The notes below the pieces were generated by a model. It was not told where the DNA came from. It was given only the letters and a program-made list of their open reading frames with translations, and made no database searches. Both the position numbers and the translations under genes were made by a program. Positions 1-64,000 of a DNA stretch of 64,000 nt are shown here, piece by piece. The stretch's first letter is position 1, and every line of letters begins with the position of its first letter. The stretch comes from Sorangium aterium (GTDB lineage Bacteria > Myxococcota_A > Polyangia > Polyangiales > Polyangiaceae): positions 744,001 to 808,000 of the forward strand of contig NZ_JAQNDK010000004.1 of NCBI RefSeq assembly GCF_028368935.1. The letters run 5' to 3'.

Positions 1-1
1 G

Positions 2-100
2 CGCGTCGTCCCCGTCAGCGCGCCGCGCCCGAGGTCCCGCACCGACCACGAGATCAAGGCCCTCGTCGACGAGGTGCGCGGCTATCTCCTCGAGGCGTAG
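2..100 (+). CDS. C-terminal end of an unidentified protein (partial)
   Basis: An open frame enters from the left edge and stops at a TAG at 98-100, giving 32 residues that end in an amphipathic helix-like stretch (EIKALVDEVRGYLLEA). Codon use fits this genome, with strong G/C at third positions. The perfect inverted repeat at 164-187 could terminate it. The fragment is too short to assign a family, and there is no other evidence that it is translated. Confidence 0.45.
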   Translation, partial: RVVPVSAPRPRSRTDHEIKALVDEVRGYLLEA

Positions 101-163
101 CGCGACGGATCGAGGCGCAGCGTGACGGAAGGCCAGAAGCCATCCGAGACAACCGGTGGGGTC

Positions 164-187
164 GCGCCAGAGAAAGATCTCTGGCGC
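164..187. promoter_or_regulatory. Perfect 10-bp inverted repeat (operator or terminator)
   Basis: GCGCCAGAGA at 164-173 is followed by a 4-nt spacer and its exact reverse complement at 178-187. The right arm covers the place where the -35 element of the promoter ahead of the sigma-54 activator gene should lie, which suits a repressor or autoregulatory site. It is also 64 nt after the stop of the upstream partial gene and has no T-run, so a terminator role is possible but less well supported. Confidence 0.6.
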
Positions 188-210
188 ATGGCAGGTGCAT
201 CCGTTATAAT
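182..210 (+). promoter_or_regulatory. Candidate sigma-70 promoter of the sigma-54 activator gene
   Basis: A perfect TATAAT lies at 205-210, rare in such GC-rich DNA, 37 bp before the ATG at 247. With a 17-bp spacer the -35 hexamer would be TGGCGC at 182-187, a poor match that falls inside the right arm of the inverted repeat. A weak -35 under an operator suggests a regulated promoter. Confidence 0.5.
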
Positions 211-246
211 GGATGAACCGTCCGCTATCATGGTGAGTGAAGCCCG

Positions 247-1416
247 ATGACGATGCCATTGCTCACGCTTCCCAACACGAGCTCGTTGGCCCTTTCCGTG
301 CGCGCCAAGGCGCTTGTCTTCGAGGATCCGCGCTCGCAGGCGATCCTCGAGCGGATCCGGCAGCTCTCCCCGAGCGACGCGACGTTGCTCGTGACGGGGG
401 AGACCGGCACGGGCAAGGAGATCGTGGCCCGTCACATCCACACGCTGAGCCACCGGCGGGGGCGGCCCTTCGTGGCGGTCAACTGCGGCGCCTGGTCGGA
501 GTCCCTCGTCGAGAGCGAGCTGTTCGGCCACGAGAAGGGCGCCTTCACGGGGGCGACGACCTCGAAGGCCGGGTGGTTCGAGGCCGCGGACGGCGGAACG
601 CTGTTCCTCGACGAGATCGGGGATCTGTCGCTGCCGCTCCAGGTCAAGCTGCTCCGCGTGCTGCAGGAGCGCGAGGTGGTGCGGCTCGGCTCGCGCCAGC
701 CGATCCCGATCGACGTGCGGCTCATCGCGGCGACCAACGTGAACCTGGAGGAGGCGGTGATCGCGCGGAAGTTCCGCGAGGATCTCTTCTACCGGCTCAA
801 CGTGGCGACGCTGTCGCTCCCGCCGCTGCGCGAGCGGCCGGGCGACATCCTCCCGCTGGCGCGCTACTTCATCGAGCTCTACACGCACCGGCTCGGCTCG
901 GGGCCGGCCGTGCTCACGGCGGAGGCGACGGCGCGGCTCCTCGGGCACCCTTGGCCCGGGAACATCCGGGAGCTCGAGAACGCGATGCACCACGCGCTCC
1001 TTGTCTGCAAAGGCCAGGAGATCACCCCGGCGGATCTGCGCCTGACGGCGCTCCAGCCGAAGGCGGGGGCGAGCATTCCTCCGCCGGAGCAGGGGGCGAC
1101 GGACGCGGTGTCCCAGGTGAGGCCGACGCCGCAGGCGACGGCGCTGGAGGGCGCGCTGCTCGCGCTGTTCGAGCAGAACCTGCCGAACCTGCACGAGCAG
1201 ATCGAGGAGACGATCATCCGGACGGCGTACCGCTACTGCGATCGCAACCAGCTCCAGACGGCGAGGCTGCTCGGCATCAGCAGGAACATCGTGCGCGCGC
1301 GGCTCGCGCAGTTCGGAGAGCTGGCGCGCTACCGGGCGTCGCGCGGCGGGGCGGCGGCCGCGGCGTTCGGGCGAGGAGAGGCGAGCTCCGCGTCGCGCGC
1401 CCCGGGGACGACCTGA
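247..1416 (+). CDS. Sigma-54-dependent transcriptional activator without sensory domain
   Basis: This 389-residue bacterial enhancer-binding protein should remodel sigma-54 RNA polymerase using ATP. The AAA+ domain begins almost at the N-terminus: Walker A GETGTGKE at about 51-58, the sigma-54 contact loop GAFTGA at 98-103, and Walker B with LFLDEIGD near 119-126. A WPGNIREL segment follows. A Fis-type helix-turn-helix closes the protein ([20 protein letters not shown] region). No receiver, FHA, GAF or PAS domain precedes the AAA+ core, so activity is probably set by expression level or a partner. This layout resembles the SfnR-like group. A TATAAT promoter with an overlapping palindrome lies just upstream. 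No sigma-54 target promoter was found next to it, so its regulon is unknown. Confidence 0.9.
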
Positions 1417-1497
1417 GCGGGCGCTGGGCGAGCGCGTCAGGTCGGCTGTGCGGGGTGCGGCGGGCGCGGTGAGGCGAGCGATGCCGGCGGGGGCGGC

Positions 1498-2489
1498 TCA
1501 GGAGCGCGATGGGGAGGTCGGCCGGGGGCGACCTGGCGTGCGGGGGCGAGCCCTCGCGGCCGGGGTTTTGATCCCGAGGGCCTCTCGCACCGTCGTGGCC
1601 GTGGCCGCCTGCGCGATCCACCGATCGAGCTTCGCCGTGTCGGCGCAGGCCCGGATGCGCGCCTCTTCGTCCTGCAAGGGGGAGAGCCCGCGCGCCCGCA
1701 GCAGCGTGATCAGCGCGTCTTGACGGCCCTTGGCCTCGCCCTCGGCCCGGCCCTCGGCCCGGCCCTTGGCCTCGCCCTCGGCCCGGCCCTTCTTCCGCCC
1801 CTGCGCTTCGAGGAAAAGGCGGAGCTTCCGGGCAGCGGGTGTCTCCGGGATCTTGTCGGGGTTCATCGAGGCCTCCCTGAGGAGCTCCAGCATTCGCTCG
1901 CTGAGCACGGAGAGGATCGCACGCTGCTGGGCCCGTCGCAACGCGCGCGGGAGCCGCTCGGTCAGCTCGAACGCGCGCTCGACGACGGCGCGCGCCCCAG
2001 GCCCATGGCGGTGCTGCATGGCCCAGGCCGCGAAGAGCGCCAGCTCCGGGTGGCGCTCGTCGAGCAGCGCCTTGCCCTCGGCGTGGCCGAGGTGGAGCAC
2101 GACCGGCTTGAGCTGGAGCAACGTCCCGAGGCGCGTCCGCGCGCACGCCACGCGCTCGGCCCAGCGGGCGACGGCGCGGCGCGCGGTGATGACGATCACG
2201 TCGCCGAGCGCGCCAGTCTGACTGAAGAGCAGGCTGGCCGCGAGGGGCCATCGGCGGCGCTTGGCCGGTCGACGCTGCGCTGGAGCTCGACCAGGACCCA
2301 GCGGCGCCGGCCGCCATGAAGGACGAGATCGAGCCGCAGCTCCGCCGGCTTCACGAAGCGGAGCGTGGCGTCGGCGGGCCTGAGGCGCCGCGGCAGCTGC
2401 ACGCCGGTGAGCTTGGAGACGAGCGCGCCGAGCAACCCCGGCTGCTCGCGCAATGCGACGATCAAAACCTCGTGCGGTGTGCTCGGCAC
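1498..2489 (-). pseudogene. Rpn/PD-(D/E)XK-like family protein, frameshifted
   Basis: Two overlapping minus-strand frames make one gene. The first, from 2489, encodes the N-terminal part (MPSTPHEVLIVALREQPGLL, then LDLVLHGGRRRWVLVELQ). The second carries the rest (LGDVIVITARRAVARW through LLRARGLSPLQDEEARIRAC). The frames join at about 2260-2266, where GACCGGCCAAG lacks one base relative to the expected Asp-Arg-Pro-Lys codons. The C-terminal part has a charged tandem linker (GRAEGEAKGRAEG) followed by a short helical domain, typical of the large paralogous family in Sorangium genomes related to Rpn/YhgA nuclease-like proteins. A single base loss, real or a sequencing error, breaks an otherwise well-preserved gene. 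Confidence 0.65.
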
Positions 2490-2762
2490 GGCGCGTGACT
2501 ACGCCGAAACGGTGTTAAGCGGCCAAGTTCTGCTCGCCTCGCGTGCGCACCTCACAGCAGCGCGTCGCAGGCACGCAGAAATCCAAATGGCTGCGTCGAT
2601 CGACGCGGAATGAACCAATTCTTCAACGCCACGCCTGCGTCGCCGGACGCGCAACGCTTGATTGAAGATGCGCTTGTGACATCGACCAGGCGCTTCGCGT
2701 CGCCCGCGCTTCTCGGCTCCCCGCTCCCCAGCTCCGCTCCCTCCAGGGCCCGCGGCGCGCGC

Positions 2763-3221
2763 TCAAGCGTGGCTCGCGCGCGTGGAGGGCTGCCCGGCCT
2801 TGGTCTCGATCCAGCGCTCCAGATCGGCGCGCGAGGTCACGCCGCTGCGGCGATCGAGCTCTCGCCCTCCGTTGAAGAGCACGAAGGTGGGCACCCCCTG
2901 GATGCGCCGGCGCCCGGCCTCCGCCGGATCGGCGTCGGTGTCGACCTTGAGGACCAGCACCTTGCCCGCATTCCTGCGGCCGAGCTCGTCGAGGGTCGGC
3001 GCGACGACACGGCACGGGCCGCACCAGGTGGCCCAGTAGTCGACAAGGACGGGGACAGGAGAGCTCGCTATCGCCTGTTCGAGCGCGGCCCCGTCCACCG
3101 GCTGCGGAGCGCCCGTCGTGTCGAGGTGGGCCTTGCAGCGGCCACAGACCGGCCGATCCTTGATCCTCTGGTCCGCAACCCGGTTGATCGAGCCGCAACG
3201 GCCGCAACGGTAGATAGCCAT
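2763..3221 (-). CDS. trxC: Thioredoxin 2-type protein with N-terminal zinc ribbon
   Basis: This is a cytoplasmic disulfide reductase of 152 residues. Two CxxC pairs (CGRC at 6-9 and 26-29) form the zinc ribbon that separates TrxC from TrxA. The thioredoxin fold has WCGPC at 66-70, the cis-Pro loop (GVPTF) and a C-terminal helix. The start at 3221 gives MAIYRCGRCG, the usual TrxC beginning; an in-frame ATG at 3263 would add an Arg-rich extension of no known role. The SRPBCC gene lies 124 bp upstream on the same strand and may be co-transcribed. In other bacteria TrxC has a zinc-dependent role in oxidative stress; nothing here shows regulation directly. Confidence 0.9.
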   Translation of the reverse strand: MAIYRCGRCGSINRVADQRIKDRPVCGRCKAHLDTTGAPQPVDGAALEQAIASSPVPVLVDYWATWCGPCRVVAPTLDELGRRNAGKVLVLKVDTDADPAEAGRRRIQGVPTFVLFNGGRELDRRSGVTSRADLERWIETKAGQPSTRASHA

Positions 3222-3345
3222 GCTCCTTCTCCTCGCCGCCGCGTGCCGCGGCATTGCGAGCAACTTGGGTCCGGCGTACGCCTTGGCAACCAGCGGGGCG
3301 TGGGCCGCGCGGCGGACGTGGCGGACGCGGCGGTCGGCGAGCGGG

Positions 3346-3804
3346 CTACCGCGGCGGGGCTTCGCAGGCCCGTCGCGTCACCTCGTGGCGGTAGTCGAAC
3401 ATCCGCTCCAGCTTGCGCCGGACGAAGCGACCGCCGCCGAGCCGGCCGAGCACGCCGAGCGGGAGCTCGTACTCCACGCGGTCCGTGAGGTAGCAGCCGC
3501 CCGAGCCGTCGGGGTCCATTCGGTGCGTGTGCACCCAGCGCTTGAACGGCCCGCTGCGCTGCGTGTCCTGGAACATCCGGCCCCGCTCGTACTGCGTGTG
3601 CTCCGCGACCCAGCGCAGCAGGACGGGGCCGACGCGCGTCTCGACGACCACGCGCGCGCCGACGAGGATGCCGCCGGTCTTCTCCAGCACGCGCGCGTGC
3701 TCCCAGGGGGGCGTGAGGCGCTCGAGGGCGTCAGGCTCCTCGTGGAAGGCGAAGACCCGCTCGGGGGGCGCGGCGATGCGCGTGCGCTTCTCGAAGGTGG
3801 GCAT
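3346..3804 (-). CDS. SRPBCC-family (START-like) ligand-binding protein
   Basis: This 152-residue protein starts at the internal ATG at 3804 (MPTFEKRTRIAAPPERVFAF), which places the first strand of the fold at the N-terminus; an upstream ATG at 3876 adds a Cys/Arg-rich tail unlike the family. Typical segments follow: the ERLTPPWEHARV loop, the RWVAEHTQYERGRMFQDTQ strand pair, the FKRWVHTHRM strand and a C-terminal helix. This matches the cyclase/dehydrase-like SRPBCC group often found beside nucleotide-sugar epimerase (YfcH-like) genes. Ligand and pathway cannot be deduced. Confidence 0.8.
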   Translation of the reverse strand: MPTFEKRTRIAAPPERVFAFHEEPDALERLTPPWEHARVLEKTGGILVGARVVVETRVGPVLLRWVAEHTQYERGRMFQDTQRSGPFKRWVHTHRMDPDGSGGCYLTDRVEYELPLGVLGRLGGGRFVRRKLERMFDYRHEVTRRACEAPPR

Positions 3805-3977
3805 GCGCGAGCATGGATCGCATCGCGCCCCTCTTCGAGAAGCACACACGCATGCCGTCGCTCCTGGCGACGGCACGCCGGAGAGGGGATGTCGCTTTGT
3901 TGTTTCGCTGACGACATATTCTCACAGGAGCACGTGAGTACCGTCCAAACTTCAATCCACCCAGAGGGGAGCGTCTC

Positions 3978-5267
3978 ATGATCAGGAAGAGCGCCAGATT
4001 GAGCACGGCCACGGCGCTTGTCGCGCTGCCTGTCGCTGCGCTGAGCGCGTGCTCCAGCGGCGACGAGTCGGTGCAGCCCGCGCCGCTGCCGGCCCCGCCG
4101 GCCGAGGACGATGCCGGGCAGTTCAGCGTGCAGCTCGGCCCGCGGCCGTATTACCTCGTCGCGGACATGGAAGAAGGCGAGCTGAAGGAGAAGCTGCTTT
4201 CGTGCTCCGAGGGGCCCTTCCAGCGGACCGATTTCTCCATCGGCCATCGCGGCGCTTGCATGCAGTTCCCCGAGCACACGAGGGAGTCGTACGAGGCGGC
4301 CGCCCGCATGGGCGCTGGCATCGTCGAGTGCGACGTGACCTTCACCAAGGACCGAAAGCTCGTGTGCCGTCACGCCCAGTGCGATCTCCACACGACGACG
4401 AACATCCTCACGATCCCGGAGCTCGCCGAGAAGTGCTCGGAGCCGTTCGCGCCGGCCGACGCCGAGGCCGGGACGCCCGCGTCGGCGAAGTGCTGCACGA
4501 GCGACATCACCCTCGCCGAGTTCAAGCGGCTCTGCGGAAAGATGGACTCCGCGAACCCGGACGCGGCTACGGCCCTGGAGTACATGGCCGCGACGCCCAC
4601 ATTCCGCACGGACCTCTACGCCAGCTGCGGCACGCTGCTCACGCACGCCGAGAGCATCGAGCTCTTCTCGAGCCTGGGCGTCAAGTTCACCCCGGAGCTC
4701 AAGGTCCCGGAGGTGGAGATGCCGTACGAGGGCGAGTACGAGCAACAGGACTTCGCGCAGCAGATGATCGACGAGTACAAGGCGGCCGACATCGACCCGA
4801 AGCAGGTGTTTGCGCAGTCGTTCAGCCTCGACGACGTGCTCTACTGGCTCGCGAGAGAGCCGGAGTTCGGCGCGCAGGCCGTGTACCTCGACGAGCGCGT
4901 CGATACCGCCGAGGGGTACGAGGAGGCGGTCTCCGGGATGCAGCGCCTCGCGGATCAGGGCGTGAAGATCATCGCGCCGCCGATGTTCGCGCTCGTGACG
5001 CTCGACGGCAAAGGACGGATCGTGCCCTCGGACTACGCCGAGGCCGCCAAGGCCGCTGGCCTCGACATCATCACATGGACGCTCGAGCGCTCGGGCCCGC
5101 TGGCGAGCGGCGGGGGCTACTATTACCAGTCGGTCACGGACAGCATCGACAACGACGGCGACACGATGGTGATGCTCGACGTGCTCGCGCGCGACGTGGG
5201 CGTCCGCGGCGTCTTCTCCGACTGGCCGGCCACCGTGACGTACTACGCGAGCTGCATGGGCCTCTGA
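3978..5267 (+). CDS. Glycerophosphodiester phosphodiesterase-family lipoprotein
   Basis: This 429-residue protein has a lipoprotein signal (lipobox LSAC, Cys25) and an Ala/Pro-rich linker, followed by a GDPD TIM barrel. The barrel starts at [14 protein letters not shown] (catalytic-type His90, Arg91). The metal-binding pair GIVECDV (Glu117, Asp119) follows, then the second His region [10 protein letters not shown]. It should hydrolyse glycerophosphodiesters at the cell surface or in the periplasm. It is longer than GlpQ because of an insertion rich in Cys ([15 protein letters not shown] and [18 protein letters not shown]) also seen in fungal-like GDPDs. A good AGGGGAG ribosome site precedes the ATG. 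It is divergent from the SRPBCC gene. Confidence 0.88.
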
Positions 5268-5277
5268 GGCGGGCGGC

Positions 5278-5302
5278 CCGGGAGCAGAGCGCACGCTCCC
5301 GG
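5278..5302. terminator. Hairpin between convergent genes
   Basis: CCGGGAGC at 5278-5285 pairs perfectly with GCTCCCGG at 5295-5302 across a 9-nt loop. It sits in the 69-bp gap between the GDPD gene (+) and the PAP2 gene (-) and could stop transcription from either side. There is no T-run. Confidence 0.5.
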
Positions 5303-5336
5303 TCGCCGGGCCCCCGGCGGCCTCTCGACGGCCGCA

Positions 5337-6140
5337 TCAGAACGCCCACGACCAGGTGACCGCGGCGGGCTCGGGGGGCGGGCCGGGCATCACGCCGGCC
5401 GCGTACCGGGCCTTGGTCGGCTGGATCGGGTGGACGGCCGCGATCGCGAAGCCCGTCACGTGGCCCAGGATCATGCCGGCGCCGACGTCCTGCCAGGAGT
5501 GCGCGCCGGCGCCGATCCGCAGCGCCATCGTCACCACCGTGGCCGCCTCGGCGAGGGCGAGCGCGCCGAGGCGCGGCGCGGCGTCGCCGGTCGTGCGCAG
5601 CGCGAGGTTCAGGCGCGCGCCCGCGATGGCGGCCACCGGGGTCGTGTGACCCGAGGGGAAGGCGTCGAAATCGAGGTCGGTCTCGCCGCACCGATCGGTC
5701 CGCCACGAGCGCGGCCGGCACCGGCCCGCCAGGCGCTTGATCACGTTCGAGAGGCCGGTCGACAGCGCCGCCGCCTCGACCTCGATGAGCGATGTCCTGA
5801 GCGCCCGCGCGTAGGGGCGGGGGACGCCGGCGCCCCCGAGGTAGCTGCCCTCGAGGGCGTACCCGCTGCCGAGGAGGAGCAGCGTGCCCGCTGCGGCGCC
5901 GGTGATATCGCTGGCGAGGCCGATCGCGTCGTTGCGCTCCTCGCTGGAGGCGGCGCCCCACCCGGAGCGCCGCTGCGGGAGCAGGTACGCCGCGAGCGAG
6001 GCGGTGCAGGCCGCGGCGAGGGCCACCTCGCCGCCCGGCGTGCCGAACGCCCAGTCCGGGGCCGCCGGCCCCGTCTGCGCGGCGGCGGGCGCGCTCCACG
6101 CCAGCGCGCACACGCAGGCGAGCAGCGCGGCGTACCTCAC
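5337..6140 (-). CDS. PAP2-family membrane phosphatase
   Basis: This is a 267-residue phosphatidic-acid-phosphatase-type enzyme. It has an N-terminal signal or membrane segment and all three signature motifs. Motif 1 is K135-x6-R142-P143 (KRLAGRCRP), motif 2 is PSGH at 162-165, and motif 3 is R208-x5-H214-x3-D218 (RIGAGAHSWQD). Hydrophobic helices surround these, so the active site should face the periplasm and dephosphorylate lipid or isoprenoid phosphates. The GTG start overlaps the TGA of the upstream M16 gene (GTGA at 6137-6140), so the two are probably translationally coupled. Motif 3 normally begins Ser-Arg; here the residue before Arg is Leu. Confidence 0.85.
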   Translation of the reverse strand: MRYAALLACVCALAWSAPAAAQTGPAAPDWAFGTPGGEVALAAACTASLAAYLLPQRRSGWGAASSEERNDAIGLASDITGAAAGTLLLLGSGYALEGSYLGGAGVPRPYARALRTSLIEVEAAALSTGLSNVIKRLAGRCRPRSWRTDRCGETDLDFDAFPSGHTTPVAAIAGARLNLALRTTGDAAPRLGALALAEAATVVTMALRIGAGAHSWQDVGAGMILGHVTGFAIAAVHPIQPTKARYAAGVMPGPPPEPAAVTWSWAF

Positions 6141-7747
6141 GGCTTCTTCGCTGCGGGGGGCGCTGCGGGCTTCGAGGGCGCGGCAGGCTGCGCGGGCGCC
6201 GCCGGCTTGCCGGCCGCCGCCGCCGGCCCGGCCGTCACGCCTGGCGCCTTCTGCACGATGACCTCACCGAGCTGCAACGCCGAGAGCTGTTCTCCGACAG
6301 CGCCGGCGTCGCCCACCAGGACGACCCGGAGCTGCTCGGGCGCGAGGTACTTCTGCGCGACCCGCTGCACGTCCGCGGCCGTGATCCGCTGGAGCCTCGC
6401 CGGTCGCGTCGCGTACTCGTCGAGCGGCAGATCGTAGACCGCGAGGCCCGCGATCGTCGACGCGGTCGCGTCCGCCGTCTCGAAGCGCGCCGGCAGCTGG
6501 CGGATGAGGTTCGCCTTGGCGTCCGCGAGCTCCTCGCTCGTGACGGGCTCCCTCCGCATCCGGTCGATCTCCGCGAAGATCTCCCGCACGGCGGGGCCCG
6601 TGTTCTCCCGCACGATGGCGCCGCCCGCGGAGAACGGGCCGGCTCCGTGGCGCATGTCGAAGCCGGAGCGCGCGCCGTAGGTGTAGGCGTGCTTCTCGCG
6701 CAGGTTCAGGTTGAGGCGGCTCGAGAACTGCCCGCCGAGGAGGGTGTTCATCACGAGCAGCGCGTCGTAGTCCGTCGTCGCGCGCGGCACGCCCGGCAGC
6801 GCCACCGTCACGGTCGACTGCGTGAGCCCAGGCCGATCGACGACAACGACGCGCGGCGCGCCCGCGGCGATCGCCGGCGGATCGGCGGGGAGCGCCGCCT
6901 TCGCGGGGGCGGGCGGCGCGGAGGCCGGGCCCTTCCAGGCGCCGAAGACCCGCTCCACTTCCTTCACCGCGTCGGCCTTGGTGATGTCCCCGGCGATGGC
7001 GACGGTCGTCAGCTCCGGCCGGAACTGCGCGGCGTGGAACTTCGCCAGGGCGCCCGCCGTGATCTTCTTCAGCGCCGCCTCGGTGCCGATCAGCGGCGCG
7101 TTGTACGGGTGGCCCTCGGGGTAGAGGACCTGGGCCTGGGCGATGGAGAGGAGCGACGCGGGGCGATCGTTCATCTCGGCGAGCTGGGTGATGCGGCGCG
7201 ACCGCTCGCGCTCGATCTCGGCCGGCGCGAAGGCGGGGTTCATGTACGCGTCGCCGAGCAGCGTGAGCATCTCCCCGAACCGCGGCGTCACGCTCTGGCC
7301 CTCCACGCCGCCGCCGTCGAAGCCGACCGCGGACGAGAAGCTCGCGCCGAGCTTGCCGAGCGCGTCGCTGAGCGAAAGCGCGCTGCGGGTCCTGGTGCCC
7401 TGCATGAGCATCGCGCCCGCGAACGCGCCGACGCCCGGCTCGGCCTGATCGGCGCCGCGGACGGTCGTCACGTCCACGGCCACGATCGGAAGCTCGTGCC
7501 GCTCCACGACGAGGACGCGGATCCCGTTGGCGAGCTTCGCCTCCTCGATCTGCGGCGGCCGGAAGACCACCTCCGGCCCCGGAGGAGGCGGCGATCTGCG
7601 GAAGTCGTCCGCCGCCGCGGCGGCGGGCGGCGCCGCGGCGGGGGGCGGCGCGCCGGGGGGCGCGGGGGGCGGCGTCGAGGTGACCGGAGCGCAGGCGGCG
7701 AGCGCCACGGCTGCGAGCGAGGCGGAGACGGTTCGTTTCATGCGCAT
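6137..7747 (-). CDS. M16-family peptidase, non-catalytic subunit (lipoprotein)
   Basis: This 536-residue protein has a lipobox (ALAAC, Cys19), a Pro/Ala-rich linker and two M16 domains. At the position of the zinc motif HxxEH it reads AFAGA (about 108-112), so it cannot bind zinc. It does keep the Arg/Tyr-type segment of the C-terminal domain (LREKHAYTYGARSGF). This is the expected partner of the catalytic M16 protein encoded 4 bp upstream, which has HLFEH. Split heterodimeric M16B peptidases of this kind are known in Gram-negative bacteria. Lipidation suggests action at the periplasmic face of a membrane. The C-terminus is Ala/Pro-rich. A second in-frame ATG (MKRTV) lies 6 nt inside. Confidence 0.88.
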   Translation of the reverse strand: MRMKRTVSASLAAVALAACAPVTSTPPPAPPGAPPPAAAPPAAAAADDFRRSPPPPGPEVVFRPPQIEEAKLANGIRVLVVERHELPIVAVDVTTVRGADQAEPGVGAFAGAMLMQGTRTRSALSLSDALGKLGASFSSAVGFDGGGVEGQSVTPRFGEMLTLLGDAYMNPAFAPAEIERERSRRITQLAEMNDRPASLLSIAQAQVLYPEGHPYNAPLIGTEAALKKITAGALAKFHAAQFRPELTTVAIAGDITKADAVKEVERVFGAWKGPASAPPAPAKAALPADPPAIAAGAPRVVVVDRPGLTQSTVTVALPGVPRATTDYDALLVMNTLLGGQFSSRLNLNLREKHAYTYGARSGFDMRHGAGPFSAGGAIVRENTGPAVREIFAEIDRMRREPVTSEELADAKANLIRQLPARFETADATASTIAGLAVYDLPLDEYATRPARLQRITAADVQRVAQKYLAPEQLRVVLVGDAGAVGEQLSALQLGEVIVQKAPGVTAGPAAAAGKPAAPAQPAAPSKPAAPPAAKKP

Positions 7748-7751
7748 GGGC

Positions 7752-9512
7752 TCAACCCCCCTTCGGCGCGGCCGGTCCGGCCGCAGGCTTGTCGACCGCA
7801 GGCTTGTCGCCAGCGGGCTTCATGATGGCCGGCGCGGCCGCCGGTTTGTCGGTCGCGGGCGCCGCGGCGGGCTTCGCGCCCGCCGGCGGGGCCGCGACAG
7901 CAGGCGCTAGAACCGCGGGCTTTGCGCTCGCCGCGGCCGCGGGCGCCGCGGCGGTGGGCTTCGTGCCCGCCGTCGCGGGCGCCGCCGCCCCGGTCTGCTT
8001 CACGAGGCGCCCGGCCTTCGGGGCGCCCGGCTTCGGCGTGACGAGGGCGATCACGCGCCTGCCCTGGGGCAGGAGATCCGCGGTCGCCTTCTGCAGGTCG
8101 GCGGCGGTGGCCTTCTCGTACCTGGCCACGTCCTTGGGGAAGTACCCCGGATCGCCCGTGAGCTGGTTGTAGTTGTTGATGGCGTTCGCGCGGGCCGTCA
8201 CCTGCTCCATGCTGAAGACCAGCTCCGAGAGCACCTTGGCCTGGGCCCGGTCGTGCTCGTCCTGCGTCGGCGGCGCCTTGCGCAGCCGATCGAGCTCCGC
8301 GTCGATGAGCTTCAGGGCCTGCTCGGGCGACTTGCCCTTCTTCAGCGTGGCCGTGATCTGGAAGGTGCTGGCGAGCTGGCTCGATTGCTGGAACGCGAAG
8401 ACGTCCTGCGCGATCTGGAGATCGTACACGAGCTTCTTGTAGAGCCGGCTCGTCTTGCCCGAGGCGAGGACGTTGGCGACGAGGTCGAGCTCGGCGTCGC
8501 CGGGCGCGAAGCTCGGCGGCGTCACCCAGCTGATCGTCACGCGGGGCAGCTCCACGTCCGCCTCGATGTCGAGGCGCTTCTCGGTCGCGAGGTCGCCGAG
8601 GTCGGGCTTCGTCGCCACGGGCGGCGGGGCGCCCTTCGCGATGGGGCCGAAGTACTTCTGGATGAGCTCCTTCGCCTTGCCCCGCTCGATGTCGCCCGCC
8701 ACGACGAGGGTCGCGTTGTTGGGCACGTAGAACGTCCGGAAGAAGGCCTTCACGTCGTCCATCTGCGCCGCGTCGAGATCCTCGGGCGTGCCGATGGTCA
8801 GCAGGTGGTAGGGGTGGCTCTCCGGGAACTGGGCCGCGCGGACGAACTGCGGCACGAGGCCGTAGGGCGCGTTCTCGTAGTTCTGGCGGCGCTCGTTCTT
8901 CACGACATTGCGCTGGCTCGTGAAGGTCGCCTCGTTCGCGTGGTCGAGCAGCCACCCCATCCGGTCGCTCTCCAGCCAGAGCACCAGCGCGAGCTCGTTG
9001 GCGGGGACGGTCTCGAAGTAGTTGGTGCGGTCGGTGTTCGTCGTCCCGTTGCGATCGCTCGCGCCGGCCCGCTCCAGGTACTTGAAGAACATGTCCTCGC
9101 CCACGTGCTTCGAGCCCTGGAACATGACGTGCTCGAACAGGTGCGCGAAGCCGTTCTTCCCCCGCGGCTCGTCCTTGGAGCCGACGTGGTACCAGACGTT
9201 GACGGCCACGACGGGCGTGCGGTGATCCTCGTGCAGGACCACCTCGAGCCCGTTCTCGAGCGTGTACTTCTCGACCGGGATCGCGACGCTCACGCTGGTC
9301 GCCGCCGCCGCAGGCTGCGCCTTCGTCGCGACCGGCGCCGCCGCCGCGGGCGCGGGCTTGGCCGCAGGTTGAGCCGCCGCAGGCTGCGCCGGCGCCGCGG
9401 CCGGGGGCGCGGCGTAGGCGGGCAACGTCAGGCCGAGCGCGGCGACGAGCGCGCTCGACAGGGACGAGAGCGCCCGGAGGCGCGTCCGTTCGGACCGATG
9501 GTGGGCTCGCAT
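7752..9512 (-). CDS. M16-family zinc metallopeptidase, catalytic subunit
   Basis: This 586-residue protein has a signal peptide (cleavage near PAYAAPP) and an Ala/Pro/Lys spacer. The first M16 domain carries the inverted zinc motif HLFEH at 124-128 within NGFAHLFEHVMFQGS, with a downstream Glu ligand candidate in VVKNERRQNY. The second M16 domain (SGKTSRLYKKLVYDLQIAQ) lacks the Arg/Tyr pair found in the partner subunit. The last 90 or so residues are a low-complexity Ala/Lys/Pro repeat tail (AAAPATDKPAAAPA type), perhaps a cell-wall or surface anchor. It is first in the operon M16 catalytic, M16 non-catalytic, PAP2. It probably degrades peptides in the periplasm. Confidence 0.9.
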   Translation of the reverse strand: MRAHHRSERTRLRALSSLSSALVAALGLTLPAYAAPPAAAPAQPAAAQPAAKPAPAAAAPVATKAQPAAAATSVSVAIPVEKYTLENGLEVVLHEDHRTPVVAVNVWYHVGSKDEPRGKNGFAHLFEHVMFQGSKHVGEDMFFKYLERAGASDRNGTTNTDRTNYFETVPANELALVLWLESDRMGWLLDHANEATFTSQRNVVKNERRQNYENAPYGLVPQFVRAAQFPESHPYHLLTIGTPEDLDAAQMDDVKAFFRTFYVPNNATLVVAGDIERGKAKELIQKYFGPIAKGAPPPVATKPDLGDLATEKRLDIEADVELPRVTISWVTPPSFAPGDAELDLVANVLASGKTSRLYKKLVYDLQIAQDVFAFQQSSQLASTFQITATLKKGKSPEQALKLIDAELDRLRKAPPTQDEHDRAQAKVLSELVFSMEQVTARANAINNYNQLTGDPGYFPKDVARYEKATAADLQKATADLLPQGRRVIALVTPKPGAPKAGRLVKQTGAAAPATAGTKPTAAAPAAAASAKPAVLAPAVAAPPAGAKPAAAPATDKPAAAPAIMKPAGDKPAVDKPAAGPAAPKGG

Positions 9513-9573
9513 GGGCGCGGTTTTAGCGCAGATCGCCCGAGGTCGAGCGCAATCTTCGCTCGTGGAAAGGGAG

Positions 9574-9608
9574 GCGCAGCGCAGCGCGGTTCACGCTCGG
9601 CGCTGCGC
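9574..9608 (-). terminator. Hairpin after the lysyl oxidase gene
   Basis: GCGCAGCGC at 9574-9582 pairs perfectly with GCGCTGCGC at 9600-9608 (17-nt loop). On the minus strand it begins 5 nt after the stop of the lysyl oxidase gene and precedes the M16 operon start at 9512, so it probably separates the two units. No T-run follows. Confidence 0.5.
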
Positions 9609-9613
9609 TCCCG

Positions 9614-12031
9614 TCACTGGAATGGCGCGACGAAGAGCTGGTACGGCCCGAAATCCACCGGAGTACGCCCCTTTACGGTGATGGCGCCGAGGCTCCCTCC
9701 CGGTCGTGCCCCGTAAATCCGGGAGTTCACGCCCTCCCTCTCGCCCGCGCAGGCGCTGAGCGGGCCGAAGCACTCGATGTCGATGGGATTGCATGCGTCG
9801 TCCGCGGTCTTGATCGTCATCGGGAAGCCGGTCAGGCCGCACGAGGACACCACGGTGGACGTCCCCGGGCAGACAGGGACATAGAACGTCTGCTCAGGGC
9901 TGCTCGCGCCGCACAAGGAGCTGGGAGGGATCGGCGCCCCGGTGGTGTCGCCGCTGATGAGGCCGCTGCCCGAGATGACCCCGGCCCTCTCGCCGAGGCA
10001 CGACGCGCGCTGGAACCTGAGGCGGACCGTGCCGAGCGCCTCGGGGCGCGAGGCCTTGACCACCACCGTATAGGTCCCGGCCCGGAGCCTGGCCGCGAAG
10101 TGCGCGCCCGGCGCGGCGTCGCCGCAGCTGTCGGCCGCGCAGCCGACGGGGGGGCCGCCGCACCCGTCGCCCTCGAGCACCGCGAGCGCCGTGTCGACGT
10201 CCGACGCCAGGGTGCCGAGGTACACGACCTCGTCGGACGGGAGCGTGAACCGGAAGAACACCTCGCCGCCGCTGCCGCCGCACGGCAGCGCGACATCGGA
10301 GGTGTTCTCGGCCGTGATCTCCGCCGCGTAATCCATCGAGCCCGTCAGCTCTCCCGGCGTCTCGCAGCTGTCGGCGCCCGGGATCGGCGTGCAGCCGTCG
10401 TCCGGGACGCCGTTGCAGTTCTCGTCGACCGCGTTGCCGCACACCTCGGGCACCGGGGAGGCGCACCCCTCGCCCTGGCAGCCGTCGTCGGGGAGCCCGT
10501 CGCAGTCCTGGTCCACCGCGTCCCCGCAGATCTCCGGCTCGGGCTCGCAGGGCGCGAACGCCGGGACATGGACGGGCACCTCGACCACGTTGTTCTCGAT
10601 CGCTTGCTCGGCGATCGCGCCGATCGGGTTGACGGTGACGCGGAGGGTGTAGTCCCCCTCGGGCACGTCCGTCACGTCGACCCACTGGCACGGCGTGCCG
10701 ACGTCGTACGTGTCGGCCCACCCCGCGCTCAGGAAGTTGCACCCCATGCCTCCCGAGGTCGGGTAGCCGCGCGGCGCGGGGGACGAAGGATCGAGAGGCT
10801 CCATGTCGACAAGGCAAAACGCCTGCTTGTGCCCCTGGGAGACGACCTCGCCCCCCGCGTCCACCAGCCGGTAATCGGTGAAGTTCAGGAAATGGAAGTG
10901 CTGGTGGCACTGCGCGTACTCGAAGAGCGGGCTGTTGAACTCGGGCCCGGGGTCGAGGTGGCCCGGCCCTGCGTTCTCGACGCGCCCCTCGAACTCGAGG
11001 AGATGCCGCCGGCCGGGGCCTCCGATGCACCTTTCCATGAGCTCGCAGGCGTCTCTGGGGAACGTCTGGTACGAGAACTGGATCGTGTCGACGATGCGCT
11101 GCCTGTCCGGGCGCAGGTCGGGCACGATGCAGACGCCGGCCTCGCACGCGTGGCCGCTGGGACAGCACGCGCCGCCGCAGATCGTGCCGTCGCAGGCGGT
11201 GTAATCGACGGGGAGGACGATCGTGTTGTTGTCGAAGCGCGCCTCGGCGAGGGTCCTGTTCGGGTTCACGGTGATCTCGAGCTCGTAGCGCCCGGCCGGG
11301 ACGCCGGTCACGTCGAGGGCGTTGCACGCGAGGGTGCCGGGCTGCTCGACGTGCTCTCCTGGGCCGAGGCCCTGCGCGTCGCAGCCGTACTGGCCGCCTG
11401 GCATCGCGACGCAGCGCGCGTCGAGCTCGGCCTCGGCGACCACCGCGCCGCCCTGGCCGAGGCGCGCGCGGAAGAAGCGCGGGACGACGTAGCTGTCCTC
11501 GCAGAAGTTCGGCTCGAAGACGTCGCTCTCCGAGGGCGCGCCGAGCTCGAGCGGAACGTCGCCGGCGTTCTCGAGCGAGACGTGGAAGCGCATGAGCGCC
11601 CGCCGGCCGCTCGCGCCGACGCACCCGTGCAGCAGCTCGCACGCGTCCTCGTCGACGCGGACCGTGGCGAACGTGACGGGCTCTTCTCGCTCCGGGGGCC
11701 CGAGCACGAGGTCCGCCGCCTCGCAGACGCCGCGCGCGCACGTGGCCCCGGGGCTGCAGCACGCCGTGTCGCCGCAGGCGCGCGCCGCGTCGCACGCGGC
11801 GGCGCAGCCCGACGGCTTGCCCTCGGCGTCGATCTGACACCGCGCGCCTCCGGGACACACGATGTCCGAGAGGGGGCAACGGATGCTCCCGGATACACCG
11901 CCGCCGCTGCCGCCGCCTCCCGGGCCGCCCCCTCCCGTGCCCGAGGGCGGCTCGGTCGGCCCGTCGTCGCCGCACGCGGCGGCCGCCAGGAGCCATGAGC
12001 CCATCAACAGCGCTTCGACGACGTTCTTCAT
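9614..12031 (-). CDS. Lipoprotein with degenerate plus intact lysyl oxidase domains and MopE-like motifs
   Basis: This 805-residue secreted protein has a lipobox (LAAAAC, Cys20), a Gly linker and a small Cys-rich domain. Two homologous lysyl-oxidase-like domains follow. Domain 1 (about 120-280) keeps the CNALDVTGVPAGRYELEITVN end but has no His cluster. Domain 2 (about 305-490) has the copper motif CHQHFH (His376, 378, 380), the GHK lysine (Lys402) and the DTY tyrosine (Tyr442). These match the residues that form the lysine tyrosylquinone cofactor in animal LOX. CQWVDVTDV and the NNVVEVPV end also match. After it come two Cys/Asp-rich MopE-like motifs (ICGDAVDQDCDGLPDDGC type) and a PPC-like beta domain. 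It probably oxidises amines or protein lysines outside the cell. The ATG at 12031 is chosen because AGGG lies 6 nt before it; an upstream ATG at 12046 has no ribosome site. Confidence 0.85.
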   Translation of the reverse strand: MKNVVEALLMGSWLLAAAACGDDGPTEPPSGTGGGGPGGGGSGGGVSGSIRCPLSDIVCPGGARCQIDAEGKPSGCAAACDAARACGDTACCSPGATCARGVCEAADLVLGPPEREEPVTFATVRVDEDACELLHGCVGASGRRALMRFHVSLENAGDVPLELGAPSESDVFEPNFCEDSYVVPRFFRARLGQGGAVVAEAELDARCVAMPGGQYGCDAQGLGPGEHVEQPGTLACNALDVTGVPAGRYELEITVNPNRTLAEARFDNNTIVLPVDYTACDGTICGGACCPSGHACEAGVCIVPDLRPDRQRIVDTIQFSYQTFPRDACELMERCIGGPGRRHLLEFEGRVENAGPGHLDPGPEFNSPLFEYAQCHQHFHFLNFTDYRLVDAGGEVVSQGHKQAFCLVDMEPLDPSSPAPRGYPTSGGMGCNFLSAGWADTYDVGTPCQWVDVTDVPEGDYTLRVTVNPIGAIAEQAIENNVVEVPVHVPAFAPCEPEPEICGDAVDQDCDGLPDDGCQGEGCASPVPEVCGNAVDENCNGVPDDGCTPIPGADSCETPGELTGSMDYAAEITAENTSDVALPCGGSGGEVFFRFTLPSDEVVYLGTLASDVDTALAVLEGDGCGGPPVGCAADSCGDAAPGAHFAARLRAGTYTVVVKASRPEALGTVRLRFQRASCLGERAGVISGSGLISGDTTGAPIPPSSLCGASSPEQTFYVPVCPGTSTVVSSCGLTGFPMTIKTADDACNPIDIECFGPLSACAGEREGVNSRIYGARPGGSLGAITVKGRTPVDFGPYQLFVAPFQ

Positions 12032-12178
12032 GTGCACCCTGGTCATCAGCAGTAGCAGACGAGCCGCGCGGGCCGGAAGGCGTGTGCCGCTCCCGCAGGC
12101 CGCCAGGCAAGCTGCGTATCGTGAGGGGGCGCGCGAGGAGATCAGGACGGTCGAGCGAGGGCGCAGGATTTCGACCGG

Positions 12179-14080
12179 TCAGGGAGTCGGCAACGCCACG
12201 AAAACAGCCGAGGAGGCGATGCCGAGATTTCTCATGAACATGAGCCGCGCGGCGCTCGCTGGGTCGGATGAGCTCCAGTCTCCCAGGAGGACAGCGGCAT
12301 ACCAGGTCGGTGACAGGCTTCTCGCGGCGCTCCGGATGCCGTCGGCCGATCCGACCGGTCGAACTCCTACCCATTGCCGGCCGGCGGCTCTCGGCGCCGC
12401 GAACTCGACGGCCGTGCTGGCGCTGGCCGACGCGTACGCGACGTCCGTGAGCACGGGTGTAAACGGTTCACCTTGGGTCCCATCTGCATTGACCGACCAG
12501 TGGCCGAGATCCACCGAGGGCGCTGCCGCCGAGGCGTTGATCAACATGACGCGCGTGCTGGTGACCGTCTCGGGCAGCTCCGGCTGAACCCTCCACAGCT
12601 TGAGCTGCAGCGCCTTGTCGCCCGTCTCTCCGGCGATGCCGAGGAGACCTCCCAGGTAGATCGCGCCGGGCTCCAGCGGGCCCGTCGGCTGGGCGCCGAC
12701 CACCACGGTGTCACCCGAGCCATCGCCGCCACCGGAGCCGGGCGCGACGACTGAGAGCGTCGACTCACCCGGCGGCAGATCGGTGTATGTCGGCGCCTGC
12801 GCATACGTCAGGTTGATGGCGATCCTCTCCGTGCCCGAGTACACCTCGAGGGGCGACGGCGTGGGCGGCGGCGATGCGTGGAAGAGATAGACGAGCGGAT
12901 CCCGGTTGATGAACGTGGCAGGCGAGTCGTCCCCCGCCGGGACGACGAGCAACCCGTGTGCGCGCGCATCGGCGACGACGCGGGTCGGCTCCCCGGTCTC
13001 GATGACGAAGTACGATCGCCCACCGACGAGCGATGCTGCAGAGAACGAGAACGGCGCCTGACCCGTCGGACCGAAGCTGCTCGACGCGGTGACAGTGATC
13101 GATCGTGGCGACTGGGGCACGAGCAGGCCTTCTGGAGCGCTGACGGTGAACCCGTCGAGCGCCGCGACGGCCGTGGCGCTTCGGTCGATGTAGAACGATT
13201 TCGGAGGCCCCACGCTGGCGTCGGCGTTCACGAAGCGCAGGCCGACCTCGCTGCATGAAGGCGTCGTGAACTTCTCTTCTGCGATGAGAAGCTGCGGCCC
13301 CGTCGGGCTGGTAGTGCCCAGGATTCCGACGGCCACGATCGTGTAGCGCGTCCCAGGGGCAATCGTCAGCGGATCCGCCGAGATCGTGAGCGCGTCGCCT
13401 GCGCCACCGCTGGTTCCGTCATCGCTTCGTGCCGAGAAGGTGATCGCGCCCGCCGTCACCTTGGCGTACCTCGTGACAGAGGCGGCGACCCTGCTGGGCG
13501 ACACTGCCTCTACGTCGGGCACCGGCGCCCCGTTCACGTAGAGGCGGAGCGCAGGCGGGTCGCCGCTCCCCACCGGGAAGTTCGTGCGATTCGGCAGAAG
13601 GGCATTGATGAAGCGGACCTTGGGTTCAGGGTCGGTGTCCGGCGGCAGGCCACACTCCTCCGGATCGCCGCCACCCGTGCCACCAGCTCCGCCCGTGCCA
13701 CCAGCTCCGCCCGTGCCGCCAGCGCCGCCCGTGTCGCCACTGCCCGTGCCGCCAGCGCCGCCCGTGTCGCCACTGCCCGTGCCGCCAGCGCCGCCCGCGT
13801 TGCCGCTGCCGCCCGTGCCACCCGTGCCACCAGCGCCGCCCGCATTGCCACTGCCGCCCGTGCCACCAGCGCCACCCGTGCCGCCGCCGCTGCCCGTGCC
13901 GCCCATGCCGCCGCCGCCGTCAGAGCTTCCGCCCGACCACGTGCTGGCGCTGGCGCTCGTGGTCCCACCTCCGCCTTGCCCCGACGATGATGAGGTATCG
14001 TCGTCCCCGCAAGCGCTCGTGAAGATCGAAAGCCCGGCCAGCGCACCCACCATCATCAGCCATCGTTGACGCATCTTCAT
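12179..14080 (-). CDS. DUF4397-domain lipoprotein with Gly-rich linker
   Basis: This 633-residue protein has a lipoprotein signal (lipobox FTSAC, Cys24) and a long Gly-Thr-Ala-Ser repeat linker of about 110 residues. Two or three DUF4397-type beta domains follow, recognisable by RFINALLPN and RFVNADASVG at strand 1 and by the 'YVNG ... YTIVAVG' pattern. A fourth, weaker unit is near LINASAAAPSVDLGHW. DUF4397 proteins are secreted and of unknown function. The ATG at 14080 has GGAG 10 nt upstream; an upstream in-frame start at 14110 gives an Arg-rich extension. It lies upstream of the lysyl oxidase gene (148 bp) and 46 bp downstream of the multi-heme gene, all on the same strand, so co-transcription is plausible. 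Confidence 0.8.
   Translation of the reverse strand: MKMRQRWLMMVGALAGLSIFTSACGDDDTSSSSGQGGGGTTSASASTWSGGSSDGGGGMGGTGSGGGTGGAGGTGGSGNAGGAGGTGGTGGSGNAGGAGGTGSGDTGGAGGTGSGDTGGAGGTGGAGGTGGAGGTGGGDPEECGLPPDTDPEPKVRFINALLPNRTNFPVGSGDPPALRLYVNGAPVPDVEAVSPSRVAASVTRYAKVTAGAITFSARSDDGTSGGAGDALTISADPLTIAPGTRYTIVAVGILGTTSPTGPQLLIAEEKFTTPSCSEVGLRFVNADASVGPPKSFYIDRSATAVAALDGFTVSAPEGLLVPQSPRSITVTASSSFGPTGQAPFSFSAASLVGGRSYFVIETGEPTRVVADARAHGLLVVPAGDDSPATFINRDPLVYLFHASPPPTPSPLEVYSGTERIAINLTYAQAPTYTDLPPGESTLSVVAPGSGGGDGSGDTVVVGAQPTGPLEPGAIYLGGLLGIAGETGDKALQLKLWRVQPELPETVTSTRVMLINASAAAPSVDLGHWSVNADGTQGEPFTPVLTDVAYASASASTAVEFAAPRAAGRQWVGVRPVGSADGIRSAARSLSPTWYAAVLLGDWSSSDPASAARLMFMRNLGIASSAVFVALPTP
13661..13915. 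repeat. Coding tandem repeats for a Gly-rich linker
   Basis: Imperfect short repeats (built from GCCACCCGTG / GCCAGCGCC units on the plus strand) encode GGAGGTGGSGNAGG- and GSGDTGG-type units of the DUF4397 lipoprotein. Copy number is probably variable between strains. The opposite strand reads as a spurious Pro-rich frame. Confidence 0.8.
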
Positions 14081-14126
14081 CGTAACACATCTCCGTGTAG
14101 CGCGTCGCACGCGCCAGAACGATTCA

Positions 14127-17100
14127 CTACCGCGGGAACTTCAGCTCGCAGGCGTCACGCGGAACCGCGATGACTCCCTTCGTCAGCTCGTCACGCATGT
14201 AGATGTAGGCCATTACACCGGCGTTGAAGGCCGCTCTCCGGAGCCATGCATCGACCTCCGGCGAGCTCGCGTCCGCGGTGCGGAGCTCGTCCGTAAGAGG
14301 GTTCCTGAGCGTGCACACGTCCCTCCACATGGGCACGCCGAACTCCGGAGCCACGGCGCTGCCCAGGATGACGCTCCAATTCCCGCTCGCGGCCGCGGCG
14401 TCGTAAAGGGCTCCGAACCGATGAGCATCGGTGCGGATCTCATCGCAGGCGGCGCGCGCAACGCCGAGCATGTTCGCCTTCGATCTCTTGAATGCGGCTT
14501 TCGCGGTCTCCGGATCGAGCGGGATCGGCACCGCGGCCACGATCCGATTGTCGACGAAGACGTTGAAGAAGGTCCTCTCCTCCTCCGTGGTACGGCCGAA
14601 TGAAACGGTGGTGCCCCCCGTCGCCATCCAGACGAGGTACTTCGCCGCCCCGTCGGGCCCGAGGCCGTCCCTCCCCCGCGTCGGGCCCATGGAACGTGGC
14701 GAGGTTCTCGTTGGGGGCCCAGCGCGGGCCGAAGAGCCCGTCCACGAAGCTCGCCACCCTCGCCCCGGAGGTCGCGCGGAGCGCCCTGGCCGCGCCGGTC
14801 TGGGCGTCTCCGTAAATCCCATGGCAATTCGTGCAGATACCGGCGTAGATATGCTCCCCCGGGTTGGCCCAGTAGATCGCGCTCCACGGCCGGCGCGGCC
14901 TCCCGGTCCCCGGATTGATCATCCACTGCTCCACCGGCTCAGGCTCTGGCGCGTCGTCCGGAAACGCGCAGCCTGGGATGAAGAACCCCTGAGCGTAGAC
15001 CTTCTTCGCCAGCGCCTCGTGCTCGCTCGTCACCTCCTCCGCGCGGATCCAGTCGTCGAGCTTCGTCTTCCAGTCGATGTTGCGCGGGACGTACGGATAG
15101 CGCTCGGTCGTGTCCTCGAGCACCCACCCGAGCTCGCGATGCTGCTCGCAGTCGTGAAGGGCACGCGCCTCCGCGGCGTCCGCCGCGCGCGTGGCGAGCT
15201 CGATCGCCTCCGGATCCTCCGGCGCCTCCCGTCCCCCGCGCTCGTAATCGCGCGGCACCGACGCCCACCAGCGCGCCACGAGGACCGGCAGGCGGCAGTC
15301 GACAGACGCCGTGTGCATCGGCATGTGGAGGTTGAAGAACGCGTTGACCTCCTCGTTCTCCACGGGCAGGCCGAACGCACGGGGAGTCCACGATCCCGTG
15401 GGCAGGACGACGCGGCGGTAGATACCTCCGACCGGGATGGAGCTCTGGATGACGAGCTCATCGAAGGACGCCGGCACACCAGGAAAGTAGAGCCGCCCGT
15501 CCGAGCCCACGGTATCCATGTGAAACCCGAAGATGCTCCCGCCAGGCGACATATCCAGGCCTCGCAGCGTCGCCTTGCTCGCCACCGCATAGCCGCGCGG
15601 GTTATGGCAATGGGCGCAGTTGCCTGCCATGTAGGCCTGCATGTTCAGCTCGTCGTCATTGCGCGGCCGGCGGGGCAGCGCGGACTCCTCGAGCCTGGGG
15701 AAGTCGTCGGGCGTGAGGGTCGCCAACGTGCCGCGCACGACGCCGTACGCGAGGAGACGCTCCAGCTGATTGAGCTCGTCGGCGAGCACGTCCGGCGTGT
15801 AGACGCCCCCTTCCCCCTTGGGTCGCTTGTGGAGCTGGAAGGGCGTGATGCCGAGGACGAAGCTCTCGCTCTCCGAGCCCGTGTGGCACGCCACGCATCG
15901 CGTCGCACCGGGCACGGCGTAGCTCTGCAGTGCACCGGTGGTCTCGTTGGCCGTGTAAGGGCGGACGTAGTCGGGGAACGGCTCACCGTTCAGGTAGAGC
16001 TCCCTGCTGTCCGGTGACGCCGGATCGAGCCCGGTCCCGAGGAGCTTCGCGCTCGTCTCCTCCGCGTTCCACACGTACGTGCCGAAGATCGCGTCCTCGG
16101 CCTGCTCGCGCGTCACGATGATGCGCGTCTCCATCTTGCGGTATCGCGTGGCGCCGTCGGGCTCGACCACGGCCCTGAAGAAGGTCTTGTAGAAGCGGCT
16201 GTTCGAGGGGATGCGGAGGCTCTTCGCCTCCGGGTCGTACGTGATGGCCTGCCCCGCCGGGACGTGCACGAAGCGGAGCTTCGCCGCGTCGTCCGACCAG
16301 AGAGGGTAGGTCGGCGCGTAAGCGAGCGTCCCCCTGCGCGCGAGCACCTCGGCGTCCAGCGAGACGAAATCGGTCTCCGACAGCTTGACCGGGAGGTCCT
16401 CGAACGATCGCATCGCGGCGAAGCGCTCATCCACCTCCTCGTCTCGACCGACGATCTCGGCGTCGGGGATGCAGTTCCCGAGCTCCGTCTGCGCATCGCC
16501 GATCTCGCGCGGGGTCACGAAATCCACGTCGGGATCGACGTGGATTTCGCCCTTCGGGAGGACGTACGTGCCGGCAGGGCACCCCTGCTCGATCCACGCC
16601 TGCACCCGCCGGCCGAGCGCCTCTTGCCCGCCGATCTTGTAGGGCATCTCCCCGCTGAGCATGACGTCAACGGGCGTCTTGCCGCTCTTGCCGCGCGCAT
16701 TGCACAGGTTCTCCGGAGTGCCGGTGTAGGAGAAGTCGCCTTGCTCTGCCGGGGCCTTGTGGCAGTTGCCACATTGAATCTCGATCTCCCCCGAGAGATT
16801 GCTGAAGGTATCGAGGGCATCCTCGACCGTCGCCGAGTGGCGCTGAGGGATCGGCTCGTGCGATCGGGCAGGGGCGCATTGACGTGGCGGCGTGCCCCCC
16901 CCGTCACCGCCGCTGCCGCCGGTACCGCCGGTGCCGCCGCCTCCGCTGTTATCGCCGCCCGCGACCCCGCCGGTACCGCCGGTGCTGCCGCTTCCGCCGT
17001 TATCACCGCCCGCGACCCCGCCGCTGCCGCCGGCACCGCCGGTGCCGCCGCCGCTCGTGTCCTCCGGGGGCTCACCGGTATCGTCACCTCCACAGCTGTA

Positions 17101-17172
17101 CCCGGCCACGGACACGACCCCGAGCAACAGCACCAGCGATCTCATCGTCACCCAACGCCGACCTTGACGCAT
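14127..17172 (-). pseudogene. Four-heme c-type cytochrome lipoprotein, single frameshift
   Basis: One gene of about 1,015 codons is split by a frame change at the C5 run 14673-14677 (one extra base). The N-terminal frame has a lipobox (VAGYSC), a Gly-rich linker and four c-heme motifs. CGNCH is near 16757-16773 and CVACH near 15884-15900. CAHCH is near 15603-15620 and CTNCH near 14822-14838. The continuing frame (GPDGAAKYLVWMATGG to the stop at 14127) completes the C-terminus. Between hemes lies the region LRFVHVPAGQAITYD...RFYKTFF seen in large secreted cytochromes of myxobacteria and planctomycetes. It is likely an outer-surface electron carrier. ATG 17172 is used because the upstream codon at 17181 is TTG; GGGGAG precedes it. 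The gene may be intact if the C run is a base-call error. Confidence 0.78.
16905..17055. repeat. Gly-rich linker repeats in the cytochrome gene
   Basis: A period of about 66 bp is visible on the plus strand (CCGCCCGCGACCCCGCCG recurring at about 16957 and 17008). It encodes GGVAGGDNGGSGSTGG-like units between the lipidated N-terminus and the first heme domain. Confidence 0.7.
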
Positions 17173-17604
17173 CGATGCCAACTCCCCGGGCTCGCAGCGG
17201 CGAACCCCCTATCGTCGCGGTGGCCGAAATGCCACCGGTGAGCTCCTGGAACAACCGTGAATGCCGGCTGTCACGGACCCGTGACGCTATCGCGGTGACG
17301 TCGACGTAGATGATAGCTCTGCCATTGATTCACGCGCGGCAGGCTCGCCTCTCGACCGTGATAGAAAGTAAGGGCTCTCCGCTCAGACCTCCTGTGCTGG
17401 GCAGTGTTGCGGAGCGGTTTCAATCCGGCAGCAGCGGGGGCGCGTTCCGTCCCTGGAGGACGACTTCGCGGTGCACGGTGCTCGGCGGGTGATGAGACGG
17501 GGGGCGTGCCCGAGCGCGCCGCGCTGGCCATGTGCGTCGAACGGAGCGCGCCTACCGCGATGGATTGCGCGGCGCGCTCCGTCCTTCGTCATCAGCCTAT
17601 CAGC
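17173..17604. other. Non-coding interval
   Basis: This interval separates the cytochrome gene start from the end of the PstS-like gene. Apart from the strong hairpin at 17541-17582 I see no supported gene; short frames on both strands lack ribosome sites and family likeness. The promoter for the minus-strand cytochrome gene should lie within about 17180-17300, where the GC content dips. Confidence 0.5.
17541..17582 (-). terminator. Strong hairpin after the PstS-like gene
   Basis: ACGGAGCGCGCC at 17541-17552 and GGCGCGCTCCGT at 17571-17582 form a perfect 12-bp stem with an 18-nt loop. On the minus strand it lies 22 nt after the stop codon of the PstS-like gene, the position expected for its terminator. 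There is no T-tract, as is common in GC-rich genomes. Confidence 0.65.
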
Positions 17605-18729
17605 TCACGGCAGGCTGCTGTTGCGGGGGCACGTGGTGCCGGTGGCACCGCAATCGAGAGGATTTCCCGGGTCACACGCGATGAAGCCGGAGGCCGTCAG
17701 GGTGTTCTCGAAGGTCTGCGGGTTCGCGATGATCCAGTTCAGGAAGTTCGTCTCGGCTGTAGCCCGAGATCCATTGCCCTCGTTGAGGTACAGGAAGCGA
17801 GCGAGCGGGTACTTGTTGCTCGGGTCCGTGATAAGTTTGCGGATGTTGGCCGTGGTCGGCGCCTTGCTGTCGATGGTGAACGCCTGGTTGGCGAAGGGGT
17901 TCGACGGGCGCAACCCGTCGCCGCCCGCGTAGGCGAGCGCGTCGATGTCCGCGCCCGCGAGCTTGCCGATGCAATCGGTGGCCGAATCGGTCTGCAGGCA
18001 GGGCGCCGCCGCGGTCGGAGCGCCCGAGTACGTCACAATCGATGACGTGTTCGGCGTCCCCAGGGTTCCTGCGGAGTCGGTCGAGAGCCGCGGCCCGGCG
18101 ATGAGGTCCTCGACGATGATCTTCACGCCGGCGCAGAACGTGGTGCAGCCGGTGAGGCTCTTGAACGTGTCGGTCGTGCCCGAGATGTCGTCGCGGCGGT
18201 ACAGCTTGATCGCGTTCGAGGGGTTCGACGAGCCCGTGGTGAGCTCGCCCCACGTGTCGAAATTGGCGCAGGTGGCGGGGCTCCCGGAGCCGTCGCCGCA
18301 GAACGCGCCCTTGATGTTCGCCGAGGTCGCGCTGGTGGCGGCCTGGGTGTCGTCCGCCAGAATGTAGATAGCGTCGAGCGCGATGCGATTGCTCTTCTGA
18401 CCACTGTCACAAGAGCCCTGCAAGTCCCTGGACATCGGGGCGATCGTCTGAGCCTTCGTGTTGCAGGGGGCGGCGCCGGTGCCCTCCAGGCACTGCTCGC
18501 CCTTGCCCGACCCGGTGCCGAGGTAGTCGAGGGACGCGCTGAGCCCCGCCTGGTTGATCGCGGCCGTGATCGCGTTGAACAGCGTGTCCGACCCGTAGAA
18601 CTCCGTGCCGTTGATCAGCGCCTCCTGCGACTCGCCCAGGACCTCTGCCTCGTCCGTGCCGCTCACGGCGCACGCCGCAAGACCGAGGACCGAGAGCGCC
18701 GAAAGAACCAACTTACCCGTCGTATTCAT
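17605..18729 (-). CDS. PstS-like periplasmic binding lipoprotein (orphan)
   Basis: This 374-residue protein has a lipobox (LGLAAC) and a fold like the phosphate/tungstate-binding PBP domain: FYGSDTLFNAITAAINQ at the first strand and helix, LGTGSGKGEQ as the anion-binding-type loop, and a later APMSRDL segment. It ends in the FLNWIIANPQTFENTLTASG helix. It may bind an oxyanion or serve in surface binding. No pst permease or ATPase gene is nearby, so transport is not shown. The start is set at ATG 18729 because GGAG lies 6 nt before it; two more ATGs at 18735 and 18741 overlap that ribosome site. It is Cys-rich for its class (ten or more Cys). Confidence 0.75.
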   Translation of the reverse strand: MNTTGKLVLSALSVLGLAACAVSGTDEAEVLGESQEALINGTEFYGSDTLFNAITAAINQAGLSASLDYLGTGSGKGEQCLEGTGAAPCNTKAQTIAPMSRDLQGSCDSGQKSNRIALDAIYILADDTQAATSATSANIKGAFCGDGSGSPATCANFDTWGELTTGSSNPSNAIKLYRRDDISGTTDTFKSLTGCTTFCAGVKIIVEDLIAGPRLSTDSAGTLGTPNTSSIVTYSGAPTAAAPCLQTDSATDCIGKLAGADIDALAYAGGDGLRPSNPFANQAFTIDSKAPTTANIRKLITDPSNKYPLARFLYLNEGNGSRATAETNFLNWIIANPQTFENTLTASGFIACDPGNPLDCGATGTTCPRNSSLP

Positions 18730-18819
18730 GCTCATCTCCATCGTTCAGAGTGACGGTGCGCGTGTGCACCTGGATCATCCCGGTGCACGGCGCATCTATC
18801 AAGCCAACAATCCAGCGAA

Positions 18820-18857
18820 GACCGCCTGGCCGCCGAAGCGCTCGCCGGCAGGCGGTC
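18820..18857 (-). terminator. Hairpin after the Vgb-like gene
   Basis: GACCGCCTG at 18820-18828 pairs with CAGGCGGTC at 18849-18857 (20-nt loop). On the minus strand it starts 29 nt after the stop of the beta-propeller gene and precedes the PstS-like gene start. Confidence 0.55.
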
Positions 18858-18886
18858 AAGTCTCTATCTCTCCGGATGCGTGCTTC

Positions 18887-19888
18887 TCAGTGGGTGGTCA
18901 CCGTGCGGATCTTGCCGAGGCGGCTCCCCCCCGCCTCGGTGAACCAGAGGTCGAGGAAGCCGCACCCCTGGAGCGACGGGACCAGCGTGAGCCCGAGCGG
19001 ACGAGAGCCCGCGATCGGGAGAGCGTACTCGGTCATGACGCCGCTCGTCGTGATGCGTACGATCTTGTCCACGGACTGCTCCGTGAACCAGAGATTGCCG
19101 TCCACCCCGGGCGTGATGGCCGAGACGCCGAGGCCCAGCGCGGGGAGCGCGAACTCCGTCACGGTCCCGCTGGTGTCGATATTCGCGATCTCGCCCGCCG
19201 TGGTGAACCAGATTTTGAGGTCGGGACCGAGCGTCATCGCGTTGGGGCGCGCGGCCGAGGGCGGCAGCGGGTACTCGGTCACGGTCCCGGACGCGCTGAT
19301 CCGCGCGATCTTGTTCCCGCGCGACTCCGCGACCCAGACATTTCCGTCGATTCCCGCCGCGATCCCGCGCGGTTGGCTGCCGGCGGTCGGCAGCGCGAAC
19401 TCGGTGATCACCCCGTCCGGCGTGATGCGTCCGACCTTGTTGCCGAGGACCTCGGTGAACCACAGATTCCCATCAAATCCCAGCGTGATCGCGGAGGGGC
19501 TCGAGCTGTTCGTCGGGATCGCAACCTCGGTCACGACGCCGTGCTTCGTGATCGCCCCGATCTGGTTTCTCCCTGCGTCGGTGAACCAGATCCGGCCATC
19601 CGGACCGACGGTGATGCCGACCGGGCTCGCGCCGGTCGCGAGCGGGTACTCGGTCACAGCGCCGCTGGACTTTGCGGCCCCGATCTTGCTGCCGGAGAGC
19701 ACGGTGAACCACACGCGGCCGTCAGGGCCAAAGGTGATGTTCCCCGGCGAGGCGTTCGAAGGAATGGCGTACTCGGTGATGTCACCCGCGTACGCCGCCG
19801 GGCAATACCCGGCGCTCGCGGGCTCCGCCTGCGCCACGAGGGCGGCGCCGACCATCATCGACAAGGCAACAATCGACTTCTTCTTCAT
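18887..19888 (-). CDS. Secreted Vgb-like (streptogramin lyase-type) beta-propeller
   Basis: This 333-residue protein has a signal peptide (MKKKSIVALSMMVGAALVAQ, cleavage near ASA). Seven propeller repeats follow, of the pattern 'G.VTEY.LP....P..IT.GPDG.IWFT....N.IG.I', spaced about 42 residues. This is the virginiamycin B lyase / streptogramin lyase fold. Vgb enzymes need a catalytic His and a metal-binding Glu; with this divergence the activity cannot be confirmed, and most homologues of this kind in environmental bacteria are uncharacterised. ATG 19888 gives a clean signal peptide, whereas 19948 would put 20 polar residues in front. The nearby PstS-like gene may be a separate unit because of the hairpin between them. 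Confidence 0.75.
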   Translation of the reverse strand: MKKKSIVALSMMVGAALVAQAEPASAGYCPAAYAGDITEYAIPSNASPGNITFGPDGRVWFTVLSGSKIGAAKSSGAVTEYPLATGASPVGITVGPDGRIWFTDAGRNQIGAITKHGVVTEVAIPTNSSSPSAITLGFDGNLWFTEVLGNKVGRITPDGVITEFALPTAGSQPRGIAAGIDGNVWVAESRGNKIARISASGTVTEYPLPPSAARPNAMTLGPDLKIWFTTAGEIANIDTSGTVTEFALPALGLGVSAITPGVDGNLWFTEQSVDKIVRITTSGVMTEYALPIAGSRPLGLTLVPSLQGCGFLDLWFTEAGGSRLGKIRTVTTH

Positions 19889-20976
19889 TTTATTCTCTAT
19901 CAGGGTTTGAGGTTGAGAGCGTCTTGCGAGATCTGCTGTCATGAACACGTGGATACCGCGGCTGCGCCGCGCGCAGGGGTGCTCGCCGAGAGCGTCGCTA
20001 TGCGCGCTCTCGCTCGCTGCCTCTACGCGCTCACGCTCGTCAGCGGCCCGTTACGATCCCGCTCCGCACCCCGTTCTGAATTGCGCTGGCGAGCTGCGTG
20101 CACACACGGTGCTTCCCCCATTCCCTCCCCGGAACCGGATTCCGTCCTGTGTCGATTCGCACCTGTTTGCTCGTGAAACGAGCCACGTAGTCACGGAGGA
20201 AATTACGTTCCGCGCATACGTGGAATGTCAGCGCCAGGCGCGCGATGAGTACGCAACGCCGAGATCGTTCGCCGGCCGGACACGCCAAACAGGTTGGTTG
20301 AACGGCCATGGCTGCATGGAGCCGAGGGCCGGACCCATTCGGATCACCCCACGATCACGAACCGCCGCCGCGGTGCTGCCGTCCGACGGAGGGCGGACGA
20401 GCCGCACTCCTGCCTCTGCTGGTCACCCCGCGTCAGAATGCAACGGCGACGCGCTCGCGCATTTGCGCGATTCGGGCGCGTCAATGCAATCGAGACCCCA
20501 ACGTCATAGCTCGCTATGCGGGGAGATGGCCAGCCACCCCCCGGCGGCTTCGTGTGGGCCGGACTATAGTAGGCGCGGTGACGAAATGCGCGAAGTTTGT
20601 GTTACGTATTACCGAACTGTGTCCTGTGATGGCGTGCTCCTGTTGTCCCCGATCGATGAGTTGATCCATTCGAGAACGATTCGGCTGTCAGCCGTGCGAC
20701 GGTCCTGTGCCGGAACGGTAGAGCGCCAGCGCCGGATACCGCTGATGGAGAACGATTGGGCTGTCAGCCGTGCGACGGTCCTGTGCCGGAACGGTAGGAC
20801 GCCAGCGTCCGATACCGCTGCTCCCGCGAGATCAGGCGTCGTGCGTTCAGGCAGCTGCGCGCGAGGTCGGGGAGGCTGGGATCGCGGCGCCGGCTGCCCG
20901 ATCCCTCGCCGCGCGGCAGGCGGCCGCCAGCAGCAAGTCTCTCCTCGCGATCCGAATGTCGTGTACTCTCGCCGAC
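19889..20976. other. Long intergenic region
   Basis: This region of about 1.1 kb lies between the divergent propeller gene (-) and SDR gene (+). The only structure I can support is the 73-bp duplication at 20672-20820. Base composition is lower in GC than the flanking genes around 20140-20220 and 20580-20680. Short frames exist but none has a convincing ribosome site or family likeness. Confidence 0.5.
20672..20820. repeat. Tandem 73-bp duplication
   Basis: Copy 1 at 20672-20744 and copy 2 at 20748-20820 differ at only a few positions, with a 76-bp period. Each contains GAACGGTAG, GCGCCAGCG-like and ATACCGCTG elements; the last is close to an inverted copy of the CAGCGGTA core found in the 25-bp repeats at 33.2 kb. 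Confidence 0.85.
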
Positions 20977-21762
20977 ATGGCTCCCGTCGTCGTCATCACC
21001 GGTGCATCCAGCGGAATCGGTCGATCGCTCGCGTTCTCCTGGGCGAAGCGCGGCGCGCGCGTGGTGCTGAGCGCGCGCGGGCGGGATGCGCTCGAGGGCG
21101 TCGCCTCGGAGGTGCGCGCGGCGGGCGGCGAGGCCCTCGCGGTGGCCGGCGACGTGACCGTCGAGGAGGATCGCAAGGCGCTCTGCGAGCGGGCGCTCGG
21201 CGCGTACGGCCGGCTGGACGTGCTGGTGAACAACGCCGGGCGCGGCTACTACACGCCGTCGATCGAGATCGAGCCCGCCGAGCTGGAGGCGCTCTACCGG
21301 CTGAACGTCGTCGCCCCCGTGCACCTCGCGCGGCTCGCGATCGAGCCCCTCGCGGCCACGAAGGGCACCATCGTCATGGTCTCCTCGATCGCGGGGCTCG
21401 TCGCCGCGCCGCGCATGGGCCCGTACGCCTCGTCGAAGTTCGCCCTGGAGGCGCTCGCGATGTCGCTCCGCGCGGAGCTCTCGTCGCGCGGCGTGCGCGT
21501 GCTGGTGGTGCGGCCGGGCCCGGTCGCGACCCCGTTCCACGCGAACGCCGTCGTGACCGACGACAACGTCGGCTACCGCCCGCCGGGCCACAAGAAGCAG
21601 AGCCCGGACGAGGTCGCCGAGATGATCGTGCGCGCCGTCGACGCGGGCCGCGACGTCCTGGAGACGAGCCTGTTCGTGAAGACCGCGAGCCTCGCCGCCC
21701 GCGTGGCGCCCGGCCCCATGCGCTGGCTCTCGAGGCGGATGGCGCACCGCTCGGGGTTCTGA
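20977..21762 (+). CDS. Short-chain dehydrogenase/reductase
   Basis: This 261-residue classical SDR has the NAD(P) motif TGASSGIG at 8-15, the NNAG motif, the catalytic Ser region (MVSSIAG) and YASSK with the catalytic Tyr and Lys. The RPGPVATPF segment after the active site is typical. The start at 20977 puts the Rossmann motif at the N-terminus; another ATG at 20956 would add seven residues, and the longer frame upstream runs through the 73-bp repeat and is not credible. Substrate is unknown. It stands alone, convergent to the di-heme oxidoreductase gene. Confidence 0.9.
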   Translation: MAPVVVITGASSGIGRSLAFSWAKRGARVVLSARGRDALEGVASEVRAAGGEALAVAGDVTVEEDRKALCERALGAYGRLDVLVNNAGRGYYTPSIEIEPAELEALYRLNVVAPVHLARLAIEPLAATKGTIVMVSSIAGLVAAPRMGPYASSKFALEALAMSLRAELSSRGVRVLVVRPGPVATPFHANAVVTDDNVGYRPPGHKKQSPDEVAEMIVRAVDAGRDVLETSLFVKTASLAARVAPGPMRWLSRRMAHRSGF

Positions 21763-21902
21763 GCGGCGCCCGCCCCTTGTGCGCCGGGAACGTCGAGCGG
21801 ATCGAGCACCCAGAAGGCCGAAGGAAGGCGGGGGCGGGGAGAGGGCGCTCCTAGCGAGCGCAGAAATGGGGGCGCTCGGAGCGAGGGCAGAAGGGCGAGC
21901 GC

Positions 21903-24233
21903 TCAGAGCGAGCGCAGGAAGGCGACCACCGCGTCGCGATCTCCTGCCGGGAGCGCCATGAAGCGCTGCTTCGCGGCGTCCGCCTCGCCGCCGTGCCACA
22001 GGATCGCCTCGACGACGTTCCGCGCGCGGCCGTCGTGCAGCAGCTGGGTGTGGCCGTTCACGGCCTCGAGCAGCCCGATGCCCCACAGCGGCGGCGTCCG
22101 CCACTCGCGCGGCCCCGCGAGGTGCTCGCTCGTCGACGTGTCCGCGAGCTCTTCTCCCATGTCGTGCAGGAGCAGATCGCTGAACGGCTGGATGAGCTGA
22201 TCCCGCAGCTCGACGAGCGGGTGGCGGCCCCCCGTCTTCATCGAGGGCACATGGCAGCTCGCGCACCCTGCCTGGCTGAACAGCGCCTCACCGCGCTGGA
22301 CGGTTGGGTCCGCCGTGTCGCGGCGCGGCGGCACGCCCAGCATGCGCATGTAGGTCGCCAACCTGTCGAGATCGTCGTCGGAGAGCTCGGGATCTCCGCG
22401 CGTGCCGCCCTGGCAACCCGTCTGCGCCTCGCCGCACTCCTCGACCGGGAACAGGCTCGTCGTCACGCCCATGTCCGCCACCAGCGCGTCGGCGACCTGA
22501 TGCGGTACGCTCACCTTGCTCGCCTTCCAGCCGAAGCGCCCTATTCGCAGCGCCCCCGAGACTGGGTCCGGGATCAGGTTCGGACGGCCCGAGATACCGT
22601 CCTGGTTGCAATCCATCCCATCTGCGCGCTCGAGCAGCGCGTCCTCCGCGATCGCCTCGAGAAGGCCCATGCCCACGAGCGGGCGGGCAACGCGGACCGA
22701 GTAGCTCGCGATCGGCCCTGCGGAGAGCCCGTTGAAGCGGAACGTGGGCTTTCGCAGGACGTACGGCGTGCCATCGGGGAACTGCCCGGGTTCCTCGGCG
22801 TAGGCCACGGTGGCCGTGCCCTCGCTGGCGCCGCCGCCCTGCGCCTTGTCCTGGAGCTGCCGGCCGTAGCTTGGATCTGCGGTGGGCCGGCCGTCCGCGT
22901 TCGCTCCTGCGCCGAACACCTTCACGACAGCGGTCTCCATCGCCTCGCCGGGCTCGGGCGGGGCGCCGCGACCGTTGTTGATGTGGCAGCTCACGCACGC
23001 CGCCTGGTTCGAGAGCGGCCCCGCCTTGCCGGCTTGCTCGTCGAAGACGGGGTTACCGCCCTCGCTGTGCTCGCCGGTGGCAAAGTCCGTATGGAACAGG
23101 CGGCGCCCCTCGAGGAAGGGCTGGATCGAGCTCTCCTGGATGTTGAGCGCCATCTGTTCGTAATAGAGATGAGGCTCCTCGTAGATGTACGGTATCGTCC
23201 CGTCGCCGCCCGACAGGGCCACTTCGTTCGCCTCGTTGAACGGCGTCAGCTCGCCGCTGCCGACGCGGTAGCGGAACGTGTCGCTGTAATAGCTCGTCCT
23301 CCCCTCGACGGTGCCCGCGTCAAGGAACACCCCGAACTCGAACTCGAGCAGGTCTCCCTCGCGGATCTCCCTGCTCTCCCGGGCGTTGCGATCCACGACG
23401 AACTCCCAGTGGGTGCTCGTGATGCGCTCCATGCCGTTGTTCGAGTCGAACACGTTGCCCTCGCCCGAGTACCAACAGCGAAAATTGATGGTCTGGTTGT
23501 TGGATGCGTTGGCCTTGGGGAGCCAGGTGAACTTGATGGTGCTGCCGCCCGCCGGGATCGTGTCCTCGACGATGAACTTGTAGCTCCGGTTCTCGAAATA
23601 GCGCGGCTGGTAGGGGCTGAACTCTTCCTCTTTCTCGTGGCGTCCGCGCACGCGCCCCGCGGCCTCGAGCGTGATCGTCCCATCGGCAGCCATCGTGGTG
23701 ATCGGCCTGCCCTCCGTTGCCGCGGGGAACAGCGGCGAGATGGCGCCGTCCACGCCGGAGCACTCGCCGGGATCGACCTGGCCGCCGTCGCAGGCCGGCG
23801 CGGGCGGCGCTCCCGTAGAGAAATAAGCGTAGATCGCCTCGATGTCGGCCGTCGCGATCTGCTGCTCGCCGAAGGCCGGCATGCGCGTCTTCCCCGTGCG
23901 CACCTGCGCCGTGAACTCCTCCAGGGTGCCGTCGAAGGCAAACAGATCGGGGAACCCGCCGGCCGGCTTGCCGTGCGCGCTATGGCACCCGCCGCAGTTC
24001 AGCGCGAACGCCTGCGGCAGCGCTGGCCCGTCGCTCGTCTCCACGCAGGGCGGTTCGCCCGGCGGGCCGCCCCCGTCGCCCGGCGAGGGCGACTCCGGCG
24101 AGGGCGACTCCGGCGCGGGAGACGCGGGCGACAGGTCGCTCGAGCACCCGAGCTCTGCTGCGCAGGTCGCGAGCAGCCCGAGCACGACATGGAGACCCCC
24201 GGACACCAACCGACGTGAGCGGCTTTCGAACAT
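21903..24233 (-). CDS. Di-heme oxidoreductase (DHOR-type) lipoprotein with extra cytochrome domain
   Basis: This 776-residue protein has a lipoprotein-type signal (Cys30 in AAELGC) and an Asp/Pro/Ser linker. A small cytochrome c domain follows (CGGCH at 80-84, with MPAF as a likely axial Met). Next come a beta-rich region (about 140-330) and the DHOR core with two more heme motifs (CVSCH and CASCH). The DHOR family is related to di-heme cytochrome c peroxidases, but its reaction is not settled. It is last in a minus-strand operon behind the DUF1592-type and DUF1552 genes (52-bp gaps). The three probably form an extracytoplasmic redox system acting on an unknown substrate. Confidence 0.85.
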   Translation of the reverse strand: MFESRSRRLVSGGLHVVLGLLATCAAELGCSSDLSPASPAPESPSPESPSPGDGGGPPGEPPCVETSDGPALPQAFALNCGGCHSAHGKPAGGFPDLFAFDGTLEEFTAQVRTGKTRMPAFGEQQIATADIEAIYAYFSTGAPPAPACDGGQVDPGECSGVDGAISPLFPAATEGRPITTMAADGTITLEAAGRVRGRHEKEEEFSPYQPRYFENRSYKFIVEDTIPAGGSTIKFTWLPKANASNNQTINFRCWYSGEGNVFDSNNGMERITSTHWEFVVDRNARESREIREGDLLEFEFGVFLDAGTVEGRTSYYSDTFRYRVGSGELTPFNEANEVALSGGDGTIPYIYEEPHLYYEQMALNIQESSIQPFLEGRRLFHTDFATGEHSEGGNPVFDEQAGKAGPLSNQAACVSCHINNGRGAPPEPGEAMETAVVKVFGAGANADGRPTADPSYGRQLQDKAQGGGASEGTATVAYAEEPGQFPDGTPYVLRKPTFRFNGLSAGPIASYSVRVARPLVGMGLLEAIAEDALLERADGMDCNQDGISGRPNLIPDPVSGALRIGRFGWKASKVSVPHQVADALVADMGVTTSLFPVEECGEAQTGCQGGTRGDPELSDDDLDRLATYMRMLGVPPRRDTADPTVQRGEALFSQAGCASCHVPSMKTGGRHPLVELRDQLIQPFSDLLLHDMGEELADTSTSEHLAGPREWRTPPLWGIGLLEAVNGHTQLLHDGRARNVVEAILWHGGEADAAKQRFMALPAGDRDAVVAFLRSL

Positions 24234-24285
24234 CGCTTTTCGACCTCCGGTGTGAGCCCATCTATCGAGACCGTGACCCGCAGAG

Positions 24286-25862
24286 CTACCGCAGGATCTC
24301 CTCGAGAAGCGCGTTCGGCACGCCGCGGCGATCCTCGCCGAACGACGCGACGCCGAGGTTGTAGTACTGGTTCATGAGGGTGAACCACAGATCGCGGAGC
24401 TGGCGATCCTGGCCGAGGGGGCCATACGCGACGTGCGCGTCGTTCAGGAAGACGCCGTCGCCGCCAAGGAGGACGATGGGCAGATCATACGCGTCGTGGT
24501 CGTGCGTACGCATCTCGCTCATGTAGACCATCACGGAGTGATCGAGCACCGTCCCGTCCCCCTCGGGGATCGCGTCGAGCCGCTGCGCGAGCTGCGCCGT
24601 CTTCTGGCCGAGCCAGCAGTTGATCGCCGCGAAATCGAGATTGCTCTCCTCGACGACCGCGTAGCGGCCGCCCTCGTCCGTTGCGCCCAGGTTGCCGGGG
24701 CCGTGCTGGCAGGCGTGATAATGGAGGCTGCTGCCCTCCCTGTACTCGAGGCCCACCTTCGCGCGGACGTCGGCCGGGATGCACCGGTACTCGAACTCCG
24801 AGCGCGCGTCGTCGAGCATGTGGGTTATCACGCGCGTCACGTCGCATTGAATCGCCATGACGATGAGATCGATCATGACGTTCGCGTGATCGTCGTGTTT
24901 GTACTCGCCGGCCTCCGTGCTGTCGTTCTCGTTGAGCCCCTCCTGCTGGCCCGGCGGCTCGGGGACGACTCCGGGCTCGCCGATCGGGCTGCAGCCCAGG
25001 CTCGACGGGGTCATCGTCGACTGGATGCGGGTCACGTTCTTCTCTGTCTCTCGCAGGGCGTCCAGGTACTGCTGGACGACCTTGCGATCGTCCGAGCCGA
25101 CCTTGCGCATGAGCGAGTTCGCGTCCGCGAGCACGGCGTCGATCACGCTCTTCTCGGTCGCCGCGCGGCGCTCCGCCTCGATCCTGGCCTGCTCGTCGGT
25201 CTGTCCTGGCACCGAAGGCGCGCTCGCGGCACCCGCGTTGATGAGCGCGTCGAACACCGCCTTCGGGTTGACCGAGCGCTTCAGGGGCTCGCGCGGGCTC
25301 TTCCAGGAGACGGCCTGATTGTAGGCGTAGCTGCGCCCGTCGAAGAAGCCGGGCTTCACCCCGAGCCCCGTCTGCAGCGACGGGATGCGGGTCGCCTGCT
25401 CCGGGCCTGCCTTCTGCACGATGAGCTGGTCGACCGAGACGCCGTTGCCCACCCACTCGCCGAGGTCCTGCCCGGCGGCCCTCCCCAGCTCATCGGCGTC
25501 CACGCAGGTCGACAGCGCGGCCATGCAGCGCGAGTGGGACGGCTCGAGGAACGCGTTCTGCCCTTGCTCCACGTGTGGTTGCCGAGGCGGCTTATCATGA
25601 GCATCTTCGATTTCACCGGCGCGAAGTGCTCGAGCACCCTCGGCAGCTTGAAATCGGCGCCCTTCAGCGTCTTCCCGAACGCGGGCGCCGTCTCCCACCA
25701 GTGGTGGGGCGCCCCGTTCGGGAACGTGCAGAGCAAGAAGCGCTTCGGCGTGCCGGGCTCCCCGGCGCGCGCCCCGCGCGGGGCGAGGCTCTCGAGAAAC
25801 GGCAGCGCCAGGCAGACGCCCGCGCCGCGCAACAGGTTCCTGCGTGTCATTCCGCGTTTCAT
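24286..25862 (-). pseudogene. DUF1552 protein with Tat signal, single frameshift
   Basis: Two frames join into one gene of about 525 codons. The first has a twin-arginine signal (MTRRNLLRGAGVCLALPF) and the DUF1552 opening (FPNGAPHHWWE, KMLMISRLGNHTW). The second holds the rest (VSWKSPREPLKRSVNP, RKVGSDDRKVVQQYLDALRE, HYHACQHG, VLDHSVMVYMSEM). The frame is lost at the C3/G3 run 25561-25563, where one G appears to be missing after Trp-Ser-Lys-Gly. DUF1552 proteins are exported folded and are nearly always encoded next to DUF1592-type proteins, as here. Function is unknown. The preserved remainder suggests a recent lesion or a base-call error. Confidence 0.78.
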
Positions 25863-25914
25863 GTGCGCATCGCTCCTTCGTGCCTGGTTCCGTGAGGAAA
25901 CAACGCCTGCGGCT

Positions 25915-27534
25915 TCACTTCGCCCCGACCTTCGCCGCGCGGAGGCGGAACGCGTCGCTGGTCACCACCTGCTTCACCAGATCCGCGATCGTCCCCTTCT
26001 CCCAGCGCGCGGCGATCTCCTTGAGCGTGTCCCTGTCGCCGCCGCTCGGGCGCCGGCGCAACGCATAGGTGAAGAGCTGCTCGGAGGGGCAGATCCCCAG
26101 CTGGGGGTCCTTCTGGAGCTCCGGGATGAGGCCCGAGATGTCCTGGAACTCCGCGCTCCCGTACTTGCCTGTCGCGTCGACAGCGTCGCCGTTCGGGTAC
26201 TCGGTCCGGTAGGCGCCGATCGGATCGAAGTTCTCGAGGCTCAGCCCGATGGGATCGAGGAGATCGTGACAGCCCGCGCAGTCGGGCGACTCGCGGTGCT
26301 TCTCGAGCTTCTTGCGGACGTTGTCGACGGGGCCCGAGTCGCCTCCCGCGGCCTCGAGCTCCGGGATATCCACGCCGGCGGGAGGGGCCAGGTCGGCGCA
26401 GTAGAGCTGCGCCAGGATCGTCTTCGCGCGGGACGTGGGGGAGGTCCGTTCGGCGCGGGAAGACAGCGTGAGGAACGCGGGGAGCGTCAGGAACCCGCCG
26501 CGCCCGGCCTCGGGGTCGTTCGCGTAGAGCGGCGCGAGCAGCGGGCTCTCCGGGTGGGGCGCCGTCAGGAACTCGGACCACGGCCGCTCGCCGGTCGTGA
26601 AGCCGGTGAAATAGGCGTTGGCCTGCTCGATCATCGCGCCCTTCACCTCGTCGTTCCAGCCCGGGAACAGCGTCGTGTCGACGGTGTGGCTCGGGAGCGT
26701 GCGTGTCCCGAGCCACTGCCCGAAGAAGTTCTGGAAGAACGCGGCGCTCTTCGGGTCGGACAGCATGCGGTCCACCTGCTGCCGGAGCTCGTCCTCGGTG
26801 GCCAGCTCGTCGCTCTCTGCGGCGTCGAAGAGCTCCTCGTCCGGGAGCGAGCTCCAGAGGAGGTACGAGAGGCGCGACGCGATCTCGTGGCCGCCGAGGG
26901 CGCCCGGCGATCGCTTCGAGTCGGGGCCGACCTCGATCCGCAGGAAGAAATTGGGCGACGTCAGCAGGGTCCGGACGACGTGCTGCACCGCCTCGACGGG
27001 GGACATCTCGAGGGTGGTGCGCGCGTCGGCGTACTGCGCCGCGTACCGGTCGACCTCCGCCGCCTCGAGCGGGCGCCGGAAGGCGCGCAGCCCGAAGCGC
27101 TCGATGATCTCGCGCGCGCACCCGTCATCCGCGCCCTCCGCCGGGTCGCATACGAGGATCCGGGCGCGCTGCGCCTCGTTCGAGAACGCCTCGGCCGCCA
27201 GCTTCTTGGCGGCGTCGTAGTACCCCTGGACGAGGACCTGCGAGAGGCTCGAGAGCGCGCTGGCGTTCGCGTCGAAGCCCTTCGCGCCGGAGGCCGGGAA
27301 TCCGTCCGCCGGCCGCAGGCGCGTGCCCAGGAGGTGGGCGACCGTGTTGTTGTACTCCGATGCTGTCATGTGGTGCAAAGGCATCCCGCCCGGCGCGGCG
27401 GCGTCGTCTCCCGGTTCCAGCCCCGGTCCCGGAGCGTCGTCGGCTCCGAGGATGCCAGTGCACGAGATGCTCAAGAGACATCCCCCGGCGACGAGCCAGG
27501 GACTTGCGAACACTCGGTCAAGTCGGCACATCAT
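25915..27534 (-). CDS. DUF1587/1595/1592/1588/1585 multidomain secreted protein
   Basis: This 539-residue protein has a lipobox (LSISC) and the usual domain order. DUF1587 comes first (MTASEYNNTVAHLLG), then DUF1595 (AFRRPLEAAEVDRY) and DUF1592 (SRLSYLLWSSLPDEELF). DUF1588 has a heme-like CAGCH in CAGCHDLLDPIGLSLENFD, and DUF1585 follows (GICPSEQLFTYALRRRP). These proteins are abundant in planctomycetes and myxobacteria and are paired with DUF1552 proteins. The CxxCH implies a covalent heme, so electron transfer is likely, but the reaction is unknown. It is first gene of the operon; its promoter should lie in the 123-bp divergent gap up to the LamG gene. Confidence 0.88.
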   Translation of the reverse strand: MMCRLDRVFASPWLVAGGCLLSISCTGILGADDAPGPGLEPGDDAAAPGGMPLHHMTASEYNNTVAHLLGTRLRPADGFPASGAKGFDANASALSSLSQVLVQGYYDAAKKLAAEAFSNEAQRARILVCDPAEGADDGCAREIIERFGLRAFRRPLEAAEVDRYAAQYADARTTLEMSPVEAVQHVVRTLLTSPNFFLRIEVGPDSKRSPGALGGHEIASRLSYLLWSSLPDEELFDAAESDELATEDELRQQVDRMLSDPKSAAFFQNFFGQWLGTRTLPSHTVDTTLFPGWNDEVKGAMIEQANAYFTGFTTGERPWSEFLTAPHPESPLLAPLYANDPEAGRGGFLTLPAFLTLSSRAERTSPTSRAKTILAQLYCADLAPPAGVDIPELEAAGGDSGPVDNVRKKLEKHRESPDCAGCHDLLDPIGLSLENFDPIGAYRTEYPNGDAVDATGKYGSAEFQDISGLIPELQKDPQLGICPSEQLFTYALRRRPSGGDRDTLKEIAARWEKGTIADLVKQVVTSDAFRLRAAKVGAK

Positions 27535-27657
27535 GGTCGGCTCCCGCGTGTGGAATCAGCACTCTCCCCCTCGTTGCCGGGGCGCGCGCCTTTCGTGATC
27601 GAATCGACCGCACGCCCGCGCTAGGATCAGCCCGTGTCGTGCGCGCGGAAGACTACG

Positions 27658-28557
27658 ATGATGGCGCTGCTCCTCGGCTTATCCGGATGTGGGGCAGATG
27701 TGGAGATTGCGGTGGGTCGTATGACTCCGGCGTCGACTGTGGGCGGCGGCGGGGAAGGTGGTAGTGGCAGCGGGGAAGGGGGGCGTGGTGGTGGGGCGCC
27801 GAGCGGCGGTGAGGCGGGCAGCGGCGGCGAGGCGGGCAGCGGCGGCGAAGGGGGCAGCGGCGCGGCCCCCTGCGATGCGCTGCCGTCGCTGGCTCATCGG
27901 TACTCGTTCGACGGGGTGGGGGAGGTCGTCGCCGATACGGTCGGCGGCGCCGACGGCGAGATCTTCGGCGGCGCGAGCCTCGACGGCGGAGGGGTGCTCA
28001 CCCTCGACGGAGAGGACGACTACGTCGATCTGCCCGCGGGTCTCCTCACGGGGTTGAGCGACGTGACCGTCATGGTCTGGGTTGCCCGCAACGGCGGAGG
28101 GGCGTACCTGCGCGTCGTCGACTTCGGCATCGGCAGCACGGGTGAGGATCCCGTCGAGGGCGACGCGAGCGTTGGGCGGTCCTACCTGGTCATCACCCCC
28201 TCGACGGGCTTCGATCCGCCGGGTATCGCCGCGCTCGCGAGCGACAGCGGCGCCGCGGGTCAGGTGCAGGTCACCACCGAGCCCACGCTCGATGACGCCG
28301 AGATCCATCAGCTCGCCGCGGTCTTCGACGGCGCGGCGGGGACCCTGGCGCTTTACCTCGACGGTGCGCTCCTCGGCAGCACGCCGGTCGGCTTTCCGCT
28401 CTCGGCCATCCAGGACGCGAACAACTGGCTCGGGCGGTCCCACTTCGATCAGGATCCGTATTTCGGAGGGCGTTACGACGAGCTGCGCCTCTACCGCGGG
28501 GCGCTGGCCGGCTGCGCGATCGAGGCCGCGTGGCGCGCGGGCCCGGAGCTGCCCTGA
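27658..28557 (+). CDS. LamG-domain (concanavalin-like) lipoprotein
   Basis: This 299-residue protein begins with a short lipoprotein signal (MMALLLGLSGC), a Gly/Glu/Ser-rich linker and one LamG/concanavalin-like jelly-roll: LAHRYSFDG, LDGEDDYVDLP, VTVMVWV, HQLAAVFDG, LYLDGALLGS and YDELRLYRGAL near the end. Such domains bind sugars or act as adhesion modules; no enzyme motif is seen. An upstream ATG at 27634 is possible. The stop is 3 bp from the end of the convergent barrel gene. Confidence 0.82.
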   Translation: MMALLLGLSGCGADVEIAVGRMTPASTVGGGGEGGSGSGEGGRGGGAPSGGEAGSGGEAGSGGEGGSGAAPCDALPSLAHRYSFDGVGEVVADTVGGADGEIFGGASLDGGGVLTLDGEDDYVDLPAGLLTGLSDVTVMVWVARNGGGAYLRVVDFGIGSTGEDPVEGDASVGRSYLVITPSTGFDPPGIAALASDSGAAGQVQVTTEPTLDDAEIHQLAAVFDGAAGTLALYLDGALLGSTPVGFPLSAIQDANNWLGRSHFDQDPYFGGRYDELRLYRGALAGCAIEAAWRAGPELP

Positions 28558-28560
28558 GGC

Positions 28561-29580
28561 TCAGAAGGCCAGCGCGAGACCGAGGCGCGCGCTGAGGCCT
28601 GCGGCCGGGGGGCGGTAAACGATGCCGTCGAGGTTCTCGACGACGAAGCGGGGCCGCCTCAGCGGGACGACGGCGTGCAGCGCGCCCTCGACGCTCACGG
28701 GAGCGGCGATGCGCCATTCGAGCAGCGCGCCGAGCCCGGCTGCGAAGATCGGCGTCGTGAGGGTGAATGGCTCATCGACGTCCCGCCCCCTGGAGCGGAG
28801 CCAGTGCTGGCGGCCGAGCGCGCAGACGTAGACGCGGACGGGGCCCTCGAGCGGGAGCGCGCACGCGTCGACCTCGAGGAACCAGAGCCGGAACTCGGCG
28901 CCTGCAGCCTGCCCCGCGATGTGGCTCGAGCTCGACGGCACCACGCCGGCCGCGCCGTCCGCGCGGAACCAGCCGCTGCGGATCCCGCCGCCTGCGGCGA
29001 GCCCGACGCCGATCGTCGGGACGAGCGCCTGCTCGAGCTGCGCGCTCACCCAGAGCGCTCCCTCCACGTCGCGCTCGTTCGCAGCGGACGGCCGCGCCGC
29101 CGCGGGAGGTGGGCGGCGCGGCGCGGGAGACGGCGGGCGCGGCGCGCTGGCGGCGGGGGCGGCGATCGCCTGGGGTGGCGCGGGCTGCGCGGCAGCGCTC
29201 CGCGCGACAGCGTCGGGATCGATCGACATCGCGACGATCAGCGCCGCTGCCCGCGACATGGATGCGCAGTCGTCGCCATGGATCACCCGCTCGCCCGGCG
29301 CCGGCGCGCGGATGCGCAGGTCGAGCCGGAGGCGCTCGTCGCGCTCGCGAGCGATCGCGATCTCGACCTCGATCGGCTGGCGCTGCTCCGACGTCCCCAG
29401 CAGCCGGGCGATCTCGCTCCGGACCTCGTCGACCGGCGGGCACCCCTCGGGCGCTTCCCAGCGGAGATCGATGGTGCGCGGCTCGGCGTGCGCCGCGAGC
29501 GCGCGCGCGGGCAGGAGCCCTGCCGCGACGATCAGCGCCGGCAGGATCGACGGCGCCTGCGCCCACCTTGAGACGTGCAC
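28561..29580 (-). CDS. Exported barrel-like protein of an ECF sigma locus
   Basis: This 339-residue protein has a signal peptide (cleavage near ALAAHA), an N-terminal alpha/beta domain of about 90 residues (WEAPEGCPPVDEVRSEIARLL, later MSRAAALIVAMSID) and a Pro/Ala linker. A C-terminal region of about 170 residues has alternating hydrophobic strands and ends in an aromatic Phe (LGLALAF), as in outer-membrane barrels. It follows the ECF sigma and anti-sigma-like genes at 9 bp, so it is probably a part or target of that signalling unit. A protein of the same plan lies in the second triad (59356-60729). Function is unknown. Confidence 0.72.
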   Translation of the reverse strand: MHVSRWAQAPSILPALIVAAGLLPARALAAHAEPRTIDLRWEAPEGCPPVDEVRSEIARLLGTSEQRQPIEVEIAIARERDERLRLDLRIRAPAPGERVIHGDDCASMSRAAALIVAMSIDPDAVARSAAAQPAPPQAIAAPAASAPRPPSPAPRRPPPAAARPSAANERDVEGALWVSAQLEQALVPTIGVGLAAGGGIRSGWFRADGAAGVVPSSSSHIAGQAAGAEFRLWFLEVDACALPLEGPVRVYVCALGRQHWLRSRGRDVDEPFTLTTPIFAAGLGALLEWRIAAPVSVEGALHAVVPLRRPRFVVENLDGIVYRPPAAGLSARLGLALAF

Positions 29581-29589
29581 CCGCGCACT

Positions 29590-30504
29590 CTACTCCTCCT
29601 GTCCGCACGCGGCGCGCACGCGCGTCGCGAGCGGCGAGCCCGGGCTCTTCGCGAGCAGCCTCGCCGCGATCGCCCTGCCGGACGACGCGCGGCCGGAGCG
29701 GCAGAGCGCGATCGCGCGCGACGCCTCGCGCTCGGTCGAGAGCACGCCCCTCGGGTACCGGCTGGCGTGCTCGTCGAGCTTCGAGAGCGCCTGCGCGAAC
29801 TGGCCCGCCTGCAGCGCCTGCTGCGCGTCGCGGAGCAGCGCGATCTCCGCGTCGAGCCCCTCGGAGCCCTGCCTCGCGGCGGCCGCCGTCCGCGGCGTGC
29901 GCGGCGCGATCGCGCGCGCTGCAGCGACCGCGGGCGCGGCGCTGGCCTCGGCGGGGGCGCTGGCCTTGTCGGGGCCGTCGGCCTTGGCGGCGGCGCTCGC
30001 CTCGGTGGGCGCAGGCGTCTCGTCGCCCTGGGCGCTGGAGGGCGCGGCGGCGCGCTCCGCTCGGGGCGCCTCGGCCGCGCCCGTCGCTGCTTCCAGCGCG
30101 CGTTGCGTATCGGGCGCCTCGCCCGGTGTCGACAAGGTTGGGAAGTAGAGCGCGGCCCCCGTCGCGAGGCCCACGACGAGCGCCGCCAGCCCGATCTTCA
30201 TCGGGGCGCCGAGCAGCGTGATGGCCGCGCCTTTGGCGACCGCGGTGCTCGCGCCCGCGGCCATGCTCGCGGCGGCGGGACCGACGGCGTGCGCAGCCGC
30301 GCCGGCGCTCGCCGAGCCGGCGGCTCCGGCGCCCGCGGCGCTCTCGGCGCTCGCGGCGACGGCCGTGGCCGTGGCCGCCGTCCCTGCGAGGCCGAGCCTC
30401 GCCCACACGGCCGCGCGCATCCGACGTCTGTCGTCGTCGGTCGGCTCGTCCTCGTCACGAAGGGCGTTCAGGAGCGCTCGCTCCCCGGCCCGCAGCTCAT
30501 CCAT
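29590..30504 (-). CDS. Anti-sigma-like membrane protein with TPR-type periplasmic domain
   Basis: This 304-residue protein has a cytoplasmic N-terminus of about 45 residues (GERALLNALRDEDEPTDDDRRRM) and Ala/Gly-rich hydrophobic segments. A clear transmembrane helix near 120-140 (MKIGLAALVVGLATGAALYF) is followed by an Ala/Pro-rich spacer. The C-terminal domain is TPR-like (LLRDAQQALQAGQFAQALSKLDEHASRYPRG). The start overlaps the sigma gene stop by 8 bp, a strong sign of coupled expression. This arrangement is typical of membrane anti-sigma factors that hold their ECF sigma, but no canonical zinc-containing anti-sigma motif is present, so the role is inferred from context. Confidence 0.72.
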   Translation of the reverse strand: MDELRAGERALLNALRDEDEPTDDDRRRMRAAVWARLGLAGTAATATAVAASAESAAGAGAAGSASAGAAAHAVGPAAASMAAGASTAVAKGAAITLLGAPMKIGLAALVVGLATGAALYFPTLSTPGEAPDTQRALEAATGAAEAPRAERAAAPSSAQGDETPAPTEASAAAKADGPDKASAPAEASAAPAVAAARAIAPRTPRTAAAARQGSEGLDAEIALLRDAQQALQAGQFAQALSKLDEHASRYPRGVLSTEREASRAIALCRSGRASSGRAIAARLLAKSPGSPLATRVRAACGQEE

Positions 30505-31123
30505 TGCGGCCTCCTCGGATCCTGGCGTGGTGGCGGTGCACCGCGTCGGAAAACGCCTGTCGAGCGGCCCTCAGCCGCGCATAGACGGTGTTGACGTTCA
30601 CCCCGATGCCCCGCGCGATCTCCGCCGCCGGCATCTCTTCCAGCTCGGCGAGGAGGAGCACCACGCGCTTCTCCTCGTCGAGCGACGAGAGCAGCTCGTG
30701 CGCGACGCGCGCGGCCTCCGCCCTCGTCATGGCCTCGTAGGGGCTGAGGCTGCTCGGCCCCGCGAGCAGCTCGGGATCCACGGTCTCTCCTGTCCCGCGG
30801 TGGGCGGGGCTCTTGCGGCGCAGCGATCTCCGGTGCGTCTGCACGACGTTCACGACGATGCCGAAGACCCACGTCTTCAGCGACGAGCGGCCCAGGAACT
30901 CCGGGAGCCGCCGGTGCACGACGACGAACACCTCCTGGCACACGTCCTCGTGCGCCGAGGCGTCCACGCCGAGCCGGCGCACGGTCCGCCAGACGAAGGG
31001 GAACATCTCCTCGTAGACGTCGGCGAAGTCGAGCGGCGCGGCCTGCACGCCGGCCGCCGGGACGGCGGGCACCGCGCCGGCCGGCGGAGGCGTCGACGGA
31101 GCGACCGCCGCGCGGGCCGTCAC
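30497..31123 (-). CDS. ECF-family RNA polymerase sigma factor
   Basis: This 208-residue protein has an Ala/Pro-rich N-terminal tail, region 2 (YEEMFPFVWRTVRRLGV, then HEDVCQEVFVVVHRRL and SSLKTWVFGIVVNVV) and region 4 (LSSLDEEKRVVLLLAELEEM, then AAEIARGIGVNVNTVYARLRAAR). The start is GTG at 31121-31123 and overlaps the TGA of an upstream frame holding a glycosidase remnant (GTGA). It should direct transcription in response to an envelope cue relayed by the anti-sigma-like product of the next gene. Confidence 0.88.
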   Translation of the reverse strand: MTARAAVAPSTPPPAGAVPAVPAAGVQAAPLDFADVYEEMFPFVWRTVRRLGVDASAHEDVCQEVFVVVHRRLPEFLGRSSLKTWVFGIVVNVVQTHRRSLRRKSPAHRGTGETVDPELLAGPSSLSPYEAMTRAEAARVAHELLSSLDEEKRVVLLLAELEEMPAAEIARGIGVNVNTVYARLRAARQAFSDAVHRHHARIRGGRNG

Positions 31124-31464
31124 GAGCTGCGCTCCTCCTCGTGGGGCAGCGAGACGCAGAGCTCGCCGAGCGTGATGAGCTCACCGCGCGCGCCGAGCAG
31201 GTCCACGTGGGGGATCGCGTCGGTCCGCCCGGAGAACCAGGCGTACCGGAAGACGTCGGGGTCCGATTCGAGGAGAGGCACCGCTTCTCGCATATACGCC
31301 GCCTGCGCTTCGAGCGACCGAACGCCGCTCGTCTCTTGGATATTTCCAGTGTTGCCGCTCCCGGTCGCGGCTGAGGGGAGCGTTTCCTCGACGCAAGCCA
31401 CGGAGAAGAGGATCCCGAGCAGGGGGCTGATACCGCAGAGGAGGGCTTGGCGAGCTCGGCGCAT
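31120..31464 (-). pseudogene. Remnant of a GH128-type glycosidase: signal plus C-terminal end
   Basis: This 114-residue frame has a lipoprotein signal (MRRARQALLCG..., lipobox SVAC), a short Gly/Ser/Thr stretch and then the typical C-terminal end of GH128-like beta-glucanases: YMREAVPLLESDPDVFRYAW, FSGRTDAIPHVDLLG, ITLGELCVSLPHE. The (beta/alpha)8 core that should lie between (over 200 residues) is missing, so an internal deletion has probably joined the two ends in frame. Its TGA overlaps the GTG of the ECF sigma gene, so translation of the remnant may still drive or limit sigma synthesis. It could also be a small functional protein. Confidence 0.6.
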
Positions 31465-31662
31465 GGGTCGAGGGGCTGGTGACCGGTGCCGCCGCGTTCC
31501 GTGAAGGAAAGTGGAGGGACGGGGGGCGACGTGCATCGGGCGGTCGTCGATGGGCTGGCGCTCCACGGCTCGCGGGCGGATCATCCGCTGCGGCGCACCG
31601 CGGCCGACAGCGCGCACCTCCGGGCGCTTGACGGCCGCGAGGAGTGCGCCGAGGAAGATCGG

Positions 31663-32832
31663 ATGACACCCCCTCGCTGGCTTGCCGCGCTCGCGGCGCT
31701 CACCGTTCCGCTGGCGGTCTCGGCGACGGCCTTGACCCAGGGCGACGCTCCCCTCCCTCCGCCTCCTCCTCCGGAGCCGCTCCCGTCTGCCTCCGCGCAG
31801 CCAGCACCGCCGCCGTCTCCTGCGCCGACCCCGGTGCAGCCAGCGCCCGCGCCCGCGCCCGCGCCTGCGCCGACCCCGGTGCAGCCAGCGCCAGCGCCGA
31901 CTCCGGTGCAACCCGCGCCAGCGCCGACTCCGGTGCAACCCGCGCCAGCGCCGACCCCGGTGCAACCCGCGCCAGCGCCGACACCCGTGCCGCCCGCGCC
32001 AGCGCCGACACCCGTGCCGCCCGCGCCAGCGCCGACACCCGTGCCGCCCGCGCCAGCGCCAACGCCTGCTCCCACGCCGTTGCCGCCGCCATCTCCCACG
32101 CCGGTGCAGCCTGCGCCGCGGCCTGCGCCCGCGCCGCGGTCCACACCCGCGCCTGCGCCGCCGTCCGCGCCGCGGCCTGCACCCCCGCTCGCGCCGCCGC
32201 CTGCGCCGCGGTCCGCGCCGGCGGCGGACACGCCCGCTCCGGAGCCGCCCCCGCCGGTTCCGCCCGCTCCCGAGGAGAAGCCGACGGAGCCCGAGGACGG
32301 CGAGAAGGACGGGATGCGCTTTCGTTTCGGTACGTCGCTCAGCGGCGGGATCATCGAGTCACCCACGGGCGCGGGGGCCGTCTTCGCGCTCTCTGGCCGG
32401 CTCGGTGTCCAGGTCAACCACTATTTCGCGATATACTACCAGAACACACCGATGGTGACGCTCACCCCCGAGAGCACCGAGAACAGCGCTGGATTCGAGG
32501 CGGGGTTCATCGACTACAACTCGGTGCTCGCGGGCTTCACGCTGTTCCACTTCCTCGATCTCGGCGCGGGACCCTCCATGGATTACGTGGCCGTCGCGAC
32601 CTGCGGCGCGGAGGTCCCGGAGGGCGGCATCCCGCTCCCGAGCGCCGGCTGCGAGAGCACGGCCTCCTGGTACTTCGGCGCTCACGCGCGGGGCGCCCTG
32701 ATCCTCGGAGGCCTTGCCGGGAGCGGCGCGCGGCGGAGCGGCTTCGCGATCAGCGCGGATCTCCACCCGGTGTTCCTGCCAGACGGGCCGACGTTCACCT
32801 TCACGCTGGGCCTCGGCAGCGAGTGGTACTGA
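31663..32832 (+). CDS. Pro-rich exported protein with outer-membrane-like domain
   Basis: This 389-residue protein starts at ATG 31663 with a signal peptide (WLAALAALTVPLAVSATALT). About 160 residues of Pro/Ala/Thr repeats (APAPTPVQP and APTPVPP units) follow, as in periplasm-spanning TonB-like linkers. A C-terminal domain of about 190 residues has amphipathic strands (MRFRFGTSLSGGI, LGVQVNHYFAIYYQN, HFLDLGAGPSMDYV) and a last strand ending in Trp-Tyr. This suggests a barrel anchored in the outer membrane with a rigid spacer. An earlier ATG at 31486 gives a polar extension without a signal. No family is recognised. Confidence 0.72.
   Translation: MTPPRWLAALAALTVPLAVSATALTQGDAPLPPPPPPEPLPSASAQPAPPPSPAPTPVQPAPAPAPAPAPTPVQPAPAPTPVQPAPAPTPVQPAPAPTPVQPAPAPTPVPPAPAPTPVPPAPAPTPVPPAPAPTPAPTPLPPPSPTPVQPAPRPAPAPRSTPAPAPPSAPRPAPPLAPPPAPRSAPAADTPAPEPPPPVPPAPEEKPTEPEDGEKDGMRFRFGTSLSGGIIESPTGAGAVFALSGRLGVQVNHYFAIYYQNTPMVTLTPESTENSAGFEAGFIDYNSVLAGFTLFHFLDLGAGPSMDYVAVATCGAEVPEGGIPLPSAGCESTASWYFGAHARGALILGGLAGSGARRSGFAISADLHPVFLPDGPTFTFTLGLGSEWY
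31815..32080. repeat. 27-bp coding tandem repeats (Pro-rich linker)
   Basis: Units of 27 bp encode TPVQPAPAP, switching to TPVPPAPAP, with near-identical DNA between neighbouring copies. This is the sort of array that expands and contracts by slippage without breaking the frame. Confidence 0.85.
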
Positions 32833-33235
32833 GACGACGGCGCGCCGGAGCGCGGTGCGCCGCGTCGCCGGGCGAGCCGCTCCGCTCGCCCGGCGCTCCG
32901 GGCAGAGGCGGGCAGCGGTTTGCCCGGCCGCTGGCTGAGTACTGAGTACCCTTCGAGTGGAACCTTCGTTCTCCAGGTCACGAGAGTTCCTTGCAAATAC
33001 GCCGGGTCCAAGGGCGCTCTGCCTCACGCCTGCGCGGCGGCCGGCGCCAGCGTCTCTGTGGCGCGCCGTCCGCTGTGATCCACGACACCCCGACCCTGCG
33101 GCCGCGGTTCGCGAGGGTTGCTGTGCGGCGACCGGATGGACTACAATCCCGTTGTCGGAGCGATTGTTGGCCGGACGCCGCACCGGAGAGCTGGACGCCG
33201 CGATCGTCCTGCGCCAGCGGCAAGCGCCGGCAGGA

Positions 33236-33385
33236 GAGCGCCAGCGGTAGGCGGCAAGCAGAGCGCCAGCGGTAGGCAGTAAGTAGAGCGCCAGCGGTAG
33301 CCGGTGAGCAGAGCGCCAGCGGTAGCCGGTGAGCAGAGCGCCAGCGGTAGCCGGTGAGCAGAGCGCCAGCGGTAGGCGGTAAGTA
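33236..33385. repeat. Six 25-bp tandem repeats
   Basis: Six head-to-tail units of exactly 25 bp begin at 33236, 33261, 33286, 33311, 33336 and 33361. Each starts with GAGCGCCAGCGGTAG and ends in GAGCA, AAGCA or AAGTA; units 3 to 5 are identical. There are no spacers, so this is not a CRISPR array. Partial copies precede it at about 33211-33235. Confidence 0.95.
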
Positions 33386-33817
33386 GATCGAGCGCGAAGC
33401 GCGACTCTTCGATCTCGGTGGCGGGGAGCGGCGGCGCACCCGGGGATTCTGCTGTTTGTGCATGACAAGGTGAAATTACCGAGCATCACGATGCACCATC
33501 GCTCACCATGTAGGCTGACGAAGCATGATGTATCGCGCGAATCCGGGGCGCCATCTGCTGCTTTCTCCGAGGTGCCGTCTCTTGCTCCCGCTGTGCGGGG
33601 GGCATGGCGCCCCTGGGGCTCGAGATCGAGCCCTGACACCGAGAGGCGTGAGGAGCGTGTCAAGCGCTCGCCCCCGTGGTTTGCGCGTGCGGCGGTGCCG
33701 GTGCGGTCGTGCTGGCCGGCTGCGGGCGGGGGAGCGGCCGTCGGGTGTCGTCACCCTCTCCGACGTCCCCATTTCGCCAAGCTCGGTGGGGACGCGGGGG
33801 CGCCTCCCAGGGGGCGC

Positions 33818-33846
33818 TTGACAAAGAGGGTTAACCATCGGCTACG
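33818..33846 (+). promoter_or_regulatory. Possible promoter ahead of the sensory gene cluster
   Basis: A perfect -35 TTGACA at 33818-33823 is followed after 17 bp by GCTACG, a weak -10. It lies about 285 bp before the first binding-protein start at 34131. The match is one-sided, so confidence is low. Confidence 0.25.
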
Positions 33847-34130
33847 CTGCCTACCATGATGACCGGGAGGACATGAGCCGGGTGGAAACCAGCTGCAGGC
33901 GCTCCATGGGGGCACGGCGGTCAGCGGTCGAGCGGGCCGTGGGGCACCTCGCGTGTCGAGCGCGAATCGCAATCCGCTGGGCGTCATCGTGGATGCCACG
34001 AAATAACCGCGCGGCTCCTCCGGTCCGGCACGGGGGATTTCGCTCACTCCTCAGGACTCTCGCCGAGCGCGCCTGGCCCGACAGGACCGGAGTTCCGGCT
34101 CGCCCGGGGCTCCGATCGAAGCGCGCGCCG

Positions 34131-34832
34131 ATGGTCCTGCTCGGGGCGGCGCTGCTCATCGGGTGCTGCCTTCTGCTGCTCAGCCCGCCGACCACGGCTG
34201 GGCCCGTGGCCACGCTCTATGTGTATGCGGTGACACCGCTTCGCGCTCGCGCCCTCGAGCAGAAGATCGAGGAGTCGATGCCCGGCGTCGATGTCACCGT
34301 GTTCGGAAAGTTGAGCGATTTCAAAGCAGCGCTCGAGTCGACGCCGCCCGACGCCGCCCTCTCGCCGAAGCCGGTCCTGGCTTCGCTCAATCGGACCGCC
34401 GACATCCAGGGCATGAAGGCCGGGAGCGACGCGGAGCAGTACCTCCTGGTCTCGACGAGGGCTCTCACCAAGGAGATGCTCTCGGGTCTCAGATATGGGA
34501 TCGTCGATCTGGTCGAACGAAAATCGCTCCCTAAGTTCGTAGCGGGGCTGCTGGGTGTGAGCGCTGCGCCCGAGGTCCAGCGCGTCACGAAGATCGAAGA
34601 CCTCCTGCAGCTGCTCCAGTTCCAGACGGCCGACGCGGTCCTTCTCCCGGAGCGATTTCGTTCTGACTTCGAGTCGAGAAGCAAGATGACGTTCACGATC
34701 CTCAGCCTCTCGACGGCGAAGGTCGGGCTGGTGGCGGTCACGTTCCTGAGCGAGCGCCAAACGGTGGAGAGCGCGATCCGGAGGCTTCCGAAACACGTGC
34801 TCGCCGATCTGGGGGTTGACGAATGGAAGTAA
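34131..34832 (+). CDS. Periplasmic binding-protein-like sensory component
   Basis: This 233-residue protein has an N-terminal hydrophobic segment (MVLLGAALLIGCCLLLL, with a lipobox-like Cys) and an alpha/beta domain like one lobe pair of a phosphonate-type binding protein. Recognisable stretches are TLYVYAVTPLRARALEQKIE, FKAALESTPPDAAL, LRYGIVDLVER and a final SAIRRLPKHVLADLG helix. The frame is open back to 33873, but ATG 34131 gives the export signal. The last 10 bp overlap the next gene, a PF04392-like binding protein. No transport genes are present, so it probably presents a ligand to the hybrid kinase encoded downstream. No catalytic motif is seen. Confidence 0.65.
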   Translation: MVLLGAALLIGCCLLLLSPPTTAGPVATLYVYAVTPLRARALEQKIEESMPGVDVTVFGKLSDFKAALESTPPDAALSPKPVLASLNRTADIQGMKAGSDAEQYLLVSTRALTKEMLSGLRYGIVDLVERKSLPKFVAGLLGVSAAPEVQRVTKIEDLLQLLQFQTADAVLLPERFRSDFESRSKMTFTILSLSTAKVGLVAVTFLSERQTVESAIRRLPKHVLADLGVDEWK

Positions 34833-35860
34833 GGTCGACGCGTCCCCTCTCTCGGCGCTCGCTGCTGCGGGCCTCCGCCCTCGCGGGGCTCGTGCTGTCC
34901 CTGAGCTGTTCGTCGGGTCCGGCCACGCACGTGGCCAGCGACCCGGCGCCGTCGCTCAAGGCGCCACCTCCGGACGCGAAGCCGGTCATCTCCGTCATCG
35001 CCCCCTCGGATCCGCAGCTCGACGACATGCTGAGATCGCTCCGCGTCGAGCTGTCCGGGGAACACCATGTCATCACCTCGCTGCTGCGCAGCGAGGAGTC
35101 GAGCCCTGACCTCGTGGCGCGGATCGTGGCCCGCGATCGTCCGAAGGCGGTGGTGCTTGTCAACAACTCGACCGTGCTCCTGTATCGCGAGTGGGCGCGC
35201 ACCGTCCCGACCCCGCCGGTCGCGCTGATCTTGATGGCGTCCTTCGCCGAGGAGCTCCAGCGCACCGTCCCCAACTCGGTCGCCATCTCCTACGAGGTGC
35301 CGGCGGTCACGGCCATGGTGGGCCTGCGCACGCTGGGCCTCGACGCACATCGGGTCGGCGTCGTGTACCGCCAGGGCTTCGCGGATCACATCGCGCGACA
35401 GGAAGCGCTCATGCACGTCGAGAAGCTGGCCTTCGTCAAGGAAGAGCTCTCGAACAAGCCACGCGTGCAGGACCTCCGCGCCGCGCTCGTGAACCTCCAG
35501 CGGGCGAAGGTCGACGCGATCTGGCTGCCGAACGACAATGGCCTGCTGAGCCCGAGGTTCTTGACGAACGTCTGGCTGCCCTATGTGGACCGGCTCGGCG
35601 CTCCGGTGGTCGTGGCCGTGCGTTCGCTCGTGAACGAGCACGCGGAGTTCGGGACGTTCGCGGCCATCCCCGACACCCAGGCGCTCGCGGTGCAAGCGGC
35701 GGATCTCCTCTACGAGCTCGCGGACGCGGACTGGAAGCTCCGGTCGTCGGGCGTCCGCCTTCCCATCTCGGTGAAACGCCTGGTCGACGTGAGGCTCGCA
35801 CGGCGCTTCGGCCTGAATTCCAGCCAGTTCGGCCAAGTTGACTTTCTCATCGGTAGGTGA
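34823..35860 (+). CDS. ABC-type substrate-binding protein (PF04392-like), orphan
   Basis: This 345-residue protein has an Arg-rich N-terminus and lipoprotein signal (RRSLLRASALAGLVLSLSC; the Arg-Arg pair may allow Tat export). A two-lobe Rossmann-like fold follows: ISVIAPSDPQLDDMLRSLRV, VARDRPKAVVLVNNSTV, HRVGVVYRQGFADHI, VDAIWLPNDNGLLSPRFLTN and FGTFAAIPDTQALAVQAADLL. This resembles the TrpX/YtrB-like substrate-binding family, in which many members are coded next to sensor kinases rather than permeases. The ATG overlaps the previous gene by 10 bp (GGGGG 8 nt upstream). It is followed by response regulator and kinase genes on the same strand. Confidence 0.8.
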   Translation: MEVRSTRPLSRRSLLRASALAGLVLSLSCSSGPATHVASDPAPSLKAPPPDAKPVISVIAPSDPQLDDMLRSLRVELSGEHHVITSLLRSEESSPDLVARIVARDRPKAVVLVNNSTVLLYREWARTVPTPPVALILMASFAEELQRTVPNSVAISYEVPAVTAMVGLRTLGLDAHRVGVVYRQGFADHIARQEALMHVEKLAFVKEELSNKPRVQDLRAALVNLQRAKVDAIWLPNDNGLLSPRFLTNVWLPYVDRLGAPVVVAVRSLVNEHAEFGTFAAIPDTQALAVQAADLLYELADADWKLRSSGVRLPISVKRLVDVRLARRFGLNSSQFGQVDFLIGR

Positions 35861-36027
35861 GCGCGTATCGGGGGGAATGGAGGCGCCGTGCGATTACCTT
35901 TCCAACCGGGCACATGGTCACGATGCGAGGGGCTAGCTCGAACCATCGAGCTCCCCGGCTCGCCTGCCATCTGCTCGTCGCATGGGGAGCGTCGCACGCG
36001 TAGCTGCCATTCCTGGAGCGCGCCGTC

Positions 36028-36489
36028 ATGATCCGGGTGCTCGTGATCGATGACGACGACATCGCTCGCGAGGCGATGCGCGCCGTCCTGGTCAGGGCCG
36101 GCTTCGACGTGGTTGAGCTGGCCACGCCCATCGGCGCGACGGCGGTCATCAAGCGAGACAAGATCTCCGTGGTCGCGCTCGACATCAACATGCCGACCAT
36201 CAACGGCGACAAGCTGGCGAAGCTGCTCCGCGACAACGCGCAGCTCTCGAACCTGGGTATCGTCCTCGTCTCCAGCTGTGATATCGACAAGCTGAGCGCG
36301 ATCGGCGAGAAGGTCGGCGCCGACGGCATCGTCTCGAAAGCGAAGCTGCACGTCGCGCTGGCTCCGGCGGTCGAGCGCGCGGTGGCCTCGCGCGCCGGGA
36401 AGACCAGCCCGCCGCCGCCTTCGTCAGCGGGGTCTTCTGCGGCGTCGTCCTCCTCTAACCCGCCGCCCTCGATAAGGCGCCCAAAGTAG
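36028..36489 (+). CDS. Single-domain response regulator (receiver only)
   Basis: This 153-residue protein consists of a CheY-like receiver: acidic pocket at 8-11 (DDDD), phospho-acceptor Asp52 (VVALDINMP), conserved Ser near 82 (VLVSSCD) and Lys near 105 (GIVSKAKL). A low-complexity Pro/Ser tail of about 30 residues follows. There is no output domain, so it should act by protein contact or as a phosphate relay. It starts 6 bp before the hybrid kinase gene and is probably its partner, perhaps accepting phosphate from that kinase's C-terminal Hpt domain. GGAG precedes the ATG. Confidence 0.9.
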   Translation: MIRVLVIDDDDIAREAMRAVLVRAGFDVVELATPIGATAVIKRDKISVVALDINMPTINGDKLAKLLRDNAQLSNLGIVLVSSCDIDKLSAIGEKVGADGIVSKAKLHVALAPAVERAVASRAGKTSPPPPSSAGSSAASSSSNPPPSIRRPK

Positions 36490-36494
36490 AGTGC

Positions 36495-39344
36495 ATGGCA
36501 ACCCCGAACACCCACGGCTCGCTCCGCATCAAGCTGCTGCGCCTGATCCTGGGCGCGCTGCTGCTGCTCGGAGGCACCACGCTGCTCGCGAGCGGCGCGC
36601 TCATCTATTCGACGGATCGTGCGGTCCAGGCCAAGCGTGAGCAGGAGCTCCTGAGCGGTCTCGAAGAGAAGGCGCGCCTGCTCGGCTTCAATCAGGCGCT
36701 GGCGCTGCGCAGCCTGGTGGCGGACAACCTCTTCGGGGATGTCAAGGCGCTCATTCACCAGACCGTCTCCGAGAACAACGACATCGCCTACGGGTTGTTC
36801 TTCGACGCGGAGAACCGGGTCTGGGCCGCGAGCGGCCTGGCCAGGGTGCCCACCTCGAACGACGCGCCCAGCCCGGCGGCGCCTAACTTCACCGCGGCGG
36901 ACCTGGAGTCCCTCGGGATCAGCACCGCGCACCAGACCCGGCTCGTGCTGCGGCGGCGGCAGAACCCCCTGGGCGGGGATGACGTCCTCGAGGTCGCGGC
37001 CCCGGTCATCTCGGAGGGGACCCACGCCGGGACCGTGATCTACGGCATCAGCACGAGGAGCGTCGTCGAGCGCATGGTCCAGGCCCGGGACCTCGCCGCG
37101 AACCGGCTCGTGACCACGCTCGGCCTGATCGTGGCGCTGATCCTCGGCAGCGGGGCGGCCAGCTATTTCCTCGTCAAGCGGGTCGCTGTCCACATCACCG
37201 AGCCGCTGCTCGCGCTGCGCACGGCGGCGGGGGCCATCGCCACCGGGCTCCGCTCGAGCGCGCCGTCGACCGAATCGCCCATCGTGGATCGGAAGAAGTG
37301 GGAGCGCGTGCAGATCACGAGCGGCGACGAGCTCGAGCTGCTCGGAGCGGCCTTCAACAGCATGGTCGAGGCGAACGAGCAGGCGTTCGAGGAGCTGCGC
37401 GTGAAGACCGAGCAGGCGCTCGAGGCGTCCCGGATGAAGAGCGAGTTCCTCGCCAACATGAGCCACGAGATCCGGACGCCGATGAACGGGATCCTCGGGG
37501 TCATCCGGCTCATGCAGAACCAGTCGCTCGACGGCAAGATGCGGCGTTACGTGGAGACCGTCGACGCCTCCGCCAACACGTTGATGTCGATCATCAACGA
37601 CGTGCTCGACTTCTCGAAGCTCGAGGCCGGCAAGTACGTGGCGCAGCACGTCTCCTACGATCTGCGCCTCGTCATCCAGGAGGTCGCGGAGCTGATGGCG
37701 AGCCAGGCGCACGAGAAGGGCCTCGAGCTCGTGTACCGCGTCGAGCGCCGCGTCCCCACCGGCATCGTGGGCGACCCCGACCGGTTCCGCCAGGTGCTCA
37801 CCAACCTGGTCGGCAACGCGATCAAGTTCACCGAGCGCGGGGAGGTGCTGATCGACGCCTCGACCTCTCAGCAGGACAAGGCCACGGCGCTCATCAAGCT
37901 CGCCGTGGTGGACACCGGCCCCGGCATCGCGCCCGACGACCAGAAGAAGCTCTTCGCGGCCTTCTCGCAGGTGGACGGCTCGCTGGTCCGCAAGCACGGC
38001 GGCACGGGCCTCGGGCTCGCGATCAGCAAGCGCCTCGTCGAGGTCATGGGCGGCGAGGTCGGCCTCGACAGCACGCCGGGGCAGGGCAGCCGCTTCTGGT
38101 TCACGATCAGGGTCGGCGTCACGGCCGGAGGCGAGCAGATCCGCTCCGCCGAGTGGGCGAGCGGGCGCCGCGCGCTCGTGGTGGAGAACAGCAGGAGCTG
38201 GCGCGACGTCGTTGTGGAGCACCTGGTGGCCTGGGGCTTCGACGCCGAGTCCGCGACCTCCGGCAGGGACGCCATCAATCGGCTCGAGCTCGCGGTGCTG
38301 GAGAGGCGGCCGTTCAGCGCCGCCGTCGTCGGTGTCCAGATGGACGATCTCGGCCTCGAGGAGTTCCTCAAGACCATCCAGTCGGTCCCGGCGCTGCAGA
38401 CGCTGCCCGTGGTGGCGCTCTACCACATGGGATCGAGCGTGACGTTGAGCGGGATGGACTCCAGCATGGTCACGCAGCTCCCCAAGCCGCTCCGCGTCTC
38501 CGAGCTGTACAACACGCTGCAGAGCGCGCTCACGGGCGCCTCGACCCCGCCGCCGAGCAAGCCCGGCGCGGAGCCGGGCAAGATCGCGAGCAAGCTCCCC
38601 GTGCTGGTCGTCGATGACAACGAGATCAACCGCTACGTGGCGATGGAGCAGGTGGAGCAGCTGGGGCTGCGCGTGGAGACCGCGTGCAACGGCCAGGAGG
38701 CTCTCGAGTGCGTCAAGCGGAAGCAGTATGTCGCCGTGCTCATGGATTGCCAGATGCCCGTGATGGACGGGTACACCGCGACCCAGGAGATCCGCGCCTG
38801 GGAGCGCTCGAGGAATCGCCACACGGTGATCATCGCGCTGACGGCGCACGCGCTCGTCGGCGAGCGGGACCGGGTGCTCGCCGCGGGGATGGACGACTAT
38901 CTGGCCAAGCCGGTGCGCCCTCAATCTCTGCAGAAGACCTTGTGGCGCCACGTGGTCCTGAGCCGAGAGGAGCCCGGGTCGTCTCCGTCTCTCTCCGCCG
39001 CCGCGACGGAGGCGGAGAGCGCGCCCGTGCTCGACCCGGAGGTCCCGCGCTCGCGGAAGCTGATCGAGCTGGTTCTCAAGAACGTCCCGGCGCAGCTCGA
39101 TGGCCTGGAGGGGGTCATCCGGAGCGCCGTGGCTGCAGAGATCAAGGCGAACGCTCACAAGCTGAAGGGCAGCATGCTCTCGATCGGCGCGGGACGCGTC
39201 GCGGAGCTGGCGGAGAAGATGCAGCTCGCCGCCGGTCAAGGCGAGGTGCCGCAGGCCCGCGACCTCGCGCGGATACGTGACGAGTTCGACGCCGTGAGCG
39301 TTGCCCTGAAGGAGGAGCTCGCCGCGACCGCCAAGGCGACGTGA
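36495..39344 (+). CDS. Hybrid sensor histidine kinase with two receiver domains and Hpt
   Basis: This 949-residue inner-membrane kinase has a TM helix at about 12-38 and a periplasmic sensor domain of about 165 residues. TM2 at 205-226 and a HAMP/linker follow. The HisKA domain has His324 (NMSHEIRTPMNG) and the catalytic domain has NAIKFT, DTGPGIAPDD and GGTGLGLAIS. Receiver 1 (about 555-680) is degenerate: the phospho-acceptor site reads FSAAVVGVQMDD. Receiver 2 (about 698-815) has VVDDNEINR and the acceptor VLMDCQMPVMDG. The C-terminal Hpt domain has NAHKLKGS. This gives a His-Asp-His relay, with the separate response regulator upstream a likely fourth step. Orphan binding proteins upstream could deliver the signal to the periplasmic domain. 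Confidence 0.93.
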   Translation: MATPNTHGSLRIKLLRLILGALLLLGGTTLLASGALIYSTDRAVQAKREQELLSGLEEKARLLGFNQALALRSLVADNLFGDVKALIHQTVSENNDIAYGLFFDAENRVWAASGLARVPTSNDAPSPAAPNFTAADLESLGISTAHQTRLVLRRRQNPLGGDDVLEVAAPVISEGTHAGTVIYGISTRSVVERMVQARDLAANRLVTTLGLIVALILGSGAASYFLVKRVAVHITEPLLALRTAAGAIATGLRSSAPSTESPIVDRKKWERVQITSGDELELLGAAFNSMVEANEQAFEELRVKTEQALEASRMKSEFLANMSHEIRTPMNGILGVIRLMQNQSLDGKMRRYVETVDASANTLMSIINDVLDFSKLEAGKYVAQHVSYDLRLVIQEVAELMASQAHEKGLELVYRVERRVPTGIVGDPDRFRQVLTNLVGNAIKFTERGEVLIDASTSQQDKATALIKLAVVDTGPGIAPDDQKKLFAAFSQVDGSLVRKHGGTGLGLAISKRLVEVMGGEVGLDSTPGQGSRFWFTIRVGVTAGGEQIRSAEWASGRRALVVENSRSWRDVVVEHLVAWGFDAESATSGRDAINRLELAVLERRPFSAAVVGVQMDDLGLEEFLKTIQSVPALQTLPVVALYHMGSSVTLSGMDSSMVTQLPKPLRVSELYNTLQSALTGASTPPPSKPGAEPGKIASKLPVLVVDDNEINRYVAMEQVEQLGLRVETACNGQEALECVKRKQYVAVLMDCQMPVMDGYTATQEIRAWERSRNRHTVIIALTAHALVGERDRVLAAGMDDYLAKPVRPQSLQKTLWRHVVLSREEPGSSPSLSAAATEAESAPVLDPEVPRSRKLIELVLKNVPAQLDGLEGVIRSAVAAEIKANAHKLKGSMLSIGAGRVAELAEKMQLAAGQGEVPQARDLARIRDEFDAVSVALKEELAATAKAT

Positions 39345-39395
39345 CGATCGCGCCGAATCGACGATGGACGAAGGTCTGGAGCTCACTGAACCCGC

Positions 39396-41585
39396 ATGAT
39401 GCTTGCCTCACTCGGAACCAGGTGGATGGTCGCGCTGGTGATCGCTTCGATCCCCGGTCTCGCATGGGCCCAGCCGACGGCCGCGACGGCGCCGGCAGCG
39501 CCGAAGGCGGTGGGGGGTGAGCGCCGGAACGACGCGCTCGAGGACGTCGACCTCTTGCGGCTGCTCGACGTCGAGGTGTCGACGGCCACCAAGACGCTGG
39601 AGACCCTCGACGACGCGCCCGCCATCATGACGGCGATCACCGCGGAAGAGATCCAGCGCTGGGGATATACGAGCGTCGGCGAGGTGCTGGAGCACGTCGT
39701 CGGGTTCTACCTTATCGACGATCACATCCTGCCGAACGCCGGCGTGCAGGGGATGACGGGCGGGCTGGGGGCCGAGAGCGGCGGGATCAAGGTGATGATC
39801 AACGGGCGATCGGCGGCGTTCCGGACCACCAGCGGCAACTGGCTGGGCACGGAGCTGATACCGCTGTCGGCCGTCAAGCAGATCGAGATCGTCCGCGGCC
39901 CGGCGTCGGCGCTGTATGGCGCCGACGCGTTCCTCGGGGTCGTCAACATCATCACCCTCGATCCGGAGGACATTCCCTTCGCCGACGGGACGGTGCAAGT
40001 CGGCGTGACGAAGGACCACCCGCGCGGCCGTCTCGACCTGGTGGGCGGCATGTTCACCGATCGCTTCGAGATGATGCTGACGGCCGCGGGGGAGCTCGAT
40101 GATCGAAGCGGCCTGGAGATGCCTACCCAGTCCCCGGCGGCCCTCATCCCGCCCTACAACGCGGGGCGCCTGGACGCCCAGAACCTCGAGCGCATGTCGG
40201 GGGTCGTCGGGGCGCGCATCGGGTTTCGCAGCCCCGAGCGTGGGCACCACCTCAGGCTCAGCGCGTACTGGTCAGGCCTCCGGCGCGGCGGGGATTTTGC
40301 GCAATGGGCGCAGCTCACCGGCGGGACGGACGACGAGGGGAACCGCGCCGGCACGGTGGTCAGCCTCCAGCAGCGTCGCGTGGCGGTCGACGGGCTCTTC
40401 CAGCTGAACCGGGAGCTCGCGTTCGCGGTGCAGGGGATGTACTTCCAGGGCGGCGTCCTGCCGGCCGATCGCGTGGACGTCGCCGGCGGCTGGTACTACA
40501 TCGAGCGGCGCATGGCGTATCGCGGCGTGGACGCGAACGTCGAGGCCCGGTGGATGCCATGGGACCGATTCAACCTGATATTGAATCTGGAGTCCGTCTA
40601 TGACAAGGAGGACATGCCGTCTTTCCGTCGGGTCACCAAGGAGACGGGGCAGTCCTTCGGCTCGCCGGAGCGGGAGCGGCAATCGGCCGAGCTGGTCGAC
40701 ATCGGGGCGCTCCTTAGCGCCAACCTCAAGGTGCTCGATCCGTGGCTGAAGCTCACGGGCGGGCTCCGTTACGATCACCACAGCAAGTATGGCAATCAGC
40801 TGACCGGTCGATTCGGGGCGACCTCGCACCTGGGGAAGACGGTCGTGGCCAAGCTGCTGTACGGCAGCGCCTTCAAGGCGCCCTCCCCGTATTTGCTCTT
40901 CGCCCAGCCGCTCGTGCCGGGCGACGTGATCGGGAACGAGCGCCTGTCGCCTCAGCTCATCCACACCGTGGATGCGGAGCTGACGTGGAGGCCTGCCGTC
41001 TGGGCCTCGGCGAGCACGGGGGTGTCGTACAGCCTCTTGAACGACAAGGCAGAGTTCGTCCCGCGGGGCATCAACCAGACGGCCTTGAACGTGTCCAGCC
41101 AGAAGTCCTTGATCTGGGCGACCCGCGCCGAGCTGCGGCACGGCGACGCCTTCGGGGGCTACGGGTCGTTCGAGACCGTGCACTCCACCCGGGAGTCCGG
41201 CCAGGTGGGGTACCAGGCGGATCTGGTCGGCTCGTCGATGGTCGCTTACCCGAGCTGGATCGCCCGTGCCGGGGCCTATGTGAAGCTGCCGTCGCCGAGC
41301 TCCGTGCCGCTGGAGCTCTCGACGCAAGGGATCCTCGTCGGGCCCCGGCGGTCCGCGGAGGCGAGCACCCTGGAGGCCGGCGGCGCGTTCGAGCTGCCCA
41401 CGTACCTCAGGTGGAACGCCAGCCTGGTCGCGCGCAACCTGTGGATCATCCCGGGGCACGAGACGACCCTGGCCGTGCGCGCCAAGAACATCCTCGGCAC
41501 CTTCGGCCCGGATCCCGGGTTCTCGGGCTTCGAGTACCCGCTCGCGCCGCGCGAGATCTTCTTCGAGCTACGACACCGTTACTGA
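39396..41585 (+). CDS. TonB-dependent receptor-like outer-membrane protein
   Basis: This 729-residue protein has a signal peptide (cleavage after AWAQ), a plug domain (TLDDAPAIMTAITAEEIQRWG, VKQIEIVRGPASALYGADAFLGVVNI) and a 22-strand-type barrel ending in an aromatic Tyr (EIFFELRHRY). It may import or merely sense a ligand with TonB energy. It is 51 bp downstream of the hybrid kinase gene, probably in the same unit. Binding proteins, a kinase and a receptor without ABC permease or ATPase suggest that ligand passing the outer membrane is sensed rather than imported further. No canonical TonB box is obvious in the N-terminal LEDVDLLRLLDVEVSTATK segment, a sequence common in receptors of this subgroup. 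Confidence 0.9.
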   Translation: MMLASLGTRWMVALVIASIPGLAWAQPTAATAPAAPKAVGGERRNDALEDVDLLRLLDVEVSTATKTLETLDDAPAIMTAITAEEIQRWGYTSVGEVLEHVVGFYLIDDHILPNAGVQGMTGGLGAESGGIKVMINGRSAAFRTTSGNWLGTELIPLSAVKQIEIVRGPASALYGADAFLGVVNIITLDPEDIPFADGTVQVGVTKDHPRGRLDLVGGMFTDRFEMMLTAAGELDDRSGLEMPTQSPAALIPPYNAGRLDAQNLERMSGVVGARIGFRSPERGHHLRLSAYWSGLRRGGDFAQWAQLTGGTDDEGNRAGTVVSLQQRRVAVDGLFQLNRELAFAVQGMYFQGGVLPADRVDVAGGWYYIERRMAYRGVDANVEARWMPWDRFNLILNLESVYDKEDMPSFRRVTKETGQSFGSPERERQSAELVDIGALLSANLKVLDPWLKLTGGLRYDHHSKYGNQLTGRFGATSHLGKTVVAKLLYGSAFKAPSPYLLFAQPLVPGDVIGNERLSPQLIHTVDAELTWRPAVWASASTGVSYSLLNDKAEFVPRGINQTALNVSSQKSLIWATRAELRHGDAFGGYGSFETVHSTRESGQVGYQADLVGSSMVAYPSWIARAGAYVKLPSPSSVPLELSTQGILVGPRRSAEASTLEAGGAFELPTYLRWNASLVARNLWIIPGHETTLAVRAKNILGTFGPDPGFSGFEYPLAPREIFFELRHRY

Positions 41586-41609
41586 GCGGCGGTCACCCGC
41601 TTCGGATAC

Positions 41610-41682
41610 GGGCCCACCTCGGCGTTTTCGGTGCTCAGCGCACCGGAGTGCGCTTCCGCGCCGAAAACGCCGATCTGGGCCC
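41610..41682. terminator. Long inverted repeat between convergent genes
   Basis: The left arm at 41610-41631 and right arm at 41659-41682 pair through GGGCCCA and TCGGCGTTTTCGG with one small internal mismatch, around a 27-nt loop. The centre of each arm has a TTTT or AAAA run, so each strand reads a GC stem with a U-run. It lies 25 bp after the receptor gene. Confidence 0.7.
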
Positions 41683-41702
41683 GTCTCCTGTGCGGGAGAC
41701 CG

Positions 41703-41731
41703 CCGCTCTGCTCTGCAGTTTAGCAGAGCGG
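41703..41731. terminator. Second hairpin between convergent genes
   Basis: CCGCTCTGCT at 41703-41712 and AGCAGAGCGG at 41722-41731 form a perfect 10-bp stem with a 9-nt loop, 13 bp from the end of the minus-strand binding-protein gene. A smaller stem, GTCTCC/GGAGAC, lies at 41683-41700 between the two. Confidence 0.65.
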
Positions 41732-41744
41732 AGACCGCTCTAGA

Positions 41745-43157
41745 TCATTGCTGGACCACGCACTTGGCGTCGAAGGGGTCGAGATCGCGGAACTGGTCGC
41801 CTTCGATGACCCACCTTTGCATGATGTGATTCTGGCTCGCCCCGTAGGCGTCGAACTCGTATTCGGCGGCCGCCCCGACGTAGCGGAGCGGGGTCCCCGC
41901 GCGGAGCTTGGCCATCGCGGTGTTCAGATCCCACCACAAGGCCACGTCGTTCTTGGGATCGTTGAGCTCGAGGATCTTCTGCCGCAGCTCATGCCCGGAC
42001 GTGATGATCTGCCCGGTGGTCGCGTAGCCGTACACGAGTCCCATCGCGATGAGGACGACGCCGTCGTAATAGAAGTGCGCCGCGGGGAACGGCACCTCGC
42101 CGTTCCACCGGCGGGAGAAGTGATAGGCGAAGGCGGTGGCGTTCCAGTTCGTGCAGTCGAGCTTCTCGCCGGTGTCGTCCTTGGGGCTGCACTCGCTCCG
42201 CAGGCTGAGCGAGGGCGAGATCCCATAGGAGTCGTCATCGAGGGTGCCTTGAGGGATGTTGGCGAGGAACACCTCGGTGTGCAATGCAGGGCCGAGGAGC
42301 CACCTGCCCGGACGTCCGCGGACGGTCCATTCGGTCACGATGGTCGAGGCGGCGGCGGGATAGGCGGCCAGCAGCGTGCGGCCAGCCGGCGCCCGCTCCA
42401 GGTCATCCAGGTTGAAGGCGGCTTCGATCTTGTCCTTGTACGTCTGCGCGCCCGGCCTGAACGTCACCGAGGGGAGGATCCTGCCCTGGAGCGCCGCGAA
42501 ATGGGTCGTGAACTCGGTGCTGACGCCTGTGTTGTAGTCGTCCCGCGCGGAGAGGCTATTGGCGGTGCGGACGCCGTCGCTGACGATGTATTTCGCGAGC
42601 GCGCAGCCGATGGCGAACGGGGAAGGGGCGAGCCTCATCCTGCCGCCCACGTCATCACGGCGCGCGATGGAGGGCGCGGCATAGCCCGGCAGCATGTGGA
42701 GGAGGTCCTCCTTCTTCACCTCGAACGCGATGTCGCGGGCGAGCTCGTTCTCTTCGGGCCCTACGAGGTAGCGGACGTCATCCGTGTAGATCAGCGAGAG
42801 GAGCTGGTCGAGCCCGCGCTCCTGGCTCGAGTGGCTGTCTCGGCTCACGATGTCGAACGGCCTCCCTCCGAGCCCGCCCGCGGCGGTCACGTCTTCGACC
42901 GCGAGCAACATGGCTTGCTCGAGGTTGCGGCCGATGGCCGACTCGCTCCCGGAGAAGGGGAGGAGGGCCCCAATTTTGATGGCGTTCTCGGGCTCATCGG
43001 GCTCATCGGGCGCCGTCGACGAGCATGACGCGGAGAGCAGGGACGCGAGTCCCACAATCAGCCCGGTCTCCATACAGCGCATGCGTCGCCTGCGCGAACC
43101 CAGCCACGCGCCGGCTCGATGGAGGCAGTCCCGAACGGTAGGCATCCCAGTGTACAT
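41745..43157 (-). CDS. Peripla_BP_6-type (branched-chain amino acid-like) binding lipoprotein
   Basis: This 470-residue protein has a lipobox (LLSASC) behind a long positively charged N-terminus and a type-1 binding-protein fold. Typical segments are IKIGALLPFSGSESAIGRNLEQAMLLAVEDV, TAAGGLGGRPFDIVSRDSHS, RYLVGPEENELARDIAFEV and AFAYHFSRRWNGE. It resembles LivJ/Leu-Ile-Val receptors but has no permease genes beside it, so a sensory or scavenging role fits. The ATG at 43157 is chosen because AAGGA lies 6 nt upstream; ATG 43073 would give a shorter signal but has no ribosome site. It is convergent to the receptor gene, with three hairpins between. Confidence 0.82.
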   Translation of the reverse strand: MYTGMPTVRDCLHRAGAWLGSRRRRMRCMETGLIVGLASLLSASCSSTAPDEPDEPENAIKIGALLPFSGSESAIGRNLEQAMLLAVEDVTAAGGLGGRPFDIVSRDSHSSQERGLDQLLSLIYTDDVRYLVGPEENELARDIAFEVKKEDLLHMLPGYAAPSIARRDDVGGRMRLAPSPFAIGCALAKYIVSDGVRTANSLSARDDYNTGVSTEFTTHFAALQGRILPSVTFRPGAQTYKDKIEAAFNLDDLERAPAGRTLLAAYPAAASTIVTEWTVRGRPGRWLLGPALHTEVFLANIPQGTLDDDSYGISPSLSLRSECSPKDDTGEKLDCTNWNATAFAYHFSRRWNGEVPFPAAHFYYDGVVLIAMGLVYGYATTGQIITSGHELRQKILELNDPKNDVALWWDLNTAMAKLRAGTPLRYVGAAAEYEFDAYGASQNHIMQRWVIEGDQFRDLDPFDAKCVVQQ

Positions 43158-43453
43158 GGTTGTCCTTCGAGACGATGACATCGCATTGAGGACGGAGCTG
43201 TCAAGGGCCGTGGGTGCGATGCGCACCACAAGGTTCGCTGTTTGCGTTCTGCGATCGATACCCGTCACGAACACGGGTGTCGGGCTGCGGTGAGAGCGTG
43301 ACCGAGAGAGAGGGACCCCACAGGTCGGGCGCCGGCCGCGGCGCCGTGCCGTGCCGTGGGCGGCGCCCAGGTTGCGCCCCCGCTCGGATTGTGATGGACG
43401 CCCGCCGCTCGTCCGCGAAACCTTTGCGGACCGCCCGTGTCCAAGGAGACGTG

Positions 43454-45154
43454 ATGCCCTCCAACCTTCGCTCGCACTTCGCCTTCAACGCCCTCGCCGC
43501 CGCGATCGGGCTGTCCCTCGCGGCCTGCGCCGGGGCGCCTCCGCCCGCGCCGAACGCGCCGGTTTCGCCGGGCGACGGCCGCCCGGCGGCCCCGCCGCCG
43601 GCGCCGCTCCCGGAGGAAGAGGCCTTCGCCGTCCACGGCACGCTCAAGGACGAGTGGCTCCCGATCCTGAAGCCGGCGCCCTTCGACCCGAAGACCGCGC
43701 TGGTCCCCCCGGCGCCGGCCGGCGTGCCCGCCGCGCCGCGCGCCTGCGAGGCGTTCGCGCGGCGCGCCCCCGTCGCGCCCGCGCAGCCCTGCGGCGACGC
43801 GCAGGGCGCGATCGAGGCGCTCGACGCCGCGCTCGCCGAGGACGACGCCGCGAAGCGCGACGCGCGGCTCGCGGGCGTCGAGGCGTGCGCGGGCCTCGAG
43901 GCGGGCCTCGCGCGCGCGCTCCGGGCCGAGCTCGCGCCTATCACCTGCGGCGACGCCATCGCCGCGCCGCTCCTCGAAACGCCGCCCGGCGCGCTCCGGG
44001 GCGACCTCTACCAGGTGCTTCTCGGCCTGACGCTCTCGGCCCGGCTCGCGCGCACCGCGACCGAGCCGCCCACGCTGCGGCCGCCCTACGATGTCCAGCG
44101 CGTCCTCGCGTTCACGAAGGGCCCGCTCTTCGCGTGGGTGACGGAGCAGGCCCGGGCGATCGAGGATCTCGGGCGGCGCGGCGTCGAGCTTCCGTTCTAC
44201 GCGAAGGGCATCGTCGCCGTGGAGTCCGGGCGGGCCGACATGCGGCTCGTCGAGGCGGTCCGGTCCGCGCCGCTGCCGGACGCCATGCGGAAGGACGCGG
44301 AGCTCGCCGACGTCTACTACGGTGAGCTCGATCAGCTGCTCGATCCCTGGAAGGCCCGCGGCCGTGACGCCGCGCTCGTCGGCCTGCGCGAGCTCTCGTC
44401 GGTCGGCGTGCTCCACGACGCCCGCGTCGACGGCGCGCGCGAGATGCTCTCCCGCCTCTATGGCGGCCGGCGCGTCGACGCGCTGGACGCGCTGGAACTG
44501 CCGCCGCTCGCGGCGGGCACCCCCCCATCGTCGGCCGTCGAGCGGCTCGCGGCCCGGCTGCCGACGTACTACGCGGGCCGCCTGATCGCGCCCGAGGCGG
44601 CGGCGCGGCCCGAGCTCCTGCGCGTCCTGCTCGGCCGGGGCGTTCCACTGCAGCACCGCGCGGCGCTGCGCACAGCGCAGCTCTCGCCCGAGTCGAGGCT
44701 CCTCTATGCGAGGGCGCGGCTCGAGCTCGGCCGGCTCTACTGGCGGGCCGTGGACTTCGATCAGGCGACCGCGCTGCTCGCGGCGTGGCCCAAGGACACG
44801 CCGCGCCCCGCCGAGGCGACGACGCTGCTCGCGGTCGCGCTCGGCCTGCGCAACGGCCCCGAGGACGCGGCGCTCATGATGCGGCGGGCGCCGCTCGCGG
44901 CGCTGGGCCTCGGCGAACTCGCCGCGCTCGACTGGGTGGCCCGCGCGAAGCCCGCCTCGACGTACGCGGGCATCGCGGCGTACGACGCGGCCGTCATCAA
45001 GCAGATCGCCGCCCCGCAGGGCGCGGAAGCGAGCTACTGGTCCGACGTGGCGGCGCGCTTCCGCGAGGCGCAGGCGCTCCTGACGGGGCCGCTGTCGAAG
45101 TCGGCGGAGGAGAGGGCGCGGGCGGCCGACGAGATCGCGCGGGCGGCGCGGTAG
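43454..45154 (+). CDS. Large helical lipoprotein of unknown function
   Basis: This 566-residue protein starts at ATG 43454 behind a good AAGGAG site. It has a lipobox (LSLAAC, Cys25) and a Pro/Ala linker, then about 480 residues of Ala/Leu/Arg-rich helices. Repeats resemble degenerate TPR or HEAT pairs (ARARLELGRLYWRAVDFDQATALLAAW, LLAVALGLRNGPEDAALMM). Four or more Cys occur in the first 150 residues (ACEAFARRAPV, QPCGDAQ, EACAGLE, ITCGDAI). No family is recognised. It stands alone, divergent from the binding-lipoprotein gene by 296 bp. Confidence 0.75.
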   Translation: MPSNLRSHFAFNALAAAIGLSLAACAGAPPPAPNAPVSPGDGRPAAPPPAPLPEEEAFAVHGTLKDEWLPILKPAPFDPKTALVPPAPAGVPAAPRACEAFARRAPVAPAQPCGDAQGAIEALDAALAEDDAAKRDARLAGVEACAGLEAGLARALRAELAPITCGDAIAAPLLETPPGALRGDLYQVLLGLTLSARLARTATEPPTLRPPYDVQRVLAFTKGPLFAWVTEQARAIEDLGRRGVELPFYAKGIVAVESGRADMRLVEAVRSAPLPDAMRKDAELADVYYGELDQLLDPWKARGRDAALVGLRELSSVGVLHDARVDGAREMLSRLYGGRRVDALDALELPPLAAGTPPSSAVERLAARLPTYYAGRLIAPEAAARPELLRVLLGRGVPLQHRAALRTAQLSPESRLLYARARLELGRLYWRAVDFDQATALLAAWPKDTPRPAEATTLLAVALGLRNGPEDAALMMRRAPLAALGLGELAALDWVARAKPASTYAGIAAYDAAVIKQIAAPQGAEASYWSDVAARFREAQALLTGPLSKSAEERARAADEIARAAR

Positions 45155-45251
45155 GGGCGGCGCGCGGGAGCGCCGAGATCGGCTGCTTTGCGAGCCCCCG
45201 GCCGGTGCCGGTGCCGGCCGCCCTACCTGAAGCGCCGCTGCGGCCAGCGGT

Positions 45252-46496
45252 CTATGGATCGATGATCCAGGGACCGCCCGCGCCGCCCGCGCCGTCGTTG
45301 CCACCGGCGCCGCCGCCTGCGCCGCCGCCGCCCGCGCTGTCGCCCGCGCCGCTGCCTGTAGCCCCGGAGTTGCCGTCAGCCCCGGTGTTGCCGTTCGCCC
45401 CGGTGCTCCCGCTCGCCACGCCGCTCCCCACGGCGCCGGCAGCCCCGGTGCTGCCGCTCGCCACGGGGCTGCCGTTCGCCCCGCCGCCGCCCCCGTCGTC
45501 ACCGGGGGTCGAGCCGTTGCCTGCACCGCCGTTGCCGCCGGGGTCCACGTACGGGCCCGGATCGATCAGACCGCCGCCGATCGCGGCCAGGTCATAGATG
45601 AGGTCGGTATCGAAATAGATACCGATCGGCCTGTAGGCGATGCCAGAGCCCACGACGACGGTCTCTGCTGCACGGGTCTCCCAGTTCCAGCCGGTGGTGC
45701 TGACGATATCCCATGTGTATTGCTGGTAGACCGGATAGGCCGAGACCCGCGCGAGCGCGGCCGTGGGCACGAACAGGACCGAGGTCGCGTCGAGCGCGAC
45801 GGTCGCGCTCACGTCGAACCCGACCGCCTTGGTGATCTGCTCGTCCGACGGCACGCAATCATCCAGCGGGCCCGGCTGCGCGCCCGAGGACATGTCGCCG
45901 CCCGACGTGGCCGAGGAAGAAGGCTGAGGACCCCAGGTGCCGCCGCCCGGCATGCCCGGCGCGGGCTGATAGCTCCAGGCGCCGCCGCTGCCCGACATTC
46001 CCGTCGAAGGCTGTGGGCCCAAGGTGTCGTCGTCGCCCCCGGGGATGCCGCCCGGAACGCCCGGGAAGGGCTGGAAGAACCCGACCGGCTCGTCCTCCGA
46101 GAGCGCCGGGAAAGGCCAGAAGTTGTTGAGCGCGCGGCTGCCTGTCGTGCCCGTGCGCGTCGCGGCCTGGGGCTGCCGGGGCGTGACGGTGCTCAGCACG
46201 CGCACCGCCGGCGTGACGCTCGCCGATACGGAGACGCTGAGCGTCCGCGGGCCGAACCCCTCCGCCACGCGGAGCAGGTGGCCGGCATCCTCCCAGTGGA
46301 ACGTCTCCGGTAGAACGAGGACGTTCGTGATCGTCTGACCAAAACACAGGGCCTGCCGGGCCTCGCCGACCCCGGCTCGTGCGCCGCTGTCCGCGCGCTC
46401 GGGCACCTCGGGCGCCTCGCGCGGGTTCACGCAAGTGATGGATGGAACGAGCAGCATCGCCGTGCCGAGCACGAGCTTCACGTCAGGAACAGACAT
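45252..46496 (-). CDS. Exported low-complexity protein of unknown function
   Basis: This 414-residue protein has a lipobox-like signal (MLLVPSITC), a first domain of about 100 residues with a 'LLRVAEGFGPRTLSVSVSAS' strand pair, and a Pro/Gly/Ser-rich middle. A short folded domain (VGFDVSATVALDATSVLFVPT, YTWDIVSTTGWNWE, IGIYFDTDLIYDLAAIGGG) follows, then a Gly/Ala/Asn-rich C-terminus of about 90 residues. The start at ATG 46496 has AGGGGAG 5 nt upstream; the GTG at 46502 lies inside that region. It probably is a surface or matrix protein. No family is recognised. Confidence 0.65.
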   Translation of the reverse strand: MSVPDVKLVLGTAMLLVPSITCVNPREAPEVPERADSGARAGVGEARQALCFGQTITNVLVLPETFHWEDAGHLLRVAEGFGPRTLSVSVSASVTPAVRVLSTVTPRQPQAATRTGTTGSRALNNFWPFPALSEDEPVGFFQPFPGVPGGIPGGDDDTLGPQPSTGMSGSGGAWSYQPAPGMPGGGTWGPQPSSSATSGGDMSSGAQPGPLDDCVPSDEQITKAVGFDVSATVALDATSVLFVPTAALARVSAYPVYQQYTWDIVSTTGWNWETRAAETVVVGSGIAYRPIGIYFDTDLIYDLAAIGGGLIDPGPYVDPGGNGGAGNGSTPGDDGGGGGANGSPVASGSTGAAGAVGSGVASGSTGANGNTGADGNSGATGSGAGDSAGGGGAGGGAGGNDGAGGAGGPWIIDP

Positions 46497-46934
46497 GTTC
46501 ACTCCCCTGGGTTGCGATCAGAGCAGCGAAGCGACGGAGCTACTCCGGCGTGGAGCGCGCCGAGGAGCCGATCGTCGCCTTCCGCGTCCCGGTGTCCCGG
46601 GAGGCCTCTTCTTCCGACTCCGAGACGGCAGCGGCCAGAGCGCAGCCAGCCCGTGAGCTCGGGAGTCCTCCGTGAGACCAGCTCGATGAGCATAGAAGTC
46701 CTATGGGGCGACGCTCCCTGCAAGAAGCGTGGAGTGGCGCGCGCTCCCCTGCGCGCTCCCCTGCGCGCGCCACCGCGGCGTCCACAGCGCGAGCGCTCCC
46801 GGCGCCGACGCCGGTCGCGAATGGACTGGCGCTTGCCGTTCCAGGAGGCGCGTGAGCGGCGTGCCCACGGGCGAGGTCGCGCATCCCCCCAGGAGCGGCT
46901 GCCGTGCCGCGCACGCGGCGCAGGAGAGGCGAGC
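46497..46934. other. Divergent intergenic region
   Basis: No supported gene lies here. A short direct repeat (CGCGCTCCCCTG twice near 46739-46766) is visible. The promoters for the divergent low-complexity protein (-) and the FG-GAP-like protein (+) must lie in it. The open frames that cross it look like composition artefacts. Confidence 0.5.
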
Positions 46935-48005
46935 GTGACGAGTCCTGTGGTCGTGACCAAGTATCTGTGTGCCGCCGCTGCGATTCACGCCGTGCTCGGC
47001 TGCGCCGCCGGCGTCGACCTGCCCGACGAGGGCGGATCCGCGGCGCCTGCGACTCCCACCCTCGGGGTCGCAGAACAGCGGGCCAGCGCCTACGGGTGGA
47101 GGATCATCCAGACGATCGACTTCAATTTCGACGGAAAGCAGGATGTCCTCTGGATAGACCCCGATCGCAGCCGCATGGCCATCTGGTTCATGGACGGAGC
47201 CCAGCTGCTCACGCCGGGCCCGATCCTTCAGGGGCCGGCCGGCAGAGGCTGGATCGCCATATCGAACGACTTCAACGCCGATGGCATGGGGGACGTGATC
47301 TGGCGTCACGATCAGCGGGACCTGATAACGATCTGGCTCATGGACGGAGGCCGGCCGTTCGCGCAGGGGCCGGTGATCCCCGGGCCACGCGGCAGCGGCT
47401 GGGTGATCCGGCCGAACGACTTCAACCGCAACCTCGGCTCGGATGTGCTCTTTTATAACGAAGAGAAGAAGTTGATGACGGTGTGGCTGATGGATGGCAA
47501 TCAGCTGCTCGCGCCGGGCCCGTTCCTTCCGGGGCCGGGCGGCGACTGGGACATCGGACCCGTCCCCGACTTCAACTTCGATCGCATCGGGGACGTGATC
47601 TGGAACGACGACGTGCGCAACCTGATGACGGTGTGGCTGATGAGCAACACCGAGGTCCTCGGGCGGGGGCCGGTGATCCCCGGGCCGGCCGGCGAGGGAT
47701 GGGAAGTCCTCTGGGCGAGCGATTTCAACGCTGACGGCATGGCGGACGTGCTTTGGTCCAACGAGGACAAGGGCCTCATCGCGGTGTGGCTGATGAACGG
47801 CGTCGAGCTCCTCGACGTGGGGCCGGTGATCCCCGGGCCGATCGGCGGCGGCTGGAGAGCGATCGCCGCCGGCGACGTCAACGGCGATCTGATGACGGAC
47901 GTCGTGTGGCAACGCCTGGGGACGAGCCAGATGGCGGTTTGGTTGATGAATGGCACCCACCTCCTCTCGCCAGGGCCGGTGATCCTGGGCCCCCCCGGCG
48001 GCTGA
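46935..48005 (+). CDS. FG-GAP/VCBS-like six-repeat lipoprotein
   Basis: This 356-residue protein starts at GTG 46935 with AGGAG upstream. It has a lipobox (AVLGC) and six tandem units of about 50 residues with the pattern DFNxDGxxDVLW...(10)...WLMDGxxLLxxGPVIPGPxGxGW. The Asp/Asn-rich DFNADG loops resemble the calcium-binding loops of FG-GAP repeats, so a beta-propeller is likely. The repeats are strongly alike, suggesting recent duplication or concerted evolution. Function is unknown; related repeats are common in secreted myxobacterial proteins. Any longer frame upstream lacks a signal peptide. Confidence 0.82.
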   Translation: MTSPVVVTKYLCAAAAIHAVLGCAAGVDLPDEGGSAAPATPTLGVAEQRASAYGWRIIQTIDFNFDGKQDVLWIDPDRSRMAIWFMDGAQLLTPGPILQGPAGRGWIAISNDFNADGMGDVIWRHDQRDLITIWLMDGGRPFAQGPVIPGPRGSGWVIRPNDFNRNLGSDVLFYNEEKKLMTVWLMDGNQLLAPGPFLPGPGGDWDIGPVPDFNFDRIGDVIWNDDVRNLMTVWLMSNTEVLGRGPVIPGPAGEGWEVLWASDFNADGMADVLWSNEDKGLIAVWLMNGVELLDVGPVIPGPIGGGWRAIAAGDVNGDLMTDVVWQRLGTSQMAVWLMNGTHLLSPGPVILGPPGG

Positions 48006-48040
48006 CCCGACCCGGGCGGCTCGCGGCGCGCGCCGGCGCG

Positions 48041-48682
48041 TCAGTTCGAGACGCCCGCCGCGCGCAGCCCGTCCCGGGCCAGCGCGTGCTTGGGCGCGAT
48101 GTCGAGGACCCGCCGGAGCTCCCGCGCGGCGTCGCCGCCCTTGCCCATCTTGAGCAGCGACCAGCCGAGGCCCGAGCGCACCTCGACGTCGCTCGGGTAC
48201 ATCTCCGCGAGCCGGCCGTAGATCGTCGCCGCCTCCGGGTAGCGCGCCAGGTTGTACAGGGCGAACGCGAGCCGCAGGCTGGCGAGGTAGTTCGCGGGGT
48301 CGAGCTGCAGCGCCTTCCGCGCGGTCGCCTCCACGTCGGCCCACCGGCGCAGCGCCATCTGCGGGAGCAGCGCGCCGACGCGCGACTCGACCGATCTCGG
48401 CTCGAGCGCGCTCGCCCTGCCGTACGCGTCGACGGCCTCCTTGTTGCGCCCGAGCTTGTGATAGAGCCAGCCGCGGCGGAGCTCCGCCACGTAGCCATCC
48501 TTCTGCGGCGCAGGGAGGCGATCGAGCGCGGCGAGCGCGTCCTGCACCTTCCCGGCGGCCTCGGCGTCATAGGACAGCTGGAACAGGTCCGCCGGCCTCC
48601 CCTCCGCCTCGGCGGCCCCGGAAGGGACGCCGCTCAAGGCACAACCGACCAGCATCACGAAGAACCATCGACTCGCTCTCAT
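48041..48682 (-). CDS. Exported TPR protein (last gene of five-gene operon)
   Basis: This 213-residue protein has a signal or lipoprotein N-terminus (MRASRWFFVMLVGCALSG) and five TPR-like repeats (YDAEAAGKVQDALAALDRL, GWLYHKLGRNKEAVDAYGRA, ATARKALQLDPANYLASLRL, FALYNLARYPEAATIYGRL, GWSLLKMGKGGDAARELRRV). The ATG overlaps the stop of the urea-transporter/M23 fusion gene (ATGA at 48679-48682), so the two are translationally coupled. It probably is a periplasmic scaffold for the products upstream. Confidence 0.85.
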   Translation of the reverse strand: MRASRWFFVMLVGCALSGVPSGAAEAEGRPADLFQLSYDAEAAGKVQDALAALDRLPAPQKDGYVAELRRGWLYHKLGRNKEAVDAYGRASALEPRSVESRVGALLPQMALRRWADVEATARKALQLDPANYLASLRLAFALYNLARYPEAATIYGRLAEMYPSDVEVRSGLGWSLLKMGKGGDAARELRRVLDIAPKHALARDGLRAAGVSN

Positions 48683-50931
48683 GACGTCTCCTCGCCGAAT
48701 GACACGGTGAATTTCCTGTCGGCGTCCTGGATCCGCTCCGCTGCCCGCGTGCGGCCCTGCGCCGTGATCTCGACCCTGAGCGGCCCTCTGCCCCTCGTGA
48801 GCTCCGCCCGCGTCCGCACGAGCGGCTCGCCGCGGCGATCGCGCCGCCGCGACTCGCCGAGCACCACGAGGAGGTCGCCCTCGCGGCGCATCCTGAGGTC
48901 CATCTCGATCCCGTCGCCTGGCAGGAAGGGGGCGACGAAGTCGGCGAGCGCCCGGAGCGCGACCGCGCGGAACCGCCGCGCCGGCAGCGTGTCCGCCCAG
49001 CGGAGCGAGGCGCTGCCCTCGAGCGGCACCCGCGGGAGCGCCGCGCGCAGCAGGTGAACGACCGACGCGTCGTCGCCCACCGCGTCGAAGCTCGTGAACA
49101 GGTCGTCGCTCCTGCCGTAGAAGAGCGACGCGGCGCGGTCCTCCGAGCGGATCAGGAGCCGCCCGTAGACGTCCACGTCGCACGTGACGCGCTCGACGTG
49201 CGCGCCGACGCGGTACGCCCAGGTGTCGCCGCAGGTGAAGCCGAAGTACGCGGACACGTCCTCGTCGGCCTCGATGGAGCGCACGGCGTCGCCCTCCCGC
49301 GGCTCCAGGCTGGGCCAGAGCCGCGCCTCCTCGCCGACCGTGACCACGTCGGTGAAGCTGCATGGGAGCGTCGGCGCGCCGAGCTTATGGGTCGACTGGA
49401 GCTGGAAGTGCAGGTGCGGCTCGGGGGATCGACCCGAGCTGCCGGCGAGCCCGAGGACGTCGCCCCGCTTCACCCATTGCCCCTCCACGACCTTGAGCGT
49501 CCCGCGCGCGAGGTGCGCGACCATGGAGTAGACGCCGGGCGCGTGGGCCACGATGACGTGGTTGCCCCAGTTCTGCTCGAGGTTCATCGCGCCGACGTCG
49601 CTGTCGGGCACGCTCGACTCGACCTTCACCACGGTGCCGTCGGCGGCCGCGACCACGGGCAGCCGGTGGCAGTGGAAGTCCTGCGGCGCGCTCCCGGCGC
49701 CGCGGAAGGCCTGGCCACCTTCGTCCATCACCTGGAAATCGAAGGCATACCGCCACTGCTCCTTGTGCGTGAACGCGCCGTCGACCGCCTGCGTGCACGT
49801 CCACGTGCCGCGGAACGGGAGCCGGAAGCTCACCCCGTGCGGCGACCGCTGGAAGCGCGCGCGCCGCGTGCGGAAGTACGCGAGGTTCTGCTCGGGCGTG
49901 CCCGGGAGGAAATCCACGGCCTTGGGCCGCTCGTCGCGCGCGCGCCGCCGCATCGCGAGCAGGGCGGCGACGACGGTGACGTTGAACGGCAGGATCAGCG
50001 GCGCCGCGCCGAGCCGCGCGAGCGGCGCCATCGCGCCGGCGGTGACGAGCGCGGCGGCGACGGCGCCGGACAGGCCGAGCGCGAACGAGGACGCCGAGGG
50101 GACGAACCAGACGCCGCCCAGCCCGACCGCCGTGAGGACGGCGTTGTAGCCGAGCACGTCGAGCGCGCCGTCAGGGAGCGAGAGCCATCGCGAGGCGAGC
50201 CCGAGCACCGCCGCGAACGCGAGCGCGGCGAGGAGCGCGGCGATCCGGCTGTGGACGAGGAGCGCGGCGAGCACCAGCGCGCCCGCGTCGGCGCGGGGCA
50301 GGAAGAAGAGGCCGCCGAGGCACCGCGCGAACAGCGCGATGGGCGCGGGCAGGCCCTCGATCGCGGGCGGGGCTTGCGCGTGCGCCGCGAGCGTGAGCCC
50401 GGAGAACGCCGAGGTGCTCAGCGTCAGGTGGAAGACGACGATGAACGGCAGCGAGAGCACCGGCAGGCCGGCGGCGCCGCCGGAGCCGAGACCGGAGAGG
50501 GAGCGCAGCGCGGCCGTGACCACCACGCACGCGGCGGCGCCGAGCAGCGCGACGGCGACAGCGGGGCCGTCCGCGGTGAACGACTGCGCCACGCCGAGGC
50601 CGACGAGGAGCGCGTTGTACGCGTAGGACCCGTCCCTCACGGCGTCCTTCTCGAGGTCGAGGAGGAGCGCGGCCCCGTTCGCCGCGCACGCCGCGATGAC
50701 GCCGAACACGAAGGCGCGAGGCACGGTGGCGGTCGCGAGCAGCACGAGCAGCCCCACGGCCGGCGAGCGCGAGAACAGGATGTGCGCGTAGACCCGGAGG
50801 AGCGACTCCCCCATCTCGGCGACGCCGCTCCTCGCGAGCAGCGAGCTCACGGCCGCCGCGACCCGACGGCGCCGGGCCGTCCAGGTCGCGTGCGCCGCGC
50901 CGCTCGTCGGCGCGGGGATCACCTGAGCCAT
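48679..50931 (-). CDS. Fusion of urea-transporter-like membrane domain with M23-type domain
   Basis: This 750-residue protein has an N-terminal urea-transporter-like domain (about 35-335) with ten or so hydrophobic segments and the two-fold repeat GSYAYNALLVGLGVA ... LDVLGYNAVLTAVGLG, matching the UT family. From about 400 it has an M23/LytM-like domain (VVAAADGTVVKVE, NWGNHVIVAHAPGVYSMVAHL, GDVLGLAGSSGRSPEPHLHFQL). The C-terminal HxH pair (HLHF) and a central His are present. The first zinc-ligand position reads WRYAFDF, with no His before the Asp, so peptidase activity is doubtful. About 200 more residues of beta-rich sequence follow. It overlaps the decarboxylase gene by 13 bp and the TPR gene by 4 bp. 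Confidence 0.85.
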   Translation of the reverse strand: MAQVIPAPTSGAAHATWTARRRRVAAAVSSLLARSGVAEMGESLLRVYAHILFSRSPAVGLLVLLATATVPRAFVFGVIAACAANGAALLLDLEKDAVRDGSYAYNALLVGLGVAQSFTADGPAVAVALLGAAACVVVTAALRSLSGLGSGGAAGLPVLSLPFIVVFHLTLSTSAFSGLTLAAHAQAPPAIEGLPAPIALFARCLGGLFFLPRADAGALVLAALLVHSRIAALLAALAFAAVLGLASRWLSLPDGALDVLGYNAVLTAVGLGGVWFVPSASSFALGLSGAVAAALVTAGAMAPLARLGAAPLILPFNVTVVAALLAMRRRARDERPKAVDFLPGTPEQNLAYFRTRRARFQRSPHGVSFRLPFRGTWTCTQAVDGAFTHKEQWRYAFDFQVMDEGGQAFRGAGSAPQDFHCHRLPVVAAADGTVVKVESSVPDSDVGAMNLEQNWGNHVIVAHAPGVYSMVAHLARGTLKVVEGQWVKRGDVLGLAGSSGRSPEPHLHFQLQSTHKLGAPTLPCSFTDVVTVGEEARLWPSLEPREGDAVRSIEADEDVSAYFGFTCGDTWAYRVGAHVERVTCDVDVYGRLLIRSEDRAASLFYGRSDDLFTSFDAVGDDASVVHLLRAALPRVPLEGSASLRWADTLPARRFRAVALRALADFVAPFLPGDGIEMDLRMRREGDLLVVLGESRRRDRRGEPLVRTRAELTRGRGPLRVEITAQGRTRAAERIQDADRKFTVSFGEETS

Positions 50932-52262
50932 GCCGGCACGTCCTCGACGGCGCGGAAATCGTCGAGCGTCTCCGCGCGGCGGATGCAGGAGGCGCCTCCC
51001 TCGCCCACCATCACCACCGCCGGACGGAGGGTGATGAACTGGTGCCACTGCGTCACGTTGTAGGCGCCCACGTTGCGGAACACGAGCCGATCTCCCGGGG
51101 ACGACGCCGGGAACTGCATGGTGTCGCGCACCACGTCGATGTTCATGCACAGCGGGCCGAACATCACGGTGGGCTCCTGCATGGCGCTGAACTCCTGCGC
51201 CGGGACGACATCGTGTTTGTACCAGAACGAGGTGAAGAGCAGGTTGACGCCCGCGTCGAGGACGAGGCCGCTGCGCCCGTCGGGGAGGCGCTTCTTGGCC
51301 TCGACCGTCGCGATCAGGTACCCCGCGTCGTCCACCAGCGCGCGGCCCGTCTCGAGGACGAGCGTCGGGAGCTCCCGTGCGGGACAATCGAGCTCGCCGA
51401 GGCCGTCGCAGATGGCCTCGGCGTAGCGCTCGAACGACGGAGATGCCTGCTCGCCGAGCAGGTACTGCGCCTTCAGCGTGTTCTTCGAGGCGAAGCCGCC
51501 GCCGAGGTCGAGGAACGAGAGCCGGATCCCGTGCGCGGCGCGTATCTCGTTGGCGAGGCGCGCCAGCTTGGACGCCGCCTTGCCGTAGGCGCCCGGGTCG
51601 AGGATGAACGTGCCGATATGGCAGTGCAGCCCGGTGAGCTCCATGCGATCTCCGCTCACGAGGCGGTTCACTGCCTCCCTGGCCTGGCCGGACTCGAGGT
51701 TCAGGCCGAACCGGCTCCACGGCGCGAGTCCCTCGATGTTCATGTTGACCCGAATGGCCACCTTCGGGCGCGCCTTGACCCGCTCGGCGACCCGCTCGAT
51801 CCGCGCGAGCTCGTCGAGGTTGTCGATGTGGATGATCGAGCCGCCGGAGACCGCGCGCGCGAGCGCCGCGTCGGGCTTGTACGGGCCGTTCCAGTGGATC
51901 CGCTCGGCCGGGACGCCCGCGAGGATCGCCTTGTCGTACTCGAAGGGCGAGACGACCTCGGCCCAGGCGCCTTCGCGGTGGAACGTGCGGCAGATCGCCT
52001 CGAGGTAGTTCGTCTTGTACGACCAGGCGATCCGCACTTTGGCCCAGCGGCGCGCGAACGCGCCGTGGAGCTCGCGGTAGCGGTTCACGAGCGTCCGCTG
52101 CGAGAACACGAAGAGCGGTGATCCGTGCTCGGCGACGAGATCGGCGACGGCGACTCCATCGATGTGGGTGAGGGGCCGCACGCCCTGGAGGCGGCCGAAC
52201 TTGTTCATCGCCCCCATCTGGTGCCGGACGATGCTGGGCGATTCGTAGACCGGGCTGTTCAC
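50919..52262 (-). CDS. PLP-dependent fold-III decarboxylase (LysA-like)
   Basis: This 447-residue enzyme of the alanine-racemase-fold group includes diaminopimelate and ornithine decarboxylases. It has the PLP Lys83 (SYKTN), HCHIGT, the glycine loop LDLGGGF, LETGRALV, the active-site Cys in GPLCMNIDVV and GAYN. The start is GTG at 52260-52262 with AGGAGG 7 nt upstream, and overlaps the ATP-grasp stop (GTGA). All the usual catalytic residues are visible, so it is probably active. It decarboxylates an amino acid or a carboxylated polyamine-like product; the substrate cannot be told. Membership of this operon rather than a lysine-synthesis locus argues against a housekeeping LysA. Confidence 0.9.
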   Translation of the reverse strand: MNSPVYESPSIVRHQMGAMNKFGRLQGVRPLTHIDGVAVADLVAEHGSPLFVFSQRTLVNRYRELHGAFARRWAKVRIAWSYKTNYLEAICRTFHREGAWAEVVSPFEYDKAILAGVPAERIHWNGPYKPDAALARAVSGGSIIHIDNLDELARIERVAERVKARPKVAIRVNMNIEGLAPWSRFGLNLESGQAREAVNRLVSGDRMELTGLHCHIGTFILDPGAYGKAASKLARLANEIRAAHGIRLSFLDLGGGFASKNTLKAQYLLGEQASPSFERYAEAICDGLGELDCPARELPTLVLETGRALVDDAGYLIATVEAKKRLPDGRSGLVLDAGVNLLFTSFWYKHDVVPAQEFSAMQEPTVMFGPLCMNIDVVRDTMQFPASSPGDRLVFRNVGAYNVTQWHQFITLRPAVVMVGEGGASCIRRAETLDDFRAVEDVPAWLR

Positions 52263-53326
52263 GAGAGGCCTCCTGAACGGACGAGCTCGCCCGTCGTCAC
52301 CATGCTCTGAAAGTCGCTGATCCGCGCGACCTGGTCGATCGAGATGCGGACGAACATCGCGCCGACCTCGTAGCCGCGGAGCGGCTCGATCGGCGCGCCC
52401 GCGGCGAGATCGACCACGGCGCGAGGCAGGTTCATCCCCGCAGCCACGCTCAGGTACACCCACGCAGGGAAGCGCGGGTTGACCTCGATGAGGTGATAGC
52501 GCCCGTGCGCGTCGCGCATCACCTCGACCTCGAAGGGGCCGCGCCACCTCGTCGCCTCCGCGAAGGCCTGCGCGATGCCGACGAGCTCGGGGTCGCGCAC
52601 GGTGATCCCGGCCCATCCCTTTCCCTTGTCGGTGAGGAGCATCTTTTTCATCGGCACGGCGCCGACGAGCCCGCCTTCCCCGTCGCCGACGGCCACCACA
52701 TCGAGCTCCTCCCCGGTCACGTGCTCCTGGACGAGGACCGGGAGGCCCCACTGGGCAATCACCTTGTAATAGGCCGACACCGCTTCATCGAAGGTCGTCG
52801 CCAGCGTCGCACCGTAGAACACGCCCTTCACGTGGAAGGGGTAAGGCACCCGCTCGTGGATGCGGAGGAGCTCGTCGGCGTCCGAGAGGGCCGCCGTGCG
52901 CGGGACCCGGATGCCGGCGCGGGCGCCGAGCGCGGCGAGGCTCGCCTTCGAGCGGAGATCGAGCTGCTCGCGCGTGGGCAAGCAGGTGCCGATCCCCATG
53001 GCGTGGAGCCGCGGCGCGATGTCGATGAACGAGGGCAGCTCGGCGTCGAGCGTCGGGATGATCACGTCGAGCCCGACCCGGCGGTGGACGTACTCGAGGC
53101 GGGACACGAACGCTTCCAGGCCCTGCGATGGATAGGGGATCATGAACACGTCGCTCACGATGTCGCCGGCGTACGCGCCGGGATCGAGCGCGTCGTACGC
53201 GAGGCCGACGATGCGGAGCGAGGCGTCGCCGCCCGCGCGGAGCGCCCGGATGACGCCCACGCCGGGCGCGGGGTTGTCGGTCGCGTTGAGGCCGGTGACG
53301 GCGATGGTGCGGGGCCTCGTCTTCAC
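52259..53326 (-). CDS. ATP-grasp ligase-like enzyme
   Basis: This 355-residue carbamoyl-phosphate-synthase-like ATP-grasp protein has an N-terminal Rossmann-type domain (TIAVTGLNATDNPAPGVGVI, LDVIIPTLDAELP), the ATP-grasp core (PYPFHVKGVFYGATLATTF, VLVQEHVTGEELDVVAVGDG) and the metal/ATP motif FEVEV...HLIEVNPRFPAW. The GTG start at 53324-53326 overlaps the PqqD-like stop (GTGA) and has GGAGG upstream. ATP-grasp enzymes join a carboxylate to an amine, thiol or phosphate through an acyl-phosphate. With the PqqD-like protein upstream, an amide-forming step on a peptide or amino acid is plausible but unproven. Confidence 0.87.
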   Translation of the reverse strand: MKTRPRTIAVTGLNATDNPAPGVGVIRALRAGGDASLRIVGLAYDALDPGAYAGDIVSDVFMIPYPSQGLEAFVSRLEYVHRRVGLDVIIPTLDAELPSFIDIAPRLHAMGIGTCLPTREQLDLRSKASLAALGARAGIRVPRTAALSDADELLRIHERVPYPFHVKGVFYGATLATTFDEAVSAYYKVIAQWGLPVLVQEHVTGEELDVVAVGDGEGGLVGAVPMKKMLLTDKGKGWAGITVRDPELVGIAQAFAEATRWRGPFEVEVMRDAHGRYHLIEVNPRFPAWVYLSVAAGMNLPRAVVDLAAGAPIEPLRGYEVGAMFVRISIDQVARISDFQSMVTTGELVRSGGLS

Positions 53327-53667
53327 TGGGCTCCCTCCGGCTCGGCGGAGATGAGGCCGTGTTGCCGGAGGAGCTCCACGAACTCGCCGACGTCGCGCGC
53401 CGGGTCGCCCCCGCGGATGTCGAAGCGCTCGCGGAGCCGGGCGGCGACCTCCTCGCGCGAGAGCCCGTCTTTCATGGCGTTGAGGGCGCACAGGCCGGTG
53501 GGATTGACGGTGAACGTCGCGCCCGACGCGGGATCGAACACGAATCCGGTGTCGCTGAGTGCAAGCTCTTTCAATCGCAGGATCGCGCTCACGCGAGCCT
53601 CCTCGTTCTCAAGGATGTTGGGCGCGCCGATCGTGACGACGCACGCGCCGCCGTCCCCGGGGCGCAC
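53323..53667 (-). CDS. PqqD-like (RRE-fold) small protein
   Basis: This 114-residue protein has the PqqD pattern: three strands (ILRLKELALSDTGFVFDPASG, then ATFTVNPTGLCALNAM) followed by helices (SREEVAARLRERFDI, DPARDVGEFVELLRQHGLIS). In RiPP systems this fold is the recognition element that binds a leader peptide. The start is GTG at 53667 with GGAG 8 nt upstream, preceded by about 250 bp that include repeats. It heads the coupled operon. No radical-SAM partner is present, unlike PQQ synthesis; many PqqD-like proteins serve other pathways. Confidence 0.8.
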   Translation of the reverse strand: MRPGDGGACVVTIGAPNILENEEARVSAILRLKELALSDTGFVFDPASGATFTVNPTGLCALNAMKDGLSREEVAARLRERFDIRGGDPARDVGEFVELLRQHGLISAEPEGAQ

Positions 53668-53742
53668 CTCGGCTGCTCCGGCGCGTGGCGTGAATGGCGG
53701 GCCGCGCGGCGCTTCAGGCGCGGCTGCCTGCCCTCCTTGTGC

Positions 53743-53907
53743 TCATCGGGGGCGAACGTGAGTCAAACAATTTGACGGCGCCTCGCCCGCAACGCCGAGG
53801 GCCGGACGTGGGCGGCCCTTGTAGAGCGACGGTGCGATCGTGTCGGCGTCTCCCTCGTTCCAGCGCAGATAGGCAACCGCGCGGCGGGTCTGGTCGTAGG
53901 CGTGCAC
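53743..53907 (-). CDS. Possible 54-residue small protein upstream of the PqqD-like gene
   Basis: A GTG-started frame reads VHAYDQTRRAVAYLRWNEGD, then ADTIAPSLYKGRPRP, and ends near NCLTHVRPR, 75 bp before the PqqD-like gene. The composition is unlike the Ala/Arg-rich noise of neighbouring frames and it contains one Cys. The ribosome site is weak (GGTGG) and the frame runs back into the repeat array, so it may be a remnant. A precursor-peptide role is a guess from position only. Confidence 0.25.
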   Translation of the reverse strand: MHAYDQTRRAVAYLRWNEGDADTIAPSLYKGRPRPALGVAGEAPSNCLTHVRPR

Positions 53908-53923
53908 AGGCCACCAGCTGGGC

Positions 53924-54142
53924 GCGCAGAGGGTTGCCGGGGCCGCGCAGGAGCCACTCGAACGTACGATAGGACACCAAAGCGGATGCGCAGGAGGGTT
54001 GCCGGGGCCGCGCAGGAGCCACTCGATCGTACGATAGGACACAGAAATGGGTGCGCAGGAGGGTCGCCAGGGCTGCGCAGGAGGGTCGCCGGGGCTGCGC
54101 AGGAGGGCCACGGGACCGCGCAGCAGGACCGCCGGGGCTGCG
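53924..54142. repeat. Composite degenerate repeat array
   Basis: Units of about 22 bp (GCGCAGGAGGGTCGCCGGGG type) begin at 53924, 53988, 54053, 54075, 54097 and 54118. The first two are followed by an inserted block of about 43 bp containing CACTCGA(A/T)CGTACGATAGGACAC. The long units are about 65 bp apart and nearly identical. There is no CRISPR-like spacer structure. The array ends 8 bp before the insertion sequence. Confidence 0.85.
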
Positions 54143-54150
54143 TAGTGTAC

Positions 54151-55639
54151 GAGCGGAGCCCTGGTAACACTTCTGACCGGGAGCTGCGGTGACACTTCCT
54201 TGAGCTACAGGCCCATGCTCCGGGAGGACTGGAAACAGGGACCGGATCCTCGTCGGCGCGACACGCTCGCCGCGCTTTCTCGGACCGCCTGGATCTATAC
54301 ACGAACCGCTCCCCGTGGTCGCGGTACACACGAGCCTCTTCTCACGATCCGGCGTGAGTTCGCGCAGGTCACCGCGCCCTGGCCAGCTGAAGCTCCTTGT
54401 TCTTCAGGGTGACCTGCGCGAGCAGAACCGGGCCGTAGTACAGCTCCCAGACGTCATCGGCGCTCGGAATCAGCCCCACGGGCTCGCCGGCGAGCAGTGA
54501 GGAGACGGTGGTCTGCGCGCCCCCGAACAGCATCCGTCCTTGGTCGTCAAGGCGTCGAATGGCCATCGTGTCCGGGTACTCCGGCGACGAGGGCTTGCTC
54601 GGCATCGAGCGGCGCGAGGGCGTGTAGCGCGAAGCCGGCGTCCTCTGGCCGAGCGCCTCGTGCGGACGCTGATCATTGTACTCGTGCCGAAACCGATCGA
54701 AGACGCGCTGCTGCGCTGCCAAGTTGGCTTCTGGCGGCGATGTCGCCTCCGCCTTCAACGTCTTGTGCATTCGCTCGTGGCGGCCGTTCTGCTGCGGCTT
54801 ACCGGGCTCGATCCGCTCGGGATGAATGCCGAGCTTGATCCAGCTGACCGAGAGCGCCGAGAGCCCACCGATGCCAATCGTGGCGAACGGCGGCCCGTTA
54901 TCGGAGCGGATGCGGTGCGGCAGCCCGAACTCGCGGAACGCGCGCTCGAAGTGCGGCCGCACCGAGGCCTCGTCCGGCTTCGCCACGCCCTCGCACTTGA
55001 GCAGGTACCGCGACGCCTGGTCCGTCAACGTCAGCGGGTGGCAGCGCGTCCTGTCGCCGAGCGCGAAGTGCCCTTTGAAATCGGCGCACCACGTGTCATT
55101 CGGCTGCTCGGCTGGAGCCAGCGGCGACGGCATCGCGGTCGTCGGCGTCACTACGCGGCGCCGACGGGGCCGGATCAGCCCGTGCTTCTTGAGCAACTCG
55201 CCGATGGTGCTCGTTGCTGGCAGCCCCTCGACGCCCAGGCTCTCCAGCCGCGCACGCAGCTTCTTCGGCCCCCACGTGGGGCGCTCCTTCCGCAGCTCGA
55301 TCAGCGCGTCGATGAGCGCCGCTGGCGTCGCATGCGGGAACGAGCGCGCCACGGGCCGCCGCTCCTCCAGCCCGCTCGGTCCGGCCTGCTCGTAGCGCTC
55401 CACCCACTTGTACCCCGTCTTCCGGCTGATGCCGAACCGCCGGCACAGCTCCGCGAACGTCTCGTCCGACTCGTTGACCTGCGCGATGAATCGAAGCCTC
55501 TCGTCCACTGAACATGTCTCTTTCCAGGGCACCGGCGCTCCTCCGTCGCCGGTCCTCTACGACATGTGTCACCTAAGCTCCCGGTCCGTCCGGGTGCTAC
55601 CCAGGCTCCCGGTCTGAACCGTTACCCAGGCCACCGGTC
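54151..55639 (-). mobile_element. IS481-family insertion sequence
   Basis: An element of about 1.49 kb has one transposase gene and imperfect inverted ends. The left end (CTGGTAACACTTCTGACCGG at 54161-54180, then GAGC...GGTGACAC) matches the reverse complement of the right end (55629 down to 55594: TGGGTAACGGTTCAGACCGG). An outer pair (GAGCGGAGCC at 54151 and GACCGGTGGC ending at 55639) extends the match. A further internal copy of GACCGGGAGC lies at 55584-55575. No clear target duplication is seen, so the exact edges are uncertain by several bases. Confidence 0.85.
54369..55532 (-). CDS. IS481-family DDE transposase
   Basis: This 387-residue transposase has an N-terminal helix-turn-helix (FAELCRRFGISRKTGYKWVE), a second winged segment (LLKKHGLIRPRRRR) and the rve integrase core with the DDE triad: Asp in WCADFKGHF, Asp in IRSDNGPPF and Glu in NGRHERMHKTLK. 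It is full length with no frameshift, so the element may be active. The start is GTG at 55530-55532 with GGAGGAG upstream. Confidence 0.93.
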   Translation of the reverse strand: MPWKETCSVDERLRFIAQVNESDETFAELCRRFGISRKTGYKWVERYEQAGPSGLEERRPVARSFPHATPAALIDALIELRKERPTWGPKKLRARLESLGVEGLPATSTIGELLKKHGLIRPRRRRVVTPTTAMPSPLAPAEQPNDTWCADFKGHFALGDRTRCHPLTLTDQASRYLLKCEGVAKPDEASVRPHFERAFREFGLPHRIRSDNGPPFATIGIGGLSALSVSWIKLGIHPERIEPGKPQQNGRHERMHKTLKAEATSPPEANLAAQQRVFDRFRHEYNDQRPHEALGQRTPASRYTPSRRSMPSKPSSPEYPDTMAIRRLDDQGRMLFGGAQTTVSSLLAGEPVGLIPSADDVWELYYGPVLLAQVTLKNKELQLARAR

Positions 55640-56002
55640 CGTACCGTGAGAGGAATGGCCATCAGCACGAGGGCCTTCACGATGGCTGGTGTGGGCTGCC
55701 TTCGCAGCCGTTACCTGTTCGGCTGTGGCGTTGTCACCGCCGGTGTGGTTCGGTTTGTCCCTCGGGACCCATGGACCATCGGTTCCCCCACCGAGCCGCT
55801 TCTCGGTGTTGGCGCACGGCTCGGCAGCGAGTGGCCCTTCTCGGACCGGTGGTCCGCATACGGGTATGCCGAAGCGGCTTGGCTCGTCGCGGATGCGTTT
55901 CTTCAACGCCAGCGAGATGGAAGCGAAACGCCTGCAGCCCGCCGTTGGTCGTCACCACCGCTCGGAGCCACGTTTGGCTTCGGTATCACGACGACGTACT
56001 GA
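55640..56002 (+). pseudogene. 3' fragment of an outer-membrane barrel-like gene
   Basis: Right of the insertion sequence, a frame ending at 56002 reads LLGVGARLGSEWPFSDRWSA, then YGYAEAAWLVADAFLQ, and finishes PPLGATFGFGITTTY, like the last strands of a barrel. The neighbouring frame just upstream reads PVWFGLSLGTHGPSVPPPSR, also in style with such proteins, so there may be a frameshift near 55800. No matching 5' part is seen left of the insertion sequence, which implies deletion as well as insertion. Confidence 0.5.
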
Positions 56003-56139
56003 ACAAGCTCGCACGACCCTGAAACTTTCGAACGCAACATGATAATTCTCGGAGGTAAGCCGGAATGAGCTCCGTAGCTCGCTTTCTCGTCATGCATGTC
56101 CGTTGCCAGCAGAGACCAGTATCCGATAGATTGTTTGGT

Positions 56140-57279
56140 ATGCGCGTCTTCTCCTGGTTCATCGTGGGATCATTCTTCTTGGCGGGCTGCGAGAGCGGAG
56201 CGACCGTCTACGGCCCCTGTCAGCCGTCGGAATATGGTCTCCCAGGCTGCCCGTATCCCGAGGAAGGCGGCGGCGGGGCCGGCGGCGAAGGTGGGGCCGG
56301 CGGAGCTGGCGGCGAAGGCGGGGCTGGCGGCGCGGGCGGCGGCGATGAAACCGCCTGCGCCGGTGACTGCGTCGCGCCTGCGCCGCTCGGCTGGTTCGGC
56401 CCGGCGCTCCTCTGGTACGGCCCGCCGGACCAGGCGCCGGATTGCCCCGCCGCCGCGCCGAACGTCGGCTACCAGGGCTTCGCCGATCTGGCGCCGGTGC
56501 CGCTCGCCTGCGCGGCGTGCCTGTGCGATCCCCCTGCTGCGGCTTCGTGCGAGCTCCCGCTGGATTGGTCCGCATACGCTGCAACGTGTGCTGTCACTGT
56601 CCCCGGCACCGCCGTGACCTCCTTCGCCGCCCCCGAAGGCTGGGACGGCACCTGCACCGCCGTGAACGCGATCCCCGCAGGCCAGGACTGCGGCGGGCAG
56701 CCGTGCGTGCAGTGGCTCTCGATCGACGCGCCGGCCGTGGTGGTTCCCTCGGCCTGCACGCCCAGGGTGGACGAGCCCCCGCCGCCGGCTCGCCTCGATC
56801 CGTGGCAGACCCGGGCGCTCGCCTGCGTGCCCGGCGCCTACACGGAGTGCGCAAGCGATCGGAGCACCTGCATGCCCACGCCAGGGCAGCCCGGGGTCCC
56901 GCCGCCTGGCGGCTTCTTGACGTGCATCTTCCACGAGGGCGACGTGACGTGCGAGGCCCCCTACCTGGACAGGCACGTCTTCTACGGCGGCGCCGAGGAC
57001 ACGCGCGGTTGCTCCGAGTGCGGCTGCGGGGAGCCGGAGGGCGCGTCGTGCACCGTCATGGCCTCCGTCTACAGTGACGGCGCATGCGGGGCGTTGCTTG
57101 TGTCGGCCGTCGTGAGCTCGACGACGCCGTTCTGCGGGGTCACGCCGCCCGGCGTCGCCCTCGGCAGCAAATCGGCGGAGGTCGTCGCCGTGGATCCCGG
57201 CGGCTGCGCCTCGAGCGGCGGCGAGCCGCTCGGCGAGCTGCTGCCGGCCGAGCCGTCGACCTTCTGCTGCCAGGCATAG
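56140..57279 (+). CDS. Cys-rich surface lipoprotein of unknown function
   Basis: This 379-residue protein starts at ATG 56140 with a lipobox (FFLAGC) and a Gly/Glu/Ala linker (GGAGGEGGAGGAGG-like). About 300 residues with some 24 Cys follow, in spaced pairs (CAACLCDPPAAASCEL, CVPGAYTECASDRSTCMP, GCSECGCGEPEGASC). The pattern suggests several small disulfide-knotted units on the cell surface. It belongs to a type often seen in Sorangium-like genomes; no function is known. Earlier starts have no signal peptide. Confidence 0.78.
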   Translation: MRVFSWFIVGSFFLAGCESGATVYGPCQPSEYGLPGCPYPEEGGGGAGGEGGAGGAGGEGGAGGAGGGDETACAGDCVAPAPLGWFGPALLWYGPPDQAPDCPAAAPNVGYQGFADLAPVPLACAACLCDPPAAASCELPLDWSAYAATCAVTVPGTAVTSFAAPEGWDGTCTAVNAIPAGQDCGGQPCVQWLSIDAPAVVVPSACTPRVDEPPPPARLDPWQTRALACVPGAYTECASDRSTCMPTPGQPGVPPPGGFLTCIFHEGDVTCEAPYLDRHVFYGGAEDTRGCSECGCGEPEGASCTVMASVYSDGACGALLVSAVVSSTTPFCGVTPPGVALGSKSAEVVAVDPGGCASSGGEPLGELLPAEPSTFCCQA

Positions 57280-57345
57280 GGGCCCACGCGGGTACCGCCG
57301 CGAACCCTGATGGCGGTCTTGTTCTTTGTGAACCAGGAGAAGGCC

Positions 57346-57420
57346 ATGTCAAAGAAGCTCTTCCCGCGCGTTGCAGCACTGTCGTTCATCGGAGCTCTCG
57401 GTGCGCTGGTCGATGATTGA
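57346..57420 (+). CDS. Very small ORF with strong ribosome site (24 residues)
   Basis: ATG at 57346 is preceded by AGGAGAAGG, one of the best ribosome sites in the window. The product (MSKKLFPRVAALSFIGALGA then LVDD) is a positively charged start plus a hydrophobic segment, that is, a signal peptide that stops at TGA. It is either a truncated exported-protein gene or a small membrane peptide. Confidence 0.35.
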   Translation: MSKKLFPRVAALSFIGALGALVDD

Positions 57421-57619
57421 GTCGCAAGGTAGCGACCCTGCCGCAGTGGACCCGGCGCTCTTACACGAGTATGCACCCATCGTCTGGGAGCAGGCATAGC
57501 AGCGGGTCGAGGGCCTCGATCCATCGACGGTCGAGCTGGCGAAGATTCGGCATCAAGGAAGATTGCGTCGACAAATGGGACTTCGGGTCAATGAATTGGA
57601 TGGCGCCTCGCGAAAAGGA

Positions 57620-58615
57620 TCAGCGCTCGGCAGCGCCCTCGGCGCGGGCGCGCAGCCGGGCGGCATAGACGCTGTCGCCGTGGCGTGAGAGGAAGTCGTC
57701 GATCGCGGCCCGCTCGTCGCTCTCGCGCCCGAGCTGGCGCAGGGCCTCGACGCGGCCGTAGCGCGCCTCGACGCCGAGCCCGCCGCGCCCGGACGCGAGG
57801 TAACGCTCGAAATAGCCGAGGGCCGTGGCGGGATCTCCGCCCGAGAGCGAGAGCCGGCCGAGCGACACGAGCGCGACGCGCGCCTCCGGGCTGCCCGGAT
57901 GGCGCGCGAGCAGCGCGAGGTACGCGGCCGACGCATCGGCGTCGCGGCCGGCGGCGAGCGCCAGCTGCGCGTCGCGCAGCAGCTCGTCGGCGCTCGGACC
58001 GGGGCGCGCCTCGCCGCGGTGGCCCTCGCGCGCTGTCCCTGCCCTCGGAGCGGCCGCCGCGCCGGCAGCCTCCACCACGCCCGCGACGGGCGGCTCCTTC
58101 GGCGCGGGCGCCGTGGCGGCGGGCTGGATGTCGAGGGAGCGCGGCGGCGCCTCGATCCCGGCGCTGGCCTGCGCGGGCGCCGCGTCTGGCGCGCGCGGGG
58201 GCGGGGGCGCCACGTCGCGGCGGCTCATGAGCTCGGCCGCGAGCGCGGCCAGGATTGTCGCCGCGAGCGCGACGCCGGCGAAGGTGCCCGCGATCCCGCG
58301 GCGCACGATCGCGCGCCGCCTGGGGCGCTCCTCTGGCGCAGGGACGCGCTGCGCCCCGGCCTCGTCGGCGATCTGCGCGAGGATCCGCGCGGCCAGGGCG
58401 TCGTCGTCCACGGGGCCGGAAGCCCCGCCGCGCCGCGCGCCGAGCCGGCCGAGGTCGGCCCAGAGCGCGGCTTCGTCGGCGAGCTCCGGGTGAGCCTCCT
58501 CGTAGCGGCTGCGGAACGCGGCGTCCTCGGGCCCGATCGGCGCCCCGCGACCTTCGGCTGCGACGATCGCGATCCAGCGCTCCTCGTCCGAGGCATGGGC
58601 CATGGTGGTCTTCAC
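57620..58615 (-). CDS. Anti-sigma-like membrane protein with TPR-type C-terminus
   Basis: This 331-residue protein has a cytoplasmic domain of about 105 residues (DEERWIAIVAAEGRGAPIGPED, LADEAALWADLGRLG), a TM helix at about 108-130 (IAGTFAGVALAATILAALAAE) and a Pro/Ala linker. The TPR-like periplasmic domain follows (LLRDAQLALAAGRDADASAAYLALLARHPGS and more). The GTG start overlaps the sigma gene stop (GTGA at 58612-58615); an ATG four codons in is the alternative. It has the same plan as the protein at 29590-30504. It probably controls the ECF sigma encoded just upstream. Confidence 0.78.
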   Translation of the reverse strand: MKTTMAHASDEERWIAIVAAEGRGAPIGPEDAAFRSRYEEAHPELADEAALWADLGRLGARRGGASGPVDDDALAARILAQIADEAGAQRVPAPEERPRRRAIVRRGIAGTFAGVALAATILAALAAELMSRRDVAPPPPRAPDAAPAQASAGIEAPPRSLDIQPAATAPAPKEPPVAGVVEAAGAAAAPRAGTAREGHRGEARPGPSADELLRDAQLALAAGRDADASAAYLALLARHPGSPEARVALVSLGRLSLSGGDPATALGYFERYLASGRGGLGVEARYGRVEALRQLGRESDERAAIDDFLSRHGDSVYAARLRARAEGAAER

Positions 58616-59229
58616 GGCGATCTCCTCCGGCCGACGGCGATGTCCTGCCGGACCCGCTTTCGCAGGGCGGCGATCCCGAGGCGCAGGCGGCTGCGCACGG
58701 TGTCCGGGCTGACGTCGGTCATCTCGGCGATCTCATCGACGGTGTGTTCGAGCGCGTGGTGCAGGATGAGCGCCTCGCGCTGGGCTTCGGGCAGCTCCCC
58801 CAGGTAATCGCGCACGTGGCGGGGGAGCGCCTCCTGGGCGCTCCCGCGCGACGACGCCGGGACCTCCTCGGCGTCCGACAGGTCGCCTGCGATGGGGGCG
58901 TCGCGCCGCCGCACGGCGCGGAGGTACCGCAGCACGGTCCGCACGGCGATGCGCCGCGCCCAGCCCTCGATGGCGGCCTCGCCGCGGTACGCGGGCGCGG
59001 CCCTCAGGATGGCGAGCGTCGCCAGCTGCGCGGCGTCGTCCGCGTCGGCCGAGCGCCGCAGGAACGCCTGCGCGACCTGACGGACGCCCGGGAGGAGCCT
59101 GGCCACGAGCCACGCCTGGGCCGCGGGATCACCCGCCCCGGCGCGGCGGGTCCGCTCGAGATCGATGGAGGAGACGAGGGGACCTTCGGCCTGGTGAGCG
59201 CGCGACCCCTCCGTCACGCGCACACTCAT
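58612..59229 (-). CDS. ECF-family sigma factor (second triad)
   Basis: This 205-residue protein has region 2 (LLPGVRQVAQAFLRRSADAD, DAAQLATLAILRAAPAYRG, AIEGWARRIAVRTVLRYLRA) and region 4 (LGELPEAQREALILHHALEHTV, DEIAEMTDVSPDTVRSRLRLGIAALRKRV). ATG 59229 is used; the frame is open to 59256. It is followed by the coupled anti-sigma-like gene and preceded on the same strand by a barrel-like gene, 126 bp away. The gene order differs from the first triad, where the barrel gene is last. Confidence 0.88.
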   Translation of the reverse strand: MSVRVTEGSRAHQAEGPLVSSIDLERTRRAGAGDPAAQAWLVARLLPGVRQVAQAFLRRSADADDAAQLATLAILRAAPAYRGEAAIEGWARRIAVRTVLRYLRAVRRRDAPIAGDLSDAEEVPASSRGSAQEALPRHVRDYLGELPEAQREALILHHALEHTVDEIAEMTDVSPDTVRSRLRLGIAALRKRVRQDIAVGRRRSP

Positions 59230-59355
59230 GAGGAGAGCCTGTCCATCCACGACCACGGTGACCCTGTGCCTCCCGCGGGCACGATCGAGTCATTTTTTAT
59301 AGGGTGGCCCGGAGCGACGGCGGCCCGGCGCAGCGAGAGCGCGCCGCGCCCGCCG

Positions 59356-60729
59356 TCACCGCCCCGCGACAGTACGAGGCGGGGCGCTCCGTCTGGCCGG
59401 CCCGAGCTCGAGGCCGATCCCGCCGAGGAAGCGCACGGGATCGGGCTGAAGATCGGCGACCTGCAGCGCGGGGGTCGAGAGCCGGTTCAGCGGCACGTCG
59501 AGGCTCGTCCAGAGGGAGATGCGGAGCTCATCGGAGATCCGGAGGCTCAGCCCCGTCGTGGGCGCGACGCTGATCAGCAGGTCGGTCACCCGCTCGTCGA
59601 ACGCCCGAGGCGGTCCTTCTGGCGAGGACGCTCCCGGCGGACCCGGCGATCTCCAGAGCGCGTGCGGCGCTCGCCACGCGCCGCTCCGCGAGACGACGTC
59701 GAAGGTGGCCCGGCCGCCGAGATGGAAGGCCCAGCGCCCGCTCCCGATGTCGAAGCGGTGGCCCCCGCTCGCGAAGAGCGGCGTCCGATCGAGATCCAGA
59801 TCGAAACCCGCGCGCTGCACCTGGAGGTGCTGTGTGTCCATCCAGTCGTAGCCGGCGCCGACGTAGGAATCGGGCGTGGGCGTCCACGACAGCGAGAGCG
59901 AGACGGCGCTCTGCCAGGGGACGTGCGCTCCGAACGTGCCGCCCGCGTAGCCGGCCGAGAGGAACCACCGCCGCCACCACGCGGCGTCAGCGTGATCGAG
60001 CATCGAGGGCGGCGGCGCGGGGCGCTCGTCCGGCGCCGCCGCGGACGGCGTCGGCGGGGGCGCCTGCGCGGGCGGTCGAGACGGAGGGGCCGCGGGCGGC
60101 GCGGGCGCGTCCGGCGGCGCGGACGGCGTCGGCGGGGGCGCGGCCTGCGCGGCGCCGCCGACCTCGAGGCTCGCCATCCCGGCCCCGGTGATGGGCCCCT
60201 CCAGCACCTCCTCCGCCGCCGAGCCCGCGACGTTCGCGAGCGCCTCGACGGCCGCGGACGTCCGCCCGGGAGGCGCAGGGAACCGCCGCGAGTACACGCG
60301 CTCTCCGCCGCGCGGGAAGAGATAGAGGGCGAGCTCGTTGCCCGGGCCTGCCTCGATCCACAGCGCGCCCTGCGCGGACCATTGCTCCACGAGCGCGCGC
60401 GCCGCCGCCACGCGCTCGCCGACATCGAGCGCGGGCGCCGGCGCGCGCCGCACCACGTGGAGCCCGACGCCCGAGGGCCGGACGTGCGCCGCGACGAGCG
60501 CAGCGGCGTGCGCCTCGAGCGGCGAGCCCGGGCGCCCGGCGACGATCAGCACGAGCGCCCGCTGCGCAGCGGGCGCCTCGCCCGCGCCGGCGCGCTCCGG
60601 GGCGCGCGGCTCGTCCGCCGCGGCCGCGCCCGACGCCAGCGCGAGCGACGCCGCCGCGAGCAGCGCGGGCGCCTTGCGCCGGCGCGCGGCGCAACGGGGG
60701 CAGTTCGGTCGTGCGGCGCTCGACGTCAT
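59356..60729 (-). CDS. Exported barrel-like protein (second ECF triad)
   Basis: This 457-residue protein has a signal peptide (ASLALASGAAAADE), an N-terminal domain of about 150 residues (ALVLIVAGRPGSPLEAHAAALV, YLFPRGGERVYSRRFPA, AAVEALANVAGSAAEEVLEG), a Pro/Ala-rich linker and a C-terminal barrel-like region of about 210 residues (WFLSAGYAGGTFGAHVPWQSAVSLSLSW). This matches the plan of the 28561-29580 protein: small domain, Pro linker, barrel. It may be the outer-membrane input or output of the sigma system. It is divergent from the DNA polymerase IV gene. Confidence 0.72.
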   Translation of the reverse strand: MTSSAARPNCPRCAARRRKAPALLAAASLALASGAAAADEPRAPERAGAGEAPAAQRALVLIVAGRPGSPLEAHAAALVAAHVRPSGVGLHVVRRAPAPALDVGERVAAARALVEQWSAQGALWIEAGPGNELALYLFPRGGERVYSRRFPAPPGRTSAAVEALANVAGSAAEEVLEGPITGAGMASLEVGGAAQAAPPPTPSAPPDAPAPPAAPPSRPPAQAPPPTPSAAAPDERPAPPPSMLDHADAAWWRRWFLSAGYAGGTFGAHVPWQSAVSLSLSWTPTPDSYVGAGYDWMDTQHLQVQRAGFDLDLDRTPLFASGGHRFDIGSGRWAFHLGGRATFDVVSRSGAWRAPHALWRSPGPPGASSPEGPPRAFDERVTDLLISVAPTTGLSLRISDELRISLWTSLDVPLNRLSTPALQVADLQPDPVRFLGGIGLELGPARRSAPPRTVAGR

Positions 60730-60843
60730 GACTCACGATCCGCGACGCGGTCCAACGTGTCCGGCTGACGAAGGAAGAAGTAGAGTCGACCCGTAGCAGC
60801 AAACGAGCGACGACGCTACCGCGCAGCACGGCGCCGCCGCGGC

Positions 60844-60873
60844 GTTCAGCCTTCGCGTTCACGTTCAGCCTTC
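60844..60873. repeat. Direct repeat GTTCAGCCTTC upstream of DNA polymerase IV
   Basis: Two 11-bp copies at 60844-60854 and 60863-60873 lie 61-90 bp before the dinB start. GTTCAG is the core of one arm of the LexA site described in Myxococcus, but the other arm is not matched here. They are followed by CCGCTTCA repeats. Confidence 0.4.
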
Positions 60874-60933
60874 ACCGCTTCACCGCTTCACCGCGGCGCG
60901 CGGGCGGCGAGGCGGTACAGAAGAGCACCACCG

Positions 60934-62187
60934 ATGCGACAGATCCTCCACGTCGACATGGACGCGTTCTTCGCGTCGGTCGAGCAGCTCGACGACCCGT
61001 CGCTGCGAGGCCGCCCCGTCCTGGTGGGCGGCGCCTCCCGGCGGGGCGTCGTCGCGGCCGCGTCGTACGAGGCGCGCGCCTCGGGCGCCCGCTCGGCGAT
61101 GCCGATGGTCGAGGCGCTCCGCCGCTGCCCGCAGGCGATCGTGGTGCCGGTGCGGCACGCCCGCTACGCCGAGGTGAGCGCGCAGGTGTTCGCGATCTTC
61201 CGCCGCTTCACGCCGCTCGTGGAGGGGCTGTCGCTCGACGAGGCGTTCCTCGACGTGACCGCGAGCCGCGCGCTCTTCGGCGACGGCGAGGCGATCGCGG
61301 CGCAGATCAAGCGCGCGATCCGCGACGAGACCGGGCTCACGGCCTCCGCCGGCGTCGCGTCCTGCAAGTTCGCCGCGAAGATCGCGAGCGATCTGCGGAA
61401 GCCCGACGGCCTCGTCGTCGTCCCCGGCGACGTCGCCGCCTTCCTCGCGCCGCTACCGCTCGAGCGCATGTGGGGCGTGGGCCCGCGCGCGGCCGATCGG
61501 CTTCACGCGGCGGGGCTCGCGACCATCGGCGATCTCGCGCGCTGCCCCGCGCCGCGCCTCCACGAGCTGCTCGGCCCCGCGTGGGGCGAGCACGTCCGGC
61601 TGCTCGCCGCGGGCGTCGACGAGCGCGCCGTCGTCCCGGGCCGTGCGGCGGAGTCGATCGGCGCGGAGGAGACCGTGGAGGAGGACCTCCGGGGCAGGGA
61701 GCCGATCGAGCGCTGGCTGCTCGATCTGTCGGGCCGCGTGGCGCGGCGCCTGCTCAAGGCGGGCCTGTCCTGCCGCGCGGTGGTGGTGAAGCTCAAGTAC
61801 TCGGACTTCACGCTGCGGACGCGCCAGGCGAGGCTGTCCGAGCCGGTCAGCGACACGGATTCGATCTACATCTGCGCGAAGGGGCTGCTCTCGCGCTTCG
61901 ATCTCTCGCGGCCGGTGCGGCTCGTCGGCGTCGCCGCCGGCGACCTGACGAGCCAGACCGCCGGCCCGACGCTGAGCCTGTTCCCGGTCGCCTCGGAGCG
62001 CCGTCGGCGCCTCGAGGGCGTCGTCGCGGAGGTGGCCGAGCGCTTCGGCGGGAAAGGGCTCACCCGCGCGGCCCTGCTGGAACGGACGGAACAGACGAAA
62101 CAGACGAAACAGACGGAACAGCCGCCCTCGGGCCAGCGGGGCGCGGCCCCGGGCGGGCGCGGGACCGCGCGAGAGAAGAAGATCTAG
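60934..62187 (+). CDS. dinB: DNA polymerase IV (Y-family translesion polymerase)
   Basis: This 417-residue error-prone polymerase has DMDAFFASVE with catalytic Asp8, SLDEAFLD with Asp102-Glu103, the thumb helix-hairpin-helix region (MWGVGPRAADRLHAAGLATIG) and the little-finger domain (SCRAVVVKLKYSDFTLRTRQ). An LSLF segment near the C-terminus could be the beta-clamp contact. The tail contains a short repeat (TEQTKQTKQTEQ) from CAGACGAAA units and is basic. It bypasses damaged bases under SOS or stress. It is not next to imuA/imuB or recA genes here. Confidence 0.93.
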   Translation: MRQILHVDMDAFFASVEQLDDPSLRGRPVLVGGASRRGVVAAASYEARASGARSAMPMVEALRRCPQAIVVPVRHARYAEVSAQVFAIFRRFTPLVEGLSLDEAFLDVTASRALFGDGEAIAAQIKRAIRDETGLTASAGVASCKFAAKIASDLRKPDGLVVVPGDVAAFLAPLPLERMWGVGPRAADRLHAAGLATIGDLARCPAPRLHELLGPAWGEHVRLLAAGVDERAVVPGRAAESIGAEETVEEDLRGREPIERWLLDLSGRVARRLLKAGLSCRAVVVKLKYSDFTLRTRQARLSEPVSDTDSIYICAKGLLSRFDLSRPVRLVGVAAGDLTSQTAGPTLSLFPVASERRRRLEGVVAEVAERFGGKGLTRAALLERTEQTKQTKQTEQPPSGQRGAAPGGRGTAREKKI

Positions 62188-62402
62188 GGCGGGAGGGCAG
62201 GGGCCGTCCGCTGCAGTGGATCCAGCGGGGCAGCGCTGCGTCGCGGGGCGCGGGATGACAGCAGCCACGTTCCAGGGGGCAGCAGCGGTGTCCAAGAAGG
62301 CCTGGCAAGGACTCCTATCCTGAGCGCAGAACGACGGCGCCGCCCGCTCCGAACGCGGTCAGGGCGCGCCGTCGCGGGCTCGCTGCTCAAGGAGAGAACA
62401 CG

Positions 62403-63314
62403 ATGTCACGGAGCTTTGGAACAGCGCTGGTCGCCGCGGCTTTGCTCGCCGGAGGGTGCCTGGACGCAGAGGACGGCGCGACGGCGCCCGCGCCCGTCAT
62501 CCATACGCAGAGCGCAGGGATGAACGGCATCTATGTGAACGCCTATCTGGTCGAGACGGAGCACGGGGTCGTCGCCGTCGACGCGATGCTCACCGTGTCC
62601 GACGCCATCGCGCTGCGACAGAAGCTCGATGGGCTGGGTAAACCGCTCCTCGCCGTGCTCCTCACGCACGGCCACCCCGATCACTACAACGGCGTGACCG
62701 AGCTCGTTCGCGGGCTCGACGCGCCCATCCTGGCGACGGCGGCCGTCGACCAGGTGATCCGGCGGGACGACGAGGCCAAGGCGGCGCAGTGGACCCCGGT
62801 GTTCGGCGAGGAGTGGCCCGCAGCGCGCACCTTCCCGAGCCGGATCGTCGCGTCCGGAGAGACCGTCACGCTCGACGACGTCTCGTTCCAGGTCGAGGAT
62901 CTCGGGCCCGGCGAGTCGCACGCGGACAGCATCTGGGTCATCAAGGCCGATCCGCCGATCGCCTTCATCGGCGATGCCGCCTTCAACGGCACGCACTCCT
63001 ACCTGTCGGACGGCCACTCGGGCGAGTGGCTCGGGAACCTCGACACGCTGGAACAGGCGCTCGGCCCGGACACCGTCGTGTACCCCGGCCACGGCGAGCA
63101 AGGCACCGTGGAACTGCTCGATCCACAGCGCGCCTATCTCCACCTCTACCGCGACACCGTGCGATCGCTGTCCGACGGCGAGAGCCTGACGCCCGAGGCC
63201 AAGGAGTCGCTCACAGGGGTGATGAAGGGCCACTTGCCGACAGACAAGCTGGAGTTCCTGATCCCGCTCGGCGCCGACCCGGTCGCGGCCGAGCTCGCCC
63301 GCGAGGCGGAATGA
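62403..63314 (+). CDS. Metallo-beta-lactamase-fold lipoprotein
   Basis: This 303-residue protein has a lipobox (LLAGGC, Cys19) and an MBL fold. The zinc motif is HGHPDH (His89, His91, Asp93, His94), with further His candidates in GESHADS and YPGHGEQ and the bridging Asp in FIGDAAFNG. It resembles the broad-spectrum MBL-fold hydrolases (lactonase, glyoxalase or sulfatase-like) rather than B1-B3 beta-lactamases; the substrate is unknown. The lipoprotein signal places it in the periplasm or on the outer membrane. AGGAGAG precedes the ATG. Confidence 0.85.
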   Translation: MSRSFGTALVAAALLAGGCLDAEDGATAPAPVIHTQSAGMNGIYVNAYLVETEHGVVAVDAMLTVSDAIALRQKLDGLGKPLLAVLLTHGHPDHYNGVTELVRGLDAPILATAAVDQVIRRDDEAKAAQWTPVFGEEWPAARTFPSRIVASGETVTLDDVSFQVEDLGPGESHADSIWVIKADPPIAFIGDAAFNGTHSYLSDGHSGEWLGNLDTLEQALGPDTVVYPGHGEQGTVELLDPQRAYLHLYRDTVRSLSDGESLTPEAKESLTGVMKGHLPTDKLEFLIPLGADPVAAELAREAE

Positions 63315-63580
63315 GCGCGAGCGCCTGACGCGCGCCTGCGACGCGCCCAGGCAGCGCGAGCGCGGGAACGAGGCGCGGCGATCGGAGGACCAGCGGGGCA
63401 CAGCGAGCCTGCGCGGTCGACGCGGGCCAGGGCTCGCGCTCCTCGTCGACCGCCGGGGAGACCGGGGATCGAGGGCGAGCGGCGCAGGGGGGCCCGCGAT
63501 CCGCGGCTCCGGTCAAGGCCCCGAGATCGCCGCGTCGAACGTGTTGCGAACCCGGCGAGCAGCTCGTGTAGAGTGGGACG

Positions 63581-64000
63581 ATGGCACGGATCGTCGATAC
63601 CAGGTGTCCGCGCTGCGGCGCCCCGCTGCCGATTCAGGCGGGGATGGATGCAGTCACCTGCCAGTACTGCGGCGCGCGGTCGCTCGTCGATCGCGGCAGG
63701 AAGCCGACCACCGCGCCGATCCCGCAAGGCATGCACGTCGTCCGGGTCGCCCCGCCGTCCAGCAACGCCGCGGGGGTCATCGTGATGTCGGTCGTCGTGG
63801 CCATGGTCGTGGTCGGCGCGGCCGCCGGCGCCTTCGTGATGAACGCGTCGGGGCCGTCCAGGGGCGGGTCGACGCCGCTCCTCGGCGTCGTAGCGAAAAC
63901 GTACTTCAGCGATCGGCCCATGCTCGCCGACGTGAACGGCGACGGCACGCCGGACGTGATCGGCAAGAGCAACGTCCCCGGCGGCGAGGAGTGGATCGCG
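63581..64000 (+). CDS. Zinc-ribbon membrane protein with FG-GAP-like segment (partial, runs off window)
   Basis: An open frame from ATG 63581 reaches the window end with no stop (140 codons seen). It begins with a zinc ribbon (CPRCGAPLP at 9-17 and CQYCGA near 31-36) and a charged linker. A single TM helix follows (AGVIVMSVVVAMVVVGAAAG at about 69-88), then LADVNGDGTPDVIGKS, a calcium-loop or FG-GAP-type repeat start. The layout suggests a cytoplasmic metal-binding head with a repeat propeller outside. The rest lies beyond the window. Confidence 0.8.
   Translation, partial: MARIVDTRCPRCGAPLPIQAGMDAVTCQYCGARSLVDRGRKPTTAPIPQGMHVVRVAPPSSNAAGVIVMSVVVAMVVVGAAAGAFVMNASGPSRGGSTPLLGVVAKTYFSDRPMLADVNGDGTPDVIGKSNVPGGEEWIA

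Follow-up and report, generated by a model that had tools for sequence, protein, structure and literature searches.

The window, by which we mean the whole 64,000-nucleotide stretch of Sorangium aterium DNA analysed here (from a 13.5 Mb genome in 7 contigs), contains a minus-strand operon of five overlapping genes, coding for a PqqD-like protein, an ATP-grasp ligase, a PLP decarboxylase, a fusion of a urea-transporter domain with an M23 peptidase domain (UT-M23), and a TPR protein (Table 1). Read on the minus strand, the junctions are GTGA (53323-53326), GTGA (52259-52262), a 13-bp ATG...TGA overlap (50919-50931) and ATGA (48679-48682), exactly as in a preliminary description of this DNA, which had stated that every junction overlaps. 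The five family names given there hold as well, each protein scoring above the Pfam cut-off of its named family: 39 bits for PqqD (cut-off 23.4), 49 bits for ATPgrasp_Ter in the ligase (cut-off 29.1), 116 and 49.5 bits for Orn_Arg_deC_N and Orn_DAP_Arg_deC in the decarboxylase, and, in the fusion protein, 129 bits for the UT domain (PF03253; cut-off 25) and 64 bits for Peptidase_M23 (cut-off 28.7). The PqqD gene had been drawn from 53667, and the frame is open from there, but the start is very probably the GTG at 53592, since it is preceded by GAGGAGG and the Minicystis rosea protein starts in the equivalent region. The TPR protein carries an N-terminal hydrophobic, signal-like segment and is probably extracytoplasmic.

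Table 1 The five-gene operon and the neighbouring insertion element, in window coordinates
Feature	Coordinates	Strand	Description
PqqD-like protein	53323..53592	-	89 aa; RRE-type fold by family; Pfam PqqD
ATP-grasp ligase	52259..53326	-	355 aa; CPS-like class; PF15632 and PF02655 above cut-off
Alanine-racemase-fold PLP decarboxylase	50919..52262	-	447 aa; nearest solved relative FigC (7kh2)
UT-M23 fusion	48679..50931	-	UT at about 30-358, M23 at about 363-541, C-terminal beta-rich domain
TPR protein	48041..48682	-	213 aa; several Pfam TPR families; last gene of the set
Insertion element	54158..55631	-	DDE transposase ORF 54369-55532; imperfect terminal inverted repeats

Conservation of the gene set and additional genes in relatives

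To be counted, a related locus had to include, relative to the ligase gene, no less than 700 bases of upstream and 6500 bases of downstream sequence. As they were found via the ligase, such loci carry no information on the frequency of the other genes in its absence. In all 57 non-redundant ones the complete set of five is present on a single strand, ordered PqqD, ATP-grasp, decarboxylase, UT-M23, TPR. This indicates clustering far beyond chance, and the dedicated, conserved set that the preliminary description had proposed, with co-conservation in related genomes as its check, is thereby borne out. One truncated locus (L087) is an exception, with only the PqqD and ligase genes. The linked set occurs in Myxococcota, Bacteroidota, Ignavibacteriota/Chlorobiota and Thermodesulfobacteriota, and the TPR gene is its conserved final gene in the relatives. 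A start codon no more than 30 bases from the preceding stop is available in 76 of 83 cases at junction 1, 57 of 84 at junction 2 and 62 of 79 at junction 3. Within the same order (116 genomes), about 11 genomes have a full-length UT-M23 relative, and at all 11 loci the neighbours follow in identical order as far as the contigs extend.

A GTDB scan with the ligase alignment gave at least 560 confirmed relatives, so that the gene set is apparently present in hundreds of sequenced species. Its presence is patchy, at about 5-10% of the sampled genomes (12 of 118 in Bacteroidota, 3 of 61 in the family of Pedobacter), which may result from loss or transfer. The ligase tree separates, with full support, a Bacteroidota/Ignavibacteriota/Chlorobiota side from a Myxococcota-like side, which argues that the gene set is old; its retention as an intact unit in such distant phyla means that its product must be of use. 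In open-access text we found no paper that names or describes the five-gene combination, in agreement with the earlier statement that no named system with this exact set was known. PADLOC, which was run for anti-phage defence systems, returned no match.

Many relatives have a sixth gene, whose product combines TPR repeats with a C-terminal outer-membrane barrel. Bacteroidota and some Myxococcota have it between the UT-M23 and TPR genes; other Myxococcota, such as Minicystis (L047), have it upstream of the PqqD gene. The predicted fold of the Pedobacter protein (pLDDT 92) consists of helices, corresponding to the TPR repeats, and a 14-stranded barrel, which matches FadL, TodX, CymA and OmpG with Z scores of 18-20 (20 to the FadL type). 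The barrel gene is absent from the window and from several Ignavibacteriota/Chlorobiota loci, and no full-length match was found elsewhere in the source genome. The insertion element of Table 1, of which the genome holds five near-identical copies, is located immediately upstream of the operon, at the position that the TPR/barrel gene occupies in close relatives, and we infer that the barrel gene was lost here through transposition. In Pedobacter, genes for a histidine kinase and then an apparent LytTR-type regulator are found directly upstream of the operon; the corresponding clusters comprise 22 and 25 loci, respectively, which are upper guides only, as the clusters mix regulator types. Both the barrel gene and the two-component system are known from relatives and go beyond what the window alone shows.

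The ligase, the decarboxylase and the PqqD-like protein

The solved profiles closest to the ligase are those of the large subunit of carbamoyl-phosphate synthase (CPS). Its nucleotide and metal residues are retained, and K127, K167, E207, E268, E281, N283 and R285 are near-invariant. The closest named relative is from Minicystis rosea, with 74% identity over 348 columns. A published analysis also placed BtrJ among the carbamoyl-phosphate-synthase-like ATP-grasp enzymes (PMC4431377). The butirosin side-chain pathway (BtrJ/BtrK) thus resembles the window operon in pairing an ATP-grasp enzyme of the CPS/BtrJ class with a decarboxylase that belongs to the same broad group. In contrast to that pathway, the window operon has a PqqD-like protein in place of an acyl carrier protein, and neither a carrier protein nor an acyl carrier protein was found among the operon genes or their conserved clustered neighbours.

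The decarboxylase profile, compared with solved structures, scores highest with the N-citrylornithine decarboxylase FigC (274 bits), above the best diaminopimelate decarboxylase (DapDC, 197 bits) and BtrK (130 bits), and in this respect the window enzyme is nearer to the rhizoferrin than to the butirosin pathway. FigC is placed on a very long branch in a small tree, in which its exact position is unsure, and the window enzyme does not reach the NCBIfam FslC cut-off (210.9 bits against 500). The catalytic residues K83, H215, G254-G256 and C372 are conserved. In FigC, three residues of the specificity helix (T327, T330 and Y331) and M355, next to the catalytic C354, stand in place of the charged residues with which diaminopimelate, ornithine or arginine is bound; H357 and R387 are the likely contacts to the citrate part of the substrate (PMC7857480). 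In our alignment the equivalent residues are T344 (T327), W347 (T330), Y348 (Y331), M373 (M355), I375 (H357) and Q405 (R387), so that T327, Y331 and M355 are common to both enzymes and T330 is replaced by tryptophan. With the exception of I375, each of these positions shows conservation of 97% or more across 87 full-length sequences. As the citrate contacts of FigC are replaced by I375 and Q405, the conjugate partner is probably not citrate, and the residue pattern as a whole agrees with a substrate conjugated through its side chain to some other partner.

In the FigA/FigC (FslA/FslC) pathway a ligase amidates ornithine, after which an alanine-racemase-fold decarboxylase works on the conjugate, and we propose the same order for the window enzymes. 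The two systems differ in that the rhizoferrin ligase is a NIS synthetase, whereas that of the window is an ATP-grasp enzyme, and in that the exporter candidate is an MFS protein in the former and the UT-M23 fusion in the latter.

The family matching the window decarboxylase best by E-value is NCBIfam lysA, and the enzyme is easily taken for a diaminopimelate decarboxylase, which would make for misleading annotation. It has the fold and the PLP machinery in common with LysA, but the two residues that define the LysA substrate, R343 of the M. jannaschii enzyme and the acidic residue after the catalytic cysteine, are replaced by T344 and M373. Its score (TIGR01048, 222.5 bits) is below the cut-off of 297.9 bits, whereas the genome's own, separate LysA (L003) reaches 328 bits and keeps both residues (motifs MNTMARP and CEN). 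These data set the decarboxylase apart from ordinary LysA, the identity that the preliminary description had named as one that would refute its reading. A polyamine enzyme is rejected on the same grounds, namely residues, cut-offs and the separate LysA, and the scores with the exosortase-associated and DokD decarboxylase models are far under cut-off.

Proteins of the PqqD family bind leader peptides, and the window protein is the only match to the family in its genome. It remains below the cut-offs of the specific NCBIfam models (lasso, PQQ and HPr-rel-A), with 43 bits against 70 for the lasso model. As in the PqqD-dependent RiPP pathways to which these models belong, a small stand-alone PqqD-family protein heads the operon, but the precursor peptide, radical SAM enzyme and lasso protease of those pathways are missing from the set. 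The preliminary description had advised a search for a conserved small ORF beside PqqD, which could encode a peptide substrate; none was found in the related loci, either between the genes or within 1.5 kb upstream or downstream, and a substrate of this kind is so far not supported. A precursor peptide might instead be encoded far from the operon.

The UT-M23 fusion and its predicted orientation in the membrane

We know of no precedent for a fusion of a channel with a peptidase of this kind. In the AlphaFold2 model of UT-M23 (pLDDT 91), residues 30-358 match urea-channel chains with Z scores of about 38 over 304-318 residues, and residues 363-541 match LytM/M23 chains with Z scores of about 15. 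The zinc and catalytic residues of the M23 domain (H389, D398, H473, H506 and H508) are invariant in 42 sequences. The UT domain has the 10-helix fold of the urea transporters dvUT and UT-B, but it differs from them in being fused to M23 and in its substrate sites, and its score with the NCBIfam urea transporter model, 63.6, is below the cut-off of 274.6. The outer (So) site of dvUT includes E187 (PMC4357013); at this position the 42 sequences never have Glu or Gln; Ala, Ser and Gly predominate, and Leu and Tyr also occur. The Gln of the inner site is kept in 27 of the 42 sequences and is His in the window protein. With regard to the role assigned to the UT domain in the preliminary description, the intact UT fold makes it plausible that a small product crosses the membrane, but the absence of the outer urea-coordinating residue from every sequence casts doubt on urea as the cargo.

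Both termini are cytoplasmic in those urea channels of this fold whose structures have been solved. These channels have ten membrane helices (PMC10541013), which would bring both ends of the UT domain to one side of the membrane. On the termini side the loops contain on average 3.7 Lys and Arg residues, compared with 1.05 on the opposite side, and the termini side is higher in 40 of the 42 sequences. The positive-inside rule would then put the M23 domain in the cytoplasm. This location is the most surprising outcome of our analysis, and also the least secure: a relative of the M23 domain occurs in a secreted, lipoprotein-like stand-alone ORF (L017), which would fit a periplasmic domain too, and two cysteines that are usually conserved together (both present in 36 of 42 sequences) are also compatible with a periplasmic location.

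Possible pathway and alternative readings

We tentatively propose, giving it somewhat less than an even chance, that the function of the operon is the synthesis and export of a small amide, by means of the ligase, the decarboxylase, possible M23-dependent release, the channel and the envelope proteins. Its chemistry has precedents in FigA/FigC and BtrJ/BtrK, by analogy with which the ligase would act before the decarboxylase, the latter taking the conjugate as its substrate. The scheme builds on the observed linkage, folds and residues, to which it would add a substrate, an order of steps, a direction and a role for the PqqD-like protein. The ATP-grasp ligase would attach a partner to an amino acid at its side chain, so that both alpha groups, amino and carboxyl, stay free; candidate attachment points are, for example, the side-chain amine of ornithine or lysine and the side-chain carboxyl of glutamate. 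The FigC-like decarboxylase, to judge from its residues, would remove CO2 from this conjugate and give an amide ending in a free amine. The PqqD-like protein may hold or deliver the substrate, possibly on a peptide encoded elsewhere. At the cytoplasmic mouth of the channel, where the predicted topology puts it, the M23 zinc domain would trim or release the product, which could then cross the inner membrane through the urea-channel-type pore. The TPR protein, with the TPR/outer-membrane barrel protein of most relatives, would complete the exit route. As the barrel gene is missing here, the product may leave through another porin of the outer membrane in this organism, or the system may be impaired. 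An operon that unites biosynthesis with a urea-type channel offers a concrete test of non-urea cargo for such channels.

Other arrangements of the same parts have to be considered. It is possible, although rather doubtful, that the PqqD-like protein recruits a distant ribosomal peptide, to which the ATP-grasp enzyme adds an amino acid that is trimmed by the decarboxylase before it leaves the peptide, the product then being cut off by M23 at the mouth of the channel, which would make the window system the peptide counterpart of the BtrI/BtrJ/BtrK carrier pathway. The leader-peptide binding of the family and the sub-threshold lasso score speak for such tethering, as do the intact zinc site and predicted cytoplasmic location of M23 and the substrates of BtrK and MccE, which act on tethered amino acids (MccE, of the same decarboxylase group, on a peptidyl-nucleotide); the lack of a conserved small ORF at the related loci speaks against it. 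A doubtful extension joins this chemistry to export as an assembly line built around the channel, in which the amino acid of a PqqD-bound peptide would be amidated and decarboxylated, freed by cytoplasmic M23 and sent out through the channel and the TPR/barrel proteins. If true, this would be a new type of biosynthesis-coupled export, with an M23 domain that acts in the cytoplasm on a metabolite and not on the cell wall.

M23/LytM domains usually work on peptidoglycan, and the amine, produced in the cytoplasm, might instead leave through the UT domain to be attached to, or used with, peptidoglycan, while a periplasmic M23 domain would remodel the cell wall surrounding the TPR and barrel proteins. 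Despite the envelope nature of these partners and the stand-alone M23 relative in L017, we regard this as unlikely, because the loop charges place both channel termini in the cytoplasm, as in the solved channels, and the conserved neighbours include neither a transpeptidase nor a further ligase gene. Urea channels are passive and bidirectional, and the direction of transport could thus be the reverse, an external amide or amine entering through the barrel and the channel for conversion by the cytoplasmic enzymes. The resemblance of the barrel to the uptake channels FadL, CymA and OmpG would suit import, and the two-component system of many Bacteroidota loci could sense an external compound, but the combination of an ATP-grasp enzyme with a decarboxylase of conjugates follows a biosynthetic logic in every precedent cited here and the set has no catabolic enzyme, so that we consider import improbable. 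It is very improbable indeed that the enzyme is a diverged LysA or ornithine/lysine decarboxylase of ordinary lysine or polyamine metabolism with incidental neighbours: its rank as a lysA match is set against the low score, the lost substrate residues and the separate LysA described above, and its linkage to the other four genes is perfect.

Genes beside PqqD in related loci

A GNAT acetyltransferase gene lies immediately 5' of the PqqD gene, on the same strand, in the related locus L074 (9075-9575) and in 14 further loci, several of them from Chitinophagaceae. This acetyltransferase could acetylate the amine product proposed for the operon, a small amide with a free amine end. Locus L087 is an exception, where a PqqD and ATP-grasp pair (9684-11113) is followed by neither the decarboxylase nor the channel, and a radical-SAM-like ORF is found within a few kb, on the minus strand (15716-16780); this exception may be a pointer to the role of PqqD.

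Variation at the TPR end

The last TPR gene is apparently duplicated in tandem in Chryseobacterium-like genomes (L070, L075-L077, L080 and L088). A cold-shock-like small ORF comes after the TPR gene in L078 (at 16445) and five related loci, and only there.

Elements flanking the operon

The ORF convergent with the TPR gene encodes about seven repeats with the pattern DFNxDGxxDVLW, which look like those of FG-GAP/VCBS repeat proteins. The insertion element is present in five near-identical copies in the Sorangium aterium genome. The stretch between it and the PqqD gene carries a direct-repeat array, noncoding as far as could be seen, in which an imperfectly kept unit of 65 bases occurs four times.

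Features flanking the operon (window coordinates)
Feature	Position	Strand	Remark
Repeat-protein ORF	46512-48005	plus	convergent with TPR gene
65-base repeat array	53929-54145		
Insertion element	54158-55631		imperfect terminal inverted repeats
DDE transposase ORF	54369-55532		within insertion element
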